Made by a program: the position numbers and the translations under genes
The notes under the pieces: generated by a model
What the model saw: only the letters and a program-made list of their open reading frames with translations
What the model was told of the DNA's origin: nothing
Databases searched by the model: none
Shown here: positions 1 through 64,000 of the stretch, in pieces
Position numbering within the stretch: the first letter of the stretch is position 1
How the letters are laid out: each line of letters begins with the position of its first letter
Source of the DNA: Jiangella alkaliphila
GTDB lineage: Bacteria; Actinomycetota; Actinomycetes; Jiangellales; Jiangellaceae
DNA length: 64,000 nt
Direction of reading: 5' to 3'
Assembly: GCF_900105925.1 (NCBI RefSeq)
Contig: NZ_LT629791.1
Location: 7,224,001 to 7,288,000 of the forward strand

Positions 1-89
1 CCGGCGCACGCTCTAGACCATCGCCCGCCCTCGAACGCCCGCCTCCGGTCCAAGCGACGTTGTCGGTGGGTCTGGCTATGCTAGTTCGC

Positions 90-1784
90 ATGTTCGATTC
101 GACCGATCGTGCAGCGTCTGGCCACCCGCTGGTGGTGGCGCTGGACGCGGTCGAGTCGGCGATCTCCAGCGTTGACGATGCGCCCACGTGGGGTCTGCGG
201 TCCGATGAGCTGGCCCGGCTGGTGGTGGCCCATGAGGCGCTCACCGCGCGGCTGGCCTCTTTGGGCCTGGGGTTGGTTCGCGAGGCCGACCGGCGCGGGG
301 CCGGCTCGGCTGTGGGGGCGCCGTCGACGGCGGACTGGCTGCGTGATCGGCTGCGGCTGGACCATGGTGTGGCGAAGGGACGGGTCGAGCTGGCCGCCCT
401 GCTTGACGTGGATGGCCCGCTCCTCGATGCCGCGCGCCTGGTCCACCTTGCTGGCGGCGTGACGGGTGTGGACGCTCACCACCGCACCGGCTACCCCGAT
501 CCCACCGCCGATGGGGCCGGTCGGGCCGATACCGACGGCGCGGTCGACACCGACGCGCGGACGGGCCTCGGTGTCCCGGTGGCGGCGTTGCGCGAGCTGT
601 CCCGGGCGGCTCGGCGCCTGCTGCCGTGCACGGCGTGGGCCCTGCGCGACGGCCGCGTCTGTGTCGAGCACGCGCAGGTCATCCGGCGCGCGCTGAAGCG
701 GCTGCCGGCCGGCATCGACGCGATGGTGTGGGCCGAGTGCGAGGCGTTCCTCGCCGTGCACGCCACCCGCCACGACCCGCGCAGCCTGGCCCGGCTCGGC
801 TCCCATCTGGCCACGGCGGTCACCGGAGCACACGACCTGGCCGGTCAGCGCGAACGTGAGGCGACGACGGACGCCGCCGCCGTCGGCGTGGACACCGCTA
901 CCGACGAACCTCACCGGAACGACGACGGCAGGCTGGACGGCGACCGTGGCGAGGAGCGGGCCGAGGCCACGACGATGTTCGGGTTCGCCGACAACGGCGA
1001 CGGCACCGCGCGGGCCTACGGCTGCTTCTCCGCCGAAGCGGCCGACCTGATCACCACCGCGCTGGCGGCGCTGGCCGCTCCGGCTCCCGCGGCCGACGGC
1101 ACCGCGGATCCGCGTGGACACGCCACCCGGATGGGCGACGCACTGGTCGAGCTGTGCCGGCGGGCCATGGACGCCGGCGACCTGCTCCCGGGCGCACGGG
1201 GAGCCCGGCCACACCTCACCATCACGGCGTCACTGGGAACCCTGCGCAAGCAGCCCGGCTGCCCGAAAGCGGTGTCCATGTGGGGCACCCCGATCACGCC
1301 CGAAGCGCTGCGCCGGCTGGCCTGCGACGCCGGCGTCTCCCGGGTGCTCACCGACCCCGCAGGCGTGCCGCTCGACGTGGGCCGGCAGCACCGCACGGTG
1401 ACCCATGGGCAATGGGTCGCGCTCGTGGCTCGCGACCAGGGGTGCGCGTTCCCCGGCTGCGCCCGCCCGGCCGCCTGGACCCAGGCACACCACATCACCC
1501 ACTGGGCCGACGGCGGAACCACCGACCTGAACAACCTGGTGCTGCTCTGCGGGCACCACCACCGCAGCGTCCACCACCGCGGCTGGACCGTCCGCCTCGG
1601 TGCCGACGGCCACCCCGAGCTCATCCCGCCACCGTGGATCGACCCCGCTCGACAGCCACGACGCAACATCTACCACCGCCTCGTCGACGCCGTCGGCACT
1701 GATCCACTACGCCTCGACGCAGCAGCCGGATCACGCCGCACCGGCCCACCCAAGGACCCACCCGACCACGTCCGAGCCGCCTGA
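90..1784 (+). CDS. DUF222 / HNH endonuclease domain protein (13E12 repeat type)
   Basis: A 564-residue protein with an alpha-helical DUF222 region over most of its length and a C-terminal HNH nuclease domain at about residues 450-490. The HNH part shows a zinc-type CAFPGC pair, then AHHITHW, a DLNNLVLLC stretch and a CGHHHRSVHH tail, so the metal and catalytic histidines are all present. Actinobacterial genomes carry many copies of this family, often linked to mobile elements; the physiological role is unknown. I chose the ATG at 90 (MFDSTDRA). In-frame TTG at 60 and ATG at 78 are possible longer starts. The middle (about residues 260-300) is a low-complexity acidic/arginine linker. It stands alone, convergent with the TPR gene downstream. 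Confidence 0.85.
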   Translation: MFDSTDRAASGHPLVVALDAVESAISSVDDAPTWGLRSDELARLVVAHEALTARLASLGLGLVREADRRGAGSAVGAPSTADWLRDRLRLDHGVAKGRVELAALLDVDGPLLDAARLVHLAGGVTGVDAHHRTGYPDPTADGAGRADTDGAVDTDARTGLGVPVAALRELSRAARRLLPCTAWALRDGRVCVEHAQVIRRALKRLPAGIDAMVWAECEAFLAVHATRHDPRSLARLGSHLATAVTGAHDLAGQREREATTDAAAVGVDTATDEPHRNDDGRLDGDRGEERAEATTMFGFADNGDGTARAYGCFSAEAADLITTALAALAAPAPAADGTADPRGHATRMGDALVELCRRAMDAGDLLPGARGARPHLTITASLGTLRKQPGCPKAVSMWGTPITPEALRRLACDAGVSRVLTDPAGVPLDVGRQHRTVTHGQWVALVARDQGCAFPGCARPAAWTQAHHITHWADGGTTDLNNLVLLCGHHHRSVHHRGWTVRLGADGHPELIPPPWIDPARQPRRNIYHRLVDAVGTDPLRLDAAAGSRRTGPPKDPPDHVRAA

Positions 1785-1809
1785 CCAGCCCGGCCAGAAT
1801 GCCGGCTGG
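1785..1809. terminator. Weak GC hairpin after the HNH gene
   Basis: CCAGCCCGGC and GCCGGCTGG pair with one bulged C just after the HNH stop codon. It lies between two convergent genes and could stop transcription from the left. The rest of the gap to 1954 shows nothing recognisable. Confidence 0.4.
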
Positions 1810-1954
1810 CCGATTCCTTGAAGATCACCGTCGTGCGTCGTGCCATGAACGTGGGTGGCACGGCTATCACCGGCGGTGACGACCACCGGCGGGGACAACG
1901 CAGCGGGACGGCGCCTGGGCATCGACCCGCTCCGCCGAGGATCCACGGGACACC

Positions 1955-2452
1955 CTAGCTCCGCGGCTCCACCAACAGGCGGGCGTACGCGGCCATCGAG
2001 CGCTGGTAGCGCGGCAGGTGCCGAGCCAGCGCGCCGACGGCGACGGAGACCGCCTCGCGCTCGCGGCCGGCGTCGGTCAGCGCCAGCGCCAGCACCGCGC
2101 GGACGGCGTCGTCCAGGTGGTCCGAGCCGCGGCCGAGCTCGGCGGTCAGCAGCTCGACGCTCTCCTGCGGCCGGCCGAGGTTGCGGACCGTGCTGGCCAG
2201 CTGGATCACCGCTCGCCGACGGCGCTCGCCCGGCAGCGCTCCGGCAAGGGCCTGCCGGTAGAGCGGCTCGGCGAGGTCGGGCCGGCCGGTCGAGTCGAAC
2301 GCGGCGGCCCGCTCGAACGCCGCGACGGCGCTCCCCTCGGGCAGCTCGGCGGCGAGCCCGTCGATCAGCGCGACGAAGCTCGCCTCGTCGTGGTCGTCGA
2401 TCAGCGCCCAGGCCGCGGCGACCCGGCCTTCCCAGTCCTCGTCGGTGCTCAT
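1955..2452 (-). CDS. Tetratricopeptide repeat protein (TPR_5 type)
   Basis: A 165-residue, soluble, helical protein with alternating A-helix/B-helix TPR-like patterns (AAFERAAAFDSTGRPDLAEP, then RRAVIQLASTVRNLGRPQES). This matches the small actinobacterial TPR_5 family, which is presumed to mediate protein-protein contacts; no enzyme motif is visible. Start chosen at ATG 2452 (MSTDEDWEGR); the reading frame stays open much further upstream, but that part overlaps the DUF3048 gene and is an arginine-rich shadow. It begins 23 bp after the DUF3048 stop, on the same strand, and may end the smpB transcription unit. Confidence 0.75.
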   Translation of the reverse strand: MSTDEDWEGRVAAAWALIDDHDEASFVALIDGLAAELPEGSAVAAFERAAAFDSTGRPDLAEPLYRQALAGALPGERRRRAVIQLASTVRNLGRPQESVELLTAELGRGSDHLDDAVRAVLALALTDAGREREAVSVAVGALARHLPRYQRSMAAYARLLVEPRS

Positions 2453-2475
2453 CGTGCCAGCCTGGCACAGCGGGG

Positions 2476-3486
2476 TCAGCGCAGAGTCACGCCCCCACCG
2501 GGCGGGACCAGCTCGATCCACACCCGGCCCGGCGGCACGTGCAGCGGCGCGCCGGCGGCGTCGGCCAGCGTCAGCGGCGCCGCCAGCGACGCCTTGGACC
2601 AGGTGCCGTCGACGGCGGTCCCGGCGGTGAGCAGCGTCGCGGCACCAGAGCCGACGAGGACGGTCTCGGGCACCGGGTTGCCGGCCGGGTCCTCGTAGCC
2701 GGCGTCGCGCAGCTCGATCCGCAGCACCAGCACCGTCGCCGGCCCGAACCGGTCGGCCTCGGCCGCGTGGTCGCGGTCGAGCACCCAGACGCCGTCGGAC
2801 CAGGTCCAGCTCGAGGTGCGGGCGGCGGAGAACTTCACGTCGGCACCGCCGACCGGCTGACCCGCGGGTGCGGCGCCCCACGGCAAATAGGGGCCGGTAG
2901 CGACGCCGATGCCGGCGGGCAGGCTGGCCAGTGCCTCGGCCGGGTCGAGCATGACGTTGTACGGCTCGGGCCGGCTGTGGTCGCGCGACAGGCCGTTGCC
3001 GCCGCCGGTCAGCACCGTGACACCGGCCTCGTCCAGCGCCCGGAGCACCCGCTCCGCACCACCCGACGCGACCAGCACGCCACCAGCCGGCAGCGCGATG
3101 CCGGCGTCGGTGGTGCGCACCGACCGCACCGGCCCGGCGACCGGCGGCATCGTCGACTGGAACAGCGCGGCCAGCCGGGTCAGCCCGCCCTCGACCAGCT
3201 CCTCGACGACGAGATCGGCAGCGGCCAGGCCGAGCTGCGGCTCCGCGGACCCGGTGTTGTCGATCTTCACGACCAGCGCCGGCGTCGCGGCGTCGGCGGC
3301 CGACGGCGCGGGCAGGCCGGTCAGCGGCCAGGCCGGCGCAGGCGTAGGCGTAGGCGTCGGAGTGGCAGACGAGGGCGGCGCAGACGGCGACGGCGACGGC
3401 GCCGCGGTGTCGCCGCTACAGCCGCCGACCAGCGTCAACGCCAGGAGCAGGGCCGACGCCGCCGGGACCGGCCGCCACGGACTCAC
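2476..3486 (-). CDS. DUF3048 domain lipoprotein
   Basis: A 336-residue protein starting at GTG 3486, 7 nt after the smpB stop. The N terminus is a lipoprotein signal (LLALTLVGGC), so it should be lipidated and held at the outer face of the membrane. A Thr/Pro/Ser-rich tether (about residues 25-60) leads into a DUF3048 (YerB-like) domain beginning near VVKIDNTGSAEPQLGL and containing the PVRSVRTTD signature, followed by the C-terminal DUF3048 half. The family is widespread in Gram-positive bacteria and its function is not known. Its place behind smpB suggests it is co-transcribed with smpB, not functionally linked. Confidence 0.85.
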   Translation of the reverse strand: MSPWRPVPAASALLLALTLVGGCSGDTAAPSPSPSAPPSSATPTPTPTPAPAWPLTGLPAPSAADAATPALVVKIDNTGSAEPQLGLAAADLVVEELVEGGLTRLAALFQSTMPPVAGPVRSVRTTDAGIALPAGGVLVASGGAERVLRALDEAGVTVLTGGGNGLSRDHSRPEPYNVMLDPAEALASLPAGIGVATGPYLPWGAAPAGQPVGGADVKFSAARTSSWTWSDGVWVLDRDHAAEADRFGPATVLVLRIELRDAGYEDPAGNPVPETVLVGSGAATLLTAGTAVDGTWSKASLAAPLTLADAAGAPLHVPPGRVWIELVPPGGGVTLR

Positions 3487-3493
3487 CGCGGGC

Positions 3494-3967
3494 TCAGCGC
3501 TTGCGCCGGGCGTTCGCCATGGCCCGCTCGGCCTCGCGCTTGGCCTCGCGCTCGGCCAGCGTGTGCCGCTTGTCGTAGGACTTCTTGCCGCGGGCCAGCG
3601 CCAGCTCGATCTTCGCGTAGCCGTCCTTGAAGTACAGCGACAACGGCACCAGCGTGAACCCGGTCTCGCGGGTCTTGCCGATGAGGCGGCTGATCTCGTC
3701 CTTGCGCAGCAGCAGCTTGCGCGCCCGCCGCGGCGCGTGGTTGTTCCACGTGCCGAGGTCGTACTCGGGGATGTGGACGTTGCGCAGCCACACCTCACCG
3801 TCGCGGACCTCGGCGAATCCGTCGACCAGGGACGCCTTGCCGGCCCGCAACGCCTTCACCTCGGTGCCGGTGAGGACGATGCCGGCCTCGTAGGTGTCGT
3901 CGATGTGGTAGTCGTGGCGGGCCTTGCGGTTCTGGGCCACCACGGTGCGTCCGCGCTCTCGTGCCAT
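3494..3967 (-). CDS. smpB: SsrA-binding protein SmpB
   Basis: SmpB binds tmRNA (SsrA) and brings it to ribosomes stalled on broken mRNA. The 157-residue protein has the family hallmarks: [11 protein letters not shown] near the N terminus, the [14 protein letters not shown] core, a [14 protein letters not shown] segment, and the basic C-terminal tail ([19 protein letters not shown]) that mimics the tmRNA anticodon arm. Length is normal for the family. It follows the M23 peptidase gene by 42 bp on the same strand. No tmRNA gene is visible next to it. Confidence 0.97.
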
Positions 3968-4009
3968 GCCCCAAGGATCGCATTTCCGGGGCCGTTGGGA
4001 CGACTGCGT

Positions 4010-5455
4010 TTAGCTGCCGAGGTAGTTCATCGGGTTCACGCGCTCGCCGCCGACGTAGAGCATGAAGTGCAGGTGGCACGCGGTCGAGCTGCCGGTCGTG
4101 CCGGAGTAGCCGATGACCTCGCCCTGCGCGACGCTCTCGCCGTCGCTGACGGCGAACCGGGACAGGTGGCTGTACGTCGTGACCATGCCCGGGTGGGCGA
4201 CGGCGACCTGGTTGCCGTACGCGCCCCGGTAGTACGCCCACTCGACGGTGCCCGCGGCGGCCGCGCGGATCGGCGTGCCGCAGTAGGCCCGGAAGTCGGT
4301 GCCGTCGTGCAGCTTGTAGACGCCGGTGACCGGGTGGACGCGCATGCCGTAGGGCGAGGTGACGTACGGGTTCGCGGTCGGGAAGGCCAGCGTCACGGAG
4401 CCGCCGCCACCGCCGCCGCTGTCGTCGTCCCCGCCGCCTCCGCCGGAGCCGCCCCCGCCGCCTCCGCCACCGCCGCCGCCGTTGTCCTGCTCGGCCTGCT
4501 CCTGTTCGGCCTGCTCCTGCTCGGCCTGCTCCTGCTGCTGGCGCTGGATCTCGGCGATCTCGGCCTCGATCTGGTCCCGCTCGGCCGCCCACGCCGCCGT
4601 CTGCGCCTGGTCGTCGACCTGCGCGGCCGATGCCGCCGTCACCGCGCCGTCGCGGGCGGCGACCAGCTGGTCGACCTCGGCCTTCGCCGCCGCCGCGGCG
4701 TCGCTGGCGGCCTGCGCCGCGGCGCGCGCGGCCTCGGCCTCCCGCTCGCGCTCCTCGGTGGCCTGCAGCGTCACCGCCGCCTCCTGGCGGGCCACCTCGG
4801 CAGCCGCCTCCAGGTCCTCGAAGACGACACGCTCGTTGGCCAGCTCGGCGCGGTCGTCCTTGAGGTCGGACATGATGCTGTTCTCGGCCGTCAGCACCGA
4901 CGTCGACGCCGCGGCGCGCGCGGCCAGCTCGTCCATGCTGTCGGCCTGCATGAGGATGGTGAGGCTGGCGAGGTCGGCGCCGACGCCGCGGGTGTAGGCC
5001 TGCACGGCGACCTGGCTGATCGACGCCCGCTTGCCGTCGATCCGCTCGGTGACGTCGTCGATCTTCGCGAGCTGGTCGGCCACCTTCTGCTCCGCCTCGG
5101 CCAGCTTGTCAGCCGCTGCCTCGTCCGCCGCCCGCGCCGCCGCGACCTCGCCGCGCGCGACCTCGAGCTGGTAGTCCGCGGTGGCCACGCCCTGCTGGGC
5201 GGTGGCCAGGGTCGCCTCCGCGGCCGGCAGCTGCGCCGTCGCCGCCTGGTACGCCGCTGTGGCGTCGGCGAGCGCCTGGGTGGAGTGGGCGAGCTCGTCC
5301 TGGGCGTGCGCCAGGCTGTTCTGGGCCTCCTTCAGACGCTCTTCGGCGTCGGACGTGGCCCAGGCCTGGTTCAGACCGGTGCAGAGAACGCCGACGATGA
5401 CGGCGACCACGGTCAGCCGTCGCACCCACGACGTCTCATTTGTCACAGCCTTCAC
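4010..5455 (-). CDS. Secreted coiled-coil M23 (LytM) peptidase, probable FtsEX-type hydrolase
   Basis: A 481-residue exported peptidoglycan hydrolase candidate. Order: signal sequence (residues about 8-33, ending near NQAWA), a long Ala/Glu/Gln-rich coiled coil (about 35-320), a QEQAEQEQAEQ run, a glycine tract (about 325-350), then a LytM/M23 domain. The zinc site looks complete: HDGTDF, YSHLS and HLHF. EnvC, PcsB and RipC proteins, which FtsEX activates, share the coiled-coil-plus-hydrolase plan, and ftsEX lies upstream on the same strand about 7 kb away. Start set at GTG 5455 because GAAGGGGG lies about 8 nt before it; a TTG at 5497 is unlikely. Confidence 0.88.
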   Translation of the reverse strand: MKAVTNETSWVRRLTVVAVIVGVLCTGLNQAWATSDAEERLKEAQNSLAHAQDELAHSTQALADATAAYQAATAQLPAAEATLATAQQGVATADYQLEVARGEVAAARAADEAAADKLAEAEQKVADQLAKIDDVTERIDGKRASISQVAVQAYTRGVGADLASLTILMQADSMDELAARAAASTSVLTAENSIMSDLKDDRAELANERVVFEDLEAAAEVARQEAAVTLQATEEREREAEAARAAAQAASDAAAAAKAEVDQLVAARDGAVTAASAAQVDDQAQTAAWAAERDQIEAEIAEIQRQQQEQAEQEQAEQEQAEQDNGGGGGGGGGGGSGGGGGDDDSGGGGGGSVTLAFPTANPYVTSPYGMRVHPVTGVYKLHDGTDFRAYCGTPIRAAAAGTVEWAYYRGAYGNQVAVAHPGMVTTYSHLSRFAVSDGESVAQGEVIGYSGTTGSSTACHLHFMLYVGGERVNPMNYLGS

Positions 5456-5560
5456 AGCGGCCCCCTTCGCACCACTCGTGCATGACCGTAACACCAATCA
5501 CTCTGGCCGCGCAGGAGGCCGCGATAACTACATCACTGTCATTTCCGCTGAGAGCGGCCA

Positions 5561-5588
5561 TGTCAGGCGCGTGTCAGGAGGGTGTCAG
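5561..5588 (+). promoter_or_regulatory. Three TGTCAG direct repeats with 11-bp spacing
   Basis: TGTCAG occurs at 5561, 5572 and 5583, exactly one helical turn apart, in the 190-bp gap between the divergent M23 and MmpL genes. OmpR/PhoB-family response regulators commonly bind direct repeats with this spacing. Which gene is controlled, and by which regulator, is inference. Confidence 0.5.
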
Positions 5589-5646
5589 CCCGGGCGTCGA
5601 TGGTGGTCGCGAACCATAGGACGCCGCTGAGTGGAGAAATGAAGCA

Positions 5647-7797
5647 ATGAGAATGTTCGCTGCGCTGGGCCGTTATGTCGCCCGTCATCCGTGGCAGGTC
5701 ATCATCGCGTGGGTCGTGCTGGCGGCCGCGGTGATCGCCACCGCCCCCGCCCTCACCTCCACCACCGACGAGGCAGAGTTCCTGCCCGACCACTACGAGT
5801 CGATCCAGGCCGCCGAGCTGCAGTCCGATGCCTTCCCGGACCGCACCGAGACGGCCGCGATCATGGTGTTCGACCGCGACGACGGCGAGCCGCTGACCGA
5901 CGACGACGTCGCGAACGTCGAGCGGATCACGAGCGAGCTGGGCGACCTCGGGCTGCCCGAGCTCGGCGCGTTCACCGCGAACGACCCGTCGGAGAACCGG
6001 CTGGTCCAGACCTCGACCATCAGCCTGGCCCAGGACGCCGACCCGTTCGGCGAAGAGATCCTCGACAGCGTCCGTGACCTGCGTGACGAGGCCGAACCGC
6101 TGCTGGACGGCACCGGCCTGCGCATGGGCGTTACCGGGTCGGCCGCGCAGAACCTGGACTCCCAGGAAGCGGCCTCCAACGCCGAGGCGATCGTCGGCGC
6201 GGTCACGGTGCTGCTCATCCTGGGCCTGCTGCTGATCATCTTCCGCAGCCCGATCATCGCGTTGATGCCGATCGTCGTGGTCGCGGTCATCTCGCAGGTG
6301 GCGACCGGGCTGATCGGCTGGGCCAACGAGGCCTTCGACCTGCAGGCCGACTCGTCCATCACGGTGATCCTGATCGTGGTGCTCTACGGCATCGGCACCG
6401 ACTACATCCTGTTCTTCCTGTTCCGCTACCGCGAAGCACTCAGGCAGGGCCTGGACAGCAAGACCGCCGTCAGCCACGCCATCGAACGCGCCGGCGAGGC
6501 CATCGCCTCGGCCGGCGGCGCCGTCATCGTCGCGTTCATGGCGCTCGTCCTGTCCACCCTGGGCATCTTCCGCTCCATCGGCCCCGCCCTGGCCATCGCC
6601 GTCGCCGTCACTGTGCTCGCCGCGCTCACCCTGGTCCCCGCAATCGTGTCGCTGCTCGGCACCAAGGTGTTCTGGCCCTCCAAGGCGTGGAAGACCGAGC
6701 CCAAGGCCGCCCGGTTCGGCGCCGTCGGCGACTCCCTGGGCCGCCACCCGGTCCGCTTCGCCGTCGTGTCCGGCCTCGTCCTCGCCGGCCTCACCGTGCT
6801 CGCGTTCGGGTTCAAGCCCACGTTCGACCTGTCCGACACCGGCGTCCCCGCCGACGCCGAGTCCTCCGTCGCGCTGGAGACCCTCCAGACCGGCCTCCCA
6901 CCGGGCGCGACCGACCCGACCACGGTGTTCCTGCACAGCACCACCGGCGACCAGCTGGACGACTCCGCCCTCACCGACTTCGGCGCCGCCCTCGGTGACG
7001 CGACCGGGGTCGCCCAGGTCGCCGACCCGGTGCCGTCCGAGGACGGGACCTCGGCCGTCTACAGCGTCGTGCTCGACTCCGACCCCACCTCCGACGCCTC
7101 CATGCAGAACGTCGAAGGACCCATCCGCGACACCGCCCACAACGCCGCACCCAACGGCACCGAAGCACTCGTCGGCGGCACCACCTCAGTGTTCGTCGAC
7201 CTCCAAGACGCGATGAACCGCGACTACTCCGTCGTCTTCCCCGTCGCCGCCCTCATCATCATGATCATCCTCGCCGTGCTGCTGCGCAGCCTCGTCGCAC
7301 CCTGGTACCTCATGGCCTCCGTCGGGCTCGGCTTCGGCGCCACCCTCGGCGCCACCGTGCTGCTGTTCCAGACCATCCAAGGCGACGACGGACTCATCTT
7401 CATGCTGCCCATCTACATCTACCTCTTCGTCGTCGCCCTCGGCACCGACTACAACATCCTCATGGTCGCCCGCCTACGCGAAGAAGCCCGCAACGGCCTC
7501 GAACCACGCCAAGCCGCCGCCATGGCCGTCAGACACGCCGGACCCACCGTCGCCGCCGCCGGCGTCATCCTCGCCGGCACCTTCGCCTCACTCATGCTCG
7601 GAGGCAACGCCCTCCTCGTCTCCATGGGCTTCGCCATCTCCTTCGGCATCGCCGTCGCCGCCTTCATCATGGCCATGTTCTTCACCCCAGCACTCACCGC
7701 ACTCATCGGGCACGCCGCCTGGTGGCCCGGCCACGGTGAACGCCGCCGTGAGCCGGCCGAGGAGGACGAGAACCAGCTGGTCCGCTCGGCCGACTGA
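5647..7797 (+). CDS. MMPL/RND family transporter
   Basis: A 716-residue inner-membrane transporter of the MmpL (RND) superfamily, which exports lipids, siderophores or drugs using the proton gradient. It has the expected plan: one N-terminal membrane helix (WQVIIAWVVLAAAVI), an external loop, five or six helices including YGIGTDYILFFLFRYRE, then a second half repeating the plan with VALGTDYNILMVARLREE. The GTDY aspartates in both halves fit the proton-relay motif of the family. GGAG lies 10-12 nt before ATG 5647. Codon choice shifts inside the gene: the 5' part prefers GAG, CAG and CTG, the 3' part (from about 6430-7100 on) uses GAA, CAA and CTC freely. The substrate is unknown. Confidence 0.92.
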   Translation: MRMFAALGRYVARHPWQVIIAWVVLAAAVIATAPALTSTTDEAEFLPDHYESIQAAELQSDAFPDRTETAAIMVFDRDDGEPLTDDDVANVERITSELGDLGLPELGAFTANDPSENRLVQTSTISLAQDADPFGEEILDSVRDLRDEAEPLLDGTGLRMGVTGSAAQNLDSQEAASNAEAIVGAVTVLLILGLLLIIFRSPIIALMPIVVVAVISQVATGLIGWANEAFDLQADSSITVILIVVLYGIGTDYILFFLFRYREALRQGLDSKTAVSHAIERAGEAIASAGGAVIVAFMALVLSTLGIFRSIGPALAIAVAVTVLAALTLVPAIVSLLGTKVFWPSKAWKTEPKAARFGAVGDSLGRHPVRFAVVSGLVLAGLTVLAFGFKPTFDLSDTGVPADAESSVALETLQTGLPPGATDPTTVFLHSTTGDQLDDSALTDFGAALGDATGVAQVADPVPSEDGTSAVYSVVLDSDPTSDASMQNVEGPIRDTAHNAAPNGTEALVGGTTSVFVDLQDAMNRDYSVVFPVAALIIMIILAVLLRSLVAPWYLMASVGLGFGATLGATVLLFQTIQGDDGLIFMLPIYIYLFVVALGTDYNILMVARLREEARNGLEPRQAAAMAVRHAGPTVAAAGVILAGTFASLMLGGNALLVSMGFAISFGIAVAAFIMAMFFTPALTALIGHAAWWPGHGERRREPAEEDENQLVRSAD

Positions 7798-7805
7798 CGA
7801 CGGGA

Positions 7806-7844
7806 GGGACGGGCTCAGCCGCGCTCGGCGGTTGAGCCCGTCCC
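7806..7844. terminator. Bidirectional hairpin between convergent genes
   Basis: GGGACGGGCTCA (7806-7817) pairs perfectly with TGAGCCCGTCCC (7833-7844), with a further small GCC/GGC pairing inside the loop. It lies between the MmpL stop (7797) and the end of the DUF3060 gene and includes that gene's stop codon at 7815. Confidence 0.75.
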
Positions 7845-8801
7845 GTTCACGACGACGTCCGGGTCGCCCTGGTAGACGACCCGGCAGCCGGCGCCGTTGA
7901 CGACGATCGAGGCCGCCGACTGCACCGAGACGTCGGCGTCGTCGCCGTTCACCGAGACGGTGCCGCACTCGCCGACGAGGTCGATCGCCGCGCCGGCGCC
8001 GTTGATCGCGATGTCCTGGCCGGCGCAGTCGAAGGTGCCGGTGACGCCGTCCTCCTCGAAGACCCCCGGCGCTGCCTGGACGGTACCGGGGTCCGGCTCG
8101 CCGGCCTCGCCGACGGCGGTGAACGTCCAGACCCCGGTCTCGCCGGCGATGGTCAGCGACGTACCGCTGCAGGTCAGGGTCGTCTGGCCGGTCGGGACGA
8201 TGGCCGCCACCACGTCCTGCATCGGGCGGCTCTCGTCGAAGCCGGACGCGCTCAGTCGCACGCTGCCGCTCGAGTCGTCGACGACGAACTCGTACGCCTC
8301 GCCCTGGCCGAGGTAGCGGCCTTCGGCGGTGCCGACGACGGTCGCCGTTCCGGTCGCCTGAGTGCCGCCGACGTCGAGGGTCACCTGGAACGGCAGCGAG
8401 CCGTCGTCCTCGACCGTCCAGCGGTTGTCCGCGGTGAGCTCCGCCGTCAGGCTGCCGCCGCCGGAGAACACCAGGTCGCCGGCCGGCCCGGCGGGCTCCA
8501 GCGTGGACAGCCGCCAGGTCCCGGCCGGGCACGTCGCCGGATCGTCGGGCGCCGCGGTGTCGGGCGGCGGGTCCGCGGGCGGGTCCGCCGGCACGTCCTC
8601 GGACGGCGTGGGGTCGCCGGTCACGTCCGGCGCGCCGGAGGTGTCCTCGGCGGGTGCCGCCGGGGCGTCGTCGGCCGCGGAGCCGGAGTCGGCACCGCAT
8701 CCGGCGACGAGAACGGCGCAGAGCCCGGCCAGCGCAAGCGCGGCGAGGCTCGTCGAGAGCTTGACAGGGGTGGATCGCGATGCTGTTGTTAGACCGCTCA
8801 C
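7815..8801 (-). CDS. DUF3060 domain lipoprotein
   Basis: A 328-residue exported lipoprotein. The N terminus carries a signal helix and lipobox (AVLVAGC) at about residues 28-35, followed by an acidic Pro/Asp/Ala tether (about 36-85). A middle beta-rich region has two paired halves (WRLSTLEPAGPAGDLVFSGG and a TLTCSGTSLTI strand). The last 80 residues match DUF3060: FDCAGQDIAINGAG, VSVNGDDADVSV, IVVNGAGCRVVY and DVVVNGTGS, a repeating beta-strand pattern. DUF3060 function is unknown and it is mostly found in mycobacterial and related lipoproteins. Start is GTG 8801, only 27 bp from the divergent PadR start, so both are probably controlled from the same short region. Confidence 0.82.
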   Translation of the reverse strand: MSGLTTASRSTPVKLSTSLAALALAGLCAVLVAGCGADSGSAADDAPAAPAEDTSGAPDVTGDPTPSEDVPADPPADPPPDTAAPDDPATCPAGTWRLSTLEPAGPAGDLVFSGGGSLTAELTADNRWTVEDDGSLPFQVTLDVGGTQATGTATVVGTAEGRYLGQGEAYEFVVDDSSGSVRLSASGFDESRPMQDVVAAIVPTGQTTLTCSGTSLTIAGETGVWTFTAVGEAGEPDPGTVQAAPGVFEEDGVTGTFDCAGQDIAINGAGAAIDLVGECGTVSVNGDDADVSVQSAASIVVNGAGCRVVYQGDPDVVVNGTGSTAERG

Positions 8802-8810
8802 CGTTACAGA

Positions 8811-8821
8811 CTAACAGTTAG
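8811..8821. promoter_or_regulatory. Candidate PadR operator palindrome
   Basis: CTAAC-A-GTTAG, an inverted repeat with 5-bp arms, lies in the 27-bp gap between the divergent DUF3060 and padR starts, 7 bp before the padR GTG. PadR-family regulators often repress their own operon from such sites. Binding is inferred. Confidence 0.45.
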
Positions 8822-8828
8822 GTATTCC

Positions 8829-9356
8829 GTGCTCGACGTCATGCTCGCGTTTCTCGCGAAGGAGCCGTGTCACGGCTACGAACTGTGGACCCGGCTGCAG
8901 CGGTCGCTGGGCCCGCTCGGCGACACGCTCAACACCGGCCAGGTGTACATGACGCTGCGCCGCCTGGAGCGCGCCGAGCTCGTCGAGGTCGAGCGGGTCG
9001 AACGCGAGGCAGCGCTGGACCGGAAGGTGTACACCGCGACCGCCAAGGGCCACGCCCGCGTGCAGGAGTGGCTGTCGAACCACAACTGGGACCGGCAGAC
9101 GGCCACCGAGTTCCACCTCAAGCTGGTGGTCGCGGCCGGCGGGCTGGCCGATCCGGTCCGGCTGATCGAGCTGCAGCGTGTCGAAGTGATCCGCCGCCTC
9201 GGCGACGCGCAGCGGGCGCAGCTGGCGTCGTCGACCGAGCCGACGCCGGCTGTGCTGCTCGAGGGCGCCATCCTGCGGCTGCAGGCCGACCTGGAGTGGC
9301 TCGACGTGTGCCTGCGGCACTGGGAACGGCACGGCGACGAGGCAGGGCCCCCTTGA
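8829..9356 (+). CDS. PadR family transcriptional regulator
   Basis: A 175-residue regulator. Residues about 5-75 form the PadR winged helix, with the usual LAFLAKEPCHGYEL entry and LNTGQVYMTLRRLERAELVE recognition/wing region. Residues about 90-170 are a helical Vir-type dimerisation domain. PadR proteins are usually repressors released by small ligands or stress. It starts at GTG 8829 and its stop codon overlaps the TTG start of the ABC ATPase gene, so it heads a padR-ABC-permease operon and likely controls it. Confidence 0.9.
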   Translation: MLDVMLAFLAKEPCHGYELWTRLQRSLGPLGDTLNTGQVYMTLRRLERAELVEVERVEREAALDRKVYTATAKGHARVQEWLSNHNWDRQTATEFHLKLVVAAGGLADPVRLIELQRVEVIRRLGDAQRAQLASSTEPTPAVLLEGAILRLQADLEWLDVCLRHWERHGDEAGPP

Positions 9357-10156
9357 CGGCCGGCTGCGCGGTCGCCGCACGGCGGCTGACCAAGCACTTC
9401 GGCCGCGGCACCGGGCTGCTGCGCGCCGTCGACGAGGTCGACCTCGAGGTGCACGCGGGCGAGTCCGTCGCGATCGTCGGCGCCAGCGGCTGCGGCAAGT
9501 CCACCCTCTTACGGCTGCTCGGTGGCCTGGACCTGCCCACCTCGGGCGAGGTGCTGATCGCCGGTGAGCGGGTCGACCGGCTGTCCCGGCGCGACCGTGC
9601 CCGGCTGCGCCGCCGCGCGATCGGCTTCGTCTTCCAGGAGTTCCATCTGGTCCCCGAGCTCACCGCCGCGGAGAACGTCGAGCTCCCGGTCCTGCTCGCC
9701 GGCGGGTCCGCGATCGGCGCCCGCAAGGCCGCGATACGACTGCTGGACCGGATGGGGGCGGCCGACCTCGCCGGCCGGCGGCCGGCCGCGCTGTCCGGCG
9801 GTGAGCGGCAGAAGGTGGCCATCGCGCGGGCCCTGGTCAACGAGCCGCTCGTCGTCCTCGCCGACGAGCCCACCGGCAGCCTGGACAGCGCCGCGACCAC
9901 GGAGGTGCTCCGGCTCTTCGGCGACCTGCGGACGGGCGGGCAGACCCTCGTGGTGGTCACCCACGAGGGCCGCGTCGCCGGTACGTCGGACCGCCTGGTG
10001 ACGATGCGCGACGGCGCCCTCGTCAGCGAGGCCCGGCTGACCGTTGGTCCGGCCGGCGGGACCGGCCTGGGCGCCCTGGCCGGTCTCGTCGGTCCTGCCG
10101 GCCTCGCCGATCCGGCCGGCCTCGCCGGTCGCGCCGAGGGTGACGGCGCGCGGTGA
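9353..10156 (+). CDS. ABC transporter ATP-binding protein (MacB/LolD type)
   Basis: A 267-residue ATPase. Visible motifs: Walker A GASGCGKST, Q-loop FVFQEFHLVPEL, ABC signature LSGGERQKVAIARAL, Walker B VVLADEP followed by TGSLDS, and the H-loop VVVTHEG. This sequence class pairs with FtsX/MacB-like permeases that move lipids, peptides or lipoproteins mechanically. The last 40 residues are a Gly/Ala/Leu repeat (GLAGLVGPAGLADPAGLAGR) outside the ATPase fold. Start is TTG 9353, whose TTGA overlaps the padR stop; GAGGCAGGG lies just before it. Its own stop overlaps the permease GTG by 4 nt. Confidence 0.92.
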   Translation: MTAGCAVAARRLTKHFGRGTGLLRAVDEVDLEVHAGESVAIVGASGCGKSTLLRLLGGLDLPTSGEVLIAGERVDRLSRRDRARLRRRAIGFVFQEFHLVPELTAAENVELPVLLAGGSAIGARKAAIRLLDRMGAADLAGRRPAALSGGERQKVAIARALVNEPLVVLADEPTGSLDSAATTEVLRLFGDLRTGGQTLVVVTHEGRVAGTSDRLVTMRDGALVSEARLTVGPAGGTGLGALAGLVGPAGLADPAGLAGRAEGDGAR

Positions 10157-11916
10157 CCGGCCGGCTGCGCGGGCACCTCGTCGCAGTCTGGCGGCTCGCC
10201 CTGCACAGCGTGCTGGGCCGTCCGGGCGGCGCGATCCTGATGGCCGTCGCGATCGCCGCCAGCACCTTCGCGCTCACGCTGGCGCTGATCGTCGACGACG
10301 CCGCCGAGTCGCCGTGGGACGGCACGTTCGCGGCGACCGCGGGCCCGCACGCCGTCGTCCACGCCCTCGATCCGGCCGCGCTGCCGGCCATCACGACGGC
10401 CGCCGGCGTCGCGAGCGTCGGCGGCCCGTTCCCGATGCTGCGCTTCGACGACGTCGCGGGGGCCGGCGACGTGTATGTGGTCGGCCGCGACCGGACGGAC
10501 CCGCCGGTCGACCGTCCCGTGGTCACCGAGGGGACGTGGATCGCGGACGGCGGTCTCGTCGTCGAACGCAGTTTCGCGCGCGCCCGCGGCCTGACCGTCG
10601 GCGACCGGCTGCCGATCGGGCCGAACGGGCTCGAGGTGGTCGGCATTGCCGTCACCAGCGGATGGGCCGCCTACCCCGGGCACCAACCGGCAATGACCTG
10701 GACCACCCGGGCCGAGGCCGGCGCGCTGGCGTCGGCGGCCGGCGAGCGGCGCGTCGTCGCCTCCCTGCGGCTGGACGACCCCGCCGGCGCGGTCGCGTTC
10801 GCCCGCGCGTACGGCGCGACGGACGACGCCGGGCCCCAGGTCGTCCCGTGGGAGCAGTTCCGCAGCGCCTCCACCGCCGACGCCCGGACGATCCGGGTCG
10901 TCCTCGTGACCGGCGCCGTCGCACTGGCGATCCTGACGGCGGCGGCGTCCGTCGTGCTGGTCAGCGGCCGGTTCGCCGAGCAGACCGAGCGCGCCGCCGC
11001 GCTGGCCGCCGTCGGCGCCTCGGCCGGGTTCGGCGCCTTCGTCGTGGTCACCGAGCTGCTGGTGCTCGCGACGGCCGCGGTGCCGCTCGCCGTCGTCGCC
11101 GGCGAGCTCGTGGCGCCGGTGCTGGCGGCCAACGCCGGCGACGCCCTGGAGACGGCCGGCGGTCCCGGCATCGTCGGCGCGCAGACGGGCCTGGCTGCGC
11201 TGGGCGGCCTGGCCACCGCGCTGGTGGCCGCGGTGCCCGCGTACGTGCGCGGCGTGCGGGCGGGCACGAACGGCGCGCTGACCGGCGCCCTGGCCGGCGC
11301 GCCGTCGGCGTCCGGTGGCGCGGCCGCCGCGGTCCGTGCGCCGGCCCGGCTGCCGGCGACGGCGGCGCTCGGCCTCCGGTTCGCCTTCCGGCGCCCGGCG
11401 CGGGCGCTGCTGCCCAGTGCCGGGCTCGCCGTCACCGTCGGCATGGTGGTCGCGGCGCTGACGCTGGAGAGCACGGCCGCGGCCGGCGGCCTGGCCGACG
11501 GCTCCTACCTGCTCGCCGACCTCCGCCGCGTGACGTACGGGCTCGTCGTCGCGCTCGCGGGTCTCGCGGTGGTGAACGGGGTCCTGCTGGCGTGGTCGAC
11601 GGCGCTGGAGTCGCGCCGGACCACGCAGGTGCTGGAGGCGCTCGGCGCGACCCCACGGCAGACGACGACCGTGCTGGTCGTGGCGCAGGCGCTGCCGGCG
11701 GCCGTCGCGGCGCTCGTCGGCATCCCGCTCGGGATGGGGCTGCTCCGGCTGCTGTTCCAGCTCAACGGCGGCGACGCCGCGGACGTCGTCGCGCCGCCGG
11801 CCGGGTGGCTGGCGGCGGCCGTCCCGGCGACGGTGCTGGTCACCGTGCTGATCAGCGCGGCCGCCATCCGACTCACGCCCAGCGCGTCCGGCGTATCGGC
11901 GCTGGGCTCGCCCTGA
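10153..11916 (+). CDS. FtsX-like ABC transporter permease
   Basis: A 587-residue membrane protein, partner of the ATPase just upstream (GTGA overlap). It has a first membrane helix (about residues 27-48), a large extracytoplasmic domain (about 50-245), a first FtsX block of three helices (about 250-365), a short link, then a second set of helices (about 410-580) ending in a second FtsX-like block. This is the duplicated-FtsX layout of exporters linked to envelope stress or peptide resistance. No substrate can be named. The PadR-ABC-permease order resembles stress-inducible exporters. Confidence 0.88.
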   Translation: MTGRLRGHLVAVWRLALHSVLGRPGGAILMAVAIAASTFALTLALIVDDAAESPWDGTFAATAGPHAVVHALDPAALPAITTAAGVASVGGPFPMLRFDDVAGAGDVYVVGRDRTDPPVDRPVVTEGTWIADGGLVVERSFARARGLTVGDRLPIGPNGLEVVGIAVTSGWAAYPGHQPAMTWTTRAEAGALASAAGERRVVASLRLDDPAGAVAFARAYGATDDAGPQVVPWEQFRSASTADARTIRVVLVTGAVALAILTAAASVVLVSGRFAEQTERAAALAAVGASAGFGAFVVVTELLVLATAAVPLAVVAGELVAPVLAANAGDALETAGGPGIVGAQTGLAALGGLATALVAAVPAYVRGVRAGTNGALTGALAGAPSASGGAAAAVRAPARLPATAALGLRFAFRRPARALLPSAGLAVTVGMVVAALTLESTAAAGGLADGSYLLADLRRVTYGLVVALAGLAVVNGVLLAWSTALESRRTTQVLEALGATPRQTTTVLVVAQALPAAVAALVGIPLGMGLLRLLFQLNGGDAADVVAPPAGWLAAAVPATVLVTVLISAAAIRLTPSASGVSALGSP

Positions 11917-11928
11917 CCCGAACCCACG

Positions 11929-12624
11929 ATGGAGTCGACCGTGCCCGAGACCTCTGCCGCCCGGCCGCGACCGGACACCGTCCAGCGCTACGGCCGCGCC
12001 GCCCGCTGGCTGCACGTGTGGGTCTACCTGACCGTGCTGACGCTGCTGGCCACCGGCTGGTGGTTCGTCCTGTACGGCTACCACCGGCCGACGCTCGCCG
12101 CCAGGCTGCTCGGCCAGCCCGACATGACGATCCACCAGGTGGCCGGCTACCTGCTGACCGCCGTGCTGCTCGGGTGGGCGGTGTTCGGGCCGCGCGGCAT
12201 CGCGGCGTTCGTCCGGCACACGCTGCGCTACCGCCGCGGTGACGGCCGGTGGCTCGCCGACTGGCCGAAGGCGGCCGTCACCGGCCGGTTCGGCGGTCAC
12301 GACGGCCACTTCGACCCGGGTCAGCGCCTCGCCAACATCGTCATGGTGGTGGCGCTGCTCGTCCTCGTGCTCACCGGCCTCGGGCTGACGCTGCTGCCCA
12401 GCGACGCGCTCAGCGGGAGCATGCTGCTGATCCACGAGTGGTCGACCTTCGCGCTGACACCCGTGATCGTCGGGCACATCATCGTCGCGGCGGGGGTCCT
12501 CCCCGGCTACCGGGGCGTCTGGCGGTCGATGCACCTGGGCGGGCGGCTGCGCACCGACGTCGCACAGCGGCTCTGGCCGGGCTGGCTGCGCGAGCAGCAG
12601 GACTCCGACGAGCCGCGGCGCTGA
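11929..12624 (+). CDS. Cytochrome b/b6-type (formate dehydrogenase gamma-like) membrane protein
   Basis: A 231-residue protein with four membrane helices and histidines placed for two b-type haems: ARWLHVW, MTIHQVAGY, LLIHEWSTF and VIVGHIIVA. This fits the cytochrome b561/Ni-Fe hydrogenase b/FdnI superfamily, which passes electrons between quinones and a partner oxidoreductase. No partner oxidoreductase or molybdopterin gene is nearby, so the donor is unknown. It follows the permease by 12 bp and is likely in the padR operon. Start ATG 11929. It ends 2 bp before the convergent ftsX stop, leaving no room for a separate terminator. Confidence 0.85.
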   Translation: MESTVPETSAARPRPDTVQRYGRAARWLHVWVYLTVLTLLATGWWFVLYGYHRPTLAARLLGQPDMTIHQVAGYLLTAVLLGWAVFGPRGIAAFVRHTLRYRRGDGRWLADWPKAAVTGRFGGHDGHFDPGQRLANIVMVVALLVLVLTGLGLTLLPSDALSGSMLLIHEWSTFALTPVIVGHIIVAAGVLPGYRGVWRSMHLGGRLRTDVAQRLWPGWLREQQDSDEPRR

Positions 12625-12626
12625 GG

Positions 12627-13532
12627 CTAGACGCGCAGGTAGCGGCGGAGGGTGACGAAGGACGCCAGCATCGAGAACACCACGCCGGCCACCAGGAGCC
12701 ATGGCGTCGCGGACCAGACGTCGGCGCTGTCGACCCAGGAGGTGAACTGGAGGTTGGGCGCGATGAAGCGGCCGACGATGAGCTCGACGCCGACAAACAG
12801 GGCGACGACGCCCAGCAACGAGCCGAGCAGGCCGGCGATCGCCGCCTCCAGGATGAACGGCAGCTGGATGTAGAAGTTCGACGCGCCGACCAGGCGCATG
12901 ATGCCGGTCTCGCGGCGGCGGTTGAACGCGGCCAGCCGGATCGTGTTACCGATCAGCAGGACCGCCGCGATGATCTGGATGACGGTGATCGCGAACGCCA
13001 CCAGTTGAAAGCCGTCGAGGGTGCGGAACAGTGGTTCGAGCAGCTGCCGTTGGTCGGTGACCTCCTGCACGCCCGGCAGGCCGGACACAGCCGAGACGAC
13101 GCCGTCGTACTCCTCGGGATCCTGCAGCGCGACGCGGAAGGACTCGGGGAGCTGGTCGGGCGTGATGATGCCGCCGATGTCGGAGTCGTCGAACTGCTCG
13201 CTGAACCGCTCGAACGCCTGCTCCTGGTTCTCGTAGAAGACCTCGTCGACCTCGGGGTGCGACTCCAGCGTCTGCCGGATGGTGTCGCGCTGCGCGTCGG
13301 TGACGGCACCGTCGGCGCAGCCGGCCCCGGTCGCGAACTCGTTGCACATGAACACCGAGATCTCGATGCGGTCGTACCAGTAGCCCTTGGTGGTGTCGGC
13401 CTGGGACCGGATCAACAGGCCCGCGCCCAGCATCGCGATGGAGATGGCCACCACGATGACGAGGGCGATGGTCATCGTCAGGTTGCGGCGCAGGCCGGTC
13501 GTGATCTCGGACAGGACGTACTGGAAGCGCAT
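12627..13532 (-). CDS. ftsX: Cell division protein FtsX (permease-like)
   Basis: A 301-residue protein with the FtsX plan: N-terminal cytoplasmic segment and first helix (MTIALVIVVAISIAMLGAGLL), an extracytoplasmic loop (about residues 50-165) with a cysteine pair (CNEFATGAGC), then three C-terminal helices. The short RLAAFNRRRETGIMRLVGAS cytoplasmic segment is the conserved coupling region contacted by FtsE. FtsX passes FtsE ATPase activity to peptidoglycan hydrolases at the septum. ATG 13532 has GGAAG upstream. It follows ftsE by 39 bp. Confidence 0.96.
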   Translation of the reverse strand: MRFQYVLSEITTGLRRNLTMTIALVIVVAISIAMLGAGLLIRSQADTTKGYWYDRIEISVFMCNEFATGAGCADGAVTDAQRDTIRQTLESHPEVDEVFYENQEQAFERFSEQFDDSDIGGIITPDQLPESFRVALQDPEEYDGVVSAVSGLPGVQEVTDQRQLLEPLFRTLDGFQLVAFAITVIQIIAAVLLIGNTIRLAAFNRRRETGIMRLVGASNFYIQLPFILEAAIAGLLGSLLGVVALFVGVELIVGRFIAPNLQFTSWVDSADVWSATPWLLVAGVVFSMLASFVTLRRYLRV

Positions 13533-13571
13533 GGTTTCTTCCGGGTCGGCGGGTCGGGACGAAGGGCGGCG

Positions 13572-14261
13572 TCAGCGGGTGTAGCCGTAGACGCCGCGCG
13601 ACTGGTCGCGGACCAGCTTGCCGTGCTCGAGCTCGATGACGCGCTTGCGCATCTGGTCGACGATGGACTGGTCGTGGGTGGCCATGACCACGGTGGTGCC
13701 CGTGCGGTTGATGCGGTCGAGCAGCTTCATGATGCCGACGCTGGTGCCCGGGTCGAGGTTTCCGGTGGGCTCGTCGGCCAGCAGGATCAGCGGCCGGTTG
13801 ACGAACGCGCGGGCGACGGCGACCCGCTGCTGCTCACCACCGGAGAGCTGGTCGGGCAGCCGGTCCTCCTTGCCGTCCAGGCCGACGAGCTCGAGGACGG
13901 CGGGGACGTCGCGGTTGATCTGGCGGCGCGGCTTGCCGATGACCTGCAGCGCGAACGCGATGTTCTCGAACACCGTCTTGTTCGGCAGCAGCCGGAAGTC
14001 CTGGAACACCGTGCCGATGCGGCGGCGCAGGTGCGGGACCTTCCAGTTCGACAGGCGGTGGAGGTCCTTGCCGGCGACGCGGATGCGGCCCGCCGTCGGC
14101 TTCTCCTCGCGCAGCGTCATCCGCAGGAAGGTCGACTTGCCGGACCCGGACGGCCCGACGAGGAAGACGAACTCGCCCTTCTCGATCTCCAGGGTCAGGC
14201 TCTCGAGCGCCGCCTGGTTCTGCGTCGGGTACAACTTGCTGACGTTGTCGAAAAGGATCAC
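13572..14261 (-). CDS. ftsE: Cell division ATP-binding protein FtsE
   Basis: A 229-residue ATPase, the exact usual length of actinobacterial FtsE when GTG 14261 is used (protein begins with the FtsE-typical [11 protein letters not shown]). GAGG lies 7-10 nt upstream. Motifs: Walker [11 protein letters not shown]-loop [15 protein letters not shown], signature [15 protein letters not shown], Walker [15 protein letters not shown] and H-loop VVMATHD. It forms the membrane complex with FtsX and links ATP hydrolysis to septal wall remodelling. An ATG at 14366 is in frame but its 35-residue extension is not family-like. Confidence 0.97.
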
Positions 14262-14409
14262 GATGCCTCGCCGATGTGGATGTGAGACGCTCCCGCGATG
14301 GCCCTGACCGCCTGAAGCTCGTCTGTGAGTGTACGTCCGGATGTGACCGCACGCTGGGAGAACCAACGCGGCGTGGCGCCTCGAAGGTTCCCGTAGGGCT
14401 TCAGTGGGC

Positions 14410-15528
14410 TCACTGCGCCTCGGCCTGCTCCTGCTGCTTGCGCCAGCGGATGCCGGCCTCCAGGAAGTCGTCGATCTGCCCGTCGAACACCGACTGGGGG
14501 TTGCCGACCTCGTGCTCGGTGCGCAGGTCCTTCACCATCTGGTACGGGTGCAGGACGTAGGAGCGCATCTGGTCGCCCCACGACGCCTTGACGTCGCCGG
14601 CCATCTCCTTCTTCTGCGCCTGTTCCTGCTCGCGCTGCAGGAGGAGCAGCCGGGACTGCAGGACGCGCATGGCGGCGGCGCGGTTCTGGATCTGCGACTT
14701 CTCGTTCTGCATCGACACGACGAGGCCGGTCGGGAGGTGGGTGATGCGGACGGCGGAGTCGGTGGTGTTGACGCTCTGCCCGCCGGGCCCGGACGACCGG
14801 AACACGTCGATGCGGATGTCCGTCTCGGGGATCTCGACGTGGTCGGTGGTCTCGATCAGCGGGATCACCTCGACCGCCGCGAACGACGTCTGCCGGCGGC
14901 CCTGGTTGTCGAACGGCGAGATGCGCACCAGCCGGTGCGTGCCCGCCTCGACGGACAGCGTCCCGAACGCGAACGGCGCCTTGACCTCGAACGTCGCCGA
15001 CTTCAGGCCGGCCTCTTCGGCATAGGAGGTGTCGAGGACCTCGGTCTTGTAGCCGTGCCGCTCGGCCCAGCGCAGGTACATGCGCAGCAGCATCTCCGCG
15101 AAGTCCGCGGCGTCGACGCCGCCGGCGCCGGACCGGATCGTCACGACCGCCTCGCGCTCGTCGTACTCGCCGGACAGCAGCGTGCGGATCTCGAGGTCGG
15201 AGATCACCCGGCGGAGCTCGTCGATCTCGCGCTCCACCTCGGCCATCGCGTCGGCGTCGGCCTCGTCGCGGCCCAGCTCGACCATGACCGGGAGGTCCTC
15301 GATGCGCTGGCGCAGCTCGGTGACCTTGCGCACCTCGGCCTGCAGATACGACAGCTGGCTCGTGACCTGCTGCGCCTGTTCGACGTCGTCCCACAGGTCC
15401 GGAGCGGCCGCGTGCGCCTCGAGGTCGGTGATGCGCTCGCGCATCTTCTCCGGGTCGAGGACGTTCTCGATGCTGGCCAGGGTCTGCGAGAGTTCCGCGA
15501 TCTCGGCGTCTATGTCACGTGCTGCCAC
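14410..15528 (-). CDS. prfB: Peptide chain release factor 2
   Basis: RF2 ends translation at UGA and UAA. The 372-residue protein shows the stop-codon reading motif SPF ([16 protein letters not shown]) and the catalytic GGQ ([17 protein letters not shown]). The N-terminal helical domain (residues 1-110) includes the [15 protein letters not shown] region. The frame is continuous, so there is no programmed frameshift as in E. coli. Start GTG 15528 gives the family length; a TTG at 15537 is possible, and neither has a clear ribosome site. It precedes ftsE by about 150 bp, the usual actinobacterial order. Confidence 0.97.
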
Positions 15529-15586
15529 GTCGCACAAGGGTACGCGCTCCAGCGGCCCGGACCCGAACGACCGCGCCCGGCGGGGC

Positions 15587-16363
15587 TCAGGCGGGGCCCG
15601 GCGGGCCCGGCTCGGGCAGGCCGGAGACCTTGGCGACCAGCCGGATGCTCGAGTCGAAGATGGCGTCGCGCAGCTCGTCGGGGAGGAAGTCGAGGTGGCC
15701 GTAGGCCTCGAGGCTGGCGAAGCCGTGCAGGCTCGCCCAGCAGTGCAGCATGGCCTGGAAGGTCTCCGGCGGCACCGGCGGGCCGTCGGTCAGCATGTCC
15801 TTCTGCTCGTGGTGCCCGGCCAGCATCCGGGCGAGGCTGCCGTCGTCGTCGGTGAGCATGGGGCGGCCCAGGACGCCGGCCTGCGCGGCCTCGTAGAACA
15901 GCGACTTGAGCTGCGCCATCGCCCGCCGCGCCGCCTCGGTCGTCGGGCCCTCCTCGGGGGCCTGGTAGCCGGGGACGGGCAGGCCGAGGATCAGTGCGAA
16001 CCGCTGCGGCTCGTCGCGTGCCCAGTGGCGGTACGACTGCGCGACGGCGACGAACCGCCCCCCGGCATCGTCGACGGGCACCACGTCGCGTGCCTGCGCG
16101 ACCGCCTGCCCGAGATCGTCATAGGCGTCGACGATCAGCGCCGTGAGCAGTTCGTCGCGGTCGGCGAAGTAGCGGTACAGAGCCGGCGCCGTCATGCCCA
16201 TGAGCCGGGCGATGTCGGAGAACCGGAAATCGGTCGTGCCCTGCTCGCGCATCAGACCCATCGCGGTCTGCTTGATCTCCTCGATCGTCGCGGCGCGAGC
16301 GCGTTCTCGCCGGGACGGCGGCCGCTCCGGCTCGCGGCCCGGCTCCGAGATCTGGCCTACCAC
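15587..16363 (-). CDS. TetR family transcriptional regulator
   Basis: A 258-residue repressor. A basic N-terminal tail precedes the TetR helix-turn-helix (about residues 25-75; [31 protein letters not shown]). The rest is a WHG-type ligand-binding domain ([16 protein letters not shown]). An excellent ribosome site, AAGGAGGTG, lies 7 nt before GTG 16363. It is divergent from an MmpL transporter gene with two palindromes between them, the classic setup of a repressor that controls its neighbouring exporter and itself. Confidence 0.93.
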
Positions 16364-16412
16364 CTGCGCCCACCTCCTTGTGTGCCCCGATGGCTGTGTT
16401 CCCTCGATACGG

Positions 16413-16441
16413 CGATGCGTGAAGCATCGTCACAGATGTGA
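16413..16441. promoter_or_regulatory. Two adjacent palindromes, candidate TetR operators
   Basis: CGATGC-GTGAA-GCATCG (16413-16429) is directly followed by TCACA-GA-TGTGA (16430-16441). Both contain GTGAAG as a direct repeat 19 bp apart. They abut the -35 element of the mmpL promoter, where a repressor would block RNA polymerase. Binding by the adjacent TetR protein is inferred. Confidence 0.6.
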
Positions 16442-16447
16442 AGACTC

Positions 16448-16477
16448 TTGACAAGTTTAGCCGCATCGTGTTTGTTA
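16448..16477 (+). promoter_or_regulatory. Probable promoter of the second mmpL gene
   Basis: A perfect TTGACA at 16448-16453 is followed, after 17-18 bp, by TTTGTT/TTGTTA as a weak -10. It lies just downstream of the two palindromes and about 55 bp before ATG 16531. Confidence 0.5.
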
Positions 16478-16530
16478 TGTCGAGTAACGGTCATGACGCC
16501 ACGTCACGTAACGCACCGAGGGGCAGCACG

Positions 16531-18897
16531 ATGAACGAGTCCACGACCAACGACGGACAGCGGCCCGCCACTCCGCCTGGATCCGGGGCGCCTGAGGGAT
16601 CCGGCGCCGACCAGCCGGACACCGCCGAATGGCGCGACGGCCCGGCCGGGGGCGGCGCGCCTCGTCCACCCGCCGATCCCCCACGACCCGGCGTGCTCGG
16701 CCGGCTGGCCGGCGCGTCCTACCGCCGCCGCGGCCGGGTCGTCGCCGCCTGGGTGGTGGCCATCGCGGCCGCGTTCGGGCTGTCGGCGGCCTTCGCGGGC
16801 GATTTCACCGCCGACTACTCCGCGCCGGGCTCGGACTCGCGCCAGGCGCAGGACCTGCTGGAGGAGCGCTTCCCGGCGCAGTCCGGCGACACCATCGACG
16901 TGGTGGTGAGGACGGACGGGGCCGCCGTCACCGATCCCGCGGTCCAGGCCGACGTGACGGCACTGCTCGACCAGCTGCGCACGCAGCCGCACGTCGTCGC
17001 CGTCGACGATCCTTACGAGACGGCGGGCGGGATCAGCCAGGACGGCGACATCCTCGTCGCGACGGTGAACCTCGACGTCGTCCTGCCCGACGACATGCCG
17101 GTCGAGGAGACCGAGGAACTGCTGGCCATGGCCGACGCCGCGGAGCGGCCGGGGCTGGAGATCGCGCTCGGCGGGCAGACCGTCGCGCTGGCGGAGCAGG
17201 GCGAGATCGGCTCCGAGGCGATCGGCATGGCGGCCGCCGCGGTGATCCTGCTCATCACGTTCGGCACGGTGGTCGCCGCCGGCCTCCCGCTGATCGTCGC
17301 GATCGCCGGGCTGGCGCTCAGCGGCATGCTCACCGGGCTGGTCGCCGCGGTGGTCGACGTCCCGGACTGGTCGACGGCGCTGGCGACGATGATGGGCATC
17401 GCACTGGGCATCGACTACGTGCTGCTCATGGTGACCCGGTTCCGCGAGTGGCGGGCCGCCGGCCTCGATCCGGAGCGGGCCACCATCGCGACGCTGGACA
17501 CCGCCGGCCGCGCCGTCATGGTCGCCGGCAGCACCGTCATGGTGAGCATGCTCGGCCTGTTCGCCATGGGCCTGACGTTCATGCAGGGCGCCTCGCTCGT
17601 CACCATCGTCGCCGTCGTGGTGGTCATGGCGGCCGCCGCGACGCTGTTCCCGGCGCTGCTCGGCTTCTTCGGCCGCTGGGTCGACCGGCTCCGCCTCCCG
17701 CTCGGCCGGCGCCGGCAGGCGACGGCGCAGCTGGCCGCGGGCGGCCACGTCGAGCCGTCGCGGGCCTGGATGCGCTGGGGCCGGCTGGTCGACCGGCACA
17801 GCATCATCGCGACGGTGGTGGGCGTCGGCCTGCTGCTGGCGCTGGCGGCGCCGTTCCTCGGCGTCCGGTTCGGCTTCCCCGACGCCGGCAACAACGCGGA
17901 GGACCGCTCGGCGCGGCAGGCGTACGACCTGCTGTCCGAGGGCTTCGGCGCCGGCGCGAACGGCCCGCTGCTGCTGGTCGCCGACCTGGACGACCCGACT
18001 GACGCCGACGGTCTGCCCGCGCTGAGCGAGGCGGTCGCCGCCACGCCGGGCGTCGCCGCCGTCATGCCGACGGTCGTCAACGAGGCCGGCGACGCCGGGC
18101 TGCTCACCGTCCTGCCGACGACCGGTCCACAGGACGCCGCGACGGAGGACCTCGTCCACACCCTGCGCGACGACGTGATCCCGGGCACCGGCGTCGAGGT
18201 GCACGTCGGCGGCGTGACGGCGACGTCGATCGACTCGACGGAGAACACGGCCGAGCGGTTGCCGCTACTGATCGGCGGCGTCGTGATCCTGTCGATGATC
18301 CTGCTGCTGGTGTCGTTCCGCAGCATCGTCATCCCGATCACCGCGGCGCTGATGAACCTGCTCTCCGTCGCCGCCGCGTACGGCGTGGTCGCGCTGGTCC
18401 TCGAGGGCGGCTGGGCCGGGCAGCTGATCGGCATCGACACCGAGACACCGATGCCGGCGTTCATCCCGGTGCTGGTCTTCGCGGTGCTGTTCGGGCTCTC
18501 GATGGACTACGAGGTGTTCCTGATCAGCCGCATGCGCGAAGCGTGGATGCGCACCGGCGACAACGCCCGGGCCATCGTCGAGGGGCTGGCCGGCACCGGC
18601 CGGGTCATCACCGCCGCGGCGGCGATCATGGTCGCGGTGTTCGCGGCGTTCATCCCCAGCCCGGAGGTGTTCCTCAAGGTCATCGGCGTCGGCATGGCCG
18701 CGGCGATCCTGGTCGACGCCACCGTCGTGCGGATGCTCCTGGTCCCGGCCGTCATGCACCTGCTGGGACGGTCGAACTGGTGGCTGCCGTCCTGGCTGGA
18801 GCGCCGGCTCCCGCAACTGCACGTCGAGGGCCGGCCCGAGGTGTACCTGCCTGACGGCGAGCCGGCGGATCAGCGGGAGCTCGCCCCCGCCCGCTGA
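16531..18897 (+). CDS. MMPL/RND family transporter, TetR-linked
   Basis: A 788-residue MmpL/RND exporter. A disordered Pro/Gly/Ala-rich cytoplasmic N terminus (about residues 1-55) precedes the first helix (VVAAWVVAIAAAFGLSAAF). The two halves each have a large external loop and a helix bundle; the proton-relay regions are ALGIDYVLLMVTRFREW and LFGLSMDYEVFLISRMREA, each with the family Asp-Tyr pair. ATG 16531 has GAGGGG about 10 nt upstream; GTG 16438 and ATG 16477 are in-frame but lie inside the promoter region. It is probably a drug or lipid exporter repressed by the divergent TetR protein. Confidence 0.92.
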   Translation: MNESTTNDGQRPATPPGSGAPEGSGADQPDTAEWRDGPAGGGAPRPPADPPRPGVLGRLAGASYRRRGRVVAAWVVAIAAAFGLSAAFAGDFTADYSAPGSDSRQAQDLLEERFPAQSGDTIDVVVRTDGAAVTDPAVQADVTALLDQLRTQPHVVAVDDPYETAGGISQDGDILVATVNLDVVLPDDMPVEETEELLAMADAAERPGLEIALGGQTVALAEQGEIGSEAIGMAAAAVILLITFGTVVAAGLPLIVAIAGLALSGMLTGLVAAVVDVPDWSTALATMMGIALGIDYVLLMVTRFREWRAAGLDPERATIATLDTAGRAVMVAGSTVMVSMLGLFAMGLTFMQGASLVTIVAVVVVMAAAATLFPALLGFFGRWVDRLRLPLGRRRQATAQLAAGGHVEPSRAWMRWGRLVDRHSIIATVVGVGLLLALAAPFLGVRFGFPDAGNNAEDRSARQAYDLLSEGFGAGANGPLLLVADLDDPTDADGLPALSEAVAATPGVAAVMPTVVNEAGDAGLLTVLPTTGPQDAATEDLVHTLRDDVIPGTGVEVHVGGVTATSIDSTENTAERLPLLIGGVVILSMILLLVSFRSIVIPITAALMNLLSVAAAYGVVALVLEGGWAGQLIGIDTETPMPAFIPVLVFAVLFGLSMDYEVFLISRMREAWMRTGDNARAIVEGLAGTGRVITAAAAIMVAVFAAFIPSPEVFLKVIGVGMAAAILVDATVVRMLLVPAVMHLLGRSNWWLPSWLERRLPQLHVEGRPEVYLPDGEPADQRELAPAR

Positions 18898-18902
18898 CCA
18901 TC

Positions 18903-18959
18903 CCCATGATCATGTTCCCTCGCGGTCGCTGACACGCCGCGAGGGAACATGATCATGGG
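18903..18959. terminator. 23-bp perfect inverted repeat, bidirectional terminator
   Basis: Arms 18903-18925 and 18937-18959 are perfect reverse complements around an 11-nt loop. Each arm holds the self-complementary CATGATCATG next to TTCCCTCGCGG. The hairpin fills the whole gap between the MmpL stop and the convergent gdh stop (18960-18962). It is far longer than a usual terminator stem. Confidence 0.85.
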
Positions 18960-21900
18960 CTAGGTCGCGTCGGGGCGGAGCAGGCCGCGGACGGCGCGTA
19001 GGCCGACCGACAGGCGGGCGAGGTCGAAGTTGTCGCCCTCGACGATCTCGCGGAGCATGCCCTGGGTCCGGGCGACGACGATCTCGTCCTGCCCAGCCCA
19101 CGCCTCGACCCGGTCCTGCGGCGCCGCCTCCTCGTGCGTGTGCTGGATGACCTGCGCCGTCAGCGCCGCCTGCACGGCGTGGAGGTCGTCGCGCAGGGCG
19201 GCGCGGGCCATGGTCTGCCAGCGGTCGCGCCGCGGCAGCGAGATGATCCGCTCCAGCAGCCGGCCGAGCTCGAGGAACGCGCCCAGCGTGAAGTGCACCC
19301 GGGCGACCTCGAGCAGGTCGGTGCCGGTGGCCAGCGAGTTCTCCACCATGCCGAGCCCGGCGTACGCGGGCGGCAGCACCGCCACCCGGTTGGCCAGCGG
19401 CTCGGGCACGCCGTCGGCGCGCAGCGCCTCCAGCCGCTCGTGGTAGAGGTCCAGCTCACGGCCGGACAGCACCTCGGGCAGCGTCAGCAGCAGCCGGGCG
19501 ATCGGCTCTTCGAAGAACCCGATCTGCCAGGCGATGTCGATCGGCGGCCGGCGGTTGACGGTGAGCCAGCGGGTGGCCCGCTCGGTGATCGTCCGACCCT
19601 CCAGCCGCATGCGGGTCTGGACGTCGAACGACACGACGTTGTCCAGCTCCTTCACCGCGGCCAGCAACTCCGGGATCTGGAACACGACGCCGCCGACGGT
19701 GTGCGCGCGGGCGAGGTCCTCGACCGTCCCGCCGGTCTCCATGCCCAGCCGGTAGGCGAACGTCGAGCCCGCGGTGTTCACCAGCTCGTTGACCACGACG
19801 TTCGTGATGATCTCGCGGCGCAGCGGGTGGTCGTCGATGACCTCGCCGTAGGTATCGCGCAGCGCGCTCGGGAAGTACGCGTGCAGCGCGGCGCCGAGGT
19901 ACGGGTCGTCGGGCATGTGGCCGGCCAGCAGCTCCTCGTACATGAGGTTCTTCGTGTACGCGAACAGGACGGACAGCTCCGGGCTGGTCAGGCCCTTGCC
20001 GGCGCTCATGCGCTCGCCCAGCTGCCGGTCGGTCGGCAGCGCCTCCAGCTCGCGGTCGAGCTTGCCCTCGCTCTCCAGCTTGGCGAGGTAGGAGCGGTGG
20101 ACGTGGGCGAGGTTCGCCGCCTGGAAGACGCCGTTGGCCAGCGCGATGTTCTGGCCGTAGTTGTTGGCGAGGACGAGGTCGGCGATCTCGCCGGTCATCT
20201 CGGCCAGCAGCTCGTTGCGCTGCTTGTCGGTGAGGTCGCCGGAGCGCACGACGCCGTCGAGCAGGATCTTGATGTTGACCTCGTGGTCGGACGTGTCGAC
20301 GCCGGCGGAGTTGTCGATGGCGTCGGTGTTGATGCGCCCGCCGTTGACGGCGAACTCGATGCGGCCGCGCTGGGTCAGGCCGAGGTTGCCGCCCTCGCCG
20401 ATGACCTTTGCGCGCAGGTCGCTCGCGTCGATGCGGATGGCGTCGTTGGCCTTGTCGCCCACCTCGCCGTGCGACTCCGTCGACGCCTTGACGTAGGTGC
20501 CGATGCCGCCGTTCCAGAGCAGGTCGACGGGCGCGCCGAGGATCGCGTGCATCAGCTCAGGCGGCGTCATGGTCTCGACCGACGCGTCGATGCCCAGCGC
20601 CTGCTTGGCCTCGGCCGACAGCTTGATCGTCTTCGCGGTGCGCGGGTAGACGCCGCCGCCCTCGCTGATCAGCTTGGGCTCGTAGTCGTTCCAGCTCGAC
20701 CGCGGCAGCTCGAACAGCCGGCGACGCTCGCCGTAGGACTCCGCGGCGTCGGGGTCGGGGTCGATGAAGATGTGCCGGTGGTCGAACGCGGCGACCAGCC
20801 TGATGTGCTCGGACAGCAGCATGCCGTTGCCGAACACGTCGCCGGACATGTCGCCGACGCCGACGACGGTGAGGTCCTCGGCCTGGATGTCGCGGCCGAG
20901 CTGGCGGAAGTGCCGCTTCACCGACTCCCAGGCGCCGCGCGCGGTGATGCCCATGGCCTTGTGGTCGTAGCCGGCCGACCCGCCTGACGCGAAGGCGTCG
21001 CCGAGCCAGAAGCCGTACTCCTTGGACACGTCGTTGGCGATGTCGGAGAACGACGCCGTGCCCTTGTCGGCCGCGACCACGAGGTACGGGTCGTCGCCGT
21101 CGTGCCGGACGACCTGCGGCGGCGCGACGACGCTGCGGTCGGCGGCGCGGTTGTCGGTGATGTCGAGCATGGCCCGGATGAACGTCTTGTAGCACTCGAC
21201 GCCCTCGGCCAGCCACGCCTCGCGGTCGACGGAGGGGTCGGGCAGCCGCTTGCCGACGAAGCCGCCCTTCGCCCCGACCGGGACGATGACGGAGTTCTTC
21301 ACCGCCTGCGCCTTCACCAGACCGAGGATCTCGGTACGGAAGTCCTCGCGGCGGTCGGACCAGCGCAGGCCGCCCCGGGCGACGGCACCGAAGCGCAGGT
21401 GCACGCCCTCGACCCGCGGCGAGTAGACCCAGATCTCGTACACCGGCCTCGGGTCGGGCAGGTCCGGCAGCGACCGGGAGTCGAGCTTGAAGCTGGTCAC
21501 CGTCTGCGGGCCGCCGACGGTCGTGCGGTAGTAGCTGGTCCGCAGCGTGGCGTTCACCAGCCGCAGGAACGACCGCAGGATGCGGTCCTGGTCGAGGCTG
21601 GCGACCTGGTTCAGCGCCTCGTCGACGCGCTCGGTGAGCTGCTCGGCGGCCGCCCGGCGTGCCGCCCGGCCGGCGTCGTCGTCGCCGTAGCGCTCGGGGT
21701 CGAACCGGGTCTCGAACAGGTCGACCAGCATGCGCGCCACCTCGACGTGGCCCGACAGCGCCTCCTCGAGGTAGTTCTGGCTGAACGTGGTGCCGGTCTG
21801 GCGCAGGTACTTGGCGTACGCGCGCAGGATCGACGCCTGCCGCCACGACAGCGCCGCCTGCGGCACCAGCGCGTTGAACCCGTCGCTCTCGGCGTCGCCC

Positions 21901-23837
21901 CGCCACACCGCGGCGAACGCGTCCTGGAACAAGACCTTGAGGCGGTCGCCCTCGGTCGCCCGCAGCCCGCGGTAGCGCAGCCCGAAATCGTAGATGTACG
22001 CGATCGACTCGCCGTCGGCGCCGCGCCGGATGATCTCGTACGGCCGCTCGTCGACGACCTCGACGCCCATGCGCGACAGGATCGGGAGCACCTGGGTCAG
22101 CGAGATCGGCGCGCCGGTTCGGTAGATCTTGAACCGGCGGTCGGTGGCCAGCCCGCCGACCGGCTGGTAGAGGTTCATGCCGAGGCCGTTCTCGGCGGGG
22201 AGGTCCTCCAGGCGGCGGACGTCGGCCACCGCCGTCCGCGCCGGGAAGTCGGCCTTGTAGCCCTCGGGGAAGGCCTGGCGGTAGCGGCGCAGCAGCTTCG
22301 CCGCGCCCTCCTCGCCGACCTGCTCGGCCAGCGCGTCGGACAACTCGTCGGTCCACGACCGGGTGGCGCCGACCAGCCGCTTCTCCAGCGCCGGGACGTC
22401 GATGACGGGCAGCTCCTGGTCGCGCTTCATGCGGACGACGAAGTGCAGCCTGGCCAGGGCGGACTCGCCGACGCGCGCGGTGAAGTCGATGGAGTCGCCG
22501 TCGGTGGCGGCCAGCAGCAGCTTCTGGATGCGCTCGCGCACGTCGGTGTTGTAGCGGTCGCGCGGCAGGTAGACGAGGAACGACAGGTAGCGCCCGTAGT
22601 CGTCGCGGCGGACGAACATGCGCAGGTGGCGCCGTTCCTGCAGGTGCACGACGGCGAGCGCGGTGGGCAGCAGCTCCTCGGGCGGGATCTGGAACAGCTC
22701 GTCGCGCGGGTACGTCTCGAGCACCTGCAGCAGGTCCTTGCCGGAGTGCCCGGACGGCGCGAAGCCGGCCTGCTCGATGACCTCCTGGACCTTGCGCCGC
22801 AGCACCGGGATGCGCATGACGCTCTCGGTGTAGGCCGCGGACGTGAACAGGCCGAGGAAGCGCCGCTCGCCGACCACCTCGCCGGCTTCGTCGAACGTCT
22901 TCACGCCGACGTAGTCGAGGTAGGCGGGGCGGTGCACCGTCGCCTTCGAGTTCGCCTTGGTCAGGACCAGCAGCTGCTTCTCGCGCGCCTTGGCCCGCAC
23001 CTCGCGCGGCAGCTTGCCGAACGAGCCGGAGAGGTCCTGGTCGAACCGCAGGACGCCCAGGCCGGTGCCGGTGACCGCGCGCAGCACGTCCTCGCCGTCG
23101 ACCTGGTCGAGCTGGTACTCGCGGTAGCCGAGGAAGGTGAAGTGGTCGTCGGCCAGCCAGCGCAGCAGCTCGCGGGCCTCGTCGGACTCGGGCGACTTGA
23201 TCGACGACGGCGGATGCTCCAGCTCGCGGGCGATGTCGAGGGACCGCTGCCGCATGCGCGGCCAGTCCTCGACCGCCTCGCGGACGTCGCGGAGCACGTC
23301 GCGCAGCAACCGCTCGATGGCGGCCTGGTCGTCGGGGTCGTCGGTGCGGTCGATCTCGACGTGCATCCACGACTCGACGACGGTGCCAGGGTCGCGGCGC
23401 GGGTCGTTCTCGTTGAGGTCGAGCACCTCGACCAGCTGGCCGGTGATGTCGCGGCGGACCACCAGCTGCGGGTGGACGACGAGGCGGATCGCGTAGTCGT
23501 GCTCGGACAGCGCCATGGTGACGGAGTCGACCAGGAACGGCATGTCGTCGATGACGACCTCGACGATGGTGTGCCCGGACGCCCAGCCGTGCTCGTCGAT
23601 GGTCGGCGTGTAGACGTTGACGACGGCGGTGCCCTGGGGCCTGGACTGGGCGGACCGGCGGTGCGAGGCGGCGACCCCGTACACGTCGACGACGTCGCGG
23701 TCGACCAGGTCCTCGGCGGTGACGTGCCGGTAGTACCGGCGAAGGAAGGCCTCGTCCTCGTCGCGGCCCCCGCGGTCGCCGACCAGCGCCGCCTTGGCGA
23801 GCAGCTCGGACTTGGCTTCGTCGAGCCGATTGCGCAT
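18960..23837 (-). CDS. gdh: NAD-specific glutamate dehydrogenase, large (180 kDa) class
   Basis: A 1625-residue NAD-dependent glutamate dehydrogenase, converting glutamate to 2-oxoglutarate and ammonia. It fits the large actinobacterial/proteobacterial class of about 1600 residues: an N-terminal ACT-like regulatory region (VEVVIDDMPFLVDSVTMAL), the catalytic core with RGGLRWSDRREDFRTE and VIVPVGAKGGFVGK (substrate lysines), the nucleotide-binding region (GDMSGDVFGNGMLLS, VIGEGGNLGLTQRGRIE), and a long helical C terminus. ATG 23837 is preferred because GGGGG and GGTGG precede it; GTG 23864 would add nine residues. It is monocistronic, ending at the large hairpin. The class is catabolic and allosterically controlled. 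Confidence 0.95.
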   Translation of the reverse strand: MRNRLDEAKSELLAKAALVGDRGGRDEDEAFLRRYYRHVTAEDLVDRDVVDVYGVAASHRRSAQSRPQGTAVVNVYTPTIDEHGWASGHTIVEVVIDDMPFLVDSVTMALSEHDYAIRLVVHPQLVVRRDITGQLVEVLDLNENDPRRDPGTVVESWMHVEIDRTDDPDDQAAIERLLRDVLRDVREAVEDWPRMRQRSLDIARELEHPPSSIKSPESDEARELLRWLADDHFTFLGYREYQLDQVDGEDVLRAVTGTGLGVLRFDQDLSGSFGKLPREVRAKAREKQLLVLTKANSKATVHRPAYLDYVGVKTFDEAGEVVGERRFLGLFTSAAYTESVMRIPVLRRKVQEVIEQAGFAPSGHSGKDLLQVLETYPRDELFQIPPEELLPTALAVVHLQERRHLRMFVRRDDYGRYLSFLVYLPRDRYNTDVRERIQKLLLAATDGDSIDFTARVGESALARLHFVVRMKRDQELPVIDVPALEKRLVGATRSWTDELSDALAEQVGEEGAAKLLRRYRQAFPEGYKADFPARTAVADVRRLEDLPAENGLGMNLYQPVGGLATDRRFKIYRTGAPISLTQVLPILSRMGVEVVDERPYEIIRRGADGESIAYIYDFGLRYRGLRATEGDRLKVLFQDAFAAVWRGDAESDGFNALVPQAALSWRQASILRAYAKYLRQTGTTFSQNYLEEALSGHVEVARMLVDLFETRFDPERYGDDDAGRAARRAAAEQLTERVDEALNQVASLDQDRILRSFLRLVNATLRTSYYRTTVGGPQTVTSFKLDSRSLPDLPDPRPVYEIWVYSPRVEGVHLRFGAVARGGLRWSDRREDFRTEILGLVKAQAVKNSVIVPVGAKGGFVGKRLPDPSVDREAWLAEGVECYKTFIRAMLDITDNRAADRSVVAPPQVVRHDGDDPYLVVAADKGTASFSDIANDVSKEYGFWLGDAFASGGSAGYDHKAMGITARGAWESVKRHFRQLGRDIQAEDLTVVGVGDMSGDVFGNGMLLSEHIRLVAAFDHRHIFIDPDPDAAESYGERRRLFELPRSSWNDYEPKLISEGGGVYPRTAKTIKLSAEAKQALGIDASVETMTPPELMHAILGAPVDLLWNGGIGTYVKASTESHGEVGDKANDAIRIDASDLRAKVIGEGGNLGLTQRGRIEFAVNGGRINTDAIDNSAGVDTSDHEVNIKILLDGVVRSGDLTDKQRNELLAEMTGEIADLVLANNYGQNIALANGVFQAANLAHVHRSYLAKLESEGKLDRELEALPTDRQLGERMSAGKGLTSPELSVLFAYTKNLMYEELLAGHMPDDPYLGAALHAYFPSALRDTYGEVIDDHPLRREIITNVVVNELVNTAGSTFAYRLGMETGGTVEDLARAHTVGGVVFQIPELLAAVKELDNVVSFDVQTRMRLEGRTITERATRWLTVNRRPPIDIAWQIGFFEEPIARLLLTLPEVLSGRELDLYHERLEALRADGVPEPLANRVAVLPPAYAGLGMVENSLATGTDLLEVARVHFTLGAFLELGRLLERIISLPRRDRWQTMARAALRDDLHAVQAALTAQVIQHTHEEAAPQDRVEAWAGQDEIVVARTQGMLREIVEGDNFDLARLSVGLRAVRGLLRPDAT

Positions 23838-23939
23838 CTTCCACCAACCCCCGGAACGAGACACCGGACGTCGTTGTCCGGACCCTCTCCGAACATTAGT
23901 AGCTCGCCGCCGTGTCCGCTTCCCCGGTATCGCAGTCCT

Positions 23940-23968
23940 TGATCACTTATTGCGATCGCTGATGATCA
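23940..23968. other. Cluster of GATC palindromes after kynA
   Basis: TGATCA (23940), GCGATCGC (23952) and TGATCA (23963) occur within 29 bp, over the kynA stop codon and upstream of gdh. They could pair in several ways to form a weak terminator or be protein sites. No clear role. Confidence 0.35.
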
Positions 23969-24802
23969 GAGCCAGGAGCGCAGCTCCCAGAGCAGCGGGT
24001 AGTAGCGGAAGTCGAGGCGACTGCGCAGGTAGGAGGCGCCGGACGAGCCGCCGGTGCCGGTTTTCGTCCCGATCATCCGCTCGACCATCGTGACGTGCCG
24101 GGCCCGCCAGCCCGCGGCCAGCTCGTCGTGCGTCATCAGCCCTTCGGCCAGCTCCCAGACGTCGCCGAAGCCGCCGCGATCGTGCGCCGCGTTGCGCAGG
24201 GACGCGCTGATCTCGTCGTCGCTGCCGGCCGCGAGGTCGTGGGCGCGCAGCACGCACAGGAACGCGTCCCACAGGGTGGGCTCCTCGAGCCGGCGGCGCA
24301 GCCGGGCCGCCTCGTCCTCCGTCAGCGACCGGAACCGGCGCAGGAACGCCGCGTCCTTCGCGCCGGAGATGAACTCCAGCTCGCGGAACTGCACCGACTG
24401 GAACCCGCTCGCCGGCGCCAGCCGGGCCCTGAACTGGAGGAAGTCCTGCGGCGTCATCGTCTCCAGGACGCCGACCTGCTCGATCAGGATCCGCTCGATC
24501 TCGTGCACCCTGGTCAGCAGGTGCCGCGCCCACCACAGGCGGTCGTCGAACATCGCCTGCCGAGCCGACTCCAGCTCGTGCAGCAGCTGCTTGAACCACA
24601 GCTCGTAGACCTGGTGGATGGTGATGAACAGCAGCTCGTCGTGAGCATCGGTCTCGAGACGCTGCTGGTCGAGCAGCTGCGCGAGACGCAGGTACGTGCC
24701 ATAGCTGAGCCGGGCACCGTCCTCGCCGAAATGGGCGGACGGAGGGCTGATCTCCTGGTCGGGTGTCACGTCGCCAGCGTATGGGTCAGGATGTGGAGCC
24801 AT
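23966..24802 (-). CDS. kynA: Tryptophan 2,3-dioxygenase
   Basis: A haem dioxygenase that opens the indole ring of tryptophan to N-formylkynurenine, the first step of the kynurenine pathway. The 278-residue protein has LLFITIHQVYELWFKQLLHE (active-site His region), SGFQSVQFRELEF, and the haem-ligand/substrate region ARHVTMVERMIGTKTGTGGS. No kynureninase or formamidase gene is in the window. ATG 24802 overlaps the start codon of the divergent DUF2505 gene; GTG 24769 (267 residues) would leave a small promoter gap and is equally possible, since the conserved domain begins at about residue 33 (LSYGTYL). Confidence 0.94.
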   Translation of the reverse strand: MAPHPDPYAGDVTPDQEISPPSAHFGEDGARLSYGTYLRLAQLLDQQRLETDAHDELLFITIHQVYELWFKQLLHELESARQAMFDDRLWWARHLLTRVHEIERILIEQVGVLETMTPQDFLQFRARLAPASGFQSVQFRELEFISGAKDAAFLRRFRSLTEDEAARLRRRLEEPTLWDAFLCVLRAHDLAAGSDDEISASLRNAAHDRGGFGDVWELAEGLMTHDELAAGWRARHVTMVERMIGTKTGTGGSSGASYLRSRLDFRYYPLLWELRSWL

Positions 24803-25295
24803 GGACCTGTACAGCGAGCTGCGCTTCGACGCCGATCCGGCAGCGGTCTTCGCGATGCTGACCGACGAGGCCTACATCGAGAAGAAGACCATGGCCGCCA
24901 ACGCGATCCGCTACACGGCCTCCGTCCGCCGCGACGGCGACCGCGTCACCATCGACCTGGTGCGAGTGATGCCCCCGGACGTCCCGGACTTCGTCCGCCG
25001 GTTCGTCGGCGAGACCATCGACATCAAGCAGCGGGACACGTGGGGCCAGGCGGCCGCCGACGGGTCGCGTGAGGGCAGCATCGAGCTGGAGATGTCCGGG
25101 GCGCCGGTGCGGGCCACGGGCACGATGACGCTGGTCCGCAACGGTGCGGCGACGGTGCTGACGATCAAGGGCCTGCTGAAGGCGTCGATCCCACTGGTCG
25201 GCGGCAAGATCGAGCAGGCGCTGCACCAAGGGCTCACCGAGGCGGCGAGAATCGAGGAGCGGGTCGGCAACGACTGGCTGGCCGGCCGCCGCTGA
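24801..25295 (+). CDS. DUF2505 family protein
   Basis: A 164-residue protein of the actinobacterial DUF2505 family, related to START/SRPBCC lipid-binding folds. It begins MDLYSELRFDADPAAVFAMLTDEAYIEKK, as in the family, followed by alternating beta strands (TIDLVRVMPPDVPDF, GTMTLVRNG) and a C-terminal helix (GKIEQALHQGLTEAARIEERV). That fold usually binds a hydrophobic ligand in a central cavity; none is known here. GGAG lies 7 nt before ATG 24801. It is divergent from kynA. Confidence 0.85.
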   Translation: MDLYSELRFDADPAAVFAMLTDEAYIEKKTMAANAIRYTASVRRDGDRVTIDLVRVMPPDVPDFVRRFVGETIDIKQRDTWGQAAADGSREGSIELEMSGAPVRATGTMTLVRNGAATVLTIKGLLKASIPLVGGKIEQALHQGLTEAARIEERVGNDWLAGRR

Positions 25296-25346
25296 CCCCA
25301 GCGAACGGGGCTGCTCCCGGCGGACGGTCCGGTTCCCTGCTCCGCT

Positions 25347-25925
25347 TCAACGACCGGGTACGCCGCCGTCGAGGGCGCGCAGCGCCACGTTCCGCTCGGC
25401 GGCGCCGGCCCGGCGGCCGGGCTGCCGCGGCGCCGGGGCCTCGGCGGCCGGGGCGGGCGTCGCGTCGGAGGCCTCGCGTTCGAGCAGCGCCTCGGCCAGT
25501 TCGGCCGGGCCCGTGACGGCCATGGCCAGCGCGCGGCCGAGGTCGTCGCGGTCGATGGGCTCCTCGGCGGTGCGGCGCAGCCGGTCGGACAGGTCGATGA
25601 CCTTGTCGGCCGTGCCGAGCGTCGCCCGCGCCGCCATGAGGTGACCGCGCTGCAGCGGCCGGCCGGCGATCATCAGCGCCAGCGCCTCGGCGGTGTCGCT
25701 CCAGTCCGACGCCGGCGCCTGCTCGCCGATGAGGCCGGCGACCCCGGCCATCACCCGGTCGGACGCGGCGACGAGGCGCTCGGCCGTCTCGCTGTCGCTG
25801 TCGAGCGAGGCCAGCCTCAGTGCTACCGCGGTGACCAGGGCGCCGTCCGCCGGACTCCGGCGGGGCTGGGAGAGCAGTCGCACCGCTCGTGCGACATACG
25901 GCCTGGTCGACAGCCGGTCATCCAT
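25347..25925 (-). CDS. Hypothetical helical protein
   Basis: I do not recognise this 192-residue protein. It is Ala/Leu/Arg/Asp-rich and appears almost wholly alpha-helical, with no signal peptide, membrane helix, cysteine or catalytic motif. The C-terminal 40 residues (ATPAPAAEAPAPRQPGRRAG) look disordered. ATG 25925 is used; GTG 25928 has slightly better spacing from a GAGGT 7 nt upstream. Strong third-position GC bias and a clean start support coding. It sits alone, convergent with DUF2505. Confidence 0.6.
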   Translation of the reverse strand: MDDRLSTRPYVARAVRLLSQPRRSPADGALVTAVALRLASLDSDSETAERLVAASDRVMAGVAGLIGEQAPASDWSDTAEALALMIAGRPLQRGHLMAARATLGTADKVIDLSDRLRRTAEEPIDRDDLGRALAMAVTGPAELAEALLEREASDATPAPAAEAPAPRQPGRRAGAAERNVALRALDGGVPGR

Positions 25926-25937
25926 CACGCTTGACAC

Positions 25938-26235
25938 CTCGTGTTCTCATCTCTCGGCTCAGCCCATGCGGGCGTACTCGTGCGCGAGTCCTCGCCCACC
26001 GTAGAAGATTCTGCACCGAACTCGCCTTGTCATTCGTCCCACTGGCCCGACTTCCGCCGAATGGCTGCTGCCCGACGACCGCTCCGGTGGGATTGTCGTT
26101 GAAGTAGAAGCTACCGGCTGCGAAGCGTATCGCCTCCGTGGTATGGGCAACAGCCTCGGCTCGCTACCTGTACCTCCACAACGGCGGTCCGGCCCCGGGG
26201 CGTTCCCCCGAACCTCGTGACGCGACCCGAGCGGC
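25938..26235. other. Intergenic region, nothing recognised
   Basis: About 300 bp between the hypothetical gene and the patatin gene, slightly less GC-rich than its surroundings. It must contain the promoter of the hypothetical gene. I see no hairpin, repeat or convincing ORF. Confidence 0.5.
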
Positions 26236-27255
26236 TCAGCCGGCGTCGGCCCAGGATCGTCCCTGCGCGAGCGCCGCCCCGGACGTCCGCATGGAGGTCT
26301 CCAGCACGGCGAACCGGCGCGCGACGTCCATGACGTTCCCGCCGATGGCGGCGAGATCCTCCGGGCCGGGGCCGAGGATCGTGACGTCGGTGCCCGCGGC
26401 GCGCAGCTTCGCCGACTCGTGCAGGCAGCGGCGGGTGCAGCGGCGCCGCCAGCGCCGTTCCAGTCGTGGCAGCAGCGCGCGCGGGTGGTCCAGCTCGAAC
26501 GACACCATCGGCGCGACGACGTAGACCTCGTCCAGGCCCAGCCCGCCGAGCAGGTCGACCGACGTGGCCGAGCAAGTGCCGCCGTCGACGTAGCGGTGCC
26601 CGCCGATGTGGACCGGCGCGAACCAGCCCGGGATGGCGCATGAGGCCATGACGGCCTGCGGCAGCGACGCGCGCGGCTCGCCCGGCCGGCCGAAGGCGAC
26701 CCGGCGGCCGGTCTCGTAGTCCATCGCCACGATCCGCACGCCCGGGTGCGGCGACCACCCGGCGTCCGGCCCCGTCACCGTGTCGACCAGGTCGCCGATG
26801 CCGTCGAGCGAGCCGCGCCCGACCGGCATCAGCGCCGACAGGACGGCGGTCGGCGGCATCCGGCGCAGCCGGCGCACGTTGCGGCGAACCAAGGCCGGCG
26901 AGCCGACCCCGAGGCGCGGCAGCAGCGGACGGGCACCGCCGGTGGCGGTGTCGTAGTCCCAGGCGTGGTCGGCCAGCGGGCCGCCGATGGGGTTGCCGAG
27001 CTGGTGGTCGCGCAGCTGCCCGGCGTCGACCCCGGCCCCGAGGAGCGCGGCCAGCACCGAGCCCGCGGACGTGCCGAGGATGTAGTCGAAGGACCGGAGG
27101 TCGGCGCCGGTCGACTCTTCGATGGCACTCAGCGCGCCCACCATCCACGCCGCGCCGAGGACTCCGCCACCGCCGAGCACCAGGCCCCGTCGCGGTCCCA
27201 CATGACGAATGGCCTCCATCTGTTGATTCTGCTGTAACAAACTGGTTCGTGCCAC
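26236..27255 (-). CDS. Patatin-like phospholipase
   Basis: A 339-residue lipid acyl hydrolase of the patatin family, which uses a Ser-Asp dyad. Visible motifs: the glycine-rich oxyanion region LVLGGGGVLGAAWMVG (about residues 24-40), the nucleophile GTSAGS (about 61-66), and the aspartate in YVDGGTCSATS. There is no signal peptide, so it probably acts on membrane lipids from inside the cell. GTG 27255 gives the annotated start; ATG 27219 (MEAIRHVGP) begins nearer the conserved domain. It is divergent from the Rv3235-like gene. Confidence 0.9.
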   Translation of the reverse strand: MARTSLLQQNQQMEAIRHVGPRRGLVLGGGGVLGAAWMVGALSAIEESTGADLRSFDYILGTSAGSVLAALLGAGVDAGQLRDHQLGNPIGGPLADHAWDYDTATGGARPLLPRLGVGSPALVRRNVRRLRRMPPTAVLSALMPVGRGSLDGIGDLVDTVTGPDAGWSPHPGVRIVAMDYETGRRVAFGRPGEPRASLPQAVMASCAIPGWFAPVHIGGHRYVDGGTCSATSVDLLGGLGLDEVYVVAPMVSFELDHPRALLPRLERRWRRRCTRRCLHESAKLRAAGTDVTILGPGPEDLAAIGGNVMDVARRFAVLETSMRTSGAALAQGRSWADAG

Positions 27256-27459
27256 GCATCAACGCTCGGAATGTGACCGACCGTTTTTGCCCGCTCGCCC
27301 CCGCCGGTTGCCCGTTCCCCTTTTCGGCGCCCGCCGGAGGTTGCCCGACTAGCCCGAACGGGCGGGCAAACTGCCCGACTCCTCGACCCCGTTGACCCCT
27401 TGGCGCGGGGCGGTTTCGATGCTCGTGACGCCCGTTCGCCCACCCCTCTGGAGGTATCG

Positions 27460-28290
27460 ATGGCCGCGACGTCCGCTCCGCCGGAGCAGTACGTGAGCCG
27501 GGTGTGCTTGTTGCCGGCGCCGGTCACCGAGCCGCCCTTCGACGACGAGCTCGGCATCGTCGTCGCCCGCGGCGTCCGGCGGCCGCCGGACGGGCCGCCC
27601 GCCCCTGGGACGCCGATTCAGGGCACGCTGCCGCTCGACCTCGTGCCCGACCTCGCCTTCGAGGACTACCTGCAGCCCCTCGACGCCGACGAGCCGGCGG
27701 CCGCGGACAGCCTGTGGCTGCGCTACCCCGGCCCCGAGCCGCCTCCCCTCAGGTCGCCGGCGTCCGGCGGCGCGGTGGCGATGCGCGCATCAGGCGCGGG
27801 GGCAGAGGCGTCCGCCGGCCGGGCGGCGGCGACAGGAGGCCCACGACGAGGCGGTGCGGGCACCGACGAGCTGCCCGATCCGCGCCGCTGGACCGCCCGG
27901 CTGGCCCGATCGGCGCTGGAGTGCCTGCACGGCCGCCGCCCGCTGCAGCAGTTGGTGCGGTGGACCGCCGAGCCCGTGTACCGCGACTTGGCTCGGCGGG
28001 CGATCGCCCAGGACGAGGCGCCCGCCGAGCGGCCGCGGATCCGGGCGCTGCGGGTCTGCCGCGTCACCCCCACGGTGGCCGAGGCGAGCGTCGTCGTGCA
28101 GTGGGGTGGGGCGGCGCGGGCGGTGGCCGTGCGTCTCGAGGCCGACGACGGCCGGTGGCTGTGCACCGCCTTCGACCTCGTCGAGCCAGGCCCGCCGCGC
28201 CGCGCCGGCCGCCGTCGAGGAAGCAGCGGCGACCGGCGCGATGCGAAGGGTCAGCGGGCGGCCCAGGCCTCCTCGAACGCGTCGGCGTAA
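27460..28290 (+). CDS. Rv3235 family protein
   Basis: A 276-residue protein. The C-terminal half matches the actinobacterial Rv3235 family: RLARSALECLHGRRPLQQLVRW, then VRWTAEPVYRDL, then the beta strands RALRVCRVTPTVAEASVVV and VAVRLEADDGRWLCTAFDLV. The N-terminal half is Pro/Ala-rich and presumably disordered. Function is unknown; the family gene lies close to secA in many actinobacteria, as here. GGAGG sits 5 nt before ATG 27460, which settles the start. Its last 40 bp overlap the 3' end of the convergent SGNH hydrolase gene. Confidence 0.8.
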   Translation: MAATSAPPEQYVSRVCLLPAPVTEPPFDDELGIVVARGVRRPPDGPPAPGTPIQGTLPLDLVPDLAFEDYLQPLDADEPAAADSLWLRYPGPEPPPLRSPASGGAVAMRASGAGAEASAGRAAATGGPRRGGAGTDELPDPRRWTARLARSALECLHGRRPLQQLVRWTAEPVYRDLARRAIAQDEAPAERPRIRALRVCRVTPTVAEASVVVQWGGAARAVAVRLEADDGRWLCTAFDLVEPGPPRRAGRRRGSSGDRRDAKGQRAAQASSNASA

Positions 28291-29234
28291 CCCGCCTGGC
28301 CGTTCACCGTCGGGTGGAAGGAGTCACGCACGAAGGACGACACGATGTCCCACTGCGGCTGGTACGGCGACCCGCTGGCGGTCGCAGTCGCGGTCGTCGG
28401 CTCGGTCGAGTCGGTCCAGGAGATCTTCAGGCCGTAGAGCCAGTCGCCGGACGCGTTGGCGCACGCCTCGTGCCCGTTGAACACCGCCGCGACCTCGTCG
28501 GACGCCGACTCGACGCCGGCTTCGGCGGCGGCGTTGTCGATGACGTCGTTGAGCAGGACGCCGAGACGGCGGAGCATCTGCCGCTCGGAGTCGGACAGCA
28601 GGCCGGTCAGCGCCGGGCAGTCGTCGCGGACCGCGGGGTCGGGGACGAGCATCGGGTACCCGCCGACGATCACCTCGTCGCCGGGCGCGGCCGCCTGCAC
28701 GGAGTCGTACAGCTGGACCAGTGGCTGGTGCAGGCTGTTGATCAACGTCGTCAGCTCGGCCTCGCGGCGGGTGCAGGAGAAGAACGACGTGAGGCAGTTG
28801 ATCAGCTCGTCGGCGAACCCGGCGTCGTTGCCGCCGACGGTGACGGTGATCAGCCGATCGCCGGCGCCGGGGATCGCCGCCAACTGCTGCACCTGCTGTG
28901 TCAGCTCCGGGATCGCGGCGCCCGAGCAGGCCAGCAGCGTCCGGTCGGTCACGGCGCTGCCGAAGATCAGGTTGTTCCAGGCCTGCGGCGTCCGGTCACA
29001 GTCGTCGACGTAGCCGCCGGCGCCGAGGCCGGACGAATACGAGTCGCCCAGGGTGATGACGGCCGACGGCGTGTCGGCCGCCGACTCCGCCGTCGTTTCC
29101 GTCGCCGACGCGTCCGCCGCCGCGCCGAGGGCCGCCCCCACCAGCACGACGGCCGCCACGCAGAGCGTGACGGCCGTTCTGGTGAGTGATCGAGGGGATC
29201 GTTGCTGGTGGTGGCTGGTCGAGGTCAGAGTCAT
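28251..29234 (-). CDS. Secreted SGNH/GDSL hydrolase
   Basis: A 327-residue secreted esterase/lipase candidate. The signal peptide (about residues 18-45) ends near ADASA. SGNH blocks are complete: block I GDSYSSGLGAGGY (nucleophile Ser), block II CSGAAIPEL, block III GGNDAGF, and block V DSFHPTVNG with the catalytic Asp-His. The six or more cysteines in the mature part suggest disulphides like those of Streptomyces lipases. ATG 29234 is preferred; ATG 29270 would add a 12-residue prefix. The gene overlaps the convergent Rv3235-like gene by 40 bp. Confidence 0.9.
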   Translation of the reverse strand: MTLTSTSHHQQRSPRSLTRTAVTLCVAAVVLVGAALGAAADASATETTAESAADTPSAVITLGDSYSSGLGAGGYVDDCDRTPQAWNNLIFGSAVTDRTLLACSGAAIPELTQQVQQLAAIPGAGDRLITVTVGGNDAGFADELINCLTSFFSCTRREAELTTLINSLHQPLVQLYDSVQAAAPGDEVIVGGYPMLVPDPAVRDDCPALTGLLSDSERQMLRRLGVLLNDVIDNAAAEAGVESASDEVAAVFNGHEACANASGDWLYGLKISWTDSTEPTTATATASGSPYQPQWDIVSSFVRDSFHPTVNGQAGYADAFEEAWAAR

Positions 29235-29368
29235 GTGCGCTGCGCGGCCGGTAGCGGCCGCTCCTCCCATCCGCCGTCCGGGGAATGTGACACTCGGCAT
29301 CACCAAGCGTCACAAAGGACGATAGCGGACGGAAACCGTATGCGGGACACATTTCCCGCCAACAACGT

Positions 29369-29416
29369 CTGACGGGCGGTGCAACGGCGTGACAACGCCC
29401 CTGCACCGCCCGTCAG
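29369..29416 (-). terminator. secA terminator hairpin
   Basis: CTGACGGGCGGTGCA (29369-29383) pairs perfectly with its reverse complement at 29402-29416, and GGCGT/ACGCC pair inside the loop. It begins 24 bp after the secA stop (29441). The remaining gap to 29234 is the SGNH gene's promoter region. Confidence 0.8.
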
Positions 29417-29440
29417 CGAACGAGCGAAGACCCCCGGCAG

Positions 29441-32335
<2,895 letters not shown>

Positions 32336-32476
32336 GCGGGTCAACTCCTATGCAGCGGGCTTGGGCGTTCGTCGCGCCCGGTGGCTCCGGGGGAGGTACA
32401 GAGGCTCCGTCGACCCATGGTACGTCGGGTCACGGAAAAGATAACGACTCGACCTCGATGCGCGGCAGCGGGCAGG

Positions 32477-33607
32477 ATGCAAGGCGTGCAACCGTTCGAG
32501 CTCCGTGGCGAGCGCCTGCTGCTCGCGGTGCCGGTGGCCGCCGACATCGACCGCATCACCGAGCTGTGCCAGGACCCCGAGATCCAGCGCTGGACCACGC
32601 TGCCCTCGCCCTACACGCACGAACACGCGAAGGGCTTCGTCGAGGACATCGTGCCCGGCGGCTGGGAGACCGAGAAGGACCTCGTCTGGGCCATCCGCTC
32701 GCCGGAGGACCGTGTCGCGCTCGGGATGATCGGCCTGCGCGCGCGGGGCGACGGCGCCGCCGAGATCGGCTACTGGGTGGGGCCGGAGGCGCGCGGCAGC
32801 CGGCTGGTGTCGCGGGCGGTCCGGCTGGTGGCCGAGTACGCGTTCGCCGACGTCGGGCCCGGGCTGACGCACCTGCTCTGGCGGGCCGTCGCCGGGAACT
32901 GGGCGTCGCGGCGGGTGGCGTGGGCGTGCGGGTTCCGAATCGAGGGCAAGGTCCGCGGCGGCATCGCCCAGCGCGGCGTCCGCCGGGACACCTGGGTGGC
33001 GACGCTGGCGGCCGGCGAGCCGATGCGCCCCGTGTCGCCGTGGCTGGACGTCCCGACGCTGACCGGCTCGCGGGTGGCGCTGCGCCGGTTCGCGGAGTCC
33101 GACGCCGCCGCCGTCGTCGAGGCGTGCAACGACCCCGTCACACAGCACTGGCTGGGCGGGCTGCCGTCGCCGTACACGCGCGACATCGCGCGCGCCTACA
33201 TCCGCGACCGCGAGGAGGAGGCGGCCGCCGGACGGGGCGTCCACTGGGCGGCGGCGCTGCCCGAGGGCGGGCCGGCGATCGGGGCGTTCTCGCTGATGGG
33301 CCTGCTGACGCACGACGGCGGTGCGGAGATCGGCTATTGGGTGCACCCGGCGGCGCGCGGCCGCGGCGTGGCGACTGAGGCCGTCGGGCTGATGGCGCGG
33401 CACGCGTTCGCGCCGGTGCAGTCGGGCGGACTGGGGCTGCGGCGCCTGGTGATCGCCCACGTGACCGGCAACGACGCGTCGCGCAAGGTGATGGAGCGGG
33501 CCGGCTTCCGGCCGTCGGGCGTGGAGCGGGCGGGCGAGCGGATCCGCGGCGGCATCGTCCTCGACCTGCACTGGTACGACCTGCTCTCCGACGACCCGCT
33601 CCCCTGA
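32477..33607 (+). CDS. Tandem GNAT acetyltransferase-like protein
   Basis: A 376-residue protein with two GNAT domains fused in tandem. Domain 1 (about residues 5-170): LRGERLLLAVPVAADIDRI, EIGYWVGPEARGSRLVSRAV, NWASRRVAWACGF. Domain 2 (about 185-365): LTGSRVALRRFAESDAAAV, EIGYWVHPAARGRGVATEAV, NDASRKVMERAGF. The acetyl-CoA loop is well kept in domain 2 (RGRGVA) but altered in domain 1 (RGSRLV), so domain 1 may bind substrate only. This RimJ/RimL-type family often modifies protein N termini or small amines. ATG 32477; GTG 32486 is an alternative. Divergent from secA. Confidence 0.88.
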   Translation: MQGVQPFELRGERLLLAVPVAADIDRITELCQDPEIQRWTTLPSPYTHEHAKGFVEDIVPGGWETEKDLVWAIRSPEDRVALGMIGLRARGDGAAEIGYWVGPEARGSRLVSRAVRLVAEYAFADVGPGLTHLLWRAVAGNWASRRVAWACGFRIEGKVRGGIAQRGVRRDTWVATLAAGEPMRPVSPWLDVPTLTGSRVALRRFAESDAAAVVEACNDPVTQHWLGGLPSPYTRDIARAYIRDREEEAAAGRGVHWAAALPEGGPAIGAFSLMGLLTHDGGAEIGYWVHPAARGRGVATEAVGLMARHAFAPVQSGGLGLRRLVIAHVTGNDASRKVMERAGFRPSGVERAGERIRGGIVLDLHWYDLLSDDPLP

Positions 33608-33673
33608 CGCCACCCCCGAACCGCATCATGCGCCCCAGGCGCCCGAGGCCCGAGGCCCGAGGCCCGAGGCCCG

Positions 33674-33747
33674 AGTTGATCTTGGACTTCTTCGGCAATT
33701 GCGGTCCGAAATGCCCGTTAGATGGCCGAACGACTCCAAGATCAACT
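33674..33747. terminator. Interrupted hairpin between convergent genes
   Basis: AGTTGATCTTGGA (33674-33686) pairs with TCCAAGATCAACT (33735-33747), and TTCGGC/GCCGAA extend the stem after a few mismatches. The gap between the convergent GNAT and YcaQ-like genes holds only this and a purine/C-rich GGCCCGA repeat at 33644-33674. Confidence 0.65.
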
Positions 33748-33793
33748 TCGGGGCGGGCGGCGCGTGGCGGTCAACCGGCACGCCGCGCGGTCG

Positions 33794-35011
33794 TCAGGCG
33801 GCGGCGCGCTGGAGGGCCTCCTGGAGCGGCGTGGCGAGGTCGCCGCGGCCGGTGGTCGTCACGCCGGAGAGGCCGAGCCACCCGGCCAGCGACACGAGCT
33901 CGTCGGCCAGTTCCTCAGGAGTGTCGGCCGGCGAGCCGGGCTCGCCCCAGGCCGACTGCACCAGCAGCACGCCGGCCTGACGGTCGGCCTTGAGGTCGAC
34001 CCGGGCCACCAGGGCGTCGCCGAGCAGGAACGGCAGCACGTAGTAGCCATGCACCCGTTTGTCGGGCGGAACATAGATCTCCAGCCGGTACCGGAAGCCG
34101 AACAGCGCCTCGGTGCGGGCGCGTTCCCAGATCAGCGAGTCGAACGGGCTCAGCAGCGCCCGGGCGTCGACCCGGCGCGGCACGCGGGCGTCGCGGTGGA
34201 GGTAGGCGGGGCGCTTCCAGCCGTCGACCGTGACGGGCAGCAGCTCACCGGCGTCGACGAGGTCGGCGATGGCGGCCTTGGCGCCGGCGACCGGGAGGCG
34301 GAAGTAGTCGCGCAGGCACTGCTCGGACCCGACGCCGTGGGCGCGGGCGGCGATGCGGACCAGCTCGCGGTGCGACTCTTCCGGCGTCGGGGTGGGGACG
34401 GCCAGGACGTCGCGCGGCAGCACCCGCTCGGGGATGTCGTAGAGCCGGGCGAACGCGCCGTTACGGCCGGCCGCGGTGACCTCGCCGGCCCAGAACAGGT
34501 ACTCGATCGCCTTCTTGACCTCGGACCAGTTCCAGCCCCAGTTGTCCTTCGCCCGCGGCGCGTCGTCCTCGATCTCGCCGGCCGTGACCGGGCCCAGCCG
34601 CTTCACCTCGTCGCGCACCCAGGCGACGAACTCGGGCCGCTCGCGGACCATGCGGACCATGCCGCCCCACGCGGCCTCGTCGGCCCGGGCCATGCGGGCG
34701 CGCAGGTACGGCTGGGTGCGGACGGGCAGCAAGGACGCCTCGTGCGCCCAGTACTCGAACAGCATGCGCGGTGACTTGTTGGCGGCGCGGTCGACCTCGG
34801 CGCGCGGATAGGGCCCGAGCCGGCTGAAGAACGGCAGGTAGTGCGAGCGCGAGAGCACATTGACGGAGTCGATCTGCACCACGCCGACGCGGTCGACGAC
34901 GCGGCGGACGGCCCGCCGGTCGGGACTCGGCGGCCGTGGGTCGGCGAACCCCTGGGCGGCGAGCGCCACGCGCCGGGCCGCCGCGTTGGTCAGCTTCTCT
35001 CGTCGGGCCAT
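33794..35011 (-). CDS. Winged-helix DNA glycosylase, YcaQ/AlkX-like (HTH_42)
   Basis: A 405-residue protein of the HTH_42 family. It has tandem winged-helix segments and the signature [22 protein letters not shown] near residue 45; the Q-hydrophobic-D triad is the catalytic motif of the YcaQ/AlkX branch, as opposed to Q-x-Q in AlkZ. E. coli YcaQ removes bulky alkyl lesions and unhooks DNA crosslinks. Other family landmarks are [18 protein letters not shown] and [14 protein letters not shown]. Actinomycetes use such enzymes for alkylation repair and some for self-resistance to DNA-damaging antibiotics; no such cluster is nearby. ATG 35011. Confidence 0.9.
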
Positions 35012-35062
35012 GGCGCGAAGTTATCAGCGCGTACCGACAGGGTCGGGGTGGTCCGGAACGGC

Positions 35063-35095
35063 CATCGGCACGCCCTCGGTGAGGACGTGCCGATG
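35063..35095 (-). terminator. hpf terminator hairpin
   Basis: CATCGGCACG (35063-35072) and CGTGCCGATG (35086-35095) form a 10-bp stem 15 bp after the hpf stop. Confidence 0.65.
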
Positions 35096-35109
35096 CGGGT
35101 CGGGCCGGG

Positions 35110-35754
35110 TCAGACGTCGAGACGGATGACGCCGTAGTCGTAGCCGCGGCGCCGGTAGACAACGCTGGGCATCTTGGACTCGGCGTCGACGTACAGGTAG
35201 AAGTCGTGGCCGACCAGTTCCATCTCGTAGAGCGCTTGGTCGAGCGTCATCGGCTCGGCGCGGTGGGTCTTCTCACGGACCACCATGGGGCCGGTGTCGG
35301 GGACGGCGTAGGGATCGGGCGCGTCCTCGAGTGCGGTGACGGCCGTAGCGGCCGGTGCCGCGGACGCGGCGGGCGACGGCTGCGCCGGGATGGCGGCGCC
35401 GTCGAGCCCGGCGGTGGCCGCGGCGACGGAGATGGGCGTGCGGTTGCCCCGGTGGACGCGGCGGCGGTCGGCGGCCTTGCGCAGCCGGGCGACGAGCTTG
35501 TCGGTGGCGAGGTCGAGCGCGACGTACCGGTCGGCGGCGGCCGCCTCGGCCCGGATGACCGGACCCTTCGAGTGCAGGGTCAGTTGGACCCGTTCGGACT
35601 GGTCGGCCTGTCGAGGGTTGGCCTCGGCCGAGATCTCGACGTCCACGCGGATGACCTTGTGGGCGATCTTGTCGAGTTTGGAGAGCTTCTCCGCGACGTG
35701 GCTACGGAACCGCTCCGGCACGGTCGTGTGACGGCCCTTGATGACGATATCCAC
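35110..35754 (-). CDS. hpf: Long-form ribosome hibernation promoting factor
   Basis: A 214-residue HPF/RaiA protein. The N-terminal domain (MDIVIKGRHTTVPERFRSHV to KLVARLRKAADRR) binds between the ribosomal subunits; the C-terminal domain (EPMTLDQALYEMELVGHDFYLYVD, SVVYRRRGYDYGVIRL) makes two 70S ribosomes join into inactive 100S dimers. An Ala/Pro-rich linker joins them. GGGAGG lies 6 nt before GTG 35754. Its place between comF and secA is conserved in actinobacteria. It is normally induced on entry to stationary phase or stress; the 185-bp upstream gap presumably holds that promoter, but I cannot define it. Confidence 0.95.
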   Translation of the reverse strand: MDIVIKGRHTTVPERFRSHVAEKLSKLDKIAHKVIRVDVEISAEANPRQADQSERVQLTLHSKGPVIRAEAAAADRYVALDLATDKLVARLRKAADRRRVHRGNRTPISVAAATAGLDGAAIPAQPSPAASAAPAATAVTALEDAPDPYAVPDTGPMVVREKTHRAEPMTLDQALYEMELVGHDFYLYVDAESKMPSVVYRRRGYDYGVIRLDV

Positions 35755-35939
35755 TCGAAACCTCCCGGTCGTCGTGGGTCAGACGGTCGAGCAGCACCCG
35801 CGCGCTCAGGGGACCGGGGTTCGCACCCGGCCTTCCTCGTGGGGTCGAGGATCGACAATGGGTGCCATGCACAAACGTTAGCCGTTCGTCGCCTTTCGTA
35901 CACGTGGAACCGCCCGATTTCTGCTAACCGCGGCGGACG

Positions 35940-36800
35940 TCACACCACCGCGATCACCGCCGCCCCGCATGGGCGCACGCCGGCGGCCTCGAGCGCCCGG
36001 GCGCTCTCACGCAGCGTCGCCCCGCTGGTCACGATGTCGTCGACGAGGACGACGCAGCAGCCGTGCGTCGCGCGGTTCGCGGTCCTGGTGGCGACGAGCG
36101 AGCCGTGCAGGTTGTCCTCACGTTCGCGCCGGTCGAGGCCGGCCTGATCGGCCACCCGCCGCCCGTGGCGCAACCCGGCGACGACGATGGCCTGCTGGCC
36201 GGACCGCTGGAGGGTCGCCGCGGCCCGGCGCGCCGACCTCAGGAGGGGGTCGTGGCCACGGCGGCGCACCGCCGAGGGCGCCGACGGGACCGGGACCAGC
36301 GCGACGGCGCGGTCGCCATGGGCGGGATCGCCGCGGACCGGGATGTCGGAGTCTGCGGCGTGGCAGGGGGCGTCGGTGGCGAGCAGGGCGGTGACGGCGA
36401 CGGCGAGGGCGTCGCCGAGAGGGGTGGCCAGCGGCAGGCGTCCGCGCTCCTTGTGCTCGATGATCGCGGCACGGACCGCGCCGGCGTAGGCCGCGGCGCC
36501 GGCCAGCGGGAGGTCGGGCCGGCCGGGGACCGTCGCGGCGCGCGTTGCCGGACCCAGCAGCGCGGCACGGCAGGACGGGCAGAGCAAGCCCGGATGCTCA
36601 CCGCAGCCGGCGCAGGCGCAGCCGAGGGCGAGGTCAGCGGCCGCCTGACCGAGGCGGCGGAAGGCCTGGCGCACGCGGGCGACGATGTGACGCAGGCGGG
36701 CGAGCCCGCGCCGTCCGGCCGGTGCGGAGGAGACGGCGCCACGGCCGGGCGGAGCGGCGGCGGAGTCGGCGAAAACGATCATGGAACCAGCATGCACCAT
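35940..36800 (-). CDS. comF: ComF family protein (phosphoribosyltransferase-like)
   Basis: A 286-residue ComF-type protein: a four-cysteine zinc motif (CAGCGEHPGLLCPSC, about residues 63-77) and a type I phosphoribosyltransferase fold with the PRPP loop VVLVDDIVTSGATL near the C terminus. In competent bacteria ComF helps DNA uptake; in actinobacteria its role is unknown and it is often kept beside lpqB. The protein is longer than most, with an Arg/Ala-rich N terminus of about 55 residues. Start taken at ATG 36800; ATG 36782 is also possible. It begins 50 bp after the lpqB stop. Confidence 0.88.
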   Translation of the reverse strand: MVHAGSMIVFADSAAAPPGRGAVSSAPAGRRGLARLRHIVARVRQAFRRLGQAAADLALGCACAGCGEHPGLLCPSCRAALLGPATRAATVPGRPDLPLAGAAAYAGAVRAAIIEHKERGRLPLATPLGDALAVAVTALLATDAPCHAADSDIPVRGDPAHGDRAVALVPVPSAPSAVRRRGHDPLLRSARRAAATLQRSGQQAIVVAGLRHGRRVADQAGLDRREREDNLHGSLVATRTANRATHGCCVVLVDDIVTSGATLRESARALEAAGVRPCGAAVIAVV

Positions 36801-36850
36801 GGGTCCGACAAGGTCGGATCACGCCGGCCGCGGGAGGGCGAAGCGGCTGG

Positions 36851-38596
36851 TCAGCCGGGGTAGGCGGGACTGCGGGCGGGACCGATCTCCGTCCACGCGT
36901 TGCTGGACCGCTGCACGTACAGCACGCCGTCGCCGGACTCGAGGACGACGGGCAGGCCGGCGGCGGCGCCGACCCGCGAGGCATTCCCCGCGGGGAGGCC
37001 GCCGCGCGGGAGGGTCTCCTGGCCGGACAGCGCCGCGTGGAAGGGCTGCACCGCCTCACCCGCGCTCGACTCGGTCCGGAGGAGGATGACGACGGTGTCG
37101 GCGGCGCTCCAGGACGGGCTGGAGGAGCTCCACGCGACGTCGATGGCGACGCCCTCGGGGCCGATCGGCTGCGGACGAGCGTCGATGCGGATCGCGGCGT
37201 CGTTGTCGGCGTCGCGGACGACGTTGGCGACCAGCGCCTCGCCCCCGACCATGACCAGCGCGACCCGGGTGCCGTCAGGCGAGATGGCGAGACGGTCGAC
37301 GTCGCCGGTGAGGCTGGAGGCGTCGACGGCGACGGGCTGGCCGTCGGGGCGGACGACGACGATGCCGGGGCCCTCGGCGCCGTGATCGACGGCCCAGACC
37401 AGGTCGGTGCGGTCCCAGGCCGGCGAGACGAGGTCGGCGCCTTGGAAGAGGGTCTCGAGCGGCTCGTCCTCGCCGAACGAGGCGGCCTGCAGGGTGGTCC
37501 CGTCGGCGCTGATCACGACGCCGCGGTTGGCCGCCAGGTTCACCGCCACCTCGCTCGCGCCGGCCTGCTGGCCCAGCGGGCCGGGGACGGGCGTCATCTC
37601 ACCGTCGGACACGGACACGACGCCGGTCTCGCCGATCGCGTACAGCGGCGTGCCGGACGGCAGCACGGACGGGTCGTACCCGCTCAGCGGCGGGGCGTCC
37701 GGCGACAGCGGATCGCCCTGGATCAGCCGCACGCCGTCGACCTGGACGTCGACGCTCTCGACCTCGGGCAGCACGCCGAGCGTCCACGCGAGCTGCGCGA
37801 CCATCCGCTCGCGCGCCTCCTCATCGGCCAGCGCCGCGTCCGAGCTCAGCCGGATCGTCGCCACGCCGTTGTCGACGGGGACGGCGTCGATGCTCAGCTG
37901 CGCGCCGTCGGGGAAGGCCGTGGCGACGGCCGGCGCCAGCCACTCCGTCGGGCCGCTCAGCACCTTGCGGGCCAGCAGCGTCGCGGTCGCGTCGTTGGCG
38001 GTGCGCGGCAGGTAGACGACGTCGGGCACCAGCACCTCGAAGCCCGGGTCGAAGAAGTACACGTTGCGGGCCTGGTACTCGCGCTCGAAGCTGAAGTCGG
38101 AGATCAGGATGCCCGGCGGCGGGTTGGCGATGCGCCACTCGCCGTCGACCTGCTGCAGTTGCAGGTCGAACTCCGGCGGCTGCGTCGGGTCGGGGTTCTC
38201 GGTGAACGCGCCGTCGGCGCCGACCTCGCCGCGCGGCGTCGTCCGCACATGGACGGTGTTCTCGCTGAGCGGTTCGACCACTGGGTTGGCCTCGTAGTGC
38301 ACCGCGACCCGGGCGGACGGGTCCCAGTCCGCGGCGGCCTCGTCGGTGAGGTACTCGCGGGCGGTCTCGTAGCCGGGCTGGTACGAGGCCATCGCCTGGA
38401 GGAACCCGTCGACGATCTGCTGCGGCGTCATGCCTGGCAGCGGTGGTGCCTCGATGACCTCGATGTAGCGGTCCTGCTCGTCCGGCTGTGGGGCACCCGC
38501 GTCGAGCACCGGACCGGACGTCGGGATCTCGCTGCACCCGGCGACGACGGCGGCGGTGGCCAGCACAGCGACGGTGAGGGCGACGCGGCTACGCAT
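36851..38596 (-). CDS. lpqB: Lipoprotein LpqB, partner of MtrAB
   Basis: A 581-residue lipoprotein. Signal and lipobox VAVLATAAVVAGC (about residues 9-21), an N-terminal LpqB domain, a GerMN domain (about 200-320), then a beta-propeller-like C-terminal half (AWDRTDLVWAVDHG, LAISPDGTRVALVMVGG). In mycobacteria LpqB binds the external part of MtrB and tunes MtrA phosphorylation and cell division. ATG 38596 overlaps the mtrB stop by 8 nt, so the two are translationally coupled. Confidence 0.95.
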   Translation of the reverse strand: MRSRVALTVAVLATAAVVAGCSEIPTSGPVLDAGAPQPDEQDRYIEVIEAPPLPGMTPQQIVDGFLQAMASYQPGYETAREYLTDEAAADWDPSARVAVHYEANPVVEPLSENTVHVRTTPRGEVGADGAFTENPDPTQPPEFDLQLQQVDGEWRIANPPPGILISDFSFEREYQARNVYFFDPGFEVLVPDVVYLPRTANDATATLLARKVLSGPTEWLAPAVATAFPDGAQLSIDAVPVDNGVATIRLSSDAALADEEARERMVAQLAWTLGVLPEVESVDVQVDGVRLIQGDPLSPDAPPLSGYDPSVLPSGTPLYAIGETGVVSVSDGEMTPVPGPLGQQAGASEVAVNLAANRGVVISADGTTLQAASFGEDEPLETLFQGADLVSPAWDRTDLVWAVDHGAEGPGIVVVRPDGQPVAVDASSLTGDVDRLAISPDGTRVALVMVGGEALVANVVRDADNDAAIRIDARPQPIGPEGVAIDVAWSSSSPSWSAADTVVILLRTESSAGEAVQPFHAALSGQETLPRGGLPAGNASRVGAAAGLPVVLESGDGVLYVQRSSNAWTEIGPARSPAYPG

Positions 38597-40382
38597 GCCG
38601 GCCCACCTCCTCCGCCGACGCGGACGCGGACGGCGCCGCCGGCGCGGGCTCGACCTCGGGCGGCGCCGCCGACGTGACAGGCGAGTCGCTCTCGGCCGGG
38701 ACGATGCGGCGGTACGGCGCCCCGATGGCGCTGGCGTCGACCAGCCCGCCGTCGCGGACGTCCTCCGGGACCAGCGCCAGCGGCGACGAGCGCAGGTCGT
38801 CGCCGGCCAGCCGCGGCACCGTGAGCCGGAACTGCGACCCCTCGCCGGGCTCGCCCCACACCTGCAGCCAGCCGCCGTGCAGCCGGGCGTCCTCCAGCGC
38901 GATGGACAGCCCGAGCCCGGTACCGCCGGTGGTCCGCGCCCGGGCCGGGTCGGCGCGCCAGAACCGGTGGAAGACCAGCGACGACTCGCCCGGCTTCAGG
39001 CCGACGCCGTGGTCGCGGACGGTGACGGCGACGGCGTGGTCGTCGGCGGCGACGGTGACGCGGACGTCGTGGCCCTCGCCGTGCTCGACGGCGTTGACGA
39101 CGAGGTTGCGGACGATGCGCTCGATGCGCCGGGCGTCGATCTCGGCCATCGCCGGCTCGACCGGCACGTCGACGACCAGCTCGCTGCCCTTCTCGACGGC
39201 CAGCGGCGTGGCGGCGTCGACGACCTTGTGCACGACGTCGCGGACGTCGTACCGCTCGGAGTTGAGCGCGGCGGCGCCGGCGTCGAACCGGCTGATCTCC
39301 AGCAGGTCGGTGAGCAGCGCCTCGAACCGGTCCAGCTGGGCCTGCAGCAGCTCGACCGAGCGCTCGGTGATGGGGTCGAACTGGCCGCGCGACTCGTACA
39401 GGACGTCCGCGGCCATACGCACCGTCGTCAGCGGCGTGCGCAGCTCGTGCGAGACGTCGGAGACGAACTGCTGCTGCATACGCGACAGATCCTCGAGCTG
39501 GCCGATCTGGTGCTGCAGGCTGGCCGCCATCTGGTTGAAGCTCATCGCCAGCCGGGCGAGGTCGTCGCGGCCGCGGACGGCCATGCGCTCGGCCAGGTTG
39601 CCGGCCGAGAACCGCTCCGCGATGCGCGCCGCCAGCCGGACCGGCGTCACGACCTGTCGTGCGACCAGCCAGGCCAGCGCGCACAGCAGCACGATCAGCA
39701 GCACGCCGGCCGTCGCCAGCGCCGTCAGGACGAGGTCGATGGTCTGCTGCTGCTCGGTCAGCGGGAACAGGTAGTACAGCTCGTAGTCGCCGCCGTACGG
39801 GTCGGTGATCTGCCCGCCGACCGCCAGGCCGGGCACCTCTCGGCCGTCGAGGTAGCGCATCGACGTGTACGTACGGAAGATCCGCTCCTCGTCGGCGACC
39901 CGCTCGCGCAGGGCGTCGGGAACGCTCAGCGGGCTGACGGCGGAACGGTACGTCCGCGCGCCCTCGCCGCCGAGCACGACGATCTCGTACAGCGGGTCGC
40001 TCGCGGCGGACGTGTTGCCGCTGGCCGCGAGCGTCTCGACGATGCTCGTCAGCGTCTGCCGCAGCTCGTCGGGTGGGCGGTCGGAGACCGCGAGCGTGCG
40101 CTGGGCGCTGTCGACGCCCGCGGCGGCGTCGGCGACGGCCGCGTCGGCGTGCGCCTGCAGCAGCCCGTCGGTGATCTGCCGCGACAGCGTCACGCCCAGC
40201 AGCGACACGACGACCAGCGACAGCGCCAGCGTCGCCGTGATGACCCGCAGCTGGATCGAGCGCCGCCAAGCGCCGCGGACCAGCCGCCACGGCCGCATCG
40301 CCCACTGGGCCAGGCGCGGCAGGAACCGCGACAGCGCGTCGGCGCCCGCCGCCGCGCCGTCCCCGCTGACGGGACCGATCAT
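38589..40382 (-). CDS. mtrB: Sensor histidine kinase MtrB
   Basis: A 597-residue membrane kinase. Two membrane helices (about residues 48-70 and 220-242) flank an external sensor domain, followed by HAMP, the dimerisation/phosphoacceptor box FVSDVSHELRTPLTTVRM (H-box histidine), and ATPase boxes NLVVNAVEHGEG (N), DHGVGL (G1) and GTGLGLSIALED (G2). It phosphorylates MtrA, controlling cell-wall and division genes. ATG 40382 begins 4 nt after the mtrA stop with GGTGAG before it; an overlapping GTG at 40418 is less likely. The C-terminal 70 residues are disordered. Confidence 0.96.
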   Translation of the reverse strand: MIGPVSGDGAAAGADALSRFLPRLAQWAMRPWRLVRGAWRRSIQLRVITATLALSLVVVSLLGVTLSRQITDGLLQAHADAAVADAAAGVDSAQRTLAVSDRPPDELRQTLTSIVETLAASGNTSAASDPLYEIVVLGGEGARTYRSAVSPLSVPDALRERVADEERIFRTYTSMRYLDGREVPGLAVGGQITDPYGGDYELYYLFPLTEQQQTIDLVLTALATAGVLLIVLLCALAWLVARQVVTPVRLAARIAERFSAGNLAERMAVRGRDDLARLAMSFNQMAASLQHQIGQLEDLSRMQQQFVSDVSHELRTPLTTVRMAADVLYESRGQFDPITERSVELLQAQLDRFEALLTDLLEISRFDAGAAALNSERYDVRDVVHKVVDAATPLAVEKGSELVVDVPVEPAMAEIDARRIERIVRNLVVNAVEHGEGHDVRVTVAADDHAVAVTVRDHGVGLKPGESSLVFHRFWRADPARARTTGGTGLGLSIALEDARLHGGWLQVWGEPGEGSQFRLTVPRLAGDDLRSSPLALVPEDVRDGGLVDASAIGAPYRRIVPAESDSPVTSAAPPEVEPAPAAPSASASAEEVGRHA

Positions 40383-40386
40383 CCGC

Positions 40387-41112
40387 TCACCCAGGTCCGG
40401 CCTTGTACCCCACACCACGGACGGTCACGACGATCTCGGGTCGTTCGGGGTCGTGCTCGATCTTCGAGCGCAGCCGCTGGACGTGCACGTTGACCAGCCG
40501 GGTGTCGGTGGCGTGGCGGTAGCCCCACACCTTCTCGAGCAGCTCCTCGCGGGTGAACACCTGCCACGGGCGCCGGGCCAGGCAGGCGAGCAGGTCGAAC
40601 TCGAGCGGCGTCAGCGAGATCGGCTGACCGTCGCGCTTGACCGAGTGACCGGCGACGTCGATGACGACGTCACCGACCTGCAGCGTCTCGGGCTTCGGGT
40701 CGTCGGTGCGGCGCAACCGGGCGCGCACACGCGCGACCAGTTCCTTCGGCTTGAACGGCTTGACGACGTAGTCGTCGGCGCCCGACTCGAGGCCCACGAC
40801 GATGTCGACGGTGTCGCTCTTGGCAGTGAGCATGACGATCGGCACGCCGGACTCGGCGCGGATCTCCTTGCAGACGTCGATGCCGTCGCGGCCGGGGAGC
40901 ATCAGGTCGAGCAGCACGAGGTCCGGCTTGAACTCCCGGAAGGCGGGAAGTACGTCGTCGCCGCGCGTGATGATCGCGTGCTCGTACCCCTCACCGCGCA
41001 GCACGATCCCGAGCATCTCCGCCAACGCGGTGTCGTCGTCGACGATGAGCACACGTCCCTTCATGTCCATATCGTGACACCGAAGAGGCCTCAGAGTGAA
41101 AAAGTCGCTCAT
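40387..41112 (-). CDS. mtrA: Response regulator MtrA
   Basis: OmpR/PhoB-family regulator: receiver domain with the acidic pocket VDDD, phosphoacceptor in LVLLDLMLPGRDG, Thr in MLTAKS and Lys in VKPFKP, then a winged helix (LTPLEFDLLACLARRPWQVFTREELLEKVWGYRHATDTRLVN region). It is essential in mycobacteria and controls division and wall hydrolases. Start is uncertain: ATG 41112 (241 residues) has a textbook GGAGG 7 nt upstream, while ATG 41070 or 41064 gives the usual 225-227 residues but has no good ribosome site. I list the longer form because of the ribosome site. Confidence 0.95.
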   Translation of the reverse strand: MSDFFTLRPLRCHDMDMKGRVLIVDDDTALAEMLGIVLRGEGYEHAIITRGDDVLPAFREFKPDLVLLDLMLPGRDGIDVCKEIRAESGVPIVMLTAKSDTVDIVVGLESGADDYVVKPFKPKELVARVRARLRRTDDPKPETLQVGDVVIDVAGHSVKRDGQPISLTPLEFDLLACLARRPWQVFTREELLEKVWGYRHATDTRLVNVHVQRLRSKIEHDPERPEIVVTVRGVGYKAGPG

Positions 41113-41259
41113 CAGCGTGCCTCCGGGACGCTCCGGTGGGTCGTCTGAGTGTCGTCGCGGGACGTGACAGGATTGAGCTGAGACCGGCGTGTCCGCGGGT
41201 CGCAGGCACGCGGCGGCGACGGCCGGGAACGGCCGGCCGGTGCGGAAGAAGGGAGCCCG

Positions 41260-42786
41260 ATGTCCGGGATCGCGGGGTCGCCTCCGCCGGATGACGACGC
41301 GGCGCGCGACGACACCGCGCCCGCTTCCGGCGACGACGCGGCCCGCGCGCAGCCGAGTCCGGCCGACGGTCCGCCGGAGCCGCCGCCATATCCGGGCTGG
41401 TCGCCGCAGCAGCCGGGCGCGGCGGGCGGCGCCGGGACGAGCGGGCCGGGCGCTGGAGCACCGGGTGACCAGGGCGGCGACGCGCCGGGCGATCCGGGTC
41501 GCGGCTGGAACACCGGCGGCTGGGATCAGCCCCGCGGCCAGCAGGGCTGGCAGCAGCCGACCGCGAGCCGGCCGGGTGGCTGGGACCGGCCCGGCGGACC
41601 CACGTACAGCGGCCCGGCCGCCCCCGGCCAGAGCGGTCCAGCCGGCCAGACCGGCCCCGGTGGCCCGGCCGGCGGCTACGGCCCGGGTCCGGCCTACGGA
41701 CCGGGCGGACCGGGCGGGCCAGCCGCACCGGGCGGCCCCGGCCAGCAGTACGGCCAGGGCTACGGCGCGTGGTCGTCCGGCCCCGGCCCGGCGTGGCAGG
41801 CGCCGGACGTGAAGCCGGGGGTGATCCCGCTGCGCCCGCTCGGGGTGACCGAGATCCTCGACGGCGCCATCACGACGATCCGGCGCAACCTCGCCGCCAT
41901 GCTCGGCCTGTCCGCCGTCGTGGCGGCCGTGACCCAGCTGTTCTTCGGGTTCATCCTGGCCTGGGTGTTCGGCGACAGCATCACGCAGCCCGACCTCGGG
42001 CTGTCCGACTCCGAGGCGATCGACGACTTCGCGCAGCGGGTTCCGGCCATCATGGTCGGCTATCTCGTCACGCAGCTCGCGACCGTGTTCCTCACCGGTG
42101 TGCTGACGGTCGTCGTCGGGCAGGCGGTGCTGGGCCGCGATCTCACCATCCGCCAGGCCTGGAACTCGTCCAAGGGCAGGATGCTGCGGCTCCTGGGGCT
42201 GACGCTGCTCTACACGCTCATCTGGTTCAGCCCGACCATCGGGGTCGTGGTGCTGGCCCTCCTGCTGAGCCTCGTCGGCGGCACGGCCGCGGCGCTGGTC
42301 GCCGTGCTCGGCGGGCTGGCGGCCATTCCGCTGACCGTGTGGCTGTACGTCCGCTACGCGCTGTCGATGCCGGCGTTGATGCTCGAGACGACGACCACCG
42401 GCGGCGCCACGCGGCCGATCCGCATTCGCGAGGCGCTGCGCCGGTCGGCGGCGCTGGTGACGACGTCGTGGTGGCGGGTGTTCGCCATCCTGCTGCTGAT
42501 CAGGATCATCGTCTTCCTGATCGAGCAGGTCGTGGCGGTGCCGTTCGGGGTGCCGACGATGCTCGACACCGCCATCAGCGACGAGCCGCTTGCCTGGTAC
42601 GCCTTGAACACGCTAGCGCTGATGATCGCCGCCGCCATCACCGCCCCGTTCACGGCGGCCGCGGTCGCCCTGCTGTACATCGACCGGCGCATCCGGCGTG
42701 AAGGTCTCGACATCGAGCTGGCCCGCGCCGCCGGCGTCGACCTGCACGGCCGCGGCGGCACCGGAGCGCCACCAGGCCCGCCGTGA
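41260..42786 (+). CDS. Membrane protein with Pro/Gly-rich N terminus (GPDPase_memb-like)
   Basis: A 508-residue protein. Residues 1-185 are a Gly/Pro/Gln/Ala-rich disordered cytoplasmic region with repeated GPGGPGG and QPxGWxxPGG units. After PLRPLGVTEILDGAITTIRRNL come about six membrane helices, resembling the membrane region placed before GDPD enzymes (GPDPase_memb), without an enzyme domain. AAGGGAG lies about 6 nt before ATG 41260. It is the first gene of a tight operon with the DUF4129, DUF4350, MoxR and DUF58 genes and is divergent from mtrA. Confidence 0.82.
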   Translation: MSGIAGSPPPDDDAARDDTAPASGDDAARAQPSPADGPPEPPPYPGWSPQQPGAAGGAGTSGPGAGAPGDQGGDAPGDPGRGWNTGGWDQPRGQQGWQQPTASRPGGWDRPGGPTYSGPAAPGQSGPAGQTGPGGPAGGYGPGPAYGPGGPGGPAAPGGPGQQYGQGYGAWSSGPGPAWQAPDVKPGVIPLRPLGVTEILDGAITTIRRNLAAMLGLSAVVAAVTQLFFGFILAWVFGDSITQPDLGLSDSEAIDDFAQRVPAIMVGYLVTQLATVFLTGVLTVVVGQAVLGRDLTIRQAWNSSKGRMLRLLGLTLLYTLIWFSPTIGVVVLALLLSLVGGTAAALVAVLGGLAAIPLTVWLYVRYALSMPALMLETTTTGGATRPIRIREALRRSAALVTTSWWRVFAILLLIRIIVFLIEQVVAVPFGVPTMLDTAISDEPLAWYALNTLALMIAAAITAPFTAAAVALLYIDRRIRREGLDIELARAAGVDLHGRGGTGAPPGPP

Positions 42787-43448
42787 TCACTGCGTCGATC
42801 CCGGTCGACCTCGGCCGCGACGAGGCCCGCGACCTCGCCCGGCAGGAGCTCTCGCAGCCGTCCTACGACCGCGACACCCCGATCGTCACGCGGGTGCTGC
42901 GCTGGCTCGCCGAGCAGGTCGACCGCATCCTCGACGCCGCCTCCGGCACGCTGTCCAGCCAGGTCGGGCTGGCGATCGTCGTGGCCCTCGCGGTCGGGTT
43001 CGCCGCGTTCGTCATCCTGCGGGCCGGGCCGCTCGCCCGCCGCTCCGCCGAGCGGGCCGGCGCCGTCCTGCCCGACCGTCCGCGCAGCGCCGCCGAGTAC
43101 CGCGCCGCGGCCGACGACGCCGCCGCGCGCGGCGACTGGACCACCGCCGTCATCGAGCGGTTCCGGGCCGTCGTCGCCGGGCTGGAGGAGCGCGGCGTCC
43201 TCGACCCGCGGGCCGGCCGCACCGCCGACGAGGCGGCGCGCGAGGCCACCGCCGTCCTCGGCGAGCTGTCGCGGCCCGCCGGCGGCATGCACGCCGGCGC
43301 CCGGCTGTTCGACGGCGTCCGCTACGGCGCCGCGGCCGCGACGCAGGACGACGACCGGCTGCTGCGCGACCTCGAGCACGCCGTCGCCGAGGCGAAGCCC
43401 CGGCGCGACCCGGCCGACGACGAGCCCGTCCTGGCGGTGCCGCGGTGA
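42783..43448 (+). CDS. DUF4129 domain protein
   Basis: A 221-residue protein with one central membrane helix (VGLAIVVALAVGFAAFVILRAG, about residues 60-80) and a C-terminal DUF4129 domain (YRAAADDAAARGDWTTAVIERFRAVVAGLEERGVLDPRAGRTADEAAREA). DUF4129 is also found as the C-terminal part of transglutaminase-like proteins in MoxR/DUF58 operons. The first 45 residues include SQPSYDRDTPIVTRVLRWLAEQ. GTG 42783 overlaps the previous stop (GTGA). Function unknown. Confidence 0.88.
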   Translation: MITASIPVDLGRDEARDLARQELSQPSYDRDTPIVTRVLRWLAEQVDRILDAASGTLSSQVGLAIVVALAVGFAAFVILRAGPLARRSAERAGAVLPDRPRSAAEYRAAADDAAARGDWTTAVIERFRAVVAGLEERGVLDPRAGRTADEAAREATAVLGELSRPAGGMHAGARLFDGVRYGAAAATQDDDRLLRDLEHAVAEAKPRRDPADDEPVLAVPR

Positions 43449-44725
43449 GCAGTGCCGTCACCGCGCCGCCTGAGTCGCGGTCGCTCGACCCGACCGGCGC
43501 CGACCAGTGGCGGCGTTGGCGCCGGCCGCTCGCCGTTGTGGTGTTGTTGCTGCTCACGGCCGTGATCCTGGGCATCGCGCAGAGCCGGGCCAGCCGCGGC
43601 TTCCTCGACCCCGAGGGCGTCGACAACCCCGGCGCGCGGGCGCTGGCGCGGCTGCTGGACGACCAGGGCGTCGACGTCAGGCCGGTGCGGACCAACGCCG
43701 ACGCCGTGGCGGCCGCGGGCCCCGACGACACCGTGCTGGTGACGGTGCCCGACCTGCTCACGACCGGGCAGATCGACCGCCTCGTCGACACCGGCGCGCG
43801 GCTGGTGCTGGTGGCGGCGGAGCTGCGGGCCGCCGACTACGCGCCCGGGCTGTCTGCGGTGCTGGTCGACGAGCCGGGCTCGGTCGAGCCCGAGTGCGAC
43901 CTGCCGGTCGCCGAGCGCGCGGGGTCGGCGCGGCTGGGCGGGCTCGGCTACGACGGCTCCGTCAGCCGGTCCGCGGGCGCCGCCTGCTACCCCGTCGACG
44001 GCGAGCCGGCGCTGGCGGTCACGGCGACCGAGAGCGGCAGCCGGGTCGTGCTGCTCGGCACCGCCGACCCGCTGACCAACGAGCACCTCGACGACGACGG
44101 CAACGCCGCGCTGGCGCTGGGGCTGCTCGGCGAGACGGAGCAGCTGGTCTGGTACCGGCCGATCCCGGAGCAGGGCGCCGAGACGCCCGCCGCGTTCACC
44201 GACCAGCTGCCCGGCTGGGTCCGGGCCGGCGCCTGGCAGCTGGCGATCGCCGCGCTGCTGGCGGCGCTCTGGCGGGCCCGGCGGCTGGGCCGGCTGGTGC
44301 CCGAGCCGCTGCCGGTCGTCGTCCGGGCCAGCGAGACGACCGAGGGACGGGCCCGGCTGTACCGCCGCGGCCGGTCCCGCGAGCACGCCGCCGGCCTGCT
44401 GCGCGCGGCCGCGATCCGCCGGCTGGCCGCGACCACCCAGCTGCCCAGCGAGACCGGACCGGGAGCCGTCGACGCCCTGGTCACGACGCTCGCCACTCGC
44501 ACCGGCCGCCCGGCCGCCGAGATCGCCGCGCTGCTGACCGGCCCGCCGCCGGCCGACGACACCGGCCTGGTGCGGCTGGCCGACGACCTCGACGCCCTGG
44601 AGAATGCCGGAGGGTCAGGCAATACCGGCGGGCGATGGGGGGCCGGAGGTCCCCCTGAGCCCTCGGTCCAGGGCGAAAGCCGAAAGGAGAGAGTTCGTGA
44701 TTCATTGCATGACCCGACTGAATAG
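43445..44725 (+). CDS. DUF4350 domain membrane protein
   Basis: A 426-residue protein. First membrane helix about residues 28-48, then an external DUF4350 domain resembling a glutamine-amidotransferase-like Rossmann fold (SRGFLDPEGVDNPGARALARLLDDQGVDVR; DTVLVTVPDLL; RLVLVAAELRAADY), a second helix (AGAWQLAIAALLAALWRARRLGRLVPE) and a cytoplasmic tail. The start-to-tail plan is typical of DUF4350 proteins in MoxR operons. GTG 43445 overlaps the DUF4129 stop by 4 nt. The last 40 residues are low-complexity. Confidence 0.88.
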   Translation: MSSAVTAPPESRSLDPTGADQWRRWRRPLAVVVLLLLTAVILGIAQSRASRGFLDPEGVDNPGARALARLLDDQGVDVRPVRTNADAVAAAGPDDTVLVTVPDLLTTGQIDRLVDTGARLVLVAAELRAADYAPGLSAVLVDEPGSVEPECDLPVAERAGSARLGGLGYDGSVSRSAGAACYPVDGEPALAVTATESGSRVVLLGTADPLTNEHLDDDGNAALALGLLGETEQLVWYRPIPEQGAETPAAFTDQLPGWVRAGAWQLAIAALLAALWRARRLGRLVPEPLPVVVRASETTEGRARLYRRGRSREHAAGLLRAAAIRRLAATTQLPSETGPGAVDALVTTLATRTGRPAAEIAALLTGPPPADDTGLVRLADDLDALENAGGSGNTGGRWGAGGPPEPSVQGESRKERVRDSLHDPTE

Positions 44726-44785
44726 GGCTGCCGGTGTCCCCCGGGCCACCCGCACGACGCCCACCGGAAAGGATCCCCGTCCATC

Positions 44786-45769
44786 GTGACGTTCTCGGCG
44801 CAGTCCCCCGCACCCACGTCCGACGCCGCCCGCGCAGCGCTCACCGCCGTCCGCCAGGAGGTCGCGAAGGCCGTCGTCGGGCAGGACGCCGCCGTTAGCG
44901 GCCTGGTCATCGGGCTGCTCTGCCGCGGCCATGTGCTCCTCGAGGGCGTGCCCGGCGTCGCGAAGACGCTGCTGGTGCGGGCGCTCGCGGCGACGCTGGA
45001 GGTCGAGACGAAGCGGGTGCAGTTCACCCCCGACCTCATGCCCGGCGACATCACCGGCTCGCTGGTCTACGACGCGCGCACGGCGGAGTTCTCCTTCGCC
45101 GAGGGCCCGGTCTTCACCAACCTGCTGCTCGCCGACGAGATCAACCGGACGCCGCCGAAGACCCAGGCCGCCCTGCTGGAGGCGATGGAGGAGCGGCAGG
45201 TCTCCGTCGACGGCCAGCCGCGCGCGCTGCCCGACCCGTTCCTCGTCGCCGCCACCCAGAACCCGGTCGAGTACGAGGGCACCTACCCGCTGCCCGAGGC
45301 GCAGCTGGACCGCTTCCTGCTCAAGCTCACCGTCACGGTGTCCGAGCGCGACGACGAGATCGCCGTGTTGCGCCGGCACGCCGGCGGGTTCGACCCGCGC
45401 GACCTCGCGGCGGCCGGCGTCCAGGCGGTCGCCGGCCCGGCCGACCTCGCGGCCGCGCGCGCCGCCGTCACCGCCGTCCGGGTCGATCCCGACGTGCTCG
45501 GCTACATCGTCGACGTCTGCCGGGCCACCCGCATGTCGCCGTCGGTGCAGCTGGGCGTCTCGCCGCGTGGCGCGACGGCGCTGCTGAAGACGGCCCGCGC
45601 GTGGGCCTGGCTGTCCGGGCGCGGATTCGTGACGCCCGACGACGTCAAGGCGCTGGCCCGGCCGACGCTGCGGCACCGGCTGACGCTGCGGCCCGAGGCC
45701 GAGATGGAGGGCGTCACCGCCGACTCCGTGCTCGAGACGGTCCTGGCCACAGTCCCCGTCCCGCGCTGA
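44786..45769 (+). CDS. MoxR family AAA+ ATPase
   Basis: A 327-residue chaperone-type ATPase. Motifs: Walker A EGVPGVAKT, Walker B LLLADEINRTPPKTQAALLEAMEE, sensor 1 VAATQNPVEYEGTYPLPEAQLDRF, and the arginine-rich lid (LSGRGFVTPDDVKALARP). MoxR proteins help fold or activate partner complexes and are nearly always paired with DUF58/von Willebrand-A-like proteins, as here. AAAGGA precedes GTG 44786 by about 12 nt. The stop overlaps the DUF58 ATG (TGATG). Confidence 0.95.
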   Translation: MTFSAQSPAPTSDAARAALTAVRQEVAKAVVGQDAAVSGLVIGLLCRGHVLLEGVPGVAKTLLVRALAATLEVETKRVQFTPDLMPGDITGSLVYDARTAEFSFAEGPVFTNLLLADEINRTPPKTQAALLEAMEERQVSVDGQPRALPDPFLVAATQNPVEYEGTYPLPEAQLDRFLLKLTVTVSERDDEIAVLRRHAGGFDPRDLAAAGVQAVAGPADLAAARAAVTAVRVDPDVLGYIVDVCRATRMSPSVQLGVSPRGATALLKTARAWAWLSGRGFVTPDDVKALARPTLRHRLTLRPEAEMEGVTADSVLETVLATVPVPR

Positions 45770-47064
45770 TGGTCCTGACGGGGCGGGCCGCGGCGTTGGC
45801 GGCCATCGGCGCGGTGGTCGTCGCGGCCGCGGCGCCGTCATGGGCGGGCGTCCTGGGGGTGACGGCGGTCGTGCTGGCGCTGGCCCTGGTGGACGTGGCA
45901 CTGGCCGGCTCGCCGCGAGCGCTGCGGCTGTCCCGCGACGGCGACCGCACGGCCCGGCTGGGCACGACGGCGACGGTGCGGCTGAGCGTCCGCAACGACG
46001 GCCGCCGCCGGGTCCGCGGCCCGCTGCGCGACGCCTGGCCGCCGTCCGCGGGCGCCGTCGCCGACCGCGTCACCGTCGACCTCCCGGCCGGCGAGCGGCG
46101 GCTGATCGAGACCCAGCTGCGGCCCACCCGGCGCGGCGACCGGCCCGCGGACCGGGTGACGGTGCGCAGCCTCGGCCCGCTCGGGCTGGCCGGGCGGCAG
46201 GGCTCGCACGCCGTCCCGTGGACCGTGCGGGTGCTGCCGCCGTTCCAGGCCCGCCGGCACCTGCCGTCGCGGCTGGCCCGGCTGCGCGAGATCGACGGCC
46301 GGTCGGCGGTGCGCGTCCGCGGCCAGGGCACCGAGTTCGACTCGCTGCGCGAATACGTCCGCGGCGACGACGTCCGGTCCATCGACTGGCGCGCGACCGC
46401 CCGGCACGGCGGCGTCGTCGTGCGCACCTGGCGGCCCGAGCGCGACCGGCACGTGCTGGTCGTCCTCGACACCGGCCGCATGTCGGCCGGCCGGGTCGGC
46501 GACGAGCCGCGGCTGGACGCCGCCATCGACACCGCGCTGCTGCTCGGCGCCCTGGCCGCCCGCGCCGGCGACCGCGTCGACCTGCTCGCCTTCGACCGCC
46601 AGGTCCGCGCCGACGTCGCCCGGCTGGACGCCACCGACGTGCTGCGCCGGATGGTCGGCGCGCTGGCGGTGCTGGAGCCGGAGCTGCTGGAGACCGACTA
46701 CCGCCGGCTCACCGCCGAGATCCTGACCCGCGCCCGGCAGCACGCGCTGGTCGTCATCGTCACCGGGCTCGACTCCAGCGCCGTCGAGCTGGGACTGCTG
46801 CCCGTGATCGAACGACTGACCCGGCGACACACCGTCCTCGTCGCCTCGGTGGCCGACCCGCGACTGGCCGAGCTGGCGACCGCCCGGGGCGACTCCGACG
46901 CCGTCTACGCCGCTGCCGCCGCCGAGCACGACCGGCTGGCCCGTACGCAGGTGGCGGAGCTACTCTCCCGCCGAGGTGTCCACGTCGTCGATCAACCGCC
47001 GGCCGATCTCCCGCCCGCCGTCGCCGACGCTTACCTGGAGTTGAAGGCCAGTGGGCGGCTTTGA
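45769..47064 (+). CDS. DUF58 domain (von Willebrand A-like) protein
   Basis: A 431-residue protein. Two N-terminal membrane helices (about residues 5-45), an Ig-like strand region, then DUF58 with the signature GQGTEFDSLREYVRGDDVRSIDWRATARHG and a VWA-like part with a MIDAS-type start HVLVVLDTGRMSAG. Together with the MoxR ATPase one gene upstream it forms a common but poorly understood pair. ATG 45769 overlaps the moxR stop. The gene ends the plus-strand operon just before the nested repeat locus. Confidence 0.92.
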   Translation: MVLTGRAAALAAIGAVVVAAAAPSWAGVLGVTAVVLALALVDVALAGSPRALRLSRDGDRTARLGTTATVRLSVRNDGRRRVRGPLRDAWPPSAGAVADRVTVDLPAGERRLIETQLRPTRRGDRPADRVTVRSLGPLGLAGRQGSHAVPWTVRVLPPFQARRHLPSRLARLREIDGRSAVRVRGQGTEFDSLREYVRGDDVRSIDWRATARHGGVVVRTWRPERDRHVLVVLDTGRMSAGRVGDEPRLDAAIDTALLLGALAARAGDRVDLLAFDRQVRADVARLDATDVLRRMVGALAVLEPELLETDYRRLTAEILTRARQHALVVIVTGLDSSAVELGLLPVIERLTRRHTVLVASVADPRLAELATARGDSDAVYAAAAAEHDRLARTQVAELLSRRGVHVVDQPPADLPPAVADAYLELKASGRL

Positions 47065-47090
47065 TGCTGGTTTCGCCGGTGAGTTTGCCT

Positions 47091-47126
47091 AGTTGGGTGT
47101 CCCCCTGCTGCCCATTCTCTTAGGCC
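47091..47126. repeat. Outer inverted repeat, left arm
   Basis: 36 nt matching the reverse complement of 48474-48509 at 32 of 36 positions, including the shared core GTCCCCCTGCTGCCCATT. It begins 27 bp after the DUF58 stop. The arms lie next to the two convergent stop codons, as a bidirectional terminator would, but are now 1.35 kb apart. Confidence 0.85.
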
Positions 47127-47450
47127 GCAGCTATCAGGGGGACGGGGAAGAACCGGGCACAGCCCGGGCCATTTGCGCCGTTCGCCGGGATTCGCCTAGC
47201 CGGCCCTCGACCCGGGCGGTCGTCCTCGATGGCAAAAGACGTCCTCGAGCCCCGCAGACCACGGCTCCCGACATCGAGGACGACCACCCCCATCAACGAC
47301 GGCGAGACCTCACCCGCCACCGACACACCTCACCCGCCAAACGACCACACCCGGCACCGATCCAGCCGTCATCCGTTCCTCACGCGAGTGAGGTACTCCC
47401 CACGCGAGTGAGGACCGGCGCCACACTCCCCCCGTCCCCCTGATAGCTGC
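47127..47450. repeat. 324-bp segment bounded by 21-bp perfect inverted repeats
   Basis: Bases 47127-47147 and 47430-47450 are perfect reverse complements (shared core CTATCAGGGGGACGGGG). Inside are a second inverted repeat, GTCGTCCTCGATG (47219-47231) with CATCGAGGACGAC (47272-47284), and a 13-nt direct repeat CACGCGAGTGAGG at 47381 and 47401. No convincing coding frame. It resembles a small non-autonomous element or a set of stacked terminators. Confidence 0.7.
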
Positions 47451-47454
47451 CGAG

Positions 47455-48389
47455 TTCTTAGTAAGTGTTGGGAAAGGTGCTATCTGGGGTGCGCGGGTTG
47501 CCATGGGCGTCGTCCGGGCGCGGGTGCCAGGCGTCGGGTCATGAGGCCGATCATCGCCCACTTGATCATCGCTTCGGAGTGTTCGGGGAGGCGTTCGTAG
47601 TCGCGTGCCAGGCGTCGGGTTCGCATCAGCCAGGACAGTGTTCGTTCGACCACCCAGCGGCGCGGGAGGACTTCGAAGGTGTGCCGGCCCTCGGGTTTGC
47701 GCACGATGTCGACCAGGATGCGGCAGTGCTGCTGGGCCCAGGCGATCAGCTTGCCGACGTAGCCGCCATCGGCCCAGACCAGCGCGATCGAGGGCATGGC
47801 CATCTTCGCCCGCGCCAGCACCGGGCGGGCGCCGACGCGGTCTTGCAGGCCGGCCGTGGTGACCAGCACCACGATGAGCAGCCCGAGGGTGTCGGTGACG
47901 ATGTGGCGTTTGCGGCCGTTCACCTTCTTACCAGCGTCGTAGCCCCGACTGTCGCGCCCGACGGTGTCCGCGCCCTTCACCGACTGGGCGTCCACGATCC
48001 CTGCGCTGGCCATCGGGTCACGCCCGTTCCCATCACGAACCTGAGCGCGCAGCGCGTCGTGGATCCGGTCGGTCACCCCGGCCTCGTTCCAGGTCTTGAA
48101 GTACCAGTACACCGTGTCCCACGGCGCGAAGTCGTGCGGCAACTGCCGCCACGAACAACCCGTCCGATTCACGTACAAGATCGCGTCCACGATCCGGCGC
48201 CGGGCATGCTTGGCCGGACGCCCACCCGGCTTCACCGGCACCATCGGCGCGATCAACTCCCACTGCGCATCGGTCAGGTCCGACGGGTACCGCGGTGTCG
48301 ACGACGTGTCCATGAACCACCACAATCACCACGTCCGTCACATCAGTCACGCAGGCACGCCGAACCACTTTCCCAACACGTACTAAGAA
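47455..48389. mobile_element. IS5 family insertion sequence
   Basis: Terminal inverted repeats of 22 nt (47455-47476 and 48368-48389, 21 of 22 matching; core GTGTTGGGAAAG) flank one transposase gene. The 935-bp span is normal for the family. If the outer TTCT/AGAA bases belong to the target, the element is 47461-48383 with a TA duplication. The intact gene and near-identical ends suggest a recent arrival. Confidence 0.88.
47480..48313 (-). CDS. IS5 family transposase (DDE)
   Basis: A 277-residue transposase. N-terminal DUF4096-type domain (PSDLTDAQWELIAPMVPVKPGGRP; CSWRQLPHDFAPWDTVYWYF) then a DDE catalytic core: the first Asp in IVDAQSVKG, the second in ALVWADGGYVG, and the Glu in WVVERTLSWLMRTRRLARDYE with the family Y-(2)-R-(3)-E pattern. 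The frame is complete and unbroken, so it may be active. ATG 48313; the stop codon lies 4 bp inside the left inverted repeat. Confidence 0.92.
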   Translation of the reverse strand: MDTSSTPRYPSDLTDAQWELIAPMVPVKPGGRPAKHARRRIVDAILYVNRTGCSWRQLPHDFAPWDTVYWYFKTWNEAGVTDRIHDALRAQVRDGNGRDPMASAGIVDAQSVKGADTVGRDSRGYDAGKKVNGRKRHIVTDTLGLLIVVLVTTAGLQDRVGARPVLARAKMAMPSIALVWADGGYVGKLIAWAQQHCRILVDIVRKPEGRHTFEVLPRRWVVERTLSWLMRTRRLARDYERLPEHSEAMIKWAMIGLMTRRLAPAPGRRPWQPAHPR

Positions 48390-48473
48390 CGGGGACGCGC
48401 GGATCAAGTCCAGAGCCCCCAACCACAGACCACCGCAACCAGCAGAGGCGTCGGACTTGAGGCGCGGGTCCAC

Positions 48474-48509
48474 GGCTTAAGAAAATGGGCAGCAGGGGGA
48501 CGGCCAACT
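48474..48509. repeat. Outer inverted repeat, right arm
   Basis: Partner of 47091-47126 (four mismatches). It ends within the stop codon of the stage II sporulation M-like gene (48508-48510). Confidence 0.85.
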
Positions 48510-49509
48510 ACCCGGCAACGGGCAGCGTGTCCGCGCGGGCGGAGCGGTCGATGTCGCCGACCTCACCAGCGAGAACAGCCCGCCGGCCGTAGACCCAGAC
48601 GTAGGCAAGGAACAGCACCTCGGCGAGCACTCCGATGGCGATGCGGGCCCACGTGGGCAGGCCGGACGGCGTCACGAACGCCTCGATGACGCCGGAGACG
48701 AGCAGGACGCAGGCCAGCCCGAGCGCCATGCCGAGCGTGGCCCGGCCCGTCTCGGCCAGCGCCTCGCCGCGGCTGCGCGGGCCGGGATCGACGACCGTCC
48801 AGCCGAGCCGCAGCCCGGCGCCGGCCGCGACAAAGACGGCGGTCAGTTCGAGCAGGCCGTGCGGGGTGATGAGCCCGAAGAAGACGTCCAGCCGGCCGGC
48901 CGCGGCCATCAGTCCGGCGGACGCGGCGACGTTGACGGCGTTCATCCAGAGCACGTAGACGACCGGGATGCCGAGGAAGACGCCGAGCGCGAGGCAGGCC
49001 GCCGCCACCCAGGCGTTGTTCACCCACACCTGCGCCGCGAACGAGCCGGCCGGGTTCTCGGAGTAGTAGTCCTCGAAGTCGTGCTCGACGAGCTGGCGGA
49101 TCTCGTCCGGCGCGCCGATCGTCGCCTGCACGCCGGGGTTGGCGGCGACCCACCAGGCGATGGCGACGGACACGACGGCGAAGGCGAGGGCCGCGCCGAC
49201 CCACCAGCGCCGGTTGAGGTACACCGCCGCTGGGAAGCCGACGGTGAGGAAGCGGACGACGTCGCGCCAGCCGGGGTCGTGGGCGCCGGCGATCGCCGTC
49301 CGGGCCCGGGCCACGAGGGCCGACAGCCGGCCGAGCAGGACGGGGTCGGGCGCGGCGGAGCGCATGGTGGACAGGTGCGTCGACGCCGCCCGGTAGAGCG
49401 CGACCAGCTCGTCGGCCTCCGGGCCGGTCAGCTTGCCGCGGCGGCGGACCAGCTGCTCGAGGCGGTCCCACTCGGCGCGGTGCGCGGCGACGAACGCGTC
49501 GAGGTCCAC
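48508..49509 (-). CDS. Stage II sporulation protein M-like (SpoIIM) membrane protein
   Basis: A 333-residue membrane protein of the SpoIIM/DUF95 family. A soluble N terminus (VDLDAFVAAHRAEWDRLEQLVRRRG; ADELVALYRAASTHLSTMR) is followed by about five or six helices with the conserved NNAWVAAACLALGVFLGIPVVY and LITPHGLLELTAVFVAAGAG. This non-sporulation actinobacterial branch is regularly found divergent from an RDD gene and near MoxR/DUF58 genes. Start GTG 49509 is only 18 bp from the divergent RDD start. In Bacillus SpoIIM joins an engulfment peptidoglycan-hydrolase complex; that role cannot be assumed here. Confidence 0.88.
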   Translation of the reverse strand: MDLDAFVAAHRAEWDRLEQLVRRRGKLTGPEADELVALYRAASTHLSTMRSAAPDPVLLGRLSALVARARTAIAGAHDPGWRDVVRFLTVGFPAAVYLNRRWWVGAALAFAVVSVAIAWWVAANPGVQATIGAPDEIRQLVEHDFEDYYSENPAGSFAAQVWVNNAWVAAACLALGVFLGIPVVYVLWMNAVNVAASAGLMAAAGRLDVFFGLITPHGLLELTAVFVAAGAGLRLGWTVVDPGPRSRGEALAETGRATLGMALGLACVLLVSGVIEAFVTPSGLPTWARIAIGVLAEVLFLAYVWVYGRRAVLAGEVGDIDRSARADTLPVAG

Positions 49510-49527
49510 CTGAGGCAGACTATCGGG

Positions 49528-50391
49528 GTGAGCGACCTGGTGACCGGCGAGGCCGTCCCCCTCGAGCTGCGGCTGGCCAAACTGCCGTCGCGGGCGCTCG
49601 GGCTGCTGCTCGACGCACTGGTGCTGGCGGTGCTGGGGTTCGCGCTGCTGTTGCTGTTCGGCCAGGTCGCGCCGGGGGTCGACGAGGCGCTGGCGACCGC
49701 GCTGGTCATCGGCGGGACGGTGTTCTTGCTGGTCGTCGTGCCCACGACGGTCGAGACGCTGACCCGCGGCAAGTCGCTCGGGAAGGCGGCGGCGGGGCTG
49801 CGCGTGGTCCGCGACGACGGCGGCCCGATCCGGTTCCGGCACGCCCTGGTCCGCGCGTTGGCCGGGGTGTTCGCCGACTTCGTGCTCACGCTGGGCGTCG
49901 GCGCGATGGTCTGCTCGCTGCTGAACTCACGCGACAAGCGCATCGGCGACGTGCTGGCCGGCACCGTCGTCATCCGCGAGCGGATCCCGTCGACGGCCGC
50001 GCCGCCGCCGGTCCTCGACCCGCGCCTGGCCGGGTGGGCGGCGTCGCTGGAGTTGTCCCGGCTGCCCGACCGGCTCGCCATGGCCGCCCGGTCGCTGCTG
50101 GCCAGGGCGCCGCAGTTGGCGCCCGAGGTGCGCACCCGGCTGGCCGTCGACCTCGCGAACGAGATGGCCGCGGTGGTCAGCCCGCCGCCCCCGCCCGGGC
50201 TGCAGCCGTGGGACTACCTCGCCGCCGTGCTCGCCGAGCGCCGCCGCCGCGACACCCTGCGCTACGGCGTCCCGCCACCCCAGCCCCAGCAGCCCCCACC
50301 CCAGCAAGCGCCGCCGCGACCAACACCGCCGCCCACGCAGCCGCCGGCGGCGCCGTCGCGCACCGACGGCGGCTTCGCGCCCCCGTCGTGA
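49528..50391 (+). CDS. RDD family membrane protein
   Basis: A 287-residue protein with an RDD domain (about residues 18-150): LPSRALGLLLDALVLAV with the R-x-L-D pattern, TLTRGKSLGKAAAGLRVVRDDG, and SRDKRIGDVLAGTVVI. Three helices are visible. The C-terminal 45 residues are nearly pure Pro/Gln/Ala. RDD proteins are thought to be transporters or channel-like; the substrate is unknown. GTG 49528 is 18 bp from the SpoIIM-like start, so at least one transcript is probably leaderless. Confidence 0.9.
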   Translation: MSDLVTGEAVPLELRLAKLPSRALGLLLDALVLAVLGFALLLLFGQVAPGVDEALATALVIGGTVFLLVVVPTTVETLTRGKSLGKAAAGLRVVRDDGGPIRFRHALVRALAGVFADFVLTLGVGAMVCSLLNSRDKRIGDVLAGTVVIRERIPSTAAPPPVLDPRLAGWAASLELSRLPDRLAMAARSLLARAPQLAPEVRTRLAVDLANEMAAVVSPPPPPGLQPWDYLAAVLAERRRRDTLRYGVPPPQPQQPPPQQAPPRPTPPPTQPPAAPSRTDGGFAPPS

Positions 50392-51242
50392 CCACCGGGT
50401 ACCGCCGCTCCGACGGCGCCGGCCCGGCGCAGCTGGCCGCGATGCAAGCGCTGGCGAGCAGGCTGTGGAGCTGGTCCAGCCGCTGGCATCCGGGCGAGCT
50501 GGCGTGGTTCTGGTGCGAGCACGGCCGCCCGGACCCGTCCTGGCGCCTGGCCCACTGGCGGCACGGCGACCGCGTCGTCGCCTGGGCGTGGGCGCGCGCG
50601 GGCCGCCTGGACCTGCAGCTCGACCCGGCGCATCTCGCGCTGACGGAGCGGATCGTGGCCTGGTCCGGCGCGACCTCGGTGACGGTGCTGGACGCCGAGA
50701 CCGCGCTGGCCGCGGACCTGGCCCGGCACGGCTACCTCCGCCAGGACGACGCCCGGTTCTTCGCGCACCTGCGCCGCCCGCTGGCCGGTCTCCCGGACGT
50801 TCCGACGCTGCCGAACGGGTACACGCTGCGGCCGGTGGCCGGTCCGGCCGACGCCGCCGCGCGAGCCGCCGTCCACGCCGCCGCGTTCGACGTCACCATG
50901 ACCGAGGCCGGCTACCGCGGCGTCATGCGGGCGCCGTCGTACCGGCCGGAGCTGGACTGGCTGGTCCTCGCGCCGGACGGCACCCCGGCCGCGTCCGCGC
51001 TGGCCTGGGTCGACGGCGAGATCGCCGTGCTGGAGCCCGTCGGCACCGATCCGCGGCACCGCCGCCGGGGCCTGGCCGCGGCGGCGACGCTGGCCGCGCT
51101 GAGCGCCGCGAGCGATCTGGGCGCAAAGCACGCAAGGGTCTGCGCCCGCGGCGACGACGGGTACCCCGCCGCCCGGGCGGCGTACGAGGCGCTCGGCTTC
51201 CGGGCCTACGCCCGCAACGTGCGCCTCGCCCGCCCCGGCTGA
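50388..51242 (+). CDS. GNAT family N-acetyltransferase
   Basis: A 284-residue protein with two GNAT-like halves. The N-terminal half is degenerate (WHPGELAWFWCEHGRPDPSW...). The C-terminal half has the acetyl-CoA loop pattern VGTDPRHRRRGLAAAATLAAL and the closing ARAAYEALGFRAY, so it is the likely active half. The acceptor is unknown. GTG 50388 overlaps the RDD stop (GTGA), forming a two-gene operon. Confidence 0.85.
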   Translation: MTTGYRRSDGAGPAQLAAMQALASRLWSWSSRWHPGELAWFWCEHGRPDPSWRLAHWRHGDRVVAWAWARAGRLDLQLDPAHLALTERIVAWSGATSVTVLDAETALAADLARHGYLRQDDARFFAHLRRPLAGLPDVPTLPNGYTLRPVAGPADAAARAAVHAAAFDVTMTEAGYRGVMRAPSYRPELDWLVLAPDGTPAASALAWVDGEIAVLEPVGTDPRHRRRGLAAAATLAALSAASDLGAKHARVCARGDDGYPAARAAYEALGFRAYARNVRLARPG

Positions 51243-51252
51243 GCGCGCGCCG

Positions 51253-52689
<1,437 letters not shown>

Positions 52690-52718
52690 GGAACGGTTCC
52701 TCTCAGAGGACGGCGGGT

Positions 52719-52765
52719 GGGCCGGACGCAGGGCGCGACGAGGCGCCGATCACGTCGTCCGGCCC
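52719..52765 (-). promoter_or_regulatory. Hairpin in the ahcY leader
   Basis: GGGCCGGACG (52719-52728) pairs with CGTCCGGCCC (52756-52765), closing a 27-nt GC-rich loop, about 30 nt before the ahcY start. A second small GGACCCAGATGGGTC hairpin lies upstream of it. It does not match the SAH riboswitch as I remember it, so it may be an unrelated attenuator or the terminator of the CDF gene on the same strand. Confidence 0.45.
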
Positions 52766-52825
52766 GGCACGACCCATCTGGGTCCGCGGCATCACCTGCG
52801 CCGGTTGGTCACGAGCGATTCTACG

Positions 52826-53776
52826 TCACGGTGCGGGCGCCGCCGCGCGGTCGATGTCGGGCTCGAGGAAGATGTGCGTCGCCTCCGGCACCGCCGCCCG
52901 GATGCGTTCCTCGGCGCCGTTGATCGCGGCCGCGATCTGCTCGCCCGTCTGGTCCGTGCGCACGGCCAGCTTGGCGGCGACCAGCAGCTCCTCCGGGCCG
53001 GTGTAGAGCGTGCGCAGGTGGATGACGCGGCCGATGTCGTCGCCCGCGGTGGCGGCGGCGAGGATCTTGTTCACGTTCTCCTCGGCCGCGCCCTCGCCGA
53101 TGAGCAGGCTGGACATCTCGATGGCCAGGATGACGGCGATGACCACGAGCAGCAGGCCGATGGCCGCGGTGCCGGCGACGTCCCAGTAGGCGTTGTCGGT
53201 GATCAGGGCCATGCCGACGCCGATCAGGGCGAAGACGAGGCCGATCAGCGCGCCGAGGTCCTCGAGCAGGATGACCGGCAGCTCCGGCGACTTGTGCCGG
53301 CGGACGAACTGGACCCACGACTTGCTCTGGCGGACCTTGTTGGACTCGACGATCGCGGTGCGGAACGAGAAGATCTCCATGACGATCGCGGCGACCAGCA
53401 CGACGATCGGCACCCACCACCAGTCGCCCTCGAGCAGCTCGTTCGGGTGCCCGTCGCGGGTCTCCTCGTACTTGTGGAACGCCTCGTACAGCGCGAACAG
53501 GCCACCGACGCTGAACAGCACGATCGCGACGATGAACGCGAACACGTACCGCACCCGGCCGTAGCCGAACGGGTGCTCGGGCGTCGCCTTGCGCTGGGCG
53601 CGCCGGCCGCCGACCAGCAGCAGCACCTGGTTGCCGGCGTCGGCGCAGGAGTGCACCGCCTCGGCCAGCATCGACGAGGCACCGGTCAGCGCGAACGCGA
53701 TGAACTTGGTGATCGCGATGCCGGTGTTCGCCAGCAGGGCCGCGACGACCGCCTTGGTCCCACCTTCAGTGGCCAT
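52826..53776 (-). CDS. Cation diffusion facilitator, ZnT9-like
   Basis: A 316-residue membrane transporter of the CDF family, moving divalent metal out of the cytoplasm. Six helices; the first metal site is HSCAD in AEAVHSCADAGNQVLLL (about residues 41-50). In the fifth helix the usual H/D-x-x-x-D is replaced by LLEDLGALIGL, as in the ZNT9 branch, so metal choice may differ from classic zinc exporters. A short cytoplasmic C-terminal domain follows. ATG 53776 has GAAGG upstream. It is 42 bp after the manA stop on the same strand. Confidence 0.9.
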   Translation of the reverse strand: MATEGGTKAVVAALLANTGIAITKFIAFALTGASSMLAEAVHSCADAGNQVLLLVGGRRAQRKATPEHPFGYGRVRYVFAFIVAIVLFSVGGLFALYEAFHKYEETRDGHPNELLEGDWWWVPIVVLVAAIVMEIFSFRTAIVESNKVRQSKSWVQFVRRHKSPELPVILLEDLGALIGLVFALIGVGMALITDNAYWDVAGTAAIGLLLVVIAVILAIEMSSLLIGEGAAEENVNKILAAATAGDDIGRVIHLRTLYTGPEELLVAAKLAVRTDQTGEQIAAAINGAEERIRAAVPEATHIFLEPDIDRAAAPAP

Positions 53777-53818
53777 GGGTCAGGGATTCCTTCGCTTCGG
53801 TGCGTGCATGGTCAGGGA

Positions 53819-54982
53819 CTATCGTGCCTGGTCGAGGGCGGTGGTGAGGGTGAACGCCACGCCGTCGCCGGTGAGTGCCGTGTCGGGCTCGGACGCCGGG
53901 ACGAACGCCGCCCGGCCGCGGGCCAGCGCGACGCCGTCGACCGAGGCCGTGCCCTCGACGACGAGGACGAGGCACGGGCCGGGCGCGATGACCCCGGCGC
54001 GGCTCAGCAGCACCCGCGCCAGCCGCAGCTCGTCGACGCCCGGCACGGGGTACAGCTCGATGCCCGGGTCGATCACCACGGGCGGGACCAGCACCTCGCC
54101 GCGCGGCTCGTAGCGCAGGATCCGCAGCACCTCGGCGGTGTCGACGTGCTTGGGCGTCAGCCCGGCGCGCAGCGTGTTGTCGGAGCTGGCCTGCGGTTCG
54201 ACGGCGACGCCGGACAGGTAGGCGTGCGGGACGCCGGCCGGGACGAACACCGCCTCGCCGGGCTCCAGCACGTGGTGGCGCAGCAGCAGCGCCAGCAGCA
54301 GCCCGCGGTCGTGCGGGTAGGCCTCGGCGAGCCGGTGCACCAGCCCGAACCGCGGGTCCGCGCGCCGCGCCGACGCCTCCGCCGTCAGGGCCGTGACGAT
54401 CTGCGTGGCCGCGGCGGCGTCGAGGGTGAGCCAGCGGCGGACCAGCCGTTCCAGCCCGTCGTCGTCGCGCAGGACGGCGGCCGCGCCGACGAGGTCGGGG
54501 TGCTCGCTCTGCTCCAGCGACGCGGCGACGGCGGCGGGGTCGTCGAACCCAACCAGCGCCTCGAACGGGGTGACGGCGACCGCCATCTCGGGCTTGTGGT
54601 TGCGGTCGTGGTACGAGCGGCGCGGGTCGTCCAGTGCGAGGCCGGCGGCGTCCTCGGCGGCGTACCCCTCGACGGCCTGCTCGATGGTGGGGTGCACCTG
54701 GATCGACAGCGGCCGCTCGACCGCGAGCACCTTCAGCAGGAACGGCAGCCGCGGCCCGAACCGGCGCACGACGGCGTCGCCGAGCGTCCCCACGGGGTCG
54801 GCCTCGATCAGCGCCGACAGCGGCCGCCCGTCGCCCGCCACCGTCGACGGCGACCCCGGGTGCGCGCCGACCCACAGCTCCGCCTCAGGCTGCCCGGACG
54901 GAGCCCGGCCGAGCAGCTCGGCGATGACGGTGGGCGAACCCCACGCGTAGGAACGCACCGGGTTGTCCAGAAGCACGGCCAC
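53819..54982 (-). CDS. manA: Mannose-6-phosphate isomerase, class I
   Basis: Interconverts fructose-6-phosphate and mannose-6-phosphate, feeding GDP-mannose for cell-wall glycans. The 387-residue cupin enzyme shows NPVRSYAWGS, ELWVGAHPGSPS, FLLKVLAVERPLSIQVHPTIEQA (zinc-binding QVH), YHDRNHKPEM, FVPAGVPHAYLSG and EPQASSDNTLRAGLTPK. Start uncertain: GTG 54982 (used), GTG 54976 or ATG 55009. It shares direction with manB but a hairpin at 55026-55069 separates it from the upstream SIS gene. Confidence 0.95.
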   Translation of the reverse strand: MAVLLDNPVRSYAWGSPTVIAELLGRAPSGQPEAELWVGAHPGSPSTVAGDGRPLSALIEADPVGTLGDAVVRRFGPRLPFLLKVLAVERPLSIQVHPTIEQAVEGYAAEDAAGLALDDPRRSYHDRNHKPEMAVAVTPFEALVGFDDPAAVAASLEQSEHPDLVGAAAVLRDDDGLERLVRRWLTLDAAAATQIVTALTAEASARRADPRFGLVHRLAEAYPHDRGLLLALLLRHHVLEPGEAVFVPAGVPHAYLSGVAVEPQASSDNTLRAGLTPKHVDTAEVLRILRYEPRGEVLVPPVVIDPGIELYPVPGVDELRLARVLLSRAGVIAPGPCLVLVVEGTASVDGVALARGRAAFVPASEPDTALTGDGVAFTLTTALDQAR

Positions 54983-55025
54983 GAGCCGAGAGCCTAGTTG
55001 ACGCCGCATCAGGAACTCGCGTTGC

Positions 55026-55069
55026 CGGGAGGGAGTTCTCCTCGCTACAGCGGGTAGAAGTCCCTCCCG
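55026..55069 (-). terminator. Hairpin between the SIS gene and manA
   Basis: CGGGAGGGA (55026-55034) pairs with TCCCTCCCG (55061-55069); TTCT/AGAA extend the stem after one mismatch. It lies 11 bp after the SIS gene stop and before manA, so it may end or attenuate the manB-trm112-SIS transcript. Confidence 0.6.
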
Positions 55070-55080
55070 ACCGACGATCG

Positions 55081-56100
55081 TCAGGCCGGACGGCCGAGGC
55101 CGAGCGCGAGGTAGGCGGCCGCGAACCGGCCGGTGGCCAGCAGCGCCGCGAACCGGCCGATGTCGGGGCCGTCGGTGGCCCGCACCTCCTGGACCCGCAC
55201 CGACGAGCTCTCGGCCGCGGCGTCGAGGCGGGCGCGGCCGGCCAGTGCGGACGGGCTGTCGGCGCCGTCGTCGAGGATGATCAGGGCCGGGCGGGGTGCC
55301 GCGGAGCCGCCGTCCTCGAACGGGTCGGCGAACAGGTCGGGCTCGGGGCTGCCCTCGAGGATCGGCACGAGCAGGTCGGCCTCGCCGGCGACGGCCGGGC
55401 GGCCGCTGGCCGAGCGCAGTGCCTCGGCGACCCGGCGGGCGGCGCGGGCGGCCAGCACCGAGCCGCCCCACACGACGGGGACGTCGTCGGCGATGCCGAG
55501 GGCGAGTTCCTTGGCCGGGTTGACGTCGGCGGGGACGCTCGGGCCGCACCGCTCGGCGACCTCGTCGAGGGCGGCGGCGACCGGTTCGGCGTCGACCTGC
55601 GGGCCGAGGCCCATGATGTGCAGCGCGTGCAGGACGGGGACTGCCAGCGCGGTCGGGTCGGCGCTGCCGGCCGGCAGGAACGTCGTGCCGCGGCCGGCGG
55701 CGGCCGCGGCCATCGGCGAGTCCTCGGGCGCGGCGACGAGCAGCTGGCAGCCGCGGCGGCGGGCCTCGGCGACGGCGGAGATCTCGTCGTCGCCGTGGCC
55801 GGAGCGGCAGACCACGACGACGAGGTCGAGCGGGCCGGCCCAGCCGGGCAGCCCCTGGTGCGGCCAGGCGACGAACGGCACCGGGCAGACCGGCTCCAGC
55901 ACGGCGCGGAACAGCCGGCCGTCGGCGCCGCCGGCCACGATCGCGCGCGGCCGGTCGCCGGCGGACAGCGAGGCCAGCGCGTCGGCGGTGGCGCCGTCGG
56001 CGAGGCGGACCTGGGCGCCCCAGCCAGCGATGTCGCGCAGGACCGGGTCGACGACGCTCAGCGCGTCGGAGTCGTCGAGCGAACCGTCGAAGAACACCAC
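55081..56100 (-). CDS. SIS domain protein between manA and manB
   Basis: A 339-residue sugar-isomerase (SIS) domain protein. It has two Rossmann-like halves (VPFVAWPHQGLPGWAGPLDLVVVVCRSG; ISAVAEARRRGCQLLVAAPE; GIADDVPVVWGGSVLAARAARRVAEALRSASG). It resembles bifunctional phosphoglucose/phosphomannose isomerase sequences but lacks a clear catalytic triad, and the same slot in mycobacteria (between manA and manB) holds a protein of unknown function. GTG 56100, 4 nt after the Trm112-like stop, gives FFDGSLDDSDALS near the start, the family beginning. The role in mannose metabolism is inferred from position. Confidence 0.82.
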   Translation of the reverse strand: MVFFDGSLDDSDALSVVDPVLRDIAGWGAQVRLADGATADALASLSAGDRPRAIVAGGADGRLFRAVLEPVCPVPFVAWPHQGLPGWAGPLDLVVVVCRSGHGDDEISAVAEARRRGCQLLVAAPEDSPMAAAAAGRGTTFLPAGSADPTALAVPVLHALHIMGLGPQVDAEPVAAALDEVAERCGPSVPADVNPAKELALGIADDVPVVWGGSVLAARAARRVAEALRSASGRPAVAGEADLLVPILEGSPEPDLFADPFEDGGSAAPRPALIILDDGADSPSALAGRARLDAAAESSSVRVQEVRATDGPDIGRFAALLATGRFAAAYLALGLGRPA

Positions 56101-56104
56101 GGGG

Positions 56105-56275
56105 CTACGACCGGCTGCGGGCGTGGTCGGCGAGCAGCACCGGGATGTCGTCGCGCACCGGGTACGCCCGCGGGCAGCCGGTGCACAGCAGCTCACCGGC
56201 GGCGTCGTCGGGCTCCAGCGCGCTGTGACAGACCGGGCAGGCGATGACCTGCAACAGCGTCGGATCGAGCCTCAC
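56105..56275 (-). CDS. Trm112 family (UPF0434) small zinc protein
   Basis: A 56-residue protein, too short for ordinary ORF cut-offs but clear: LDPTLLQVIACPVCHSALEP ... ELLCTGCPRAYPVRDDIPVLL, with two CxxC pairs binding one zinc. Family members act as partners that stabilise methyltransferases, or stand alone as in E. coli YcaR. GTG 56275 overlaps the manB stop by 4 nt and the SIS gene begins 4 nt after its stop, so all three are coupled. Confidence 0.9.
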   Translation of the reverse strand: MRLDPTLLQVIACPVCHSALEPDDAAGELLCTGCPRAYPVRDDIPVLLADHARSRS

Positions 56276-57657
56276 GCGGCCCCCTCCCCTGGCCCGCGGA
56301 CCACCCGCAGGACGTCGTCGCGCACCCGTTCCATGACGGCGCGGTCGGCGCCCTCGACGTTGAGCCGCAGCAGCGGCTCGGTGTTGGACGGGCGCAGGTT
56401 GAACCACCACATCGGTGTGCCGGTGAACTCGACGGTGAGGCCGTCGAGGCGGTCGGTGACGACGTCGGGCGCCTTGCCGAACGCCTCCTCGACCCGCGCG
56501 GCGACCGCCTCGGCGTCGTCGACGGTGCTGTTGATCTCGCCGGACGCGACGTAGCGCTCGTACGGCGCGAGCAGCTGCGACAGCGGGCGGCCGGCGTCGT
56601 CGGAGCCGAGCGCGGCCAGCGTGTGCAGCGCCGCCAGCATGCCGGAGTCGGCCCGCCAGAAGTCGCGGAAGTAGAAGTGGCCGGAGTGCTCGCCGCCGAA
56701 GACGGCGCCGGACTCGGCCATCGTCTGCTTGATCAGCGAGTGGCCGACGCGGGTGCGCACCGGGGTGCCGCCGTGCTCGGCGATGATCTCGGGCACCGCC
56801 TTGGAGGTGATGAGGTTGTGCACGACGCGCGAGCCCGGCACCCGCTGCAACTCGCGGACGGCGATCAGCGCGGTCAGCGCCGACGGCGAGACCGGTTCGC
56901 CTCGCTCGTCGACGACGAAGCAGCGGTCGGCGTCGCCGTCGAAGGCCAGGCCGAGGTCGGCGCCGTGCTCGCGGACGGCCGCCTGCAGGTCGACGAGGTT
57001 GGCGGGGTCGATCGGGTTGGCCTCGTGGTTCGGGAACGTGCCGTCGAGCTCGAAGTACATCGGCACGACCTTGAGCCCGGGAAGGTCGAGCACGGCGGGG
57101 ACGGTGTGCCCGGCCATGCCGTTGCCGGCGTCGACGACGACGGTGAGTGGGCGGTCGCCGTCGAGCGGGACCAGGCCGTGCAGGTGGGCGGCGTAGTCGC
57201 GCAGCGTGTCGCGGTGTTCGACCCGGCCGCGCGCCGCGACGGGTGAGTCGACGCCGTCGTCGATGAGGGCCTTGATCTCGGCCAGCCCGGTGTCGTAGCC
57301 GACCGGCGCGGCACCGGCGCGGCACAGCTTGATGCCGTTGTACCGGGCCGGGTTGTGGCTGGCGGTGAACATCGCACCGGGCAGGCCCAGGGCGCCGCTG
57401 GCGTAGTAGAGCTGGTCGGTGCTGGTCAGCCCGGCCATGACGACGTCGACGCCGGCCGCGGTGACCCCGTCGGCGAACGCGGCGGACAGCTGGGGCGACG
57501 AGGGCCGCATGTCGTGCCCGATGACCAGCGCGCCGCTGCCGCCGGCCAGCACGTGCGCCGCCGCCCACCCGATGGCCCGGGCGGTCTCGTCGTCGAGCTC
57601 GTCGGGCACCACGCCACGGATGTCGTAGGCCTTGAGGATCGGGACCAGATCACGCAC
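56272..57657 (-). CDS. manB: Phosphomannomutase/phosphoglucomutase
   Basis: Converts mannose-6-phosphate and mannose-1-phosphate for GDP-mannose synthesis. The 461-residue alpha-D-phosphohexomutase has the phosphoserine loop MFTASHNPARYNGIK, metal loop AFDGDADRCFVVDE, sugar loop GGEHSGHFYF and phosphate loop RPSNTEPLLRLNVE, in that order. GTG 57657. It heads a coupled manB-trm112-SIS unit upstream of manA; in mycobacteria this enzyme supports mannan and lipoglycan synthesis. Confidence 0.96.
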   Translation of the reverse strand: MRDLVPILKAYDIRGVVPDELDDETARAIGWAAAHVLAGGSGALVIGHDMRPSSPQLSAAFADGVTAAGVDVVMAGLTSTDQLYYASGALGLPGAMFTASHNPARYNGIKLCRAGAAPVGYDTGLAEIKALIDDGVDSPVAARGRVEHRDTLRDYAAHLHGLVPLDGDRPLTVVVDAGNGMAGHTVPAVLDLPGLKVVPMYFELDGTFPNHEANPIDPANLVDLQAAVREHGADLGLAFDGDADRCFVVDERGEPVSPSALTALIAVRELQRVPGSRVVHNLITSKAVPEIIAEHGGTPVRTRVGHSLIKQTMAESGAVFGGEHSGHFYFRDFWRADSGMLAALHTLAALGSDDAGRPLSQLLAPYERYVASGEINSTVDDAEAVAARVEEAFGKAPDVVTDRLDGLTVEFTGTPMWWFNLRPSNTEPLLRLNVEGADRAVMERVRDDVLRVVRGPGEGAA

Positions 57658-57719
57658 GCTGCGACCCTATCCTGCCCGCCGGGCCCCGCGCGGGGCGTAC
57701 CGCCCGGCCGTACACGTGA

Positions 57720-57759
57720 AGCTCCCGTCCCGCCGGTCCGAGCCGGCGGGACGGGAGCT
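57720..57759 (-). terminator. Terminator of the giant secreted protein gene
   Basis: AGCTCCCGTCCCGCCGG (57720-57736) pairs perfectly with its reverse complement at 57743-57759 over a 6-nt loop, 15 bp after the giant gene's stop. On the minus strand it is followed by TTCACGTG. Confidence 0.85.
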
Positions 57760-57773
57760 CGTCAGGGAGACGC

Positions 57774-60700
57774 TCAGCTCGATGCGCCGAAGGTGACGAC
57801 GAGCTGCGGGGTGTGCTCTCCCTTCTCCCGGGCGTGGAAGGACTGCTCCGGCCCGGCGCTGGCGCCCTCAGTGGCGTCGCGCAGGACGAAGCCATGGTTC
57901 GCGCCCGGTGCGTACATGGCCAGCACCTGCTCGGTCACCGTCCAGGTGCGCCAGCCGGTGCCGGACGACGCGGTGGCGACCGCACCGGCCACTGCGGGCT
58001 GGTTGCCCCAGTTGATGCCCGTCTCCGTCCAGGCCGCCGACGCGCGCTGCGCCTGCAGGGTCCGGCCGGAGACCGCGGAGTCCGAGTACAGCCGCAGGGT
58101 CGCTCCGACGACCTCGCAGCCGGACGGCGGCGCGGGCAGCGCGAACCGGACCGCCGCGCGGACGTTCTGGTTCGACGACTTGGACAGCACCTTGAGCGCC
58201 GAGTCGTCGCCCTTGTTCGTCGACGGGCTGGCCTGTTCGAACCAGGCGTCGGCGTTGGCCGGAACGGTGATCGGCGCACCGCAGTCGATCGGCACGGTCC
58301 AGGTCGCCGTGGCCGGCGTCTGGTCCACGTTGCCGGCCGCGTCGGTGGCGCGGACGGCGAACGTGTGTGCCGACCCCACGGCCAGCCCGGGCAGCGACTT
58401 CGGCGACGAGCACGCGGCCCAGGCGCCGCCGTCGACGGAGCACTCGAACGACGTGCCCTGCTCGTCGGCGATGAACTCGAACGACGCGGTGCTGGAGGCA
58501 CCGGGGCCGGTCGTGATCGTCGTCTGCGGGGCGGTCGTGTCAGGCTCCGGCGCCGGACCGATCGAGAGCACCAGTTGCGGCGTGTTGCTGCCGGACTCGC
58601 GGCTGCGGAACTGCTGCTCGTGATCGTTGTTCTCACTCGCGTCGCGGATCAGGAACCCGTGCTCGGCGTTCGCCGTGTACATGGCGGTCACCTGCGTGGT
58701 CACCGTCCACGTCCGCCAGCCCGAGCCGGACGCCGTCGTCGCGGGGGTGCCGGTGGTCGCCGGCTGGTTGCCCCACGTGACGGCGCTCTCCGTCCACGGC
58801 GCGGCCACCCGGATGGCCTGAAGCGTCCGGCCGCTGCGCGACGAGGCCGCGTTGAGGCGCAGCGTCGCGGACGACACGGCGCACCCGTCGGCCAGGTCGG
58901 GCAGGTCGAACCGGACCAGCGCCCGCAGGTTCGAGCCGCTCTTCGACATCACCTTGAGGTTCGAGTCGGTGCCCTTGTTGCTCGACGGGCTGCCCTGGTC
59001 GATCCACGAGTCGGCGACGGCGTTGAGCGTCACGGTCTGCGTGGTGCAGGCCGGCGGCGCGGTGATCGTCCAGGTCCGCGACGCCGGTGTCGGGTCGGTG
59101 TTGCCCGCCCCGTCGGTCGCCCGCACCTGGAAGGTGTGCGCGCCCGGCGTCAGACCCTGGTGGACGGCCGGCGACGTGCACGCGGCCCAGGCACCGCCGT
59201 CGAGGAGGCACTCGAACGTCGAGCCGCCCTCGTCGGCGCTGAACTCGAACGCCGCCGTGGTGGCCGCCGTCGAGCCGCTCGGGCCCTCACCGATCGTCGT
59301 CTGCGGCGCGGTGGTGTCGACGGGTGTCACCGTCCAGTTGCTCACCACCGGGCTGCCGTCGGGGTTGCCGGCCAGGTCGACCGCACGCACGGCGAACGTG
59401 TGCGCGCCGGGCGCCAGGCCGGTCAGCTCCGTCGGCGAGACGCAGGCGGCGAACGCCGCGCTGTCCAGCGAGCACTGGAACGTGCCGGGCTCGTTGGAGG
59501 AGAACGCGAACGACGCGGTCGTCGCGCTCGTCGTGGCCGGCGGCGGGTCCGACGTCAGCATCGTCTGCGGCGGCATCGGCGGTGTCACCGTCCACTCGTG
59601 CTCGGTCCAGTCGGGCTGGACGTTGCCGTTGGCGTCCGTGGCCCGCACCGCGAACAGGTGCGCGCCCACGGTGAGGCCGGTGTAGGTCACCGGCGACGTG
59701 CACGGCTCCTCCAGGCCGTCCATGAAGCAGACGAACGTGGACCCGGGCTCGTCCGAGACGAACTCGAACGTGGCCGACGTCGACTCGGTGGCCTCCGGCG
59801 GACCGTCGGTCACCTCGGCCTCCGGCGGGCCGTCGACCTCCCACGCGTACGCGGCCGGCGTCGAGTCCGTGTTGCCGTGGACGTCGACGGCGCGGACGCT
59901 CAGCTGGTGCGGCCCCTCGGCCACGCCCTCCAGCAGGTACGGAGTCGGGCAGTCGCCGAACGCGCCACCGTCGAGCGCGCACTGGAAGCCGGCGCCGGGG
60001 TCCGGGGACGAGAACGTGAACGTCGCGTCCACCGCGGTGGAGACCGGCGGCGGGCCGCTCTCGATCACGGTGTCCGGAGCCGTGGTGTCGGCCGGTGCGT
60101 CGACGGTCCAGGAGAACTCCGCCGGCGACTCGTCCAGGAAGCCCTCCGGGCTGGTCGCGGCCACCTGGAACGCGTGGTCACCACCCCCGAGACCGGAGTA
60201 CGTGTGCGGCGAGGCACACGGCAGGAACGGCCCGGCGTTCAGAGCGCAGGTGAACGTGGACCCCGGCACGTCGGCCTCGAAGGTGAACGTCACCTCCGCA
60301 CCCGACGGGTCGTCCGGCGTGGTCAGCAACGTCGTCTCCGGCGGGCCGACCATGGTCCACTCCGCGACCGCGGCGGCGCCGGTGTTGCCCGACATGTCGA
60401 CCGCCCGCACCTGGAGCTCGTGCGGCCCGACCAGCATGCCCTGGACCTCGAACGGGCTCTCGCAGGGCTCGAACTCGGCCCCGTCGACGCTGCACTCGAA
60501 CGTCGCGAGCGGGTCGTTCGCGCTGAACGTGAACAGCACGTCCGGCTCCGGCGTGGTGGCCGGCGGCGTGGTCAGGATCGTGACCGCCGGTGCCACCGAG
60601 TCGCCCGCGAAGGTGAACGGCAGGCTCGCCGGCGTCGGGTCGATGTTGTCCTCGGCGTCGACGGCCCGCACGTAGAACACGTGCCCACCCGGCTCCAGCG

Positions 60701-63700
60701 GCTCGGGAGCCTCCGGGTTCGGGTACGTCCACGGGCTGGTGCACTCGGAGAACGCGGCCTCCTCGGCGCTGTCCATGCTGCACTCGAACAGCAGGCCCGC
60801 GGGGGTCGTGACGTTGTCCGTGCCGGTGAAGGTGAACGTGACCGCCCCGGTCGGGTCCGCCGGGCCGCTCTGGATGACGGCGTTCGGCGGCACGGTGTCC
60901 AGGCTCGGCACCACGGTCCACTCGTACTCCGTGCTCTCCAGCTGGCTGACGCCCTCAGGGTCGGTGGCGAACACGCGGAACACGTGCTCACCCACGCTCA
61001 GGCCGGTGTACGTCATCGGCGACGTGCACGGCGCGAACGGCGCGAAGTCGAGCGAGCAGTCGAACGTCGAGTCGGCGACGTTGGCCTCGAAGACGAACGT
61101 GGCCGTCGTCTCCTCGGTCTCGCCTCCGTTCGGCGGTTCGGTGCCCTGGCCCGGCTCGAACGCCGGCCCGTCGGTGATCGTCGCGAGCACACCGGTGATG
61201 GTCCACGTGTACTCGGCCGGTGTCGGGTCGGTCAGGCCCTCGGAGTCCGTGGCGCGGACCCGGAAGGTGTGCTGCCCGACCTCGGTCTCGTCGAACTCGT
61301 GCTCGACCGCGAAGAAGCACGGCGAGTACTCGGCGTCGTCGATGGCGCACTCGAACGTCACGTCCGGCTCGTTCGAGGTGAAGGTGAACAGCGCCTCGAA
61401 CAGCGGCGTCTCGGCCGGCGGCTTCAGGTTGATCGTGGTGTCCGGCGCGACGCCCGGAGGCAGCGGCACGTACTCCCACTCGTAGCTCGCGGGCGAGGCG
61501 TCGACCAGCTCGTTCTCGTCGACCGCGCGGACGTCGAACTTGTGCGGACCCGGGCTCAGGTTGGTGTACTCCTGCGGGTTCTCACAGTCCACCCAGTCGG
61601 CTTCGTCCTCGCTGTCCAGGCGGCACTGGAACTCGAGGTTGCCCAGCGGTGTGACGTCGTCGGTGCCGATGAACGTGAACAGCGCGTTGCGGCTGCTGCT
61701 CGGGTCGGCCGGCTTGTCGACGATCTCCGTGTCGGGCGCACCCGGCGCGGGGCCGATGATGCACACGATGTTGAAGCACTGGGCCGGCTCCGCGTTGCCC
61801 GTGGCATGGTTCTGACCGCCGTCGACGGTGTCCTCGTGCGCGAAGATGCCCCAGCCGTCGTTGCTGTTCGCGACGTTGGCGGTGACGGTGTGCCCGGCGT
61901 CGTTGACCAGGATTCCGCCGCTGCCGTTGTTGCTGGTGTTGTTGCTCTCGATGAGGTTGCCCTGCCCGGACTGGGCCTGGCCGGCGACGTAGATGCCCTC
62001 GCCGTTGTTGCCGCCTGCGGTGTTGGACCGGACGACGTTGTCGAACGACTCGCTCTCCAGCGAGATGCCCGCGTCGGTCGTGCCGCTCGCGTTGTTGCCC
62101 TGCAGCAGGTTGCCGCTGGACTGGATCAGCGCGATGCCGCCGGCGTTGAACCGCACGTCGTTGGCACGCAGCTCGCTGTCGTTCGCACCGTCGAGCGAGA
62201 GGCCGGTGCCGCTGGCCGAGCCGATGGTGTTGGCGACGAACTCGTTGTCGCTGGAGTCCATGACGCTGATGCCGTAGGACCCGCTGACGGTGGACGAGTT
62301 GCCCTGCACGACGTTGCCGTCCGACGCCGCCTCGAGCGAGATGCCGGCGCTGCTGCTGGCGGAGAGCTGGTTGTCCAGCAGCGTGTTGCCGGTGGCGGCG
62401 AGGAGCGCGATGCCGGACTCGCTGGAGCCGGTGACGAGGTTGCCCTCGACGCGGTTCCCGCTGACGCCGTCGAGCCGGATGCCGTCGCCCGGGTTCAGGC
62501 TCAGCGTGTTGTCGAGCACGACGGCGCCGGTGGTGCCGGCGGACAGGACGATGCCGGCGACGTTCTCGTTCACCGTGCTGGTCCGGACGGTGTTGCCCGC
62601 GTCCGTGCCGGCCAGCGCGATGCCGGCGTCCTGGTTGGCGGTCGAGTGGATCGACGCGACGACGTTGTTCGCGACCCCGTCACCGAGCTGGACCCCGAAG
62701 TCGAAGTCCGTCACGGAGCCGTTGACGATCGCGACGCTGTCGAAGCCCGAGTTCCGCACGCCGGCGCCCTGGCCGGACCCCTCGATGAGGTGCCCGCCGA
62801 GGTCCAGCGTGATGCCCGCGGCGCCGATGATCAGGCCGTCACCGGAGCAGCCGGCGAGGTCGTTCGTCACCAGCGTGCTCTGCGTGATGGTCTGGCCACA
62901 GCTCACCGCGGCGGCCACCGGCGGTGCGCCGACGGTCCAGTCGAACTCGGCCGGCGTGGCGTCGACGTTGCCCTCGCCGTCGGTCGCCCGCACGAGCAGC
63001 GTGTGCGCGCCCACCGAGAGGCCGGTGTAGGTGGCCGGCGAGGTGCAGGCCACGTACGGCAGCCCGTCCAGCTTGCACTGGAACGTCACGCCCTCCTCGT
63101 TGGAGGAGAAGGTGAAGACCGCCGTCGTGCTGACGGTCATCGCGTCTGGCCCGGAGTCGATCGTGGTCTCCGGTGCGACGCCCGGCGGCGGCGGCTCGAC
63201 GGTCCAGGCGTGCTGGGCCGGCGTCTCGTCGACGTTGCCCGTCCAGTCCGTGGCGCGGACCTCGACGAGATGTTCGCCGATACCCAGGCCGGTGTACGTG
63301 ACGGGGTTGGTGCACGGTGCCCAGGCGCCGCCGTCCAGCCGGCACTCGAACGTCACGGTCGTGGCGTTGTCGCTGCCGGTGAACGTGATGGTCGCCGAGG
63401 TGCTGGTGGTCGGGTCGCTGGGGCCGGAGACGATGGACGTGTCCGGCGGGACCTGGTCGGTCGGCAGCGGCGGGCCGCCGTCGCAGTCGATGTTGAAGCA
63501 CTGGATCACCCGCTGCGTCACCGGGTCGATGCCGCCGCCGACGTTGCCGAAGGCGCGGTTGCCGCCGCCGTCGACGTTGATGCCGGCCACGCTGCCCGTC
63601 TCGGCGTAGATGCCCCAGCCGCCGTTGTTGTTCGCGACGTTGCCGCCGATCATGTGGCCGACGTCGCTGATCGCGATGCCGTCCGCCGCGTTGCTGTTGG

Positions 63701-64000
63701 CGGTGTTGCCCTGCACCAGCGTGCCGGAGCCGGGCGGCGCGAACGTGTTCACGGCGATGCCCTCGCCGTCGTTGGCGATCGCGATGTTGCCCAGCAGCAC
63801 GTTGCTCAGCGAGGTGTCGCCGACCTCGATGCCGACACCGGCGTTGTCGCTGGCGTTGTTGGCCTCGACGTGGTTGCCGCTGGACCCGCTGAGGGCGATG
63901 CCGCCGGTGTTGTAGCGGACGTCGTTGTCCTGGACCAGCGAACCCTGGGCGGTCTCCAGCGAGATGCCGACGTCGCCGTTGGTCGTCGCGGCGTTGCCGA
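57774..64000 (-). CDS. Giant secreted beta-helix / Ig-like repeat / DNRLRE protein (5' end outside the window)
   Basis: The frame is open to the window edge, so the start lies beyond 64000; about 2074 residues are visible. Visible order: a parallel beta-helix (NTGGIALSGSSGNHVEAN-type rungs) ending in CFNIDC; two Ig-like repeats; a second beta-helix (about 12 rungs, ending CFNIVC); ten Ig-like repeats; a DNRLRE domain; one Ig-like repeat; a second DNRLRE domain ending LVVTFGASS. The Ig-like units share FxCxLDG...C-SP, a GLxxGxHxFxVRATD motif and W-T/V endings, with one Cys pair each. No sortase signal or membrane anchor at the C terminus, so it is probably released or held by its repeats. Substrate and role unknown; adhesion or polysaccharide binding is a guess. 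Confidence 0.85.
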   Translation of the reverse strand, partial: GNAATTNGDVGISLETAQGSLVQDNDVRYNTGGIALSGSSGNHVEANNASDNAGVGIEVGDTSLSNVLLGNIAIANDGEGIAVNTFAPPGSGTLVQGNTANSNAADGIAISDVGHMIGGNVANNNGGWGIYAETGSVAGINVDGGGNRAFGNVGGGIDPVTQRVIQCFNIDCDGGPPLPTDQVPPDTSIVSGPSDPTTSTSATITFTGSDNATTVTFECRLDGGAWAPCTNPVTYTGLGIGEHLVEVRATDWTGNVDETPAQHAWTVEPPPPGVAPETTIDSGPDAMTVSTTAVFTFSSNEEGVTFQCKLDGLPYVACTSPATYTGLSVGAHTLLVRATDGEGNVDATPAEFDWTVGAPPVAAAVSCGQTITQSTLVTNDLAGCSGDGLIIGAAGITLDLGGHLIEGSGQGAGVRNSGFDSVAIVNGSVTDFDFGVQLGDGVANNVVASIHSTANQDAGIALAGTDAGNTVRTSTVNENVAGIVLSAGTTGAVVLDNTLSLNPGDGIRLDGVSGNRVEGNLVTGSSESGIALLAATGNTLLDNQLSASSSAGISLEAASDGNVVQGNSSTVSGSYGISVMDSSDNEFVANTIGSASGTGLSLDGANDSELRANDVRFNAGGIALIQSSGNLLQGNNASGTTDAGISLESESFDNVVRSNTAGGNNGEGIYVAGQAQSGQGNLIESNNTSNNGSGGILVNDAGHTVTANVANSNDGWGIFAHEDTVDGGQNHATGNAEPAQCFNIVCIIGPAPGAPDTEIVDKPADPSSSRNALFTFIGTDDVTPLGNLEFQCRLDSEDEADWVDCENPQEYTNLSPGPHKFDVRAVDENELVDASPASYEWEYVPLPPGVAPDTTINLKPPAETPLFEALFTFTSNEPDVTFECAIDDAEYSPCFFAVEHEFDETEVGQHTFRVRATDSEGLTDPTPAEYTWTITGVLATITDGPAFEPGQGTEPPNGGETEETTATFVFEANVADSTFDCSLDFAPFAPCTSPMTYTGLSVGEHVFRVFATDPEGVSQLESTEYEWTVVPSLDTVPPNAVIQSGPADPTGAVTFTFTGTDNVTTPAGLLFECSMDSAEEAAFSECTSPWTYPNPEAPEPLEPGGHVFYVRAVDAEDNIDPTPASLPFTFAGDSVAPAVTILTTPPATTPEPDVLFTFSANDPLATFECSVDGAEFEPCESPFEVQGMLVGPHELQVRAVDMSGNTGAAAVAEWTMVGPPETTLLTTPDDPSGAEVTFTFEADVPGSTFTCALNAGPFLPCASPHTYSGLGGGDHAFQVAATSPEGFLDESPAEFSWTVDAPADTTAPDTVIESGPPPVSTAVDATFTFSSPDPGAGFQCALDGGAFGDCPTPYLLEGVAEGPHQLSVRAVDVHGNTDSTPAAYAWEVDGPPEAEVTDGPPEATESTSATFEFVSDEPGSTFVCFMDGLEEPCTSPVTYTGLTVGAHLFAVRATDANGNVQPDWTEHEWTVTPPMPPQTMLTSDPPPATTSATTASFAFSSNEPGTFQCSLDSAAFAACVSPTELTGLAPGAHTFAVRAVDLAGNPDGSPVVSNWTVTPVDTTAPQTTIGEGPSGSTAATTAAFEFSADEGGSTFECLLDGGAWAACTSPAVHQGLTPGAHTFQVRATDGAGNTDPTPASRTWTITAPPACTTQTVTLNAVADSWIDQGSPSSNKGTDSNLKVMSKSGSNLRALVRFDLPDLADGCAVSSATLRLNAASSRSGRTLQAIRVAAPWTESAVTWGNQPATTGTPATTASGSGWRTWTVTTQVTAMYTANAEHGFLIRDASENNDHEQQFRSRESGSNTPQLVLSIGPAPEPDTTAPQTTITTGPGASSTASFEFIADEQGTSFECSVDGGAWAACSSPKSLPGLAVGSAHTFAVRATDAAGNVDQTPATATWTVPIDCGAPITVPANADAWFEQASPSTNKGDDSALKVLSKSSNQNVRAAVRFALPAPPSGCEVVGATLRLYSDSAVSGRTLQAQRASAAWTETGINWGNQPAVAGAVATASSGTGWRTWTVTEQVLAMYAPGANHGFVLRDATEGASAGPEQSFHAREKGEHTPQLVVTFGASS

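Follow-up and report, generated by a model that had tools for sequence, protein, structure and literature searches.

A palindromic hairpin between convergent genes of Jiangella alkaliphila as the probable solo copy of a REP-like element associated with AbiEi-Vsr genes

The 64,000-nucleotide stretch of the Jiangella alkaliphila genome analyzed here (the window) contains, between two convergent genes, a hairpin that is not a lone terminator. Our analysis indicates that it is probably a solo, non-autonomous REP-like palindrome that owes its spread to a cognate AbiEi-Vsr nuclease; the partner of this palindrome is a hairpin-gene-hairpin unit on the same contig, ~344 kb away at 7587026-7588171. The hairpin family is associated with an AbiEi-Vsr gene, and by analogy with REP/RAYT we infer that the protein encoded by this gene cuts and mobilizes the hairpin. 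More broadly, we lean toward the view that Actinobacteria have a palindrome-spreading system of their own, independent of REP/RAYT, in which AbiEi-Vsr fusion nucleases would recognize and cut private hairpins and give rise to solo copies near the ends of genes. This would apparently be an undescribed nuclease-palindrome system in Actinomycetes. Every palindrome-spreading system known to us uses an enzyme class other than this candidate, and a literature search (titles and abstract beginnings, with few subscription journals covered) gave, among the matches listed, none in which repeated palindromes are linked to AbiEi, DUF559, or Vsr-type proteins.

The features of the site are listed in Table 1. 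A sequence-only reading of the window had pointed to a perfect 23-bp stem between convergent genes, ending at a stop codon and containing the self-complementary CATGATCATG in its arms, and this description holds in full. All 23 positions are paired, CATGATCATG is present in each arm, and the stem abuts the TAG stop of the dehydrogenase gene (18960-18962 on the minus strand), while the MMPL gene, for which the start codon is as predicted and hence putative, terminates with a TGA at 18895-18897. The gap between the two genes is almost entirely taken up by the hairpin. The predicted RNA fold of 18890-18975 has an energy of -64.4 kcal/mol (z = -10.6), which was equalled by none of 200 shuffles. 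The stem is the longest perfect one in the window, the runner-up being 17 bp long at 57720, and we estimate that ~3e-6 perfect 23-bp stems (loop of at most 60 nt) would be expected by chance in 64 kb of the same base composition. Because the loop is asymmetric, each copy of the hairpin has an orientation, that of the window copy being forward. An Rfam scan of the window gave no match at the gathering score. Two other palindromes were seen in the window. A long imperfect hairpin (AGTTGATCTTGGA...) at 33674-33747, for which no cognate gene was seen, resembles TTGATCTTGGAG hairpins present at orthologous sites in relatives, and an imperfect palindrome with TGATCATCAGCGATC at 23940-23972, between the dehydrogenase gene and its next neighbor, may be a degenerate copy of a related hairpin.

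Table 1. Features of the hairpin site and the genes on either side (positions in the window)
Feature	Position	Strand	Sequence or remark
Left arm of the perfect 23-bp stem	18903..18925	+	CCCATGATCATGTTCCCTCGCGG
Asymmetric loop, 11 nt	18926..18936	+	TCGCTGACACG
Right arm of the perfect stem	18937..18959	+	CCGCGAGGGAACATGATCATGGG
Repeat core, 53 bp	18905..18957	no strand	CATGATCATG at both ends; ~20 genomic places
MMPL family transporter gene	16438..18897	+	Pfam; stop 5 bases ahead of the stem
NAD-glutamate dehydrogenase gene, 1634 aa	18960..23864	-	Pfam Bac_GDH; stop abuts the stem

The hairpin is repeated across the genome, which was searched as a single contig of 7.72 Mb. With at most two mismatches allowed, the arm has 25 + 31 occurrences and the reversed pattern 2 + 0. 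A covariance model built from 15 aligned copies gives 40 matches, which amount to 20 distinct places since each is scored on both strands; one of these places (4606593) is a member of a related family. In the 15 aligned copies the cores are of equal length and the asymmetric loop points in either direction. One stem position has a CG pair in six of them, a GC pair in six, and no pairing in three. Selection on DNA structure, one of the suggestions of the sequence-only reading, is compatible with this pattern since both arms change together at that pair, while copying could yield the same result. When 18 of the copies were inspected (the places at 3955504 and 4606593 lie outside this set), 14 were found to lie 25 bp or less from an ORF boundary, as predicted by a crude ORF call, 8 lay between convergent ORFs, 8 between tandem ORFs, and 2 between divergent ORFs; 17 had no ORF running across them and one had a weak one. 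Comparison of the flanks of 43 distinct copies, and of 13 sites with their counterparts in relatives, established no target-site duplication. Some flanks hinted that the hairpin inserts into the tips of pre-existing palindromes, an idea that we set aside because complementarity beyond the core, in the 43 copies, is clear only at offsets 1-2 (offset 6 gave an uncorrected p of 0.03).

The family extends to relatives, in which it turns over. Among 60 genomes, the covariance model, which also catches related families, finds matches in 20, that is, all 12 Jiangella (our own included), 8 of 10 other members of the family Jiangellaceae, and none of 38 genomes elsewhere in the class. A stricter arm pattern, for which the control gave one chance match in 22 genomes, is found in 11 of the 12 Jiangella (our own included, G005 being the exception) and 4 of the 10 other family members. 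The hairpin could have been unique and not conserved in relatives; there are instead ~20 copies in its own genome and matches in 11 of 11 other Jiangella by the model, 10 of 11 by the stricter pattern. Outside Jiangella, the exact arm pattern was matched in 8 of 25 stretches, and only that from Actinomadura alba (L095) is a hairpin, a solo one possibly acquired by transfer, the other seven not being hairpins. At the orthologues of the window site, the gap is occupied by TTGCAATGA-type and TGGCTGGCGG-type hairpins in two Jiangella genomes, by an CACCTGATCGTTT-type in one, and by G+C-rich stems in others; long hairpin families other than that of the window copy and with no enzyme assigned to them (TTGCAATGAGCACC, CACCTGATCGTTTC) were noticed in this gap at L102-L105 and L112. 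Solo sites elsewhere in the genome behave similarly in relatives, as compared across sites some of which have gaps of several hundred bases (4116272 and 343389 had no usable flank pair). The hairpin at 7541536 is retained in G009 and replaced by 11 bp in G008, that at 5077715 is retained in G007 with 22-25 bp instead in four genomes, and the sites 1680195, 4649640, and 7640763 have a different hairpin family at the orthologous position. Since orthologous sites can contain the same hairpin, one of another family, or none, the hairpin turns over. The suggestion of a mobile repeat family made from the sequence alone is thus borne out by the 20 genomic places, the Jiangella-wide matches, and the presence, absence, or replacement of the hairpin at orthologous sites.

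The association with a gene emerges from the unit mentioned above, in which hairpin copies at 7587026 and 7588113, 1087 bp apart, bracket a minus-strand gene of AbiEi_4 type (L141). The L141 protein matches AbiEi_4 with an E value of 3.3e-5, which just misses the curated cut-off when the protein is scanned and passes it when the genome is, and shows a weak similarity to DUF559 (E 0.059). With only five matches in the genome, DUF559 was too weak as a family marker, and AbiEi_4 was taken for this reason. Another AbiEi-like gene (L145) lies between two copies of a hairpin distinct from this one. Since both genes are hairpin-flanked, we compared the flanks of AbiEi_4 genes across the 12 Jiangella genomes, using 124 genes (122, minus two at contig ends, plus four weaker ones from our own genome), 120 of which had usable flanks. 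Repeats matched on both sides with a score of at least 20 were found for 53 of these 120 genes, against 7 of 692 control pairs in which upstream and downstream flanks came from different genes of the same genome; at a score of at least 30 the figures are 47 of 120 and 1 of 692. The short AbiEi proteins, too short to contain both parts of the fusion, offer an internal control. Matched pairs flank 50 of 91 genes encoding proteins of 280-375 aa (leaving 41 with no detected pair), 2 of 24 encoding shorter ones, and none of four encoding longer ones; L217, which is interrupted by an in-frame stop, was excluded from the protein counts. When the proteins are grouped at 80% identity, matched pairs are seen in 26 of 55 clusters of long proteins and in 1 of 20 clusters of short ones. 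The same holds in a sample of the class, comprising 43 genes, one of which was dropped for its short flank, with two of the remaining 42 from the same family as Jiangella but a different genus. Here, 21 of 42 genes have matched pairs against 4 of 1722 mismatched combinations, these being 21 of 31 long genes (10 have no detected pair) and none of 11 short ones; 14 of 42 remain at a score of at least 25, and class-level pairs scoring 20-23 may be partly due to chance.

These pairs bear directly on the possibility that the hairpins are terminators or mRNA-end stabilizers spread by gene conversion or recombination, with AbiEi-Vsr genes bounded by them by chance. The stem is indeed very stable, copies lie near gene boundaries with 8 of 18 between convergent ORFs, and orthologous sites often have a hairpin of another family, all of which would suit such a role. 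Yet a scan of 18700-19200 for a hairpin followed by a T-run found no terminator-like site at the window hairpin, and this explanation does not account for gene-specific matched pairs or for their near absence around short AbiEi genes. A control of 29 window genes gave one marginal pair (score 20.5). We therefore regard it as rather unlikely as a full explanation. Inheritance and gene conversion could nevertheless explain part of the pattern, and individual copies may act as terminators, which would not conflict with mobilization. The third suggestion of the sequence-only reading, that the stem prevents read-through into the opposing dehydrogenase gene, describes a role that the window copy might have, although the scan gave no terminator-like site there.

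Different AbiEi_4 genes carry different repeats, many of which share a common outer CATGATCAT and diverge inwards, while some gene-flanking repeats are unrelated in sequence and some (e.g., at L168) are longer and not simple stems. Over 52 genes, repeat similarity correlates with protein identity (Spearman 0.65; Mantel 0/500), and within the L141 clade the correlation persists for pairs below 75% identity (rho 0.405; 1/1000). Repeats and proteins thus diverge together, yielding many family-specific pairs. The number of copies follows the gene less closely. Gene-bearing genomes have from 10 arms (G004) to 52 (G003), and the genomes whose AbiEi_4 matches include no L141-like gene have 0 (G005), 3 (G010), 16 (G011), and 24 (G006), so the rule that presence of the cognate gene means more copies is not clean and was dropped. 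In G001, the cognate gene (L217) has one in-frame TAG, yet there are 18 + 16 hairpin arms in the genome.

What kind of protein do these genes encode? The predicted structure of the ~320-aa protein (AlphaFold, pLDDT 89, pTM 0.83) combines an AbiEi-type part with an endonuclease fold of Vsr type at the C terminus. A second-look structural alignment superposes residues 3-199 on the AbiEi antitoxin of Streptococcus agalactiae (6y8q; Z 13.2, 186 residues aligned), and residues 202-306 on 3hrl (NGO0050; Z 12.1), the catalytic domain of I-Bth0305I (11.8), and E. coli Vsr (9.7). Foldseek returned AbiEi with an E value of 1.5e-7, the only match passing 0.001, and the nuclease part weakly (3hrl E 0.19, I-Bth0305I E 0.24) with probabilities of 0.95-0.96, while a profile search found 3hrl at E 0.007. 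E207, D238, and R267 are invariant in all 50 Jiangella proteins and all 21 repeat-flanked proteins from elsewhere, and E249 and D251 are found in 49 of the 50 and all 21. These five residues would form the active site of the modeled domain, and the protein probably cuts DNA. Long class-level proteins with no detected repeats keep E207, D238, E249, and D251 in 9 of 10 cases, which indicates that the nuclease can be intact in the absence of a pair. In an alignment of 49 proteins, AbiEi_4 is recognized in all (E ≤ 0.01), DUF559 in 8, and MTES_1575 in 3, while NCBIfam gives no match at E ≤ 0.01. Ten neighboring ORFs at five loci, some of which are perhaps not real genes, revealed by eye no toxin-like partner, such as the nucleotidyltransferase-like AbiEii that accompanies AbiEi in type IV AbiE systems, and, where gene-like, appeared to be ordinary metabolic or transport genes.

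Such a protein could also be a regulator, or a defense or homing nuclease, for which the hairpins would be operators or recognition sites and the solo copies regulatory or self-marking binding sites. Excerpts of PMC7319586 describe the binding of AbiEi antitoxins to inverted repeats within their own promoter. All three proteins tested are recognized by PADLOC models named AbiEi, and the catalytic fold is like that of the homing endonuclease I-Bth0305I. An operator is expected upstream only, however, and here a copy lies at the stop codon too. Copies turn over at orthologous sites, and in G003 (L223) the unit is located elsewhere, with homology to the L141 locus confined to the hairpin-gene-hairpin segment (L141 positions 1340-2483). 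For these reasons, we consider this explanation improbable.

Movement of the whole unit nevertheless appears to be rare, because the gene sits at the same locus in five other genomes, co-linear with L141 across 3.1 kb. Two genomes have units with different hairpins, in opposite orientation, between the same two kinds of neighbor gene (L207 and L189, the proteins being 74% identical), which is possibly an insertion hot spot. Among co-linear copies (L141, L206, L211, L217, L219, L221), the direction of the loop varies, as though the tip could flip over in situ. Hairpins of the CGGCGATC family appear to be the target of another element. A ~200-bp MITE-like insert with ends GAGCCTGTTGC...GCAACAGGCTC is found in the tip of such hairpins (L271:1460-1800 and L274:1460-1800), similar sequence occurs at L261 and L266 (score about 200), and L261 has a different insert with the same ends (GAGCCTGTTGC...GCAACAGGCTC) in a hairpin of this kind.

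Beside the upstream hairpin there is commonly an TTGTCCACA-like site, which we take to be a DnaA-box consensus. On the strand of the gene, it is present in the upstream flank of 47 of 51 repeat-flanked Jiangella genes (e.g., L141, L207, L145), 28 of 45 long genes around which no repeats were detected, and 3 of 24 short genes, while the downstream flanks of the 51 genes contain one and the 64-kb window none. Across the class the link is looser, with 5 of 21 repeat-flanked, 5 of 10 long unflanked, and 0 of 11 short genes. The site may be part of a promoter or a link to replication, and a DnaA-box-like motif beside the hairpin may couple spreading to replication.

Taken together, the most economical reading is that the AbiEi-Vsr protein binds and cuts the hairpin and seeds solo copies, since RAYT/REP is reported to have the same layout and the same co-divergence. 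The winged-helix AbiEi part would recognize its own hairpin family, as AbiEi antitoxins do inverted repeats, and the Vsr-type domain would cut at the hairpin or next to it, perhaps while the hairpin is extruded or in single-stranded form at a replication fork. Host replication or repair would then copy the hairpin to a new site, mostly near a gene boundary, which is where the copies are found, and the joint divergence of repeat and protein would account for the many family-specific pairs observed. After insertion, a hairpin could serve as a two-way transcript-end structure for convergent genes, as the window copy may do. Should this reading be correct, repeated palindromes would have acquired a dedicated enzyme on at least two occasions, once HUH transposases and once a Vsr-type nuclease, which bears on how REP-like sequences spread. 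The origin of many strong hairpins at actinobacterial gene ends would be explained, and many genes annotated as AbiEi antitoxins or DUF559 would be enzymes of mobile elements rather than parts of toxin-antitoxin systems. Matched specificities, a protein family with its hairpin family, would moreover be available for direct testing.

The closest known counterpart is the REP/RAYT system (REPtrons). Excerpts of PMC2817692 and PMC3733652 describe short extragenic palindromes in many copies and, in the former, a single-gene unit between two copies of the repeat, with repeat and enzyme co-diverging. The arrangement here is the same with another enzyme, the gene lying between two copies of its own repeat in 53 of the 120 cases. 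The element is larger, 53-59 bp against the 20-40 bp given for REPs in the part of PMC3733652 considered. The window copy has no GTAG tag on either strand, its ends being CATGATCATG, and the candidate enzyme is AbiEi + Vsr-type, not a Y1 HUH transposase. A search for the Y1 domain (PF01797, E ≤ 0.01) was negative in all 12 Jiangella genomes and positive in 6 of 14 control genomes, which led us to discard a RAYT origin. With no Y1 transposase found and no GTAG tag, the system falls outside the REP/RAYT family, and our best reading is that the two are convergent and unrelated. That some other transposase moves the hairpins, with AbiEi-Vsr genes as passengers, would suit their REP-like size and position and is highly improbable, given the absence of Y1, the class searched, from the 12 genomes and cognate pairs that track, and diverge with, the AbiEi-Vsr genes. 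As in MITEs and insertion sequences, short non-autonomous copies coexist with a coding unit with repeated ends, but here the ends are complete hairpins also found alone, and no target duplication was established. An intrinsic terminator shares the G+C-rich hairpin and differs by its T-run, a site not found in 18700-19200. The AbiEi-Vsr protein, finally, has the AbiEi fold of type IV antitoxins in residues 3-199, to which a C-terminal nuclease fold is added, and it shares that fold and conserved acidic residues with the Vsr, DUF559, and MTES_1575 endonucleases and I-Bth0305I, from which it is set apart by the fused AbiEi part and by cognate palindromes often lying on both sides of its gene.
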